Virus record (IMG/VR): IMGVR_UViG_3300025759_000434 | Location: 1 to 30,678 of that record | Length of the DNA: 30,678 bases | Source of the DNA: a virus | Strand: one strand, 5' to 3' | Part shown: one piece after another, positions 1-30,678 of the stretch | Numbering within the stretch: the stretch's first letter is position 1 | Layout of the letters: every line of letters begins with the position of its first letter | Notes under the pieces: model-generated | Told to the model about the DNA's origin: nothing | Seen by the model: the letters and a program-made list of their open reading frames with translations, nothing else | Database searches by the model: none | Program-made: the position numbers and the translations under genes

Positions 1-1
1 C

Positions 2-424
2 GCACATGACACCGACGCCATGGCCCAAGAAATACAACGCCGAGCTGAAGGACGTCCGGTATATATCTACCCTGATGCATCAGGCGGAAACAGAAGCACG
101 AATGCCTCGCGCACTGACATTCAGATCTTGGAGTCTTACGGGTTCAGTAATCAATCACCAAAGGCCAACCCTCCCATCCGTGATCGGGTGGCTTCTGTTC
201 AAGCTTTGTTGGAGAACGGGAAAGGCCAGGTAAGGTTGCAGGTTGCTGCCAACTGCAAGCGAACCATCGAATGTTTAGAGCTGCAGTCATATTCAGAGTC
301 AGGCGACCCCGATAAAGATGCGGGTTACGATCACATGAATGATGCGCTTGGCTATCTCATCTACCGGGATTTCTCAATGCTCCATGCCCGCGCTGGTCGT
401 GGTACTGGAATCAGGCTTTACTAA
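2..424 (+). CDS. terL: Large terminase subunit, C-terminal part (5' truncated by window)
   Basis: The open frame enters from the left edge, so only about the last 140 residues are present. They fit the RNase H-fold nuclease domain that cuts concatemeric DNA during packaging: a beta strand ending in YPDASG gives one acidic residue, and near the C-terminus HMNDALGY gives the late metal-binding aspartate typical of terminase nuclease domains. The ATPase domain must lie upstream of the window. The next gene is a portal, the expected neighbour. The ATG at 20 is in frame but is an internal methionine, not the start. The assignment rests on these motifs and on gene order. Confidence 0.85.
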   Translation, partial: AHDTDAMAQEIQRRAEGRPVYIYPDASGGNRSTNASRTDIQILESYGFSNQSPKANPPIRDRVASVQALLENGKGQVRLQVAANCKRTIECLELQSYSESGDPDKDAGYDHMNDALGYLIYRDFSMLHARAGRGTGIRLY

Positions 425-451
425 ACTGCGAGCATTGGGCGGGATTTAGCT

Positions 452-1903
452 GTGTATTCAGGTTCCGGTTTTTCTGGCCGTGTCCGCGTTAGCACCGAAA
501 GGACCGTTGATGCACCGAACAATTCTTGGGTGCGAATGGAACCTGGATGGCTGCTCATCGAGCAGATGATGAAGGGAACGCGGGGAATCCGCCAAGGTCA
601 TAGAAAATTTTTGCCGCAGTTCCCCCGAGAAAGCGACGAAAGTTACGATAATCGCCTCCAAAAGAGCGTTCTTAGCCCCTTCACAAAACGCCTTGAATTG
701 ATGTTGGCGGGCATGTTGACTCGCAAGCCCGTACGCCTCACAGATGTCAGCGATGTTGTCACTGAGCAGCTTTTTGACGTTGATTTGCAAGGCAACGACT
801 TACAGCAATGGCTTTTCAACACTGCCCGGGTTGCTTTGAGGTACGGCCACGTTGGCGTTTTAGTAGATGCACCTGCTGCAGGTCAAAACGGCAGGCCCTA
901 CTGGGTTTCGTATTCTCCAAGAGAAATCTTGGGCTTTAGGACTGAGATAGCTGAGGGCGAGCAGAAGCTCACGATGCTGCGCCTTGCTGAAACCATCACG
1001 GTGCCAGATGGTAAGTATGGGGAGAAAAATGTGGAAAGGGTCAGGGTGCTCACCCCTGGCGCTTATGAAATCCACGAAAAAGACGAAAAGGGCGACTACA
1101 ACATTGTTGATGAAGGGCGCACCAGCCTGAGCGAGATTCCCTTTGCTGTTGCTTACGCCAACCGCACTGGTGTCTTGGAGTCAATGCCGCCGCTCGATGA
1201 CATTGCAGAGCTGAACCTGCAGCACTATCAGGTCTCTTCAGATCTCTCGAATATCCTCTCAGTCAGTGCAATCCCGCTGCTTGCGATTTACGGGTTCCCG
1301 CAGTCAGCGGAAGAGATCAGTGCTGGCGCGTCGGAAGCCTTGGCCCTTCCTGAATCTGCCAGGAGCGAATACATAGAACCCTCTGGCAACAGCTTTGATG
1401 CGCAGTTCAAGCAACTGGAGCAGATCGAGAACAAGATCAATGGCCTAGGTCTGGCTGCTGTTCTCGGGGCCAAGCTTGTTGGTGAAACTGCAGAGGCCAA
1501 GCGCATTGATCGCAGCCAAGGCGACAGCACCATGATGGTGGTGGCTCAGCAGATGCAGGACATGATCGACAACTGCCTGCGCTTCCATGCTGAATACATG
1601 CAAGAGTCAGTGGCAGGTAGCAGTCAGGTCAACCGCGACTTCCTTGGTCAACGCCTTGAGCCTCAAGAGATTCAGTCACTGTTGCAGCTCTACACCGCTG
1701 GCACGATCACTCAGGAGACCTTGCTCAACGAACTTGCCAATGGCGATGTTCTTTCTGAAGACTTCGACATCGAAGAGGAGATCGAGGCAACGCAGACCGG
1801 CGGCTTGATCGAAATGCAGCGGCCCGAGCCCGAGCCTGTGCCTGAAACAGAAGCCACAATGCCAGAAGCAGCGCCGGAGGCTGAAGATGAGTTGGCTGGA
1901 TAA
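452..1903 (+). CDS. Portal protein, DUF4055-like
   Basis: A 483-residue protein, the usual size for DUF4055 portals, which form the dodecameric ring at the capsid vertex through which DNA is packaged. The N-terminal third has the family pattern: a WLLIEQMMKG helix, a FLPQFP segment, then a Y-x-NRLQ helix and an LMLAGML-x-RKP segment. The C-terminus is acidic and rich in Glu and Pro (about residues 455-483). The start is a GTG with GGGA about 8 bases upstream. A later ATG at 536 would remove 28 residues and is less likely. It lies between the terminase and a MuF protein, and its end overlaps the next gene by 17 bases. Confidence 0.85.
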   Translation: MYSGSGFSGRVRVSTERTVDAPNNSWVRMEPGWLLIEQMMKGTRGIRQGHRKFLPQFPRESDESYDNRLQKSVLSPFTKRLELMLAGMLTRKPVRLTDVSDVVTEQLFDVDLQGNDLQQWLFNTARVALRYGHVGVLVDAPAAGQNGRPYWVSYSPREILGFRTEIAEGEQKLTMLRLAETITVPDGKYGEKNVERVRVLTPGAYEIHEKDEKGDYNIVDEGRTSLSEIPFAVAYANRTGVLESMPPLDDIAELNLQHYQVSSDLSNILSVSAIPLLAIYGFPQSAEEISAGASEALALPESARSEYIEPSGNSFDAQFKQLEQIENKINGLGLAAVLGAKLVGETAEAKRIDRSQGDSTMMVVAQQMQDMIDNCLRFHAEYMQESVAGSSQVNRDFLGQRLEPQEIQSLLQLYTAGTITQETLLNELANGDVLSEDFDIEEEIEATQTGGLIEMQRPEPEPVPETEATMPEAAPEAEDELAG

Positions 1904-2171
1904 TCTGCGCAAACGCAAGCCAGAAGATCCGATGAACCGGCTCTTGTTTTTCTCAAAGCAAGAGCTGACGGAACAGACCTATGCAGTGGTCAGGGTCACT
2001 TGGTATTTGCAGGGCAAAATCTGTGGTGTGTCAGAAACGGCGATCGGTCTGTATCAAGAGGATGTGATCGCTGAGTTTTCTGGTCTTGTCGGCAACGCGT
2101 TGCGTGCTGGCTGCGATGTCTCGATTGCTTGCATTGACGATCCGCAGTATCTCGGCATTTATGAATCATGA
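1887..2171 (+). CDS. Small hypothetical protein between portal and MuF protein
   Basis: A 94-residue protein that I do not recognise. It starts inside the portal 3' end (17-base overlap) and ends inside the start of the MuF gene (4-base overlap), so translational coupling is likely. The N-terminus is basic (LRKRK). The rest looks like a compact alpha/beta domain with two cysteines (SIACIDD and KICGV). There is no membrane segment. Its position suggests a role in head assembly, but that is inference. Confidence 0.75.
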   Translation: MSWLDNLRKRKPEDPMNRLLFFSKQELTEQTYAVVRVTWYLQGKICGVSETAIGLYQEDVIAEFSGLVGNALRAGCDVSIACIDDPQYLGIYES

Positions 2172-4255
2172 GCACGCCAGCCGAGCTTTACCGCAATGCG
2201 ATTGACCTCAATCGATATAGCAACGGCGTTTCCAAGCGGATCATTCGGTCATATAACGATCTGCTTGTGGATACTTGTCAACGTCTTGCTGGCCTTGATA
2301 CTGCTACGGCTCCTGTTAAAGCTCAAAGGCTTACGGCCATTCTCGGGCAGCTAAAAACGGGACTGACGCAATGGGCGGGTGACAGCACGACATTGTCGAT
2401 TGGAGAGCTTGAGGATCTTGCTGGGGTGCAGGCTGGCTTTGTAGAAGAACAGCTCAGAAAAGCTTTGCCAGAGTCAGCCCGAGATTTAGTTAAGTCGGTT
2501 GAGATCAGCCCTAGATTTGCAGAGGCCGTTGCGAGCTTTGACCCAACGCAAGGCGGAATCATCTCGTTGAGCGATGACCTGCAAGCGGCAGTAAGCGGCG
2601 CGAGCCAAGCCGTGCGGGTAACGGTTGCTGATGGTGTGACCATGACGCTGCCAAACGGGCAGGTGCTTAAAAGCTCGTTCGAGAACATGGCTGAGCGTGA
2701 AGCTGCGGCGTTTGGGCAGGCCGTGCGGAATGGGTTCCTCACGGGCGAATCAACAGAATCGATTACACGGCGACTTATTGGCAGGTTGCAGGAGGGTGAC
2801 TCGGGCTCGATCTCGCAGCTTTTACGCGCAGGTGGTGCAGCAACAACAAAAGCAAACAACCAGATCCGAACGGTCGTTAGGACGAGCATCAATCAAGTCG
2901 CTAACGCAGCGAGCATGAAGGCCTACGAGGCCAACCAAGACATCACGAAAAAGTATCGATACACCGCAACGCTCGATAGCCGTACCTCGCCAATCTGCAG
3001 AGCGTTAGATGGAACGGAGCATTTTTACGGCAAAGGGCCGATACCACCACAGCACTTCAACTGTCGTTCAACCACTGTTCCGATCATTGATTACGAGGGC
3101 CTTGGGTTTGACCCTCCACCGCCTAGCAAGATTGGGCGGCCTAACAGTGACAAGAACATCCCTGACGGTGAAACTTACGGAGCCTGGCTAAAGCGGCAGC
3201 CGAAAGCCGTGCAGGAAAAAGTATTGGGTGACAAGGGTCAAGTCGGTTATTTCAACGCCTTGTCAAAGAAGTACGGCCCAGACGGAGCTATCCGCAGATT
3301 TGTACGTGAGGACGGAAGCGAAAAGACGATTGATGATCTGAAGCGTGCCTATGGGCCAGTTTCTAAGATCAAGGCAAAGCCCAAGCCCAAAGCAACGATC
3401 ACAAAGCAGAAGGCTGAAGTTCAGAAGTCGATCGCCAAGGCTGAGAAGAAGGTCGCGGCCACAGGCCTTGCGGATCAAATTGCCGCAAAGGAGAAGGAAT
3501 TTAAGAAGCTCAACCAAGAAGTTTTGAAGGCTTTTGACTCGCCCAAGGATTTCAAGGTGGCCGCTGACAAGGCTACAAAGGCAAAGGCTGAGTTGGAAGA
3601 GCTGAGGCTGAAAGATCCTGCCTATGTAGCCAAGCAAAAGGCAGCAGAGAAAGCGCTTAAGAAGTCAATTCAAGAAGAAGCCGACAAGGTTGATCTGACT
3701 CCAGCTCTCGCTAAGGCAAGACCGCCGAGGGAGGCATTGAAGAGATACACAGGCGAGACTTACAGAGAGATGCGTGCTGAGGAATTCAGGCAAGCCAAAA
3801 AAGCAGGCAAGAAGCTCTCAGCGTTTGAGGAGGCTCAGATCAAGATCCATAAGAAGAATGGACTGCTGGCCGATGAAGCGGCAGAGATTGAGTCGTTCCT
3901 GAAGCGGGCACCAAAACACAAGGGCGAGGTTTACCGCACGATGATCACTGATCAGAAGGGCTTGGAGGACATGCTGGCCGGTTACAAGGGCGGCAAGACA
4001 ACGTTGGCCATGGAGAGCTGGACATCTGACGGGACTCTTGAGTTTGCGCAAGGTCGAGGGCAGCGCGTCATGCTGCGCACCAAGAACAAAAAAGGCGTTG
4101 ACATCAGCCAGCTGTCTGAGTTCGAGAAAGAGTCAGAGGTGCTGATGCCTCAGAACGTAAAGTACAAGTTGAAGGGCGTGACCAAAGAAGAAATCAGTGC
4201 TAGAGCTACCAAAGAGGGACGCTTTAGCTGGATTGTCGACCTCGAACAGCTATGA
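2168..4255 (+). CDS. MuF-like minor head protein fused to ADP-ribosyltransferase-like domain
   Basis: A 695-residue protein with three visible parts. Residues about 220-305 form a phage Mu gpF-like minor head domain, with the sequence TLDSRTSPIC (Cys277) followed by PPQHFNCR (His296, Cys299). Residues about 400-510 are Lys/Ala/Glu-rich and probably coiled coil. Residues about 520-695 match the R-S-E class of ADP-ribosyltransferases: Arg590 in VYRTM, a serine strand ESWTS (617-620), and an E-x-E turn, EKESEVLMP (Glu655, Glu657). MuF proteins sit inside the head near the portal and can be ejected with DNA, so the enzyme may enter the host. The MuF assignment is strong. The ART call rests on motifs. 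Activity and target are unknown. Confidence 0.82.
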   Translation: MSTPAELYRNAIDLNRYSNGVSKRIIRSYNDLLVDTCQRLAGLDTATAPVKAQRLTAILGQLKTGLTQWAGDSTTLSIGELEDLAGVQAGFVEEQLRKALPESARDLVKSVEISPRFAEAVASFDPTQGGIISLSDDLQAAVSGASQAVRVTVADGVTMTLPNGQVLKSSFENMAEREAAAFGQAVRNGFLTGESTESITRRLIGRLQEGDSGSISQLLRAGGAATTKANNQIRTVVRTSINQVANAASMKAYEANQDITKKYRYTATLDSRTSPICRALDGTEHFYGKGPIPPQHFNCRSTTVPIIDYEGLGFDPPPPSKIGRPNSDKNIPDGETYGAWLKRQPKAVQEKVLGDKGQVGYFNALSKKYGPDGAIRRFVREDGSEKTIDDLKRAYGPVSKIKAKPKPKATITKQKAEVQKSIAKAEKKVAATGLADQIAAKEKEFKKLNQEVLKAFDSPKDFKVAADKATKAKAELEELRLKDPAYVAKQKAAEKALKKSIQEEADKVDLTPALAKARPPREALKRYTGETYREMRAEEFRQAKKAGKKLSAFEEAQIKIHKKNGLLADEAAEIESFLKRAPKHKGEVYRTMITDQKGLEDMLAGYKGGKTTLAMESWTSDGTLEFAQGRGQRVMLRTKNKKGVDISQLSEFEKESEVLMPQNVKYKLKGVTKEEISARATKEGRFSWIVDLEQL

Positions 4256-4413
4256 CCACACCACACGACGAGCGATTTTCAACGCCGCCAGCGATTGGCG
4301 AGGCTGATCCCAAGTCTTACCCCAAGGGCATGAAGCCTGGCGATGATGGGTTCCTTGAGGCCTTGCTGGCTGACACTGATGTCAAGTTTGTAGACAAGGC
4401 CAAGAAAGCTTAG
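4252..4413 (+). CDS. Small hypothetical protein, 53 residues
   Basis: Starts with an ATG that overlaps the stop of the MuF gene (ATGA), which supports coupled translation. The protein is hydrophilic, with a proline-rich N-terminus (TPPAIGEADPKSYPKG) and a C-terminus ending in DKAKKA. It has no recognisable domain. It is the first of five very small genes lying between the MuF and scaffold genes. The overlap and intact reading frame are the only evidence that it is translated. Confidence 0.6.
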   Translation: MTTPHDERFSTPPAIGEADPKSYPKGMKPGDDGFLEALLADTDVKFVDKAKKA

Positions 4414-4439
4414 ATTGATTAAGTCCCCGCAGGGTTCTT

Positions 4440-4550
4440 ATGACTCTTCCTGCTAAGTACCAGTTCAAGTCGCAGGGCGGTGAAGCCAAGCCCAAAGCGA
4501 CGGCCAAGAAAAAGTCCGCGAAAAAGGAAGCACCTTCGGAGGCTGACTGA
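4440..4550 (+). CDS. Lysine-rich micro-protein, 36 residues
   Basis: A 36-residue frame beginning MTLPAKYQF and then rich in Lys/Ala (AKPKATAKKKSAKKEA), resembling a basic histone-like tail. Its stop shares one base with the ATG of the next small gene. No folded domain is likely. Function unknown. A nucleic-acid or capsid-interior role is only a guess from charge. Confidence 0.5.
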   Translation: MTLPAKYQFKSQGGEAKPKATAKKKSAKKEAPSEAD

Positions 4551-4630
4551 TGCCTAGAGGACCTGGCACCTACGGCTCAAAAATGGGTCGTCCCCCTAAA
4601 AAGAAAAAGAAGGGAGGCAAGAAAAAATGA
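4550..4630 (+). CDS. Very short polylysine protein, 26 residues
   Basis: A 26-residue frame: an MPRGPGTYGSKMGRPP head followed by a run of lysines and glycines (KKKKKGGKKK). It is joined to both neighbours, by one base upstream and a 4-base ATGA overlap downstream, which argues that it is a real translated link in the chain. Half of the residues are Lys, Arg or Gly. Short basic proteins beginning MPRGPGTYGSKxGRPPKK recur in phage head regions as far as I remember. Function unknown. Confidence 0.5.
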   Translation: MPRGPGTYGSKMGRPPKKKKKGGKKK

Positions 4631-4854
4631 AAAAGGGTTCTCGCGTTAGTTGGACCTATGGCGGTAAGCGGACCTACGGGACTGTGACCAGCATCAAAGG
4701 GGAGGGCTCCTACAGCATCAAAGGGCCAACTGGTGGCACTGTGACGCGGCGTGGAGCTAAAGGTGACCCTGTCATTGCTATCAAATCTGAAAGCACCGGC
4801 AATCCGGTGTTGAAGAAACGTTCGCAACTGAGCGCTGCGCCAAAACGAAAGTGA
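4627..4854 (+). CDS. Small Tudor-like (HVA1/DUF2945-type) protein
   Basis: A 75-residue basic protein. The pattern GSRVSW-x-YGG-x-RTYGTVTSI, a later DPVIAIKSESTGNPV strand and a C-terminal KKRSQL match the small SH3/Tudor-like fold of the HVA1/DUF2945 family (G-x-x-V-x-W...G-x-V...P-x-Y-x-I-K-S). The family has no settled biochemical role. Here it sits in a translationally coupled run of basic small genes (ATGA overlaps on both sides) beside the head genes. The family call comes from memory of the motif. Confidence 0.65.
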   Translation: MKKGSRVSWTYGGKRTYGTVTSIKGEGSYSIKGPTGGTVTRRGAKGDPVIAIKSESTGNPVLKKRSQLSAAPKRK

Positions 4855-5132
4855 CCATCAAACGCGGTGGCCATACGTTTGCAGGCTTTGATAAGCCCAT
4901 CCGCACGCCGAACCATTCGAGCGGCAAGTCTCACGCTGTTGTTGTTAAAGACGGCGATAAAGCGAAGCTCATTCGGTTTGGGCAGCAGGGTGCTAAGACG
5001 AAACGTCCGCGCAAAGGTGAGAGTGCTGCGGACAAAGCTAAGCGCAAATCATTCAAGGCACGCCACGCAAAAAACATCGCGAAGGGCAAGACATCTGCCG
5101 CATTTTGGGCGTCGAAGGTAAAGTGGTCGTGA
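4851..5132 (+). CDS. Conserved small basic phage protein, 93 residues
   Basis: Begins with GTG, overlapping the previous stop (GTGA). The protein is very basic. The middle contains KLIRFGQQG and the C-terminal half SFKARHAKNIAKGKTSAAFWASKVKW, cited here only by its ends at residues 67 and 92. I remember this C-terminal signature as widespread in phages and prophages, usually annotated hypothetical. It has no membrane segment or signal peptide. The high positive charge would suit contact with DNA or scaffold, but no function is established. Confidence 0.7.
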   Translation: MTIKRGGHTFAGFDKPIRTPNHSSGKSHAVVVKDGDKAKLIRFGQQGAKTKRPRKGESAADKAKRKSFKARHAKNIAKGKTSAAFWASKVKWS

Positions 5133-5153
5133 AAACAACCTTACGGGTTATTC

Positions 5154-5834
5154 ATGTCTGAAGAGCAAAACCAGGAGATTACGTCTCCCGCAGCTCCAAA
5201 CAATGCCGAGCTGGATGCACTCAAAAACAGCATCCAAGCCTTAGAGAAAAAGAATTACGAGCTGATTGGCAAGCTCAAAGACGCAAAAACAATTCCTGAC
5301 GGCGTTGATGTTCAGGAGCTGCTTGAGTTCAAGCGTTCTGTCGAACAGAACAAACTTGAATCAGAAGGCAAGTACACCGAGGCGCGTCAGGCTCTTGAGC
5401 AGCAGTTTCGCGAGGCCGCTGAAGCCAAGGACAAGCGGATTGCTGAGCTTGAAGCACGAGTCCGCGAGCTTGAGCTGATTGCACCTGCGAACACAGCATT
5501 GGCAGACGTGGTGCATGATCCCAGCATCGTATTCAAAGCAGACCTGCTGAAGCCGGACCAAATCGAGCGTGAAGCTGATGGCACTGTTGTCGTCGTCAAC
5601 GGTTACGAGCGCAAGCCGATTAACGAGTGGGCCAAAACTCTGCCCAGCTACATGCAAAAAGCACCCAAGCCTGTTGGCAGTGGTGCGCCTTCAGGGCGCA
5701 GCGCAGGTGGCGACATCCCACCAGGCACAAAGAATCCTTTTGCTAAAGAGTCCTTCAACCTCACAGAGCAATCTCGGCTCTATCGAACGGATCGGGATAT
5801 GTATGAAAGGTTGAAAGCTGCTGCTAACCGTTAA
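5154..5834 (+). CDS. Capsid scaffold-like protein
   Basis: A 226-residue hydrophilic protein directly upstream of the major capsid gene. Residues about 15-105 are a heptad-rich coiled coil (repeated Leu/Glu/Lys, for example EARVRELEL). The middle has a short strand-rich segment (VVVVNGYERKP). Residues 165-195 are Gly/Pro/Ser-rich and flexible, and the C-terminus is helical (RDMYERLKAAANR), as in scaffolds whose C-terminal helix binds the coat protein. No protease motif is visible, so release without a fused protease is assumed. The call rests on position plus architecture. Confidence 0.75.
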   Translation: MSEEQNQEITSPAAPNNAELDALKNSIQALEKKNYELIGKLKDAKTIPDGVDVQELLEFKRSVEQNKLESEGKYTEARQALEQQFREAAEAKDKRIAELEARVRELELIAPANTALADVVHDPSIVFKADLLKPDQIEREADGTVVVVNGYERKPINEWAKTLPSYMQKAPKPVGSGAPSGRSAGGDIPPGTKNPFAKESFNLTEQSRLYRTDRDMYERLKAAANR

Positions 5835-5911
5835 TATGTTGGGCAAGGCAAAGCTACGCGGAGCCAATCGGGTTACGCCCACACCGTAAACATCATTCTT
5901 GAGGATCTGTC

Positions 5912-6934
5912 ATGGCGACTCTTCGCTCTGACATCATCATCCCTGAGGTATTTACGCCGTATATCTTGGAAGCCACTACACAGCGTGATGCCTTTTTGGC
6001 TAGCGGTGTGGTGCAGCCAATGGCGGAGCTGAATGCAGCAGAGGGTGGTGGTGATTTTGTGCAAGTCCCGCACTTCAAAGCAAACCTGTCTGGCGATTTT
6101 GAGCGTCTGACAGATAGCTCTTCCCTAACCCCCGGCAAAATTGAAGCCGACAAGCAAGTGGGAGTTGTCCTACATCGCGGCAGGGCCTTCGAATCGCGAG
6201 ATTTATCTGCACTCGCGGCTGGTTCGGACCCGATGGCTGCTATCGGCAACAAAATTGCTGATTACATCGCCAACCAACGTCAAAAGGATCTGCTGTCCTG
6301 CCTGGGCGGTATTTTCGGCGCTGTTGGTGACACCAGCTCCGCTTCTTTCGCAGCTTTGGCTGTTGATGGTGCGTCTGGCGACACCCCTACGCAACTGACT
6401 GCACGTCAGATTGTCGAAGGTCAGTCACTGCTGGGTGACCAAGGTGACAAGCTGGCTGCAATCGTTGTTCACCCCAAGGTGTACTACGACCTGAAAGAGC
6501 GTCGTGCCCTTGACATGATCTACGACGATGCAGGTCAGCCTGACACCGCCGCAGCTCAAGGTTCACTGGCTGGCGCCTTTGGTCCTGTTGCTGTTCCCAC
6601 CTTCATGGGAATGCGCGTGATCGTGTCTGCTGATGTGCAGACCGCTGGTTCCGGTGCAACTACGGAGTATTGCTCCTACCTCTTCACGCAGGGAGCCGTT
6701 GGCTCCGGCGAGCAACTCGGACTTCAGACCGAGACCGACCGTGACATCCTCGCTAAGAGCGATGCCATGTCGATTGATCTGCACTACGTGTATCACCCGA
6801 TCGGTTCTTCGTTCTCCACTTCTGTTTCCAACCCCACGCGGGCACAACTGGAAACTGTGGGTAACTGGACCAAGGTGTACGAGACCAACAACATTGGCAT
6901 CGTGCGGATTACCACCACCAGCGCACTGGATTGA
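5912..6934 (+). CDS. Major capsid protein
   Basis: A 340-residue protein in the expected place after the scaffold, with GAGGA at 5901-5905 as ribosome binding site. The N-terminal part (IIIPEVFTPYILEATTQRDAFLASGVV) and the later VHPKVYYDLKERRALDMI segment fit an HK97-fold coat protein of the type whose chain begins with an extended N-arm and no cleaved delta domain. The C-terminus has the beta-rich RITTTSAL end. Which Pfam coat family it belongs to I cannot settle (possibly Gp13-like). The codon choice is notably GC-rich and regular, as expected for the most abundant virion protein. Confidence 0.85.
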   Translation: MATLRSDIIIPEVFTPYILEATTQRDAFLASGVVQPMAELNAAEGGGDFVQVPHFKANLSGDFERLTDSSSLTPGKIEADKQVGVVLHRGRAFESRDLSALAAGSDPMAAIGNKIADYIANQRQKDLLSCLGGIFGAVGDTSSASFAALAVDGASGDTPTQLTARQIVEGQSLLGDQGDKLAAIVVHPKVYYDLKERRALDMIYDDAGQPDTAAAQGSLAGAFGPVAVPTFMGMRVIVSADVQTAGSGATTEYCSYLFTQGAVGSGEQLGLQTETDRDILAKSDAMSIDLHYVYHPIGSSFSTSVSNPTRAQLETVGNWTKVYETNNIGIVRITTTSALD

Positions 6935-6940
6935 GGAGGT
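6934..6940 (+). promoter_or_regulatory. Strong ribosome binding site (AGGAGGT)
   Basis: AGGAGGT, complementary to the 3' end of 16S rRNA, lies 8 bases before the ATG at 6949 and overlaps the stop of the capsid gene. It is the best Shine-Dalgarno sequence I see in the window and suggests that the small head protein downstream is made in large amounts. Confidence 0.8.
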
Positions 6941-6948
6941 AACTAACC

Positions 6949-7311
6949 ATGGCATCCATTTTTGAGGCAACAGCGGGCTCTTTGATTGGCCCGACCACTG
7001 GCGGCACTGTGACCCAGGCCACCAACAAGGCAACTGCCGTGACTCTCAATGCAGAGTCTGGGCAGATCACTCTTAACGGCGCTGAGCTTGCTGGCGCTGC
7101 TGAGGTGACTTTCCAAGTCAACAACGACAAGATTGCCGCCACTGACGTGGTGGTGGTCAACCACAGCTCTGCCGGTACTGCTGGCAGCTATCTGGTTCAG
7201 GCCAACAGCATTGCTGCTGGTTCGTTCAAGATCACTGTGGCGAACGTTGGTTCGACCGCTAGCGAAGCCATTGTGCTGAGCTTCGTGGCTCTGAAGGGCG
7301 CAAGCTCCTGA
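6949..7311 (+). CDS. Head decoration/fibre-like protein
   Basis: A 120-residue, Ala/Gly/Val/Thr-rich protein composed almost wholly of predicted beta strands (VTFQVNNDKIAATDVVVVN, then ITVANVGSTASEAIVLSFVALKG). I remember this repeat-like pattern as common in small proteins placed just after phage coat genes. The very strong ribosome binding site suits a capsid-surface protein present in many copies. Decoration is inferred from position, fold and expression signal. A head-fibre or other structural role is equally possible. Confidence 0.65.
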   Translation: MASIFEATAGSLIGPTTGGTVTQATNKATAVTLNAESGQITLNGAELAGAAEVTFQVNNDKIAATDVVVVNHSSAGTAGSYLVQANSIAAGSFKITVANVGSTASEAIVLSFVALKGASS

Positions 7312-7472
7312 TGGGTCTGTTCGCTTTCAAGCGAATGCGGGAACGTGAGGCTGCTGCGAAAGCGGTGGCCTCTACCCCCAAACGCAAGACTTCTACTGTG
7401 ACGCCCGATGGCAGTAACAATCGACGCAACAGCGGGCGGCGCAAACGCCAACAGCTACCTGACGCTAAGTGA
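7311..7472 (+). CDS. Small basic protein overlapping connector gene
   Basis: A 53-residue frame whose ATG shares a base with the previous stop (TGATG). The N-terminus is MGLFAFKRMRERE, then Lys/Arg-rich (STPKRKTS), then NNRRNSGRRKRQQLPDAK. Its last 65 bases overlap the start of the connector gene in another frame. Small MGLF-type basic proteins here are common in phages as I recall. The overlap makes it less certain, because the Arg-rich tail could be a by-product of the other frame. Confidence 0.5.
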   Translation: MGLFAFKRMREREAAAKAVASTPKRKTSTVTPDGSNNRRNSGRRKRQQLPDAK

Positions 7473-7968
7473 CGCGCAGGACATTGTTGATGGCATGGTC
7501 GAAGATGCAGATGTGACCGCATGGGCTTCTGCAACCACCGATCAAAAGAATCGGGCGCTCTACACAGCAACACAGCGGCTAGACCGCGAAAGATTTCTTG
7601 GCGCACGGGCAACAGATACGCAGGCACTGCAATGGCCGCGTACTGGCGTGCGAAAGCCCGATACCTACGTCAATACGTACGCCACTGGCTTTCCTTTCCG
7701 CATCTCTGAGGATTACTTCACCGATACGGAGATTCCTAATCAGGTCAAGCGGGCTCAAGTTGTCCTTGCGGTTTACCTCAACAACAACAAAGACGGCATT
7801 GGCCTGAGCGGACTTGAGGATTTCAAGAACGTTCAAATCGGTAGCTTGAACGTTACGCCTGACAAAACTGGTGCAGTTGGCGCTGATCGCGTTCCACCGT
7901 TACTTGAACGGTATCTGACTGGTCTTAGAATTAGCGGACCAGGCAACATCGCTATCAAACGGAGCTGA
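7408..7968 (+). CDS. Head-tail connector, DnaT-like family
   Basis: A 186-residue protein. The opening pattern ANSYLTLSDAQDIVDG and the ATQRLDRERFLG ... ALQWPRTG segment match the phage family labelled putative DnaT-like ssDNA-binding (DnaT_2). In phage gene order that family sits where gp6-like adaptors of the neck sit. I read it as the first ring below the portal. The alternative, a true DNA-binding role, is not supported by context. ATG is the only plausible start before the NSYLT motif. Confidence 0.72.
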   Translation: MAVTIDATAGGANANSYLTLSDAQDIVDGMVEDADVTAWASATTDQKNRALYTATQRLDRERFLGARATDTQALQWPRTGVRKPDTYVNTYATGFPFRISEDYFTDTEIPNQVKRAQVVLAVYLNNNKDGIGLSGLEDFKNVQIGSLNVTPDKTGAVGADRVPPLLERYLTGLRISGPGNIAIKRS

Positions 7969-7970
7969 TC

Positions 7971-8201
7971 ATGTACGGAGACCTCAAGGGCGGCTTTGAG
8001 TTCATTTCAGATACGGCTGCTCATACCGGCAGGTTTTGCTTGATCTATTTCAAGGAAGACACTGTGATCAATGCAATCACGGTTCAGAACGCAACAGGCA
8101 ACAGCTTGGCTGGTGAAACCTTTGTGGCTGACACGAAGCTTTCTGGCATTGTCACCAGCATTCAGCTGACTAGCGGTGCTTGCCTTGCTTATCGCGTCTG
8201 A
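7971..8201 (+). CDS. Small hypothetical structural protein, 76 residues
   Basis: Starts two bases after the connector stop. A short, beta-rich, mostly neutral protein (GRFCLIYFKEDTVINAITVQN ends at residue 40, then AGETFVADTKLSGIVTSIQL). Small proteins of this look occur between neck genes in several marine phages, as I recall. No catalytic motif, signal or membrane segment. Its stop shares its last base with the next ATG. Confidence 0.65.
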   Translation: MYGDLKGGFEFISDTAAHTGRFCLIYFKEDTVINAITVQNATGNSLAGETFVADTKLSGIVTSIQLTSGACLAYRV

Positions 8202-8557
8202 TGGCCCTTGTTGACTCTCTAAAAAAGGTATCCAGCAAGGTCATCACCAAGTTTGGTGGTGATGTGACAGTACGAATTGTCACAGCGGGCAGTTACAACA
8301 CCACAACTGGCGCGATCTCGGAAACTGAGAGTGACACAACGATCAAGGGCATCCTTGAGGACGTGAACCTGCGTGAGGCCAATGAGTTGGTGCAGGCCGG
8401 AGATAAGCGTCTAACGGTTGCGGCTGATGACCTCACAACTCTGCCTGAGACAAAGGATCGCATCGTTATTGGCGGCGTGGTGCATCAAATCATTCGCGTG
8501 GAGACGACAGAGCAGGACAACACTGCAATTACTCTTGAGCTGATCCTGAGGGCGTAA
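8201..8557 (+). CDS. Head-closure/head-tail adaptor protein
   Basis: A 118-residue protein starting at the ATG that overlaps the previous stop (MALVDSLKKV). An in-frame ATG at 8180 would lie inside the upstream gene and is rejected. The body, VTVRIVTAGSYNTTTGAISETE then IKGILEDVN, followed by GDKRLTVAADDL and DRIVIGGVVHQIIRVET, is the beta-barrel pattern of head-closure (stopper) proteins of siphophages. Position between the connector and gp10-like genes agrees. Confidence 0.68.
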   Translation: MALVDSLKKVSSKVITKFGGDVTVRIVTAGSYNTTTGAISETESDTTIKGILEDVNLREANELVQAGDKRLTVAADDLTTLPETKDRIVIGGVVHQIIRVETTEQDNTAITLELILRA

Positions 8558-8559
8558 CG

Positions 8560-8946
8560 ATGGCACGTCGTCAGATCCGCCTCGACCAAATAAGCGACCA
8601 CATGGAGGGCGAGGTTAAAAAGCTTGTTCGGGTGACGACGCTTGAGTGGGAAAAACGCGTGAAGCAGGCAACCCCTGTTCGAGTTGTTTACGAAGGCGAA
8701 GAGCCAGGCGGTGGAGATCTGCGTAACGCTTGGGAGAGCAAAACTGAAGGGTTTGTTGGTGAGGTCAACAACCGCCAAGATTATGCCGCGCCGGTTTGCT
8801 ACGGAGTAATGCTGCCCGAGTCTTGGGGCGATGAGTACAGAAGCAGGCAGACTCCTAAGACTGTCCCGGGCTTCCCAGACATAATCGGCAAAGAGCTGCA
8901 GTCTTGGTCGCAAGGCCAATACAAAAAAATCGTGAGGGAAAGCTGA
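8560..8946 (+). CDS. Neck protein, HK97 gp10-like
   Basis: A 128-residue basic protein. The pattern of an N-terminal helix, TPVRVVYEGEEPGGGDLRNAW, then YAAPVCYGVMLPESWG resembles gp10-type neck proteins (the T-P-V-x-T-G-x-L-R-x-S-W signature), with an insertion before the G-G-D-L-R-N-A-W. Located between the head-closure and tail-terminator genes, as in other siphophages. Its stop overlaps the next start by one base. Confidence 0.65.
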   Translation: MARRQIRLDQISDHMEGEVKKLVRVTTLEWEKRVKQATPVRVVYEGEEPGGGDLRNAWESKTEGFVGEVNNRQDYAAPVCYGVMLPESWGDEYRSRQTPKTVPGFPDIIGKELQSWSQGQYKKIVRES

Positions 8947-9371
8947 TGGCTGCTGCTGATCTCAATTCAATTAGGGCAACGATTGAAGGAAGGCTTGCAA
9001 CTGAGCTAGCCAGCAGTCCTGTTATCCCTGTTGTTTTTCACAACATGGCGTATGAGCCGACGCCTAACAGCTCTTGGGTGCAGTGTCTGACTAGCTTTGG
9101 CGCTAGCGAATATCTAGGCCAAGGCCTTACGACAAATTCGCAAAACCGCATTGTCGGCCTAGTCCTGATCAATATATTTTCAGGCAGGGGCGTTGGCCCA
9201 GGAGCGAACTATGTGATTGGTAAACGCATTCGGGATTTGTATAATCGAGTTATTGTGTCGGGGGTTTTCTTCGACGCTCCTATTGGCCCAGAGGCACTGG
9301 CTTCGCCAGCTCCCGAGGGCTATTTCCAAACCCAGGTCCGTGTGACCTTTGAATCCATCGAGGAACTCTGA
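8946..9371 (+). CDS. Tail terminator protein
   Basis: A 141-residue protein from the ATG overlapping the previous stop (MAAADLNSI). The start at 8904 would sit inside the previous gene. The sequence has an N-terminal helix, then VFHNMAYEPTPNSSWVQ and a VGLVLINIFSGRGVGPGA strand, as in the DUF4128/tail-terminator family that caps the tail tube under the neck. It stands immediately before the tail tube gene. The family call is from pattern and place. Confidence 0.65.
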   Translation: MAAADLNSIRATIEGRLATELASSPVIPVVFHNMAYEPTPNSSWVQCLTSFGASEYLGQGLTTNSQNRIVGLVLINIFSGRGVGPGANYVIGKRIRDLYNRVIVSGVFFDAPIGPEALASPAPEGYFQTQVRVTFESIEEL

Positions 9372-9373
9372 CC

Positions 9374-9796
9374 ATGGCCACCATTCGAGGCGAATCCGGC
9401 TCAGTTGAATTTGAGACCGGCAGTGGCAGCCTTGCCCAAGTTGTCGGCACTCGCAGCTGGAGTCTGTCAATCACTAAAGAAACCTTGGACACCACTGTCC
9501 ACGGAAATACTTTCCGTCAGTTTGTTGGCAGTCTTGTCAGTGGCTCCGGCACTGTTGAGTTGGTTTACGACCCCGACGCAACTGGCCAGGCTGGCTTCAT
9601 CGAAGACATCGTCAAAACAGGCGATGCTGCTGATGCCTCGTTTGAGTTGTTCACCACTGGCACCACCAACGGCACTGATTCGCTTTCTTTTGGCGGCATC
9701 ATCACTGACATGGAAATTACTTCTACTGTTGGTGAATTGGTTGTTGTCACCTGTAACTTCATCACCAGCAGCACTATCACTTCTAACCTTGAGTGA
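9374..9796 (+). CDS. Major tail tube protein
   Basis: A 140-residue, beta-rich, Thr/Ser/Gly-rich protein. Features include SGSVEFETGSGSLAQVVGTR-x-W-S-L-S, a DTTVHGNTFRQF loop and a VELVYDPD strand, typical of siphophage tube proteins that stack as hexamers around the tape measure. AGGA at 9361-9364 serves as ribosome binding site. Placement between the terminator and the frameshifted chaperone pair is diagnostic. Codon use is regular and GC-rich as in the capsid gene, suggesting high expression. Confidence 0.82.
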   Translation: MATIRGESGSVEFETGSGSLAQVVGTRSWSLSITKETLDTTVHGNTFRQFVGSLVSGSGTVELVYDPDATGQAGFIEDIVKTGDAADASFELFTTGTTNGTDSLSFGGIITDMEITSTVGELVVVTCNFITSSTITSNLE

Positions 9797-9803
9797 TAAG
9801 GCT

Positions 9804-9830
9804 ATAGTTTGAACGTATTGTTCAAGCTAT
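9804..9830 (+). repeat. Hairpin between tail tube and chaperone genes
   Basis: Two 11-base arms (9804-9814 and 9820-9830) around a 5-base loop GTATT pair fully except for one G-U wobble in RNA. The core is TTGAAC/GTTCAA. No T-run follows, so it is not a classic intrinsic terminator. It ends three bases before the ATG at 9834, where no clear ribosome binding site is present. It could act as an attenuator, an RNase processing site or a translation damper that keeps chaperone levels below tube levels. Confidence 0.6.
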
Positions 9831-9833
9831 TAA

Positions 9834-10187
9834 ATGCCTGCTTCTAAGCGATTTGTGGATGAGCTGGTTGAGGCTTTTGACCTTAACCAGCGCCGCAAAT
9901 TTGTTTTGACGCTCCCGTCAGGCGCGACCCGCGATCTTTATTTCAAGCCGATCACACGGGCAGACCGCAAGAAAGCCCAGCAACTTGCTGGCACTGAAGA
10001 AGCTTTGGACATCTCCACGCAAATGCTTTGCCAAATGGCTGAGCTGGAAGATGGCACAAAACCATTTGCCTCGGCAGATGCGGCCAAGCTTCAACGCAGG
10101 CTGCCTGAGTCTGTGCTGAATGAGCTTGAGCTGTTCCTCTTTGGTCTTGGCGAGGAAACAAGCATTGAAGACGCAAAAAACGACTGA
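9834..10187 (+). CDS. Tail assembly chaperone, short form (lambda gpG-like)
   Basis: A 117-residue acidic protein from ATG at 9834 to the zero-frame stop TGA at 10185-10187. In lambda-type phages gpG and its frameshifted form gpGT coat the tape measure and recruit tube protein, and are absent from the virion. Here the chain has the family look (FVDELVEAFDLNQRRKFVLTLPSG, then a C-terminal ELELFLFGLGEE). It lies between tube and tape measure. The codons before the stop carry a -1 slippery heptamer (see 10175-10181). Confidence 0.8.
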   Translation: MPASKRFVDELVEAFDLNQRRKFVLTLPSGATRDLYFKPITRADRKKAQQLAGTEEALDISTQMLCQMAELEDGTKPFASADAAKLQRRLPESVLNELELFLFGLGEETSIEDAKND

Positions 10188-10363
10188 AGCAGGACAGCTG
10201 GACTTACTTTGAGTTCTTCTTGGCCTGCGAACTTGGTATGACCGTAAGCAGGCTTCGCACAGAGTTGACTGATGCGGAGCTTGCGCATTTCGCCGCGTAT
10301 TACGAAATCAAGCGAGATCAGGAAGAGAAAGCCGCTGATCGCGCTCGTCTCAGTCGGCGGTAA
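9834..10363 (+). CDS. Tail assembly chaperone, -1 frameshift product (gpGT-like)
   Basis: If ribosomes slip back one base at A AAA AAC (10175-10181), reading continues from CGA at 10181 to TAA at 10361-10363 and adds 60 residues, giving a 176-residue fusion. The added part starts RLKQDSWTYFEFFLACELGM and continues TVSRLRTELTDAELAHFAAYY, the usual T-domain pattern of gpGT proteins (an L-x-x-E-L-G-x-T-V-x-x-L motif and a helix ending in a tyrosine pair). No independent start or ribosome binding site for this frame is visible. This accounts for the otherwise gene-free 10188-10363. Confidence 0.85.
10175..10181 (+). promoter_or_regulatory. Programmed -1 ribosomal frameshift site A AAA AAC
   Basis: The heptamer is in the correct X XXY YYZ phase relative to the gpG-like frame (codons GCA AAA AAC), two codons before the stop. 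The -1 frame is open upstream of the site only briefly and open downstream for 60 codons of chaperone-like sequence. A possible weak pairing GCAGG (10189-10193) with CCTGC (10224-10228) lies downstream, but I would not call it a stimulatory structure on that alone. Confidence 0.85.
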
Positions 10364-10389
10364 CATTGAGGTATTACTAGGGCGGATCT

Positions 10390-12645
10390 GTGGCAGTCGA
10401 GTCCTCTGTACGCCTTAGGGTTGATGGCAGCAGTGCTGTCCGTGAACTTAATCGCGTTAACAAGGCCACTGGGGCCTTGCAGGGGGCAGTTGGAAAATTA
10501 CTTGGCGGGTTTGCCGCTGCTGATCTCGCTAGGCGTTTTTTCAAAGGTTTTGCAGAGGCAGAAAAAGCAGCCGCAGCGGTTCGCACATTAGGAGTCGATT
10601 CGGGGAAGCTACGCCGTGAGCTTTTAGGTGTAAGCAATGAACTTGGGGGCCTAATAGGTCAAACGGAGTTAACTGCGGCTGCTTACGACGTGGCATCTGC
10701 TGGATTTACAAATGCGGCTGCTGCCGCCAATGTTCTTAAGGCTGCTAGCCTCGGGGCTATAGGAGGCCTTGCAGATCTCAACACAGTTGCAGACGCGACA
10801 ACCTCTGTTCTTAATGCTTACGGGTTGAGTTCAGACAAGGCCGCGAAGTTAGTTGATGGATTTATACAAACCCAAAACGACGGTAAAATTATCGTTGCGC
10901 AGTACGCTGCACAAATTGGTCGCGTAGCTCCTGTCGCAGCTGCTGCTGGTGTAGGTATTGAAGACCTCAACGCAGCGATCTCAACAGTTACGGCGCAAGG
11001 TGTTCCTGTTGAGTCGACCTTCGCTGGTATTCGGCAAATTATTGCAGGTGTTTTGAAACCGACCGCTGAAGCGGCAAAGGTTGCGAAAACGCTAGGGATT
11101 GAATTTAACACTGCTGCTATTAAGGCCAAAGGTTTTGGCGGTTTTCTTGCTGACGTTGTTGAAAAGACCGGGGGCAGTGAAACTGCTCTTACGCAGCTAT
11201 TCGGAAGCGTAGAGGCAATCAGCGCGTTGCTGCCTCTTACAAATGACGGACTTGTTACTTTTAACAAGAACCTTGACAATCAAGCAAATTCAGCGGGTGC
11301 GGCAAAAGACGCAACTAAAGAGCTTGGCGGCACTGTAACTTCTCAAGTTACAAAAATAGTAAACAATATAGGCAACGTTGCTAGGGCATTAGACACAGTT
11401 CTTGGGCCTGCCCTGAAGTTTATTTTACAGGATCTAAATAACATTATTTCCGCCGCTTCAACGGCAATTAGTAAGTTCACTGATCTTGCAACAGGCGCTC
11501 TTAGTAGATCAGCAGCAGCATTGCAGTTTGCCGCAAGCACTGGCACTACAAGCGAAAGTGCATTCACTTCGCTCAAAGAGGCGATTGGGACTTTGCGCCC
11601 GGAGTTGGCACAGTCTGAAACTGATCTTTTAAAGCTAGAAGGTGCTCTTGACGAAGCAGGCAGGGCTGCGTTGAGGTTTAGCGGGAAAAGTGATTTTGGC
11701 AGATTGCGCAATGAAGTATTAGACACAATCACTGCAATGCGTCAGTTAATTGTCAATAGACGTGAGGCTTTAGGAAAAGGATCACAACCTGCAGGCACTG
11801 CACCTGCTGGGACAGATCCAGAGGTCGAAGCATTACGAGCAAGAATCGAAGCACTGCTTGCTCAAGTAAACAGCAAAAGTGGCGCTAAAACACCAGAGCA
11901 AATTGCAGCTGACGCACTTAAAGATCAGCAAGAACGTGCTAAACAATTTTTGCATACTAAAAAACAAGAGGCTCTCTTAACGGGCAACATTACTGATAAG
12001 CAACGGCGTGGGCTAGAACATGTAATAGAAAAAATGAACCTTAGTAGGATGTTCCCGAAGCTGTCAGAAGACGAGCTGCAAGTTTTGCGAGATCAGCTCG
12101 ATGTTAATTTCAATCTATCGGAGAAAGACAGAGAAAGAATTGCAGCGGCGAAGCTTCTAAAACAAGAGCAAGACGAGCAGTTGCGGCAATACAGAGAGAT
12201 GGCAGATGTAATTGAGAACGGGATTAAGGGTGCAATCATGGGCGCGATCGACGGCAGCAAATCACTAGGCGAATCCTTGTCCGGCATCCTGCGCCAGCTT
12301 GGCGGGATGTTCCTAAACAAGGGCATCGGGTCCTTTAAAAACCAAGACGGGACAGGCGGCTCTGGAGTTCTTGGGATGTTTGCCAATGGTGGTCGCCCGC
12401 CTGTTGGCCGTCCTTCAATCGTTGGTGAGCGTGGCCCTGAGCTGTTTGTCCCAAGCCGTGCAGGCACGATCATTCCGAATCATGAGCTAGGCGGCAGCAC
12501 CAGCGTTGTTGTCAACGTTGATGCTTCTGGCACTGAGGTCCAGGGCAACCAAGGCAACGCAGATCAGCTCGGCCGCTTGATTGGTCAGGCAGTGCAGGCA
12601 GAATTGATTAAACAGAAGCGGCCTGGAGGACTTCTTACACGCTGA
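10390..12645 (+). CDS. Tape measure protein
   Basis: A 751-residue Ala/Gly/Lys-rich protein and the longest helical protein in the tail module. Residues about 55-270 carry the phage tail tape measure core (PhageMin_Tail-like), with SAGFTNAAAAANVLKAAS and the VAQYAAQIGRVAPVAAAAG segment. Residues 340-600 are coiled-coil helices. Near 670-690 is the usual GERGPELFVPS segment, and the C-terminus is the VVVNVDASG strand plus helix seen in tape measures. No lysozyme or peptidase domain is visible. It starts with GTG 26 bases after the frameshifted chaperone frame. From the common rule of about 1.5 angstrom per residue the tail would be roughly 110 nm (inference). Confidence 0.88.
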   Translation: MAVESSVRLRVDGSSAVRELNRVNKATGALQGAVGKLLGGFAAADLARRFFKGFAEAEKAAAAVRTLGVDSGKLRRELLGVSNELGGLIGQTELTAAAYDVASAGFTNAAAAANVLKAASLGAIGGLADLNTVADATTSVLNAYGLSSDKAAKLVDGFIQTQNDGKIIVAQYAAQIGRVAPVAAAAGVGIEDLNAAISTVTAQGVPVESTFAGIRQIIAGVLKPTAEAAKVAKTLGIEFNTAAIKAKGFGGFLADVVEKTGGSETALTQLFGSVEAISALLPLTNDGLVTFNKNLDNQANSAGAAKDATKELGGTVTSQVTKIVNNIGNVARALDTVLGPALKFILQDLNNIISAASTAISKFTDLATGALSRSAAALQFAASTGTTSESAFTSLKEAIGTLRPELAQSETDLLKLEGALDEAGRAALRFSGKSDFGRLRNEVLDTITAMRQLIVNRREALGKGSQPAGTAPAGTDPEVEALRARIEALLAQVNSKSGAKTPEQIAADALKDQQERAKQFLHTKKQEALLTGNITDKQRRGLEHVIEKMNLSRMFPKLSEDELQVLRDQLDVNFNLSEKDRERIAAAKLLKQEQDEQLRQYREMADVIENGIKGAIMGAIDGSKSLGESLSGILRQLGGMFLNKGIGSFKNQDGTGGSGVLGMFANGGRPPVGRPSIVGERGPELFVPSRAGTIIPNHELGGSTSVVVNVDASGTEVQGNQGNADQLGRLIGQAVQAELIKQKRPGGLLTR

Positions 12646-12983
12646 TGGCTACTTTCCCTTCAATCAACCCGACTTACGGGGCAAGCAAGCGCAGTCAGCC
12701 GACTGTGCGGAATGTGCAGTTCGGTGACGGCTATAGCCAGCGCCTGCGCTTTGGGTTGAATACTGATCTAAAGACTTGGAGCCTGAAGTTTGAGGTGTCA
12801 GAGACTGACGCCGACACCATTGAAACCTTCCTTGAAGCTCGTGGCGGAGCGGAACACTTTGACTGGTCGCCACCGGATGAAACTGAGACTTACAAGTGGA
12901 TTTGCCAAGACTGGTCTAAGTCCATACCGTATTTGAACAGGGCAACGATCACAGCGACGTTCCAAGAAGTTATTGAGCCATGA
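12645..12983 (+). CDS. Minor tail protein, lambda gpM-like
   Basis: A 112-residue protein with the gpM/Phage_min_tail pattern: FGDGYSQRLRFGLNTDLKTW near the start (residues 26-45), then FLEARGGAEHFDWSPP and the closing YLNRATITATFQEV strand. In lambda gpM joins the tail tip between tape measure and gpL, and here it sits in exactly that place. It shares one base with the tape measure stop and overlaps gpL by four bases. Confidence 0.85.
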   Translation: MATFPSINPTYGASKRSQPTVRNVQFGDGYSQRLRFGLNTDLKTWSLKFEVSETDADTIETFLEARGGAEHFDWSPPDETETYKWICQDWSKSIPYLNRATITATFQEVIEP

Positions 12984-14686
12984 GCACTGCTTTTGTTGAG
13001 CTACTCAACTCCGGCCCTTTTGCAATCATTGAGCTGTTTGAGCTGAAGCTGTTTCAAGATCTGCACGGCTCTAATGAGGAGTATTACTTTCACGCAGGCC
13101 GGAATCGTAAGACGACCGTGCCAAGCAACGCAGATGACATCCTTGATGCTTTCTCTATCAAATACGGCGGTCAGGCTTACATCCCGCTGCCGGTAGAGGC
13201 ATCAGGGTTCGAGTTCAACGGTGATGGCACGCTGCCTAGGCCGACGATTCGCTTTGCGAACCTGCAGAGCCAGATGACAGCATTGCTGTTGGGCATTAAT
13301 CAAATCACCCCTGGCAATGACCTTTCTGGCGCACGGGTGACAAGGATCCGCACTCTTAGCCGTTTTCTAGATAGCGATAACTGGGAGAACGGCGTTAATC
13401 CTTACGGCAACCCTGACTCTGGAGCAAACGCGCAACTGCCTAAAGAGACGTATTACATCGACCGCAAGGTTTCCGAAAACAGGGACTTTGTTGAGTTTGA
13501 GCTTGTGTCGTCCTTTGATATGGCGAACACAAAAGCTCCGCGTCGTCTTGTGATGCAGAACTTGTGTCAGTGGGAATACAAGAGCAAGGAATGTGGTTAC
13601 ACCGGCTCTGATGAGTTCACCATCAACGGCGTGGCGCTTTCGCGCTCTAATGCGACCGGCTTTGGTTATTCAACAAACCAAGAAAAACTGACTACCGGCT
13701 CAGAGTTGACGGAGGGCAATGCGCTGGTCTCCACTAATGGTTGGTTCATCGCAAAGGTTCAGGCCGATGGCAATTTTGTAATCTACAAAAAGCCAGGTGG
13801 ATCCTCAGATCATTCGGTTTGGAGGACGGGGACAGAACGTGGCACAAATACAAATGGCTATACCTTGAAAATGCAGCCTGATGGCAACCTTGTTCTTTAT
13901 AACGACGACGTTGCCCGCAATGACTACGCAGGCGGCTCTGTTGTTTGGGGTACTAAGACACATGAACTTGGGCAGATCTCCGCATTGACTCGCCTTAGCG
14001 TTGATGGCACTGACCAGTGGTATCCGCCTGATGTAGAGATCGGGCGCTCAGGGGCTTTTACTTGGGAGATCAAAGGCAGCAGCCCCTCAGCTGCAGGACA
14101 GACAACAACAGCCACGCACAATTTTGTAGATGCAGACCATGAGTTCGGCAGTCGCTCCGTCAACGTCACGTTTAACTTGACCTCAATCGCCATTCCTGCG
14201 GACCATTACTCAAAAGATCACAGCAATTACACGGGCTTTGGTTGGAACACAATTACAGGCATCACAATCAACAGTCAGACAGGCTTTTGGCGGAACAGCG
14301 AAGATTTTGTATTGAAAATTGCTCTGACCAGCAATAATCCTTTTGCGTCTAACCATCCGACAGAAGGCACGCTGCAAGAGGCTGGCGCTGGTTACAAGGT
14401 CACAGCAACTGGGCACACCACCAGGCAGCTGCGTCTCAAAGATGATGGCGTTCTTGTTCTTGAAAACTCCGATGGCAGCAACGCTGTATGGACCTCCGAC
14501 AATGCACCAATCACAAGTGAGCCAGCAGTCGTCACAGGGACGACGACGCCGATTGAGGTTTCAGGTCAATGCGGCAAAACAATCCGCGACTGCCGTCTTC
14601 ATTTCACCAATGACGATGGCTCTATTGGTGACGCAAACGGTGGACTGCCGTTTGGGTCGTTCCCTGCTGTCGGTCTAAACAACTGA
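12980..14686 (+). CDS. Minor tail protein gpL-like with inserted bulb-type lectin domain
   Basis: A 568-residue protein, more than twice the length of lambda gpL (about 230). Residues 1-195 are the gpL tip body. Its cluster-binding domain has the cysteine pairs C-x8-C (Cys196, Cys205) and C-x6-C (Cys531, Cys538), the spacing I recall for the 4Fe-4S ligands of gpL. About 325 residues separate the pairs, where lambda has about 22. The insert holds a bulb-type (mannose-binding) lectin: two intact Q-x-D-x-N-x-V-x-Y sites, QADGNFVIY (261-269) and QPDGNLVLY (299-307), each followed by a strand with Trp (WRTGT, VVWGT). A degenerate third site, LKDDGVLVLE, lies near 486-495. Residues 330-465 between the second and third sites are unrecognised and beta-rich. 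gpL call strong, lectin call strong by motif. Confidence 0.88.
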   Translation: MSTAFVELLNSGPFAIIELFELKLFQDLHGSNEEYYFHAGRNRKTTVPSNADDILDAFSIKYGGQAYIPLPVEASGFEFNGDGTLPRPTIRFANLQSQMTALLLGINQITPGNDLSGARVTRIRTLSRFLDSDNWENGVNPYGNPDSGANAQLPKETYYIDRKVSENRDFVEFELVSSFDMANTKAPRRLVMQNLCQWEYKSKECGYTGSDEFTINGVALSRSNATGFGYSTNQEKLTTGSELTEGNALVSTNGWFIAKVQADGNFVIYKKPGGSSDHSVWRTGTERGTNTNGYTLKMQPDGNLVLYNDDVARNDYAGGSVVWGTKTHELGQISALTRLSVDGTDQWYPPDVEIGRSGAFTWEIKGSSPSAAGQTTTATHNFVDADHEFGSRSVNVTFNLTSIAIPADHYSKDHSNYTGFGWNTITGITINSQTGFWRNSEDFVLKIALTSNNPFASNHPTEGTLQEAGAGYKVTATGHTTRQLRLKDDGVLVLENSDGSNAVWTSDNAPITSEPAVVTGTTTPIEVSGQCGKTIRDCRLHFTNDDGSIGDANGGLPFGSFPAVGLNN

Positions 14687-15006
14687 TGGAAGATTGGCAA
14701 AAAGCTGCAGTGCAGCACGCTGAGGCAGAAGCGCCTAAGGAGTGCTGCGGGTTGCTGGTCATGCTCGACGGTTCTGAGCACTATTGGCCGTGCAAAAACC
14801 TAAGCGATGAGGATGACGTTTTCATCCTTGACCCGATGGGCTACGCAGCTGCCGAGGACACTGGCAAGGTTTTAGCGGTTGTTCATAGCCATCCTGGTGC
14901 GCCTGCGCTGCCTAGTGAGCCTGACAAAAAGGCTTGTACTCAATACGGGCTGCCATGGTTCATCTACGGCATGGCGGATAAGAGCTGGTTGAAGATCGAC
15001 CCTTGA
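14686..15006 (+). CDS. Tail assembly protein gpK-like, JAMM domain only
   Basis: A 106-residue protein with a Mov34/MPN/JAB metalloprotease-type signature: Glu19 in PKECCG, His67 and His69 in HSHP, Ser77 and Asp80 in SEPD. Lambda gpK joins this domain to a C-terminal NlpC/P60 peptidase. Here the chain ends right after the JAMM core (YGMADKSWLKIDP) and no NlpC/P60 domain follows in any frame. The gene lies between gpL and gpI as in lambda. The first base of its ATG overlaps the gpL stop. Confidence 0.82.
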   Translation: MEDWQKAAVQHAEAEAPKECCGLLVMLDGSEHYWPCKNLSDEDDVFILDPMGYAAAEDTGKVLAVVHSHPGAPALPSEPDKKACTQYGLPWFIYGMADKSWLKIDP

Positions 15007-15035
15007 GTCGTCGGTAGAATCAGAGGGCATAGCGA

Positions 15036-15671
15036 GTGACGGCAATGCTTCGCAAAATCAGGCTGTATGGGCACCTGGCGGAGCACTGCGGTCAGAAAGT
15101 CTTTGAGGCAGTAGCAAGGACACCGGCTGAAGCCATTCGGTTTCTTTTGTGTAACTTCCCTGAGCTGCGCTCAATCATGGGCACTGGGTATTACACCGTC
15201 ACCGTAGGCCCGCACACTTTGCAGCTGGGACAGTCTCTAGAGCAGCTGACTTACCCGTTAATGGCTGATGACGACATCAGAATTATTCCTGTTGTGACCG
15301 GCGCAAATAGATTTCTTCGGAATTTGGCGTTCATCGCTTTAGGTGCCGCCTTGGTCGGCTTAGCAATAGTTACCTCAGGGGTCAGCGTTGGCTTGACTGG
15401 TTTTTCTGCTGGAACAGGTGCAACGGCTGGCGTGCAGGCAGCAGCGTTTGCAGGGAACATCGGAATTGGACTGGCTTTAACCGGCGTTGCCGGTTTGTTG
15501 TCGCCCACAGTGCCTACGCCTGATACCGACAACGATCCACGTAACAACTTCAGCTTTTCCGGCGTGCAAAACACCAACCGAGAAGGCGTTCCGGTTCCGA
15601 TTGCCTATGGAGAGGTGATTGTCGGTAGTGTTGTTGTATCGGCTGGCTTGAACGTCGAGGAGCTTGAGTAA
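15036..15671 (+). CDS. Tail assembly protein gpI-like
   Basis: A 211-residue protein. The first 90 residues form a ubiquitin-like fold of the lambda tail assembly I family (KIRLYGHLAEHCGQKVFEAV, then LMADDDIRIIPVV). Two hydrophobic stretches follow (about residues 97-115 and 140-160). The last part, FSFSGVQNTNREGVPVPIAYGE, is the conserved segment that leads to the gpJ-binding end. I choose the GTG at 15036 because GAGGG lies 8 bases upstream. The ATG at 15045 is a possible alternative. Its stop overlaps the gpJ start by one base. Confidence 0.8.
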   Translation: MTAMLRKIRLYGHLAEHCGQKVFEAVARTPAEAIRFLLCNFPELRSIMGTGYYTVTVGPHTLQLGQSLEQLTYPLMADDDIRIIPVVTGANRFLRNLAFIALGAALVGLAIVTSGVSVGLTGFSAGTGATAGVQAAAFAGNIGIGLALTGVAGLLSPTVPTPDTDNDPRNNFSFSGVQNTNREGVPVPIAYGEVIVGSVVVSAGLNVEELE

Positions 15672-18600
15672 TGCCCAAAGATGAACTGAATTCAAGACAG
15701 GTTGCCAGGATTATTGACTTGGTAAGCGAGGGCGAAATCCAAGGTTTTCCATCTGCCAGTGGCTTGACCGTTGGCACTGATGCCTACCACTTAGCGTCTC
15801 TTAAAGACACCTTTTTCAACAACACCCCTGTGTTAGGTGCTAGCGCAACGGTAACATCTGGCAGCACTCTCAAAGATGCAAATATTGTCGAACAAATGAA
15901 CTTTGACATGCGTGACTCTAAGGTCGAGAGTCGCCTAGGCACGCAAAGTCAAAGCTATCTTGAGAACATTGGCGATACCACTCAAAGCACAGTTCTCGTA
16001 GGGGCTGAACTTACAAAAGCGAATATTGGCGATAATGAGGGCAATTTTTTCCTTTATGGCGGTTCTACAAATAGAACTACCGAGAAGGTGGCGGTGGGAG
16101 CAACTGCAACACCTGTTACGCGTCAAATAACTGATACCGACGTAACAAGCGTTCGTATCACGGTTGGTTCCCCATCGATGACGGTTGCAAAGGATGATGG
16201 CAGGGTCAGGGGCGTTCAGATCCAATACAAAGTAGAAATCCAATACAAGGGAGGTGGGTTTAACCCTGTTGACTTCGGTGATTTTGAAAATTACAGCAGT
16301 TATTTAGGTAACGGTGACTTTATTCTCCAAGGATATTCCCCCGATCTATATCAACGAAGGCATCTTATTGTTTTTGACGAGGACAAAATACGTGCAGGGA
16401 CGGCTTTCCCTGTTGATATTAGGCTAACAAGGCTTGGCCATGAATTTCATAATGACACAGTAGCTATTGCAGATGATTTAATTTGGTATGACTTAACACT
16501 AAAAGTAGGCGAAAAAACGCGATACCCAAATAGTGCTTTAGTTGGTTTAAAATTTAATGCTGAGCAATTCCCTAGCATCCCGCAGCGTAGTTACAGGATA
16601 CGCGGCATCAAAGTGCGCATCCCGCACAACGCAACAGTGCAAAGTGATGGCTCGTTGCAATACTCAGGGACATTCAACGGCACGTTAAAAACGACAAAGG
16701 AATGGACAACAGATCCCCCGTTTATACTTTACGACTTGTTGACATCAACTAGGTACGGATTAGGCTCTCAAGTTCTCACGCCAGAAGAGCGAGCTAAAGA
16801 CGTTGCAGGTACCTTTAACGGCGCCTCTGATACTGCTAGCAATCTTGATTTATATAGTTTCAAAAAGGCTAGTGAATACTGCGGCGGGTTGGTTGGCGAT
16901 GGCGCTGGAGGGCAAGAGCCGCGTTTTAGCTGCAACGTGCTTTTACAAACTCAACAAGACGCTTTTAAGTTAATTGAGGAAATGTGCTCTGTATTCAGGG
17001 CAATGCCTTTCTGGGAGGTTGGTGGCATCACTGTCGCTCAGGACGCTCCTGACGTGTTTGCTTATACGTTCAACCAATCCAACGTCACTCAAGCTGGGTT
17101 TAGTTATTCAGGATCAAGCCTTAAAAATCGACCGACATGCGTTTCTGTTAAATACTTCGACAACGACTTAAGAGACTTTGCTTACGAGTTGGTTGAGCTA
17201 GCTGAAACATCGTTCAAGCCGGTAAGAAAGTACGGCTATAACAAGCAAAATATCACAGCCTTTGCCTGCACTAGCCGAGGGCAGGCCCGTCGGCTTGGCC
17301 TTTGGTTTCTTTACTCGGCACACAACGAAACTGAAATTTGCAGCTTTGAAACTGATATTGCTGCAGGCATCACTGTCCGGCCAGGGGATTTAATTAAGAT
17401 CGGTGATCCCGTCCGTGCTGGCAAAACCGTCGCGGGTCGCATTACTTCTGGCTCAACAACGACAGCAGTCAAGCTAGACCGCAGCGACGTGGACATGTTT
17501 GGCGCCCAAGCGCCAAGCACTTTCACGCTCAACGTTATCACTGAAGGCAGGAATGACGACGGCTCAGCCAAGACTGATCCAAGAACAGGCGCGTTGGTTT
17601 ATGAGGTTCAAGCTATTGCCGGTTCAACGATTGTTGGCAACACAGTCACCCCTGGCGAGACCTTAAATAGTGCGCCTGTTGCTGGCTCTGCGTTTGCTAT
17701 TGGCTATGACGGCTTAGCCCTAAGCCTCTGGCGTGTTCTTAGCGTTGTTGAAAACGAGTCAACTTATGGAATTACTGCTTTAGCGCACGCAAGGGACAAG
17801 TATTCAGTTATTGAGGCAAGCCATACATTTACGCCGCGTGATGTTACACAATTAGCTGAAAAGCCAGATCCTGTAACTAACCTGCAGCTTCAGGAAATTC
17901 TTTATGAAGAGGGCGACAAGGTTCTTCAGCGTGTCGCGGTCAACTGGCAGCAGTCGCCACGAGCAAATGAGTATGAAGTTGAATTCAAACTTGATAATGA
18001 CAACCTACAGAGACATGTTGTAACGACAACAGGCTTTGACATTATGGATAGCCAAAGGGGCGTCTATGAAGTCAGAGTTTCTGCTATTGGTTACGGCCTA
18101 GATGTAGCGCAAACAGGCAAGCGGCGTTCGTCTCCAACAGTTGCCACTATCACCACTGTCGGCAAAAGCACGCCACCTAGCAACATCGCTAGCCTCAACA
18201 TCACACCAATCGACCAACACACCGCTGAGCTGCATTGGCCTGAAGCAGCCGATCTTGATGTCAAAATTGGCGGCACGATTGAGATCCGCCACAACCCGCG
18301 AACTACTGGTGACATCAAATGGTCGCAGTCAGAAAAGATTGTCCCAGCTGTCAACGGCAGCTCAACCAGAAAAATTGTTCCTTTGTTGAGTGGGCACTAC
18401 CTTGTTCGCGCAAAAGATTCTGTTGACAACTATGCACCGTTGACAGGCATCCCCACAGCTTTAGTTGAGCTGCCAGAGCCGCAAGACCTTGAGGTTGTCC
18501 AGACCTACACCGAAAGCCCCAACTTCACTGGCACGTTTTCGCAGGCGTTCAACAGCACAACAGAAGGCGGCATCACGCTAGAAGCTGACGGCAAGATCGA

Positions 18601-19258
18601 TGAAATCACCGACTTTGACAGCGTCACCAACATTGATTTCTTTGGTGATGTGGTCTCGGTCGGTAGCTACATCTTTGCCAATACGCTTGACCTTGGCGCG
18701 AAGTATGACGTCGAGCTGTTAGCCAACCTGAAGATCAACACGATCAACCCTGACGATTTCTGGGATTCGCGGTCAGACAACATCGACACCTGGAACGACA
18801 TCGACGCTGACGACCTGTCGGAGACCAACGCTGAGCTGTACTCAAGGTCTACCAATGACAACCCCAGTGGTTCGCCTACCTATGGAACTTGGGAGCCATT
18901 TGCCAACTCCACAAAGCGTGGGCGTGGGTTCCAGTTCAAGGTTGAGATGGAAACCTCTAACGACTCACAGGACGTTGTGGTGCAAACCCTTGGCGTGTCG
19001 GTGAAGCTGCAACGCCGCACAGAGCAGCAGCGCAACATCAGCAGCGGCACCGGAGCAAAGGCGGTGACGTTCCCATCTGCCTTCTACAGCACGCCAAGCA
19101 TTACGATCACGGCGACCAACATGGCAACGGGTGATTTCTTTGAACTGAGCAGTGTGAGCAGGACTGGCTTCACCATTACGTTCAAGTCATCTGGCGGTAG
19201 CATTGTGAGCAGGAACTTTGATTATCAAGCCGTCGGGCACGGCAAGGAGATCACCTAA
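15671..19258 (+). CDS. Tail tip/host-specificity protein, gpJ-like
   Basis: A 1195-residue protein, close to lambda J (1132). The N-terminus IDLVSEGEIQGFPS and FFNNTPVL is the TipJ signature, and the conserved central tail-tip domains follow (RSYRIRGIKVRIPHN, then PPFILYDLLTSTRYGLG). About 730-825 and 835-935 read as two fibronectin type III domains (for example NEYEVEFKLDN, HYLVRAKDSVDNYAP). The end (residues 1115-1195: FPSAFYSTPSITITATNM and GFTITFKSSGG) is a small beta domain common at phage tip C-termini. The first two thirds look much richer in A/T than the last third, a possible module boundary. It is the central host-contact protein of the tip. Confidence 0.88.
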   Translation: MPKDELNSRQVARIIDLVSEGEIQGFPSASGLTVGTDAYHLASLKDTFFNNTPVLGASATVTSGSTLKDANIVEQMNFDMRDSKVESRLGTQSQSYLENIGDTTQSTVLVGAELTKANIGDNEGNFFLYGGSTNRTTEKVAVGATATPVTRQITDTDVTSVRITVGSPSMTVAKDDGRVRGVQIQYKVEIQYKGGGFNPVDFGDFENYSSYLGNGDFILQGYSPDLYQRRHLIVFDEDKIRAGTAFPVDIRLTRLGHEFHNDTVAIADDLIWYDLTLKVGEKTRYPNSALVGLKFNAEQFPSIPQRSYRIRGIKVRIPHNATVQSDGSLQYSGTFNGTLKTTKEWTTDPPFILYDLLTSTRYGLGSQVLTPEERAKDVAGTFNGASDTASNLDLYSFKKASEYCGGLVGDGAGGQEPRFSCNVLLQTQQDAFKLIEEMCSVFRAMPFWEVGGITVAQDAPDVFAYTFNQSNVTQAGFSYSGSSLKNRPTCVSVKYFDNDLRDFAYELVELAETSFKPVRKYGYNKQNITAFACTSRGQARRLGLWFLYSAHNETEICSFETDIAAGITVRPGDLIKIGDPVRAGKTVAGRITSGSTTTAVKLDRSDVDMFGAQAPSTFTLNVITEGRNDDGSAKTDPRTGALVYEVQAIAGSTIVGNTVTPGETLNSAPVAGSAFAIGYDGLALSLWRVLSVVENESTYGITALAHARDKYSVIEASHTFTPRDVTQLAEKPDPVTNLQLQEILYEEGDKVLQRVAVNWQQSPRANEYEVEFKLDNDNLQRHVVTTTGFDIMDSQRGVYEVRVSAIGYGLDVAQTGKRRSSPTVATITTVGKSTPPSNIASLNITPIDQHTAELHWPEAADLDVKIGGTIEIRHNPRTTGDIKWSQSEKIVPAVNGSSTRKIVPLLSGHYLVRAKDSVDNYAPLTGIPTALVELPEPQDLEVVQTYTESPNFTGTFSQAFNSTTEGGITLEADGKIDEITDFDSVTNIDFFGDVVSVGSYIFANTLDLGAKYDVELLANLKINTINPDDFWDSRSDNIDTWNDIDADDLSETNAELYSRSTNDNPSGSPTYGTWEPFANSTKRGRGFQFKVEMETSNDSQDVVVQTLGVSVKLQRRTEQQRNISSGTGAKAVTFPSAFYSTPSITITATNMATGDFFELSSVSRTGFTITFKSSGGSIVSRNFDYQAVGHGKEIT

Positions 19259-20079
19259 TGTCTCAAGCTGTTGACTATTCGCTCGCTAACCAAAGCGGCA
19301 GTGCATTCCGTACTGAGCTGAACTCAATTCTTGGTGCGATCCAAACGCTTAACAGCGGGTCATCAGCGCCGGGCAACCTAGTTGCTCACATGGTGTTTTT
19401 AGACACCAGCACCACCCCGGCCACGCTCAAGATACGCAATGCCGCAAATGATGGGTTCATCGTTCTAGGTACTGCATCCACGAACTTCGGTCTGGTCAGC
19501 GCATCTGGTGCAACCTTTACGGGTGACATCACGCTGAACGCTCGTTCAGATGTGCGCTTCGCTGACGCAGATAGCAGCAACTATGTGGCCTTGGAGGCCC
19601 CCGCCACAATCTCGTCTAACTACACGCTGACCCTCCCAGCGGCTGACGGCAGCGCGAATCAGGCACTGAAGACTGATGGCTCTGGTGCGCTTGGCTTTGC
19701 ATCCTTCCTGCTTGCCACTGAAACCACGAATGGTCAGGTCGTTACGGGCGGTGTGCGTGGAGCGATTACAACGCTGACCGATGCGTCAACGATTGCTGTT
19801 GACATGGATGACAACAACAACTTTCTGGTGACGCTGGCTGGCAACAGAACACTAGGCAACCCCACAAATGTTGTCGAAGGACAGACCGGATTTATTGAGG
19901 TAATTCAGGACGGCACCGGGAGTAGAACACTCAGCTATTCGTCGAACTATCGCTTTGTTGGCGGAACTGCGCCGACGCTGACAACGACAGCTAGTGCAAA
20001 AGATGTGCTGGCGTATGCGGTGCTATCTGACGAGAAGATTATGATCACAGCACACCTGGACGTTAAGGCTGCTTCCTGA
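19258..20079 (+). CDS. Tail fibre protein
   Basis: A 273-residue protein immediately after the tip protein. It begins with a helical segment (SAFRTELNSILGAIQTLNSG) followed by repeated beta-strand units rich in Thr/Ala/Ser/Asn. The unit at residues 100-140 (VRFADADSSNYVALEAPATI, then YTLTLPAADGSANQALKTDG) is a trimeric fibre repeat I remember from many marine phage fibres. The C-terminal part is a small beta domain. It probably forms or attaches a short side fibre. No intramolecular chaperone triad was identified. The sequence suggests a GC-rich, regular composition unlike the next gene. Confidence 0.72.
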   Translation: MSQAVDYSLANQSGSAFRTELNSILGAIQTLNSGSSAPGNLVAHMVFLDTSTTPATLKIRNAANDGFIVLGTASTNFGLVSASGATFTGDITLNARSDVRFADADSSNYVALEAPATISSNYTLTLPAADGSANQALKTDGSGALGFASFLLATETTNGQVVTGGVRGAITTLTDASTIAVDMDDNNNFLVTLAGNRTLGNPTNVVEGQTGFIEVIQDGTGSRTLSYSSNYRFVGGTAPTLTTTASAKDVLAYAVLSDEKIMITAHLDVKAAS

Positions 20080-22547
20080 TGACAGTTCCCGGTAATCTTT
20101 CTTCCCCTCTGCTTGCAACTGCTGCTGCGGCTGGTGCTGCTGCTGCAGGGCCGATAAAATCGCTGCGTTTCAACAACAGTGATAGTGCAAATTTAAGTAG
20201 AACTTTTAGCTCTGCAGGCAATCGCAGGACGTGGACTTGGAGCGGCTGGGTAAAGCGCGGCAAACTAGGTACTGGCAAGTACTCGTTGTTTGGCGGAAGC
20301 GGCACTAACTCCATGATTCGTTTTAACAATGATGATGGAGGCGATAATCTTAGGGTTCTCGATGCAGCAACCGGTGGATACGATGTAATTACTAACAGAA
20401 AATTTCGTGACACAAGTGCTTGGTATCACTTTGTGGTCGCAGTTGACACGACTCAGTCTACAGCAGCAGACAGGGTAAAAATATACATTAATGGAGTACA
20501 GGAGACATCGTTCTTTTCATCTTCCTATCCAACGCAAAACGCAGAACTTACTTTCAACAACAATATCTCGCACACGATTGGTTACGCTCCGGGCAGCACT
20601 TATCACGACGGCCTAATGGCCGACATTTACTTTATTGACGGCTCTGCGCTTGACCCCACATCATTTGGGGCGTTTGACGATAACGGCGTCTGGCAAGCTA
20701 TCGGCTATTCGGGCACATATGGTACGAACGGAGCCCATCTGCTGGATTTTGCTAATGAGTCAACAGTAGGTCACGATTCAAGCGGTAATAACAACGACTT
20801 TACGGCGAACAACATCAGCACGACTGCAGGCGCAGGCAACGACGTTCTGTTTGACGTACCAACGAACGGCACGCAATCAGACTCCGGTGCCGGGGGAGAA
20901 GTCTCAGGGAATTATCCGACATTCAACCCACTCTCTCAGCAATACGAAACGGCTCATCATGTGCTTGTTAATGGCAACCTTCAGCATGGTGACGGTAGTT
21001 CGGAAAAAGGAAATTATGCCTTAGATATTTCAACGATCGCTGCTCCGCCATCAGGCAAATGGTTTTGGGAGATGACTACGGACGGTAATGGGACCAATGA
21101 GCGAAGAATGATTGCCATTATGGCGGCTGATGCAAATTTTGCTCAGTACATTCCGCATGACAACTCTACTGATGGGTTGGTAGGCATTTGGCTATTGACA
21201 GGTCAAAAAATTGTTAATGGAGTTAAGTCCAGCTATACGTCTTCTTTTCGTACGGGAAACACAGTTGGCGTTGCTCTTGATCAAGATAATCAGGCTGTAA
21301 ATTTCTATTTAAACGGAACAGCGTTAGGGTCTATATCATTACCGTCTAACATGCAAGGCAAATCAATCGTTGCTGCTGTAAGTTCTATTTACGAAGGAGA
21401 GAATATCATTGCAAACTTCGGCCAACGTGCCTGGGCCCATTCGGCTCCAAGCAATTACAAAGCACTTTGCACAACGAACCTCCCGACCCCGACGATTGCT
21501 AATAGTTCGGCTCATTTCAATGCAGTTACATATACCGGCAATAACACGGCTAGAAGTATCACCGGCGTCGGCCATAATCCTGACTGGGTCTGGATAAAAG
21601 ACAGGAGTTCTTCATACCATATACTTACAGATAGTGTTCGCGGTGTCGGCAAGCAACTCTATACAAACACTAATGATCCTGAAGCATCAATCACAGACCG
21701 ACTTACTTCATTTGACTCGGATGGTTTTTCTATAGCCGCCAATACATCTTCCGGCGGCGTTAATACTAACAATACACCGTATGTAGCATGGTGCTGGGAC
21801 GCCGGAACATCAACGGTCAGCAACACTGACGGCAGCATAACTTCTAGTGTTAGGGCAAATCAAACTGCTGGGTTCAGTATTGTTGCTTATACAGGAAATT
21901 TCACGGCTGGAGCTACAGTCGGACACGGATTAAACGCTAAACCTGAGTTTATTATTTTCAAAAACAGAAGCGGCACGATTAACTGGGGCGTATACAATTC
22001 CGCTATAGGGGCAACTAAGAAGCTCAGGATTAACAGCACTGAAGCAGCTTCAACCACTGGGCTTTTTGAAAACACAGAGCCTACATCTAGTGTCTTTTCA
22101 GTTGGGGACAGTAACTCAACCAATGGAAATGGCAACAACATGATCGCCTACTGCATATCACCCGTGGCCGGATTTTCTGCCGTTGGTTCGTACACCGGCA
22201 ATTCGGGCCAGAATTTCCAACACCTAGGCTTCCAGCCCAGATGGATAATGATTAAAACTACATCAATTACGGCTTACCCTGCTTACACGGGTTGGGCGAT
22301 ATTTGACACTGCAAGAGAGCCAGGCAATGTCAATGTAAACGCACTATTTGCAAACAGTACTCAAGCGGAAGGACTGCGTGGCAATGGCAGCAGTGCATCA
22401 GCTCCTGACTTTGGCATTGACATCTTGAGCAACGGGTTCTGCCTGCGAGATAATGGAGCGTCAGAAATAAACCTGAATGGGGAGGATTACATATATTTAG
22501 CGTTCGCGAGTAGCCCATTTTCTAACAATGGCGGGCTTGCTCGTTAA
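20079..22547 (+). CDS. Large receptor-binding-like protein with LamG, SPRY-like and three repeat domains
   Basis: An 822-residue protein. After a short Ala-rich linker, residues about 27-245 have a LamG/concanavalin-like sandwich pattern (KSLRFNNSDSANLSRTF, FTWSGWVKRG-type strand at 50-62, YHFVVAVDTT). Residues about 280-455 resemble a SPRY-type sandwich (GKWFWEM, FYLNGTALGSI). From 484 there are three copies of one module, each opening V/I/S-x-YTGN then HG/LG-x-x-P-x-x-x-I-x-K (483-510, 601-630, 703-727) and closing in an aromatic YVAWCWD, MIAYCIS or YLAFASS strand. I remember this combination in marine podovirus/siphovirus fibres. Codon use is A/T-richer than in the neighbours. Probably binds a host surface glycan. 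Confidence 0.7.
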   Translation: MTVPGNLSSPLLATAAAAGAAAAGPIKSLRFNNSDSANLSRTFSSAGNRRTWTWSGWVKRGKLGTGKYSLFGGSGTNSMIRFNNDDGGDNLRVLDAATGGYDVITNRKFRDTSAWYHFVVAVDTTQSTAADRVKIYINGVQETSFFSSSYPTQNAELTFNNNISHTIGYAPGSTYHDGLMADIYFIDGSALDPTSFGAFDDNGVWQAIGYSGTYGTNGAHLLDFANESTVGHDSSGNNNDFTANNISTTAGAGNDVLFDVPTNGTQSDSGAGGEVSGNYPTFNPLSQQYETAHHVLVNGNLQHGDGSSEKGNYALDISTIAAPPSGKWFWEMTTDGNGTNERRMIAIMAADANFAQYIPHDNSTDGLVGIWLLTGQKIVNGVKSSYTSSFRTGNTVGVALDQDNQAVNFYLNGTALGSISLPSNMQGKSIVAAVSSIYEGENIIANFGQRAWAHSAPSNYKALCTTNLPTPTIANSSAHFNAVTYTGNNTARSITGVGHNPDWVWIKDRSSSYHILTDSVRGVGKQLYTNTNDPEASITDRLTSFDSDGFSIAANTSSGGVNTNNTPYVAWCWDAGTSTVSNTDGSITSSVRANQTAGFSIVAYTGNFTAGATVGHGLNAKPEFIIFKNRSGTINWGVYNSAIGATKKLRINSTEAASTTGLFENTEPTSSVFSVGDSNSTNGNGNNMIAYCISPVAGFSAVGSYTGNSGQNFQHLGFQPRWIMIKTTSITAYPAYTGWAIFDTAREPGNVNVNALFANSTQAEGLRGNGSSASAPDFGIDILSNGFCLRDNGASEINLNGEDYIYLAFASSPFSNNGGLAR

Positions 22548-22570
22548 ACTCACACCATCGTTCTAATCCC

Positions 22571-23176
22571 ATGGGCTATCAGCTTTCCGATGGCACCAAA
22601 CTGCCTCTTGACGTTGCGTTCACCACGCCGGATGGTGTGCAACGGCCAGCGAATTTTCTTCGCTTAAGCACTGAGCGTGACCGCGAGTTGCTTGGCATCA
22701 CATGGGTTGCCGAGACCAATCGGGTTTGGGATGAAAAGTTCTATTGGGGCTATGACTCCGACAATAATCTGATTCCTAAGCAGCTTGATGATGTCACCGA
22801 CGACGACGGCAACACCACAACCGGCCTGAAAACGCTGTGGAAGGCAAAGCAAAACGGTATCGCTGCTAGCTTGCTTGCCCCTTCTGATTGGCGCGTTGTC
22901 AAAGTGCTTGAGGTCAACACCAGCTTTAGTGCTGCAAAGACTGCGTTGCCGACGAAGTGGCAGACCTATCGGGCTGCAGTGCGTACAGCCTGCAACACGC
23001 GCCAAACCGAAATCGACAATTGCTCTGATGTTGGCAGGTTGAAAGAGTTGCTTTACGGATCAGCACAGATCCAGCAAACCGACGATGATGGCAACGGTGT
23101 TGTGGATGATGACGGCAACGCTGTCATGATTGCCAACCCCAATCTGGCTACCGCTTGGCCTGATTCTGTCGAATGA
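22571..23176 (+). CDS. Tail fibre assembly chaperone-like protein
   Basis: A 201-residue acidic protein that follows the fibre genes. The segment LLAPSDWRVVKVLEVN ... LPTKWQTYRAAVRTACNTRQTEI has the Phage_tail_APC pattern (S/T-D-W-x-V-x-K/R-x-x-E and W-x-x-Y-R-x-x-V/L-R). Two acidic repeats, DDVTDDDGNTT and DDDGNGVVDDDGN, are notable and could bind calcium. The role as a fibre-folding or -attachment helper is inferred from the motif and its place. The ATG at 22571 is the first plausible start. Confidence 0.7.
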   Translation: MGYQLSDGTKLPLDVAFTTPDGVQRPANFLRLSTERDRELLGITWVAETNRVWDEKFYWGYDSDNNLIPKQLDDVTDDDGNTTTGLKTLWKAKQNGIAASLLAPSDWRVVKVLEVNTSFSAAKTALPTKWQTYRAAVRTACNTRQTEIDNCSDVGRLKELLYGSAQIQQTDDDGNGVVDDDGNAVMIANPNLATAWPDSVE

Positions 23177-23262
23177 CGTTTTTGGCTGGTTTAGCTACAG
23201 GCGTCCTGCTGGTGCTCGGCTGGGCGCTGCTTTCTATTGCTTCTGACAATGCAAAGACCTGA
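23173..23262 (+). CDS. Very short membrane protein, 29 residues
   Basis: ATG overlaps the previous stop by four bases (ATGA). The peptide is nearly all a hydrophobic helix (FLAGLATGVLLVLGWALLS) followed by IASDNAKT, a single-span membrane peptide. Its stop overlaps the next gene. The size and coupling are the only support. A role in lysis or in holding membrane proteins is possible, but not shown. Confidence 0.5.
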   Translation: MTFLAGLATGVLLVLGWALLSIASDNAKT

Positions 23263-23440
23263 CCCGATGATCTGTGGCACTCCTTTGGGGAGCGATGTGG
23301 TTGCGAATAGCAATCGCCAAGCATGGCTGGAAGAATTGTTCTTCCTTGATGGCCGCGACATGATCAATCACCCACAACGAGGTCTATTCACCGGCTTGGC
23401 TCACAAGTATCGGAACCTGGATTCAACTGACAGTTACTGA
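23249..23440 (+). CDS. Small conserved hypothetical protein, about 63 residues
   Basis: Starts at ATG 23249 (an in-frame TTG at 23237 and ATG at 23267 are alternatives). The sequence contains MICGTPLGSDVVANSNRQAW and LEELFFLDGRDMINHPQRG, followed by FTGLAHKYRNL. I recall this pattern from small proteins in marine cyanophage genomes. It has no membrane segment or catalytic motif. Overlaps the previous micro-gene by 14 bases. The start is the uncertain part. Confidence 0.6.
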   Translation: MQRPDPMICGTPLGSDVVANSNRQAWLEELFFLDGRDMINHPQRGLFTGLAHKYRNLDSTDSY

Positions 23441-23522
23441 TGGCGGGGGATGGATCACAATCAAAACCGGCACATAAACGAAGCAAGTAACGTAGTTCCG
23501 GAAAACGTTAACCCTCTTTCCC

Positions 23523-23867
23523 ATGCTCAAAATTCTTCTTGCGAGTGGTGTCGCCGCTTCAGCAGTTGCGCTGGCATCTCCTGCGAACGCAGCTCCCGTC
23601 TACTTCAACCCTGAAGCCAACGTCGGTGGAAACCTTGACAATGGCGTGGGTGGAATGGATGTAGACCTCCACATCGGTATCGAAGGCGGTGGTGCGTATG
23701 CCCAGATTGGCCCTCTGGTCAAAATTCCTGACACTGGTGAAGTGGATTACGGCGTCAGCGGCAAGGCTGGCTATGGCTTTGGCCCTGGCTACACCGAGCT
23801 GTCCTTCGTCTCTTATGACGATGACACCAGCATCAATCTGAAGGTTGGTGGCAAATTCCAGCTGTGA
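23523..23867 (+). CDS. Exported small beta-rich protein
   Basis: A 114-residue protein with a clear Sec signal peptide: MLKILLASGVAASAVALA, then SPANAA with likely cleavage after ANA (about residue 23). The mature part is Gly/Asp-rich with alternating polar/hydrophobic strands (DVDLHIGIEGGGAYAQIGPL, GYTELSFVSYDDDTSINLKV) and ends GGKFQL, resembling a very small outer-membrane barrel or hairpin. I recall similar exported proteins in cyanophages. It is followed closely by a strong terminator. A structural role or an effect on the host envelope is inference only. Confidence 0.65.
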   Translation: MLKILLASGVAASAVALASPANAAPVYFNPEANVGGNLDNGVGGMDVDLHIGIEGGGAYAQIGPLVKIPDTGEVDYGVSGKAGYGFGPGYTELSFVSYDDDTSINLKVGGKFQL

Positions 23868-23906
23868 GCTATAACTAACTCAGGTTTCTCACACAGACCG
23901 ACATCG

Positions 23907-23933
23907 GGCTCCCGCAAGGGGGCCTTTTGTTTT
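23907..23933 (+). terminator. Rho-independent terminator for the rightward late transcript
   Basis: Stem GGCTCCC (23907-23913), tetraloop GCAA, stem GGGGGCC (23918-23924; one G-U pair), then TTTTGTTTT. It works only on the + strand. It lies about 40 bases after the exported-protein gene at 23523-23867 and just before the ATG at 23947, so it plausibly ends the late structural message. Confidence 0.85.
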
Positions 23934-23946
23934 ATCTGCAAACACC

Positions 23947-24183
23947 ATGCAAAAAGTCTGCAACGTTCTTGGCGTCCTTGGTTTCGTGATGAGTGGCACT
24001 TTGGTTGGCTTGTCAGTAGCTGCCTTTGTCCGTATCCCCGGAATGATCGACGAGTATGCCGCCAGCATGATGGATGACATCACTGGCAATGTCACTGAGA
24101 TGCTGCCTGGGCAAATTGATGGCGCGATGCCTGAGCTGCCGACAACTACTGGTCCAGCTGTGCCTTTCAAGTCACCATTTTAG
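23947..24183 (+). CDS. Small single-span membrane protein, 78 residues
   Basis: N-terminal hydrophobic helix at residues about 7-28 (VLGVLGFVMSGTLVGLSVAAF), then an acidic segment and a Pro-rich C-terminus (PGQIDGAMPELPTTTGPAVPF). I remember this MQKVCNV...LPTTTGPAVPF-type protein from marine cyanophages, where its function is unknown. It begins only 13 bases after the terminator, so it needs read-through or a promoter inside the terminator region. Its 3' end overlaps the end of the leftward gene at 24167-24484 by 17 bases. Confidence 0.6.
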   Translation: MQKVCNVLGVLGFVMSGTLVGLSVAAFVRIPGMIDEYAASMMDDITGNVTEMLPGQIDGAMPELPTTTGPAVPFKSPF

Positions 24184-24484
24184 TGTTGGCGGTTGGATCC
24201 TCATCATGAGCTTCAGGCCCGAAGCCTTCAGCCTTGATCCGTTCAGCAAAGTTCGTTTCTGGCGCGGGTGTCTCAGCTTTCTGCTCAAACGACGTAAGCC
24301 ATTCGCGTAACGCGTCACCAGTTGGCGTACCTTTCGGCCATTTGATCCACTTAAGGATGGCTTTTGGGTCGGTAAACGGTCTGGCAGTTTTGCCTGACAT
24401 TACGGTGTAGACGACAGGCGGCCCTTCACGTCTGCGGTTACGTTCGATCCAGAGCTGACCTGCTGTAAACCGTTCTGACTTCAT
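24167..24484 (-). CDS. Leftward hypothetical protein, 105 residues
   Basis: A basic to neutral soluble protein. Features include QLWIERNRRREGPPVVYTVM and ARPFTDPKAILKWIKWPKGT, then an acidic Pro/Glu C-terminus. No known domain, although the FTDP-x-A-x-L-K-W-I-K-W segment looks conserved and recalls cyanophage proteins. AGGA lies about 9 bases upstream of its ATG. Its start codon and that of the divergent + gene share the palindrome CATG (24482-24485). Confidence 0.6.
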   Translation of the reverse strand: MKSERFTAGQLWIERNRRREGPPVVYTVMSGKTARPFTDPKAILKWIKWPKGTPTGDALREWLTSFEQKAETPAPETNFAERIKAEGFGPEAHDEDPTANTKMVT

Positions 24485-25259
24485 GCCGGAGATTCCTGAG
24501 ATCGGTGTAAATGCAATCGGCGTTCCAATGATCTCTGTAGGTCAGCCGATACCACCACCTGTTTTACCAGCAGCACCGCCAGTTACGGCTACGCGGTTCC
24601 CAATCATTGATATGCCCGGATGCGTCAGGGCAAGGATTGCTGTTGGCAATGGAACGGAAACGTTTGAAGAGGATCCAAGTGGCAACGTGACGCTATGCAC
24701 TGGAGCGGTGCCTATTTACGAAGCACCTGATTACAGGCCAAGAGATTTTACGTGGGTGCAACCAAAGCAGCCTGAAATAAAGAGGCCAGATGTCTCACGT
24801 CCAGCCCCTGTCCCTCAACCCACGCTGCCGGGTGCCGATCCCGACATCCCAAGATTGCCCAAAGATCCGCCGTGTCCACCCTTTGGCGCGAAAGAAATCG
24901 GATCGTTTAACAAACTCGGAACAAAGGTTCTTGCTGGTTACGAGCTGCAGGATGGCAAGTGCGTAAAGCTTTGGGATCCGGTGCCCATGGGGCAGGTGAT
25001 CAACAACTATGTACCTGATGCTGGTCCGACCGTGTCGGTTGCGTTGACTGCTGCGATTGCCACGACTGTGGCGATCTTCGCCAAACCAATCGCATCACTC
25101 TTACAGAAGCTGGCAAAGCCTCTGACAAAGAAGGTGGTGAAGAAGGTTAATCAGAAGCTTGGCCGTAAGGTAAAACCGGAATCTTTACAGCAGCGGCGGG
25201 TTGTGCAGCGTCACCGGAATCAAGCCATTCGCGATCTAAGACGGGCTTTGGGTAAATGA
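24483..25259 (+). CDS. Proline-rich protein with C-terminal membrane segment and basic tail
   Basis: A 258-residue protein. Residues 1-130 are rich in Pro (PIPPPVLPAAPP, RPAPVPQPTLPG) with the motif FPIIDMPGC near 39-47. A central soluble part contains VLAGYELQDGKCVKLWD. Residues about 183-206 form a hydrophobic span (VSVALTAAIATTVAIFAKPIA), and a strongly basic tail (KKVVKKVNQKLGRK ... QRHRNQAIRDLRRALGK) follows. I remember this layout in T4-like cyanophages with unknown function. It has no upstream Shine-Dalgarno. A later ATG at 24528 is possible. Its 3' end overlaps the opposite-strand gene by 113 bases. Confidence 0.65.
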   Translation: MPEIPEIGVNAIGVPMISVGQPIPPPVLPAAPPVTATRFPIIDMPGCVRARIAVGNGTETFEEDPSGNVTLCTGAVPIYEAPDYRPRDFTWVQPKQPEIKRPDVSRPAPVPQPTLPGADPDIPRLPKDPPCPPFGAKEIGSFNKLGTKVLAGYELQDGKCVKLWDPVPMGQVINNYVPDAGPTVSVALTAAIATTVAIFAKPIASLLQKLAKPLTKKVVKKVNQKLGRKVKPESLQQRRVVQRHRNQAIRDLRRALGK

Positions 25260-25917
25260 TCTGGTGCGTGTGACCCTCTACCGGCTTGGGTTTTAGGACG
25301 ACATCAGCGCAGATGGAATAGAAAGGCGAAGTCTTGGCAAAGCCATAACCCTCACGCAGAGCTTTCGAACATGCGGAGAGCCTGCCCATCTCATAGTTAA
25401 GCCGCTTATCAGCTAGGGCTTGTTCATAGAGCGCCACTTGCTTGCGCTGCGCGTCCTTACACAGGTTTATAGGCCCCCAATCCAAGGGCACTGAGAAGGT
25501 TGCGGTGATGCCCAGATTGGTGCTGAAGTTTTGGCGATAGCCTGTTCTCTGCGGTTTCGTATAGAGCACCTTGCCAGGATTGTCTGGAATACCGTCAGGG
25601 CCATCAAGCCCTGTCTCTGGGTCTATTAGGCCAAAATTATCGCTGTTATCGTAGACATTTTCGTGATAATACTCATTGTTTGGCTGACCAAAAGAATGCG
25701 TAGAAGAGACAAAAGGCGAGATGTTTAGCGTTGCCCCGTCACACTGAATCCCGCTACCTACTGAGTATTTCATGTATTGACCAGGAACAATTTGCACCGC
25801 TTGATTAACAACTGAGCCTGAAGAATTACTCACCGGAGATGCAGTTGCACTGACCTGACTTGCGGCAGGTAAGCAATACAAAAAGCTAAGCGAAACAGCT
25901 GCGGCAACTGCTTTCAT
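25147..25917 (-). CDS. Secreted protein, last gene of leftward cassette
   Basis: A 256-residue protein with a signal peptide at residues 1-23 (MKAVAAAVSLSFLYCLPAAS). The mature part includes GIQCDGATLNISPFV, NLGITATFSVPLDWGP, then NLCKDAQRKQVALYEQALADK (helix) and ACSKALREGY ... YSICADVVLKP. The cysteines in the C-terminal half could pair in the periplasm. Start ATG overlaps the upstream gene's stop (ATGA). I remember relatives in cyanophages, without a known function. The cytosolic-looking His/Pro tail (EGHTHQIIYPKPV) is the part that overlaps the + gene. Confidence 0.68.
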   Translation of the reverse strand: MKAVAAAVSLSFLYCLPAASQVSATASPVSNSSGSVVNQAVQIVPGQYMKYSVGSGIQCDGATLNISPFVSSTHSFGQPNNEYYHENVYDNSDNFGLIDPETGLDGPDGIPDNPGKVLYTKPQRTGYRQNFSTNLGITATFSVPLDWGPINLCKDAQRKQVALYEQALADKRLNYEMGRLSACSKALREGYGFAKTSPFYSICADVVLKPKPVEGHTHQIIYPKPVLDREWLDSGDAAQPAAAVKIPVLPYGQASD

Positions 25918-26300
25918 TGGCTAAACGTGCTGGTGGAGTCGATAACGGTTTCAATCAGGGTTTCGCGCTCAATATTTACCCGCTCAATCAGGCCGGGGCC
26001 GCTGTAGGTCTCCGCAAACTGAAACGCTGCACCCGGCACGGTTTGTTTCCAGGTTGAGCGACTCGAAAGGTTCAAAGATGTTGTTCCTGCTGACGGGCTA
26101 ACAACACCGCTGGCTGGTTCAACGCCAGTTCCGCTGACGCTGTATTCAAAGCCAGTGCGGTAGCTCTCGGAGACAATGCTCTCGCGCACAACCGTCCTCG
26201 ACTGTGTCGTGGAGGAGACAAGGCCCTGCGAAAAATTGGGAACGACAGGCACTGCAACCGCTGGAGAAGGCAGCAGCAACAGAATGATTAGCCGTTTCAC
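25914..26300 (-). CDS. Secreted small beta-rich protein
   Basis: A 128-residue protein starting with GTG that overlaps the stop of the previous gene (GTGA). Signal peptide MKRLIILLLLPSPAVA, cleavage near residue 16-18. The mature part is beta-rich and Ser/Thr/Glu-rich (TQSRTVVRESIVSESYRTGF, then TETVIDSTSTFSQ). I see no lipobox cysteine. Third gene of the leftward cassette. Function unknown. Confidence 0.65.
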   Translation of the reverse strand: MKRLIILLLLPSPAVAVPVVPNFSQGLVSSTTQSRTVVRESIVSESYRTGFEYSVSGTGVEPASGVVSPSAGTTSLNLSSRSTWKQTVPGAAFQFAETYSGPGLIERVNIERETLIETVIDSTSTFSQ

Positions 26301-26803
26301 CGTGTGGTTAGCTCACTGATGACTTGGCCGATCGCACTTGTGTTGCCTGCACCTGGGCTGATTGTGATGGTCCCCGCTGTTGTGACGCTCCCGCTTAGGC
26401 CAGTGTTGGTGCCTGCGGCTGTGCTGGTCACATCGCCAAAGGCGGGCACAGCGCCAACCGTAGGGGCTGACGTGGGCACAGTATCCCCGGCTGAATAGCT
26501 GACGCTGTAGGTAAAAGAATTCCCAGCGGTTTTTTGGGTTACGTCTGGGACTGTGATGGCATTGACCCCGTGAGTAGCTGCCCCGAGCCCTCCGAGAGCG
26601 TCACTTGTAGTTGAGCCGCCTGCGGTAACGCTGGTATCGATCCCGCTACCGCTGATACTGAAGCTGTTTCCAACACGAATGGCACGAGATGAAGCTGCGC
26701 CAACATCTAACTGCACGCTGCTGGAAATGCGGTGGGTGAGATCAGCACGAGCAGGCAAAGCGGCTGCCAATGTGATGCCCAATACCAAAAGTGAGCGTTT
26801 CAT
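26297..26803 (-). CDS. Secreted Ser/Thr/Gly-rich protein
   Basis: A 168-residue protein from the ATG at 26803, which overlaps the upstream stop (ATGA). The longer open frame to 27028 is rejected because it is antisense-like and lacks a signal. Signal peptide MKRSLLVLGITLAAALPARA, then DLTHRISSSVQLDVGAASS and a low-complexity Ser/Thr/Gly/Val stretch of beta strands (GNSFSISGSGIDTSVTAG). It ends IGQVISELTTR. Similar proteins exist in cyanophages as I recall. Function unknown. Confidence 0.65.
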   Translation of the reverse strand: MKRSLLVLGITLAAALPARADLTHRISSSVQLDVGAASSRAIRVGNSFSISGSGIDTSVTAGGSTTSDALGGLGAATHGVNAITVPDVTQKTAGNSFTYSVSYSAGDTVPTSAPTVGAVPAFGDVTSTAAGTNTGLSGSVTTAGTITISPGAGNTSAIGQVISELTTR

Positions 26804-27081
26804 TTGATGCCAGCTTTGGAATCTTTGCTTTCTACGATAACGCCGCTGTCCTCTTTCTTTTTCTTGCCAAGTTTCCCTAGTGCTGGCGAGTAAGAAGCTG
26901 CAGTCCCAGTCAGCAAACTGGCCGGAAAAGTCGGATCGACAGACTGGGAGAAGATGCCCAAATAATTTGCGGTGAGAATGCCCATCGACCACAGCAGGAT
27001 GGTCACGCGCACAACATCGCCTAGCCACGAATGGCCTTGATCCTCTTGTTCTTCCGGCTTGGTTTGCGGTGTTTCTGCCAT
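26800..27081 (-). CDS. Small membrane (holin-like) protein, first gene of leftward cassette
   Basis: A 93-residue protein: acidic head (MAETPQTKPEEQEDQG), one clear membrane span at about 24-45 (VVRVTILLWSMGILTANYLGIF), a second moderately hydrophobic stretch (FPASLLTGTAASYSPALG), then a lysine-rich tail. The form is that of a small phage holin with one or two spans, and I remember similar proteins in cyanophages. It starts 26 bases from the divergent + gene at 27108. Its stop overlaps the next gene's ATG by four bases. Confidence 0.65.
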   Translation of the reverse strand: MAETPQTKPEEQEDQGHSWLGDVVRVTILLWSMGILTANYLGIFSQSVDPTFPASLLTGTAASYSPALGKLGKKKKEDSGVIVESKDSKAGIK

Positions 27082-27107
27082 GATTGAGCGAGTGTTACGG
27101 GCGGGTC

Positions 27108-27359
27108 ATGGTTGAAATCTGGGCCGCCGTTGCAGGTGCCAGTGTCACGGTAGCCGGGCTGGGTGTTTCGGGTCTTAATCGTCAAAGCCAGCAAGGTCGT
27201 GATTCTTTGGTGCGGCTGACAACTGCTGTAGACAATCTGTCCAGCAGGCTCCAAGTCCTGCACGACGACATCAAGACCAAAGATGTTGAGGTCTTTGCCA
27301 GATTGAACGAACTCGAGCGTTCAGTGGCGCGACTGGAAGGCCATTCGGATAGGCACTAA
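27108..27359 (+). CDS. Small membrane-anchored coiled-coil protein
   Basis: An 83-residue protein from ATG 27108 (a TTG at 27084 is in frame but weaker). N-terminal hydrophobic helix (EIWAAVAGASVTVAGLGVSGL), then a heptad-rich coiled coil (LTTAVDNLSSRLQVLHDDI, FARLNELERSVARLEGH). This is the look of a Rz-like or holin-associated membrane protein. It lies in a run of rightward membrane genes, separated by only 26 bases from the leftward cassette. Function is inferred only from shape and place. Confidence 0.6.
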   Translation: MVEIWAAVAGASVTVAGLGVSGLNRQSQQGRDSLVRLTTAVDNLSSRLQVLHDDIKTKDVEVFARLNELERSVARLEGHSDRH

Positions 27360-27370
27360 CGTATTAGTGC
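27353..27370. repeat. Short inverted repeat GCACTAA-N4-TTAGTGC
   Basis: Two perfect 7-base arms (27353-27359 and 27364-27370) around CGTA. The left arm contains the TAA stop of the gene ending at 27359. It could be an operator for a dimeric regulator or a small RNA hairpin. No T-run follows, so it is not a terminator. Confidence 0.45.
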
Positions 27371-27386
27371 AGTTCAAGGCAATCTC

Positions 27387-27560
27387 ATGCTTTTGGTGCT
27401 TAAGCCCTTTGTAATGGCGATGTGGCGTTCCCGGGGATTTAAAGAGCTGATTGTTGCGATGCTGGAGAAGATCGTCACGCGTACAGACAACGACTTAGAC
27501 GACTTGGCCGTCAGCCATTTGAAGGATTTGCTACTTCCTGACACGAGGGTAGAAAAATAG
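27387..27560 (+). CDS. Small hydrophobic protein, 57 residues
   Basis: The frame starts MLLVLKPFVMAMWRSRGFKE and ends LLLPDTRVEK. The first 20 residues are an amphipathic to hydrophobic helix. The middle (KIVTRTDNDLDDLAVSHL) is charged. I recall short proteins with L-K-P-x-x-x-A and TDNDLDD in cyanophages. Stop TAG at 27558-27560 is four bases from the next start. A small membrane protein of the lysis-type module is likely, though not proven. Confidence 0.6.
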   Translation: MLLVLKPFVMAMWRSRGFKELIVAMLEKIVTRTDNDLDDLAVSHLKDLLLPDTRVEK

Positions 27561-27563
27561 GTA

Positions 27564-28310
27564 GTGTCCGGCATCATCCAAATATCCTTGCTGCTGGTGC
27601 TGGGCGTGCTTTCACTCCTGCCGTTTTTTGAACGCTTTTCCAAAGATGCGCCCCACCGCATGGCTGCTGTTAAACAGCTTGAGGAGTCCATGCCGCCGGA
27701 ACTACTGGAGGAAGACGCAGAGTGGTTCCAGGCTTGGAAGGCAAGTGGCTATGACCAAGAGGTCTACATGCCGTACTTCAAGCAGCTCGACAACAAGACA
27801 GGCACTGGTTATAGGGAGTGCTTTTCCTCGTCGGCGGCGATGGTGGCGTCTTTTTACCGCCGCATTAAATCGGATGACGAGTACAACGAGATCAGGGCCA
27901 AGTTCGGTGACACCACGTCAGTAGAGGCTCAGCTGGCAGCTCTGCGCAGCCTTGGCTTACAGGCTGAGTTCCGTAAAGACGGCAACGCAGAAATGATTGA
28001 GCTGGAGATTGAAAACGGAAGGCCAGTCATGGTGGGCTATCTGTCAGCGGGCAACATGCTTCTAGGCGAGCCGCCAATGTGCAGCGGCTTAGGTTGCGGG
28101 CACTGGGCAGTCATTTCTGGCTACTCACAAAAAAACTCTGACGATCCCCTCTGGGTACTTCAAGACCCTCGCGGGTTTCCTGAAATGGAAAAGGGCGGTT
28201 GGTCTAACCCGCATCTAGGCCGCAACGTCAAGGTCAGGCAGGCTGCATTCAAGCCACGTTGGGAAGCGGAGGGCGATTCAACGGGCTGGGTGATTCTCGT
28301 TAGTGAGTGA
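27564..28310 (+). CDS. Membrane-anchored C39-like cysteine peptidase
   Basis: A 248-residue protein starting with GTG. An N-terminal hydrophobic helix (residues 4-22, IIQISLLLVLGVLSLLPFF) gives a signal anchor. The rest has the papain-like C39 pattern: Cys86 in YRECFSSSAAMV, His180 in GCGHWAVISGY and Asp201 in VLQDPRG, in the order Cys-His-Asp seen in Peptidase_C39_2 proteins. Four extra cysteine-containing segments are few, so disulphides are limited. The anchor would place the domain outside the membrane. It may be the lysis enzyme, since no other endolysin is visible here, but maturation of another protein is also possible. Confidence 0.7.
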   Translation: MSGIIQISLLLVLGVLSLLPFFERFSKDAPHRMAAVKQLEESMPPELLEEDAEWFQAWKASGYDQEVYMPYFKQLDNKTGTGYRECFSSSAAMVASFYRRIKSDDEYNEIRAKFGDTTSVEAQLAALRSLGLQAEFRKDGNAEMIELEIENGRPVMVGYLSAGNMLLGEPPMCSGLGCGHWAVISGYSQKNSDDPLWVLQDPRGFPEMEKGGWSNPHLGRNVKVRQAAFKPRWEAEGDSTGWVILVSE

Positions 28311-28536
28311 GTTCTATTGGGTTTGGGCATTTATCAGTGCGTTCTGGACCACGGTTGTTGTGCAGTGCGCCAAGCCCGCAAACCTAGAGCGTTGCGCACA
28401 GGTCAATGATTGGCTGGTGCCATGGGTTAGAGACACCATGGACATGCAAAAAAACGGTGCTTACTATTCGGAAAGAAAGATTCTGAAACAATCCAATGGG
28501 CTGGGCCGACTGGATGATGGTGAATCAAACCCTTGA
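28303..28536 (+). CDS. Small protein with N-terminal membrane helix, 77 residues
   Basis: Starts with GTG, overlapping the peptidase stop by eight bases. Residues 4-22 (FYWVWAFISAFWTTVVVQC) form an aromatic-rich hydrophobic helix. The rest is soluble (NLERCAQVNDWLVPWVRDTM). No domain recognised. Position next to the membrane peptidase suggests shared function, with no direct evidence. Confidence 0.55.
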   Translation: MSEFYWVWAFISAFWTTVVVQCAKPANLERCAQVNDWLVPWVRDTMDMQKNGAYYSERKILKQSNGLGRLDDGESNP

Positions 28537-28711
28537 AGAGGAGCTAGAAGTCGAGCGCAGCGTCAGAGAGGTTCACAACTGCCAAGACGAAGAGGTGCTA
28601 AAGCAACTCTGCGCTGGCCTTGTCCGGCAAAGCTGGCATCAGGGCAAGCTGCTGAGTCAAGCCGTAGGCAGGATCGGAGAACTCGACGCCAAGATTGCGA
28701 CTTGGGACTAG
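28496..28711 (+). CDS. Small helical protein, about 65-71 residues
   Basis: ATG at 28496, with in-frame ATGs at 28514 and 28517 (the latter, MVNQTLEEEL, gives the most compact product). The chain is acidic and helical (TLEEELEVERSVREVHNC, then LVRQSWHQGKLLSQAVGRIGEL), with strongly periodic Leu. It overlaps the previous gene by 20-41 bases. I recall similar helical proteins in cyanophages. It does not match NblA. Its stop codon shares CTAG with the stop of the leftward gene. Confidence 0.55.
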   Translation: MGWADWMMVNQTLEEELEVERSVREVHNCQDEEVLKQLCAGLVRQSWHQGKLLSQAVGRIGELDAKIATWD

Positions 28712-28911
28712 CCCTGCTTGCCAGTCAGTCTTGACCTGTAGAGCCTGACGCAGGATTCAAAATGCCACTTGGCCTGCCAGTCGTGCTTGAAATAGCGGAC
28801 AATCCCGCCATGGCTCACCTCCCAAAGAAGCAACCCGTCTTTCTCGACTTGCTTCATGGTGGGCCTCATAAAAAAGGAGCGCGGATGCGCCCCTAGTTTC
28901 TCGTTCAACAT
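28708..28911 (-). CDS. Small hypothetical protein, start uncertain
   Basis: The open frame of 67 residues begins MLNEKLGAHPRSFFMRPTMK and carries LLLWEVSHGGIVRYFKHDW and HFESCVRLYRSRLTGK. The first 14 codons coincide with an intrinsic terminator (28870-28893), so ATG at 28869 (MRPTMKQ) or 28857 may be the true start. AGGTAA just upstream of 28911 would support the long form. Not recognised. Weakly supported but the frame reads like a protein. Confidence 0.45.
   Translation of the reverse strand: MLNEKLGAHPRSFFMRPTMKQVEKDGLLLWEVSHGGIVRYFKHDWQAKWHFESCVRLYRSRLTGKQG
28870..28893 (-). terminator. Rho-independent terminator of leftward recombination genes
   Basis: Read on the minus strand: GGGGCGC, loop ATCC, GCGCTCC (one G-U pair), then TTTTTT. 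It follows the end of the gene at 28917 and would stop transcription coming from ERF and RusA. It sits inside the start of the next open frame. Confidence 0.75.
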
Positions 28912-28916
28912 TTACC

Positions 28917-29204
28917 TTAAAAGTCAGCGCCGGATTTGTCAGCGAGGCGCGGCTTGGCATCACTCAAAGCCATCAGCAGATAATCGTTACCCGCTTGGCT
29001 TTGGCGCGGCATCAGGTTGGCGCGAAGCTTGACGCATTCCTCGCCTTTTTGATTCTCGCAGCGATCTGCAGTCTTGACCCATTCCACAAGCTTGCGCAGC
29101 TCAGAAACAGGCACTTCCATGGCAGACCAATAGTGGCCGTCCTTTTTTTGATCTTTGTTGAAGTTGCCCCAGATGTTGAAGGCGTCGGGTGCGAAATCAG
29201 CCAT
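28917..29204 (-). CDS. Small hypothetical protein, 95 residues
   Basis: Soluble and mixed: FAPDAFNIWGNFNKDQKKDG, YWSAMEVPVSELRKLVEWVK, two cysteines in RCENQKGEECVKL, and a tail LADKSGADF. The ATG overlaps the previous stop by one base. No known domain. It lies in the recombination cluster behind the ribbon-helix-helix protein. The acidic hydrophobic tail slightly recalls single-strand-binding tails, but this is too little to call. Confidence 0.6.
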   Translation of the reverse strand: MADFAPDAFNIWGNFNKDQKKDGHYWSAMEVPVSELRKLVEWVKTADRCENQKGEECVKLRANLMPRQSQAGNDYLLMALSDAKPRLADKSGADF

Positions 29205-29389
29205 TACTTTGGATTGAAGAACTTGAGGATGATGGTTTGCAGCGCAGCGTTGATCACGCCTTGATGGCGTTGCTCGGCGTAGTGCTGCAGCTGTTCGGCT
29301 AGCTGCTTGTCCAGCCGAACTTGAAAATGCTGAGCACGACGCTTGTCGTCTTGCTTTGCTTGCGTGGTTTTTTCATCAGGCATACTCAT
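29204..29389 (-). CDS. Ribbon-helix-helix (Arc/CopG-like) DNA-binding protein
   Basis: A 61-residue protein with a charged N-terminal 20 residues, then a beta strand (HFQVRLDKQL), helix (AEQLQHYAEQRH), and helix (GVINAALQTIILKFF), the ribbon-helix-helix order. It probably acts as a dimeric repressor or accessory of the leftward genes, the usual role in phages. Its ATG overlaps the ERF stop by 14 bases (start ATG at 29389, second Met at 29383). Target unknown. Confidence 0.68.
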   Translation of the reverse strand: MSMPDEKTTQAKQDDKRRAQHFQVRLDKQLAEQLQHYAEQRHQGVINAALQTIILKFFNPK

Positions 29390-30038
29390 TCATGACGGCT
29401 TGAATCCAAGCCTCGTGCTTTTTGCTGGTGATTGCCGGGGCAACCTTAGCGTTAGCGGCCAAGTTGAATTTTGATCGGAACGCTGCACAAAAGGCCTCGC
29501 GGTTTGCAGCTGGCATGTCAGTGATCCACCTGAGCAATAAATTGCGCTCTTCGTCTGACAGAGGCTGATCTTCTTTGGCTACACCAGCGACGGACGGGCC
29601 GGCTGCAGGCTTGGATTTAGCTGCAGGCTTTTCATCCGCAAAGTCGCCATCAACATCCATATCGGCTGTTAGACCTAGGATTGATAGCAAGCTATAACGC
29701 CGAGAGTAAGTGCAGCTGCCGCCCCAATCGTGCAAGGGATTTTTGCCACGTCCGGCGACAACCATGGGCAGCCGACTGACGAGATGAGCCCCACTGACAT
29801 GCAGCAGCTGAGTGACCAAGACAGGGTTGTTGTCATGAGAGCTTGGCTCAAAGCCTTGCGAGACAACCAAACCGTTCTTGAGAAGATGCGGTGTCACGGT
29901 TGAAAGGACTGTTTCAAGATCTGCAAACTTGCCGTACTGAGCAGAAGCAGTCTTGTTGATGGGCGGAACTGTTTTGTGAAATTCCACCAAAGCCTCAATC
30001 AAGGGCTGTAACGGTGATGATGGCACCGAGGAAGTCAT
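29376..30038 (-). CDS. erf: ERF-family single-strand annealing protein
   Basis: A 220-residue protein, with the ERF core at residues 1-135: helix LQPLIEALVEFHKTV, KFADLETVLSTVTPHL, then the signature GGSCTYSRRYSLLSILGL (107-123) and the acidic DMDVDGDF. The Ala/Pro/Lys linker (136-160) and a separate C-terminal helix domain follow. ERF proteins anneal complementary strands for phage recombination and genome circularisation. It overlaps the RusA-like gene by 44 bases, suggesting coupled recombination functions. Confidence 0.82.
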   Translation of the reverse strand: MTSSVPSSPLQPLIEALVEFHKTVPPINKTASAQYGKFADLETVLSTVTPHLLKNGLVVSQGFEPSSHDNNPVLVTQLLHVSGAHLVSRLPMVVAGRGKNPLHDWGGSCTYSRRYSLLSILGLTADMDVDGDFADEKPAAKSKPAAGPSVAGVAKEDQPLSDEERNLLLRWITDMPAANREAFCAAFRSKFNLAANAKVAPAITSKKHEAWIQAVMNEYA

Positions 30039-30450
30039 CTGTGGCGTACCTCTTAGCGGCGTAGATGGAAACGATTTGCGCGTCAGATCTCAGAAGGACC
30101 ATGCCGCACGCATCAGCAATCGCGTCCCCGCATGAGCGAACTAACTTGTCGCAGTCGGGCGTTTTGACGTGATGCCTAGGTGCTGACGCTTTTAGCTTTG
30201 TGGCGTTCTTGCCTGTGCCGTAATGCGACAAAGGTCGAGGGAACACGAACTCACAACGCAGCGATACAGCTGCAGTGATGTCCCAGTCAGCTGGCTTCTC
30301 GCGATACGCAACAGCTGCAATATCTGAGCGCCAGCTACCTAGAGCATGTTCGTTGTTAGCAACCACTCTGCTGCCAAAAGCTTTGACAGAGCCTTGCGGC
30401 ACTGGTGTGCCAAGAACGCGAAACGTGAAACTAGCCGGGGAGCTGTGCAT
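29995..30450 (-). CDS. RusA-like Holliday junction resolvase
   Basis: A 151-residue protein starting at ATG 30450 (earlier starts add a Ser/Leu-rich region unlike the family). Start LGTPVPQGSVKAF matches the RusA opening. The catalytic region is KTPDCDKLVRSCGDA (Asp99, Asp101, Asp109) with RSDAQI (Asp123). In the family's D-x-D-N-x-x-K motif, this protein has Lys in place of Asn and Arg105 in place of the lysine. It resolves branched DNA after ERF-driven annealing. Overlaps ERF by 44 bases and the upstream small gene by 20. Confidence 0.75.
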   Translation of the reverse strand: MHSSPASFTFRVLGTPVPQGSVKAFGSRVVANNEHALGSWRSDIAAVAYREKPADWDITAAVSLRCEFVFPRPLSHYGTGKNATKLKASAPRHHVKTPDCDKLVRSCGDAIADACGMVLLRSDAQIVSIYAAKRYATDDFLGAIITVTALD

Positions 30451-30634
30451 AAGCCTTGTCGATTGCAGAGTTGAGCAGGGCTTGAGCGAGCTTGGTTGAG
30501 CTGAGCCTAGGCTGCTCAAACTCAATAAACTCACCGGCAATGCTGACATTAGTCATGTTGCCTTTGGTGGCCTCTGAGATCTTGCTGAGCTTGTGGGCTC
30601 GGTCTTGATCAAGAACAATTTGGACGCTTTTCAT
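30431..30634 (-). CDS. Small hypothetical protein, 67 residues
   Basis: Basic N-terminal part (MKSVQIVLDQDRAHKLSKIS) followed by GNMTNVSIAGEFIEF and a helix TKLAQALLNSAIDKAY. The frame lies directly upstream of RusA and overlaps it by 20 bases. It could be a small DNA-binding or RHH-like protein (the first strand and helix are compatible), but I cannot identify it. Start ATG is coupled to the upstream stop by the TGA/ATG overlap. Confidence 0.5.
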   Translation of the reverse strand: MKSVQIVLDQDRAHKLSKISEATKGNMTNVSIAGEFIEFEQPRLSSTKLAQALLNSAIDKAYAQLPG

Positions 30635-30678
30635 TTAAGAGAATCGCAGGCTTTTTGAATGCCAGCGTTGCAATCGCG
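30631..30678 (-). CDS. C-terminal end of a leftward gene (5' part beyond window)
   Basis: In the frame ending at TGA 30633-30631 the last residues read RDCNAGIQKACDSLK, a protein-like end with two cysteines. The stop overlaps the next ATG as ATGA, as in other genes here. Only 15 codons are present, so no function can be given. Confidence 0.45.
   Translation of the reverse strand, partial: RDCNAGIQKACDSLK

Follow-up and report, generated by a model that had tools for sequence, protein, structure and literature searches.

A lambda-type tail-tip protein gpL with a predicted bulb-type lectin and a nested exchangeable domain within its iron-sulphur domain

Lambda-type tail hubs and the gpL of the window

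The tail-tip protein gpL of phage lambda (8iyk chain L) is composed of an HDI domain and of an iron-sulphur domain whose cysteines Cys173, Cys182, Cys205 and Cys212 form a C-x8-C and a C-x6-C pair separated by 22 residues (PMC10721106). The iron-sulphur domain sits on the outer surface of the tip and its role remains to be characterised (PMC10721106). A sugar-binding-type insert in the slot between the cysteine pairs is already known because the gpL-equivalent hubs of the Rhodobacter capsulatus gene transfer agent (RcGTA) and of roseophage R4C have one. In the RcGTA hub g13 an oligosaccharide-binding domain (residues 168-249) separates the two parts of the ion-binding domain (143-167 and 250-263), whose iron-sulphur cluster is visible in the cryo-EM map (PMC7296036). 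The R4C hub has the same arrangement with a cluster also seen by cryo-EM (PMC10276861).

The window is the whole stretch of DNA analysed here, a 30.7-kb virus record in which ORFs and profile searches define a lambda-type tail operon. The gene order M-L-K-I-J is that of lambda, with consecutive genes coding gpM (starting at 12645, PF05939), the tail-tip hub protein gpL (568 residues, 12980–14686, PF05100), gpK (starting at 14686, JAB domain), gpI (starting at 15036, phrog_32) and the central fibre gpJ (15671–19258). The separate L, K, I and J genes distinguish this phage from RcGTA and R4C, whose hubs are of the hub-megatron type. Its head genes are closest to those of cyanophage KBS-S-2A, Synechococcus phage S-H1 and Prochlorococcus phage MED4-184, with a major capsid protein 63-70% identical to theirs. 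The host is therefore likely a marine cyanobacterium, an assignment drawn only from these related structural genes.

The gpL assignment is given by profile matches to PF05100 (E 8.6e-37, 126.9 bits, cut-off 25) and TIGR01600 phage_tail_L (E 4e-39, 134.1 bits, cut-off 70.75), and by Foldseek, whose best match for the gpL model is lambda gpL (8iyk_L). All gpL features described here lie on the plus strand. Alignment to lambda gpL delimits the HDI beta-sandwich domain (residues 1-190, 12980–13549), the most strongly conserved part among relatives. It is followed by the first cysteine pair, C196/C205 (C-x8-C, 13565–13594), which matches lambda Cys173/Cys182 and belongs to the amino half of the iron-sulphur domain. 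The second pair, C531/C538 (C-x6-C), and the carboxyl terminal LPFGSFP tail (14564–14683) equal the carboxyl terminus of short gpLs, e.g., that of Synechococcus phage S-H1. The preliminary description of this DNA, made from its letters, had noted that both pairs are kept and that about 325 residues lie between them versus about 22 in lambda. The pairs are read directly in gpL, the count between C205 and C531 is 325 residues, and the lambda value agrees with the published structure.

All four cysteines and their spacing are invariant in every complete relative aligned. When short gpLs like that of S-H1 (233 residues) are aligned to the window gpL, a clean gap spans the insert, which places it between the amino and carboxyl halves of the iron-sulphur domain. 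Both halves are poorly modelled by AlphaFold (pLDDT below 50), and the convergence of the cysteines is putative, as is a [4Fe-4S] cluster in the window gpL. The four cysteines of the RcGTA and R4C hubs hold a cluster in cryo-EM.

The predicted lectin and its nested domain X

The lectin starts near residue 232 and ends near residue 516. Its repeats 1 and 2 (residues 232-330, 13673–13969, pLDDT mostly 76-95) match PF01453 B_lectin and agglutinins. They carry two mannose-type sites, QADGNFVIY (residues 261-269, 13760–13786) and QPDGNLVLY (residues 299-307, 13874–13900), which are intact in 51 and 56 of 63 relatives, respectively, and both intact in 51 of them. Repeat 3 (residues 477-516, 14408–14527) corresponds to B_lectin positions 48-79 and to the third subdomain in the match to 1xd5_A described below. 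Its site (residues 487-495, 14438–14464) is degenerate, K-x-D-x-V-x-V-x-E. About a third of the relatives have LQxDGNLV(I/L/V)S or close to that at this position and only 1 of the 63 has the full motif, while the divergent relatives L322 and L371 have an intact QNDGNLVYY.

The B_lectin match of the whole protein (E 1.1e-6, 29.5 bits) lies just under the gathering score of 32.4, as expected because an insertion splits the domain; the 50-residue third repeat alone matches B_lectin positions 48-79 with E 0.013. Agglutinins and 4oit are found among PDB sequences (E about 1e-6 to 3e-8), and the insert of L322 matches a Mycobacterium lectin, pyocins L1 and L2 and putidacin L1 (E 1e-10 to 1e-12). A first AlphaFold model built with 31 closer relatives was poor (pLDDT 50) and was replaced by a final one built with 56 more diverse alignment rows, whose pLDDT is about 90 over residues 222-520. 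Foldseek aligned it to gastrodianin (1xd5_A) over 280 columns with a TM-score of 0.84 normalised by the 112-residue lectin, and pyocin L1 and putidacin L1 are also among its structural matches. The 1xd5_A match is read as joining all three subdomains of the model, residues 331-476 being apparently skipped. The insert is thus predicted to fold as a complete three-repeat beta-prism II lectin of the monocot/bacteriocin type.

A bulb-type lectin between the cysteine pairs of a genuine gpL, as the preliminary description had proposed together with a B_lectin search and a structure model as checks, is borne out by these profile and agglutinin matches and by the model, which predicts a lectin-like fold and not a mere loop. 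The two intact Q-x-D-x-N-x-V-x-Y sites stand as described. The third site is degenerate here, as stated, but its sequence match identifies it as part of the real third repeat of the lectin.

Domain X (residues 331-476, 146 residues, 13970–14407) is a mostly-beta domain between repeats 2 and 3 with pLDDT mostly 74-96. It has no match in Pfam, PHROGs (none with E below 0.2) or PDB sequences. The segment after site 2 precedes a real third repeat and X is therefore nested within the lectin, itself nested in gpL. An unknown segment of about 130 residues had been recognised at this place; it is present, while its nesting inside the lectin and its exchange between phages had been missed. The exchange is seen between the phages L017 and L029, which are identical over gpL residues 1-211. 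Their DNA identity is 99-100% over HDI, drops to about 60% over X and returns to 89-99% up to the gene end. Compared part by part, the two gpLs are 100% identical in the backbone, 97% in the lectin and 61% in X. L025 and others display a similar swap, and every swapped X type is found with several backbones. Sequence comparison thus indicates that X is exchanged between phages independently of the rest of gpL. We weighed and dismissed an assembly artefact, since dozens of contigs share the architecture and a single misassembly would not place each X type on several backbones. The natural swaps provide ready-made comparison pairs. Note that the same phage pairs (L017 versus L029 and L025) show a second sharp drop of DNA identity roughly 2326-2476 bases downstream of the gpL start, apparently within gene I, which codes for the tip plug protein gpI.

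The insert shares its three repeats and Q-x-D-x-N-x-V-x-Y sites with B-type lectins (GNA-like proteins, putidacin and pyocin L, PF01453) but differs from them by the 146 residues of X set between repeats 2 and 3, by its degenerate site 3 and by its location on a phage hub. Lambda gpL has no lectin. The RcGTA and R4C insert (about 82 residues) resembles the LKA1 tailspike insertion domain, not a beta-prism II lectin, and no second nested domain is described in it. The view that an insert of this kind is unprecedented is not supported, as these oligosaccharide-binding domains occupy the same slot and about 40% of sampled gpLs are long there. Literature searches for phage tail proteins that bear a bulb-type lectin returned nothing relevant; within the reach of these searches, the combination of such a lectin with an exchangeable domain nested in it is new.

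About 60 distinct IMG/VR gpLs have the same lectin architecture. In IMG/VR, dozens of relatives were recovered at identities down to about 50%, and further scans added the divergent L322/L371 group; in sequences of the L371 type all three motifs are intact or almost so. Sites 1 and 2 are both degenerate in 7 of the 63 relatives (L038-L047 group), and site 1 is lost in the L128/L133/L136 group. The insert is kept in frame across dozens of independent contigs; dN/dS is about 0.1 in every part of it, a value indicating that it is under purifying selection. In a tree of the HDI part all lectin gpLs form one clade (97/86) beside the short gpLs, consistent with a single gain of the lectin among the sampled gpLs. 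Scans of genome contigs found no prophage or host copies, and tblastn of the insert alone against phage and plasmid records gave weak lectin-like matches and no isolate with a lectin gpL. The carriers are a family of uncultured marine phages, probably with cyanobacterial hosts.

In the same tail, the gpJ homologue (15671–19258) has a weak H-type lectin match at its carboxyl terminus (residues 1130-1181, E 7e-4), and given this match two kinds of lectin may be present on one tail. SPRY and DUF7483 domains occur in a large tail protein encoded directly after the tail operon (20079–22547).

A putative host-recognition appendage

We consider it probable that the protein is a lambda-type hub gpL bearing the lectin and its nested X as a surface host-recognition appendage with putative sugar binding. 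This is supported by the B_lectin and agglutinin matches, the model, the kept cysteines, the single clade, the swap of X, the dN/dS values, the RcGTA and R4C precedents and other gpLs with PA14 or CBM5/12-like modules in this slot. In lambda the iron-sulphur domain faces outward at the tip, so the appendage would most likely guide adsorption from the hub by way of glycans, X supplying the variable contact; exposure on the virion, an intact cluster, sugar binding and a role in adsorption are what we infer. The loop between the second and third cysteines would carry the appendage on the hub surface, with the iron-sulphur domain acting as a rigid socket. Mannose- or rhamnose-like sugars in the outer membrane or the capsule of the host, probably a cyanobacterium, would be the ligands of the lectin while the tip nears the membrane, and the exchanged X would contact a strain-variable surface structure. 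Such an appendage would be a candidate determinant of host range, separate from the usual fibres, in phages that are widespread and probably infect cyanobacteria. Note that in published LPS of marine Synechococcus glucose predominates and WH8102 has a single rhamnose (PMC4515613), which leaves no obvious mannose ligand. The relatives without sites 1 and 2 (7 of 63) and those without site 1 imply that canonical mannose binding is not essential throughout.

The degenerate sites also fit a lectin that is a mere scaffold whose sugar binding no longer matters and which presents X as the sole recogniser of a receptor, possibly a protein. Exchange of X on a nearly constant lectin and backbone in L029 versus L017 (61%, 97% and 100%), together with the relatives in which sites 1 and 2 are both degenerate and the single full site-3 motif among 63, speaks for such a scaffold. 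This reading is nevertheless unlikely: both sites stay intact in 51 of the 63 relatives, even at about 50% identity, a pattern suggestive of selection for binding, and the L371 type retains all three motifs or nearly so.

We find it less probable still that weak and reversible sugar binding serves as a general adhesion aid, with specificity residing in gpJ and the downstream fibres. RcGTA was proposed to use 21 oligosaccharide-binding sites of its tail for capsule passage (PMC7296036), and the H_lectin-like gpJ terminus (E 7e-4), followed by the SPRY/DUF7483 protein, would suit such a division of labour, but exchange of X at the level of a module suggests specificity and not generic stickiness. 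It is very improbable that the surface loop merely tolerates the insert as neutral or parasitic sequence, although the loop takes many unrelated inserts, because the insert is under purifying selection throughout and is retained in many contigs down to 50% identity.

The cysteine 2-3 loop in other gpLs

The recognition appendage that we favour has counterparts at the same place in other gpLs. Among the matches listed for the carboxyl terminal PFGGFPG motif 70 gpLs were parsed, which sample the family and do not amount to a census. Cysteines 2 and 3 are separated by at most 30 residues in 41 of these 70 (mode 22) and by more than 60 in 28 (about 40%); a search for other gpLs with long spacing had been suggested by the preliminary description. 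The loop insert is PA14 in L267 and a CBM5/12-like module in L284 and L325, others giving weaker assignments, and the close relatives L257 and L276 differ by one having an insert and the other none. An F5/8C-like domain follows the last cysteine in L254. Synechococcus phage S-CBS4 gp036 (465 residues) keeps the cysteines and, like the window gpL, has a long insert at this place; its about 250 residues, with helical-looking ends and an unknown part, are unrelated to the lectin.

The cysteine 2-3 loop looks like an insertion hotspot and general socket for host-recognition parts. A more tentative extension, which we regard as possible but doubtful, is that marine siphophages generally use it as a socket into which exchangeable glycan-binding modules fit. 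In the window gpL the module would have two levels, a lectin base and a swappable X that determines strain specificity at the hub, close to the membrane, and it may relay binding to the iron-sulphur domain as an ejection signal. Should receptor modules commonly dock in this loop, the iron-sulphur domain would gain a testable role as a rigid socket.

Variation at this end of gpL also includes reductions. The shortest loop seen, in L285 and L317, has 8 residues between cysteines 2 and 3. The gpLs of Prochlorococcus-type siphophages and relatives stop just after HDI ('..EFPSVGTFV') and have no iron-sulphur domain, an absence that may be connected with low-iron waters (NC_020847.1 33137-33709, which is L063:3483-4055; L061:3001-3993; L378, L379, L382, L384 and L385). 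The one from Marine virus AG-345-A17 (L061:3001-3993) has a separate insertion within HDI, flanked by threonine-rich borders.
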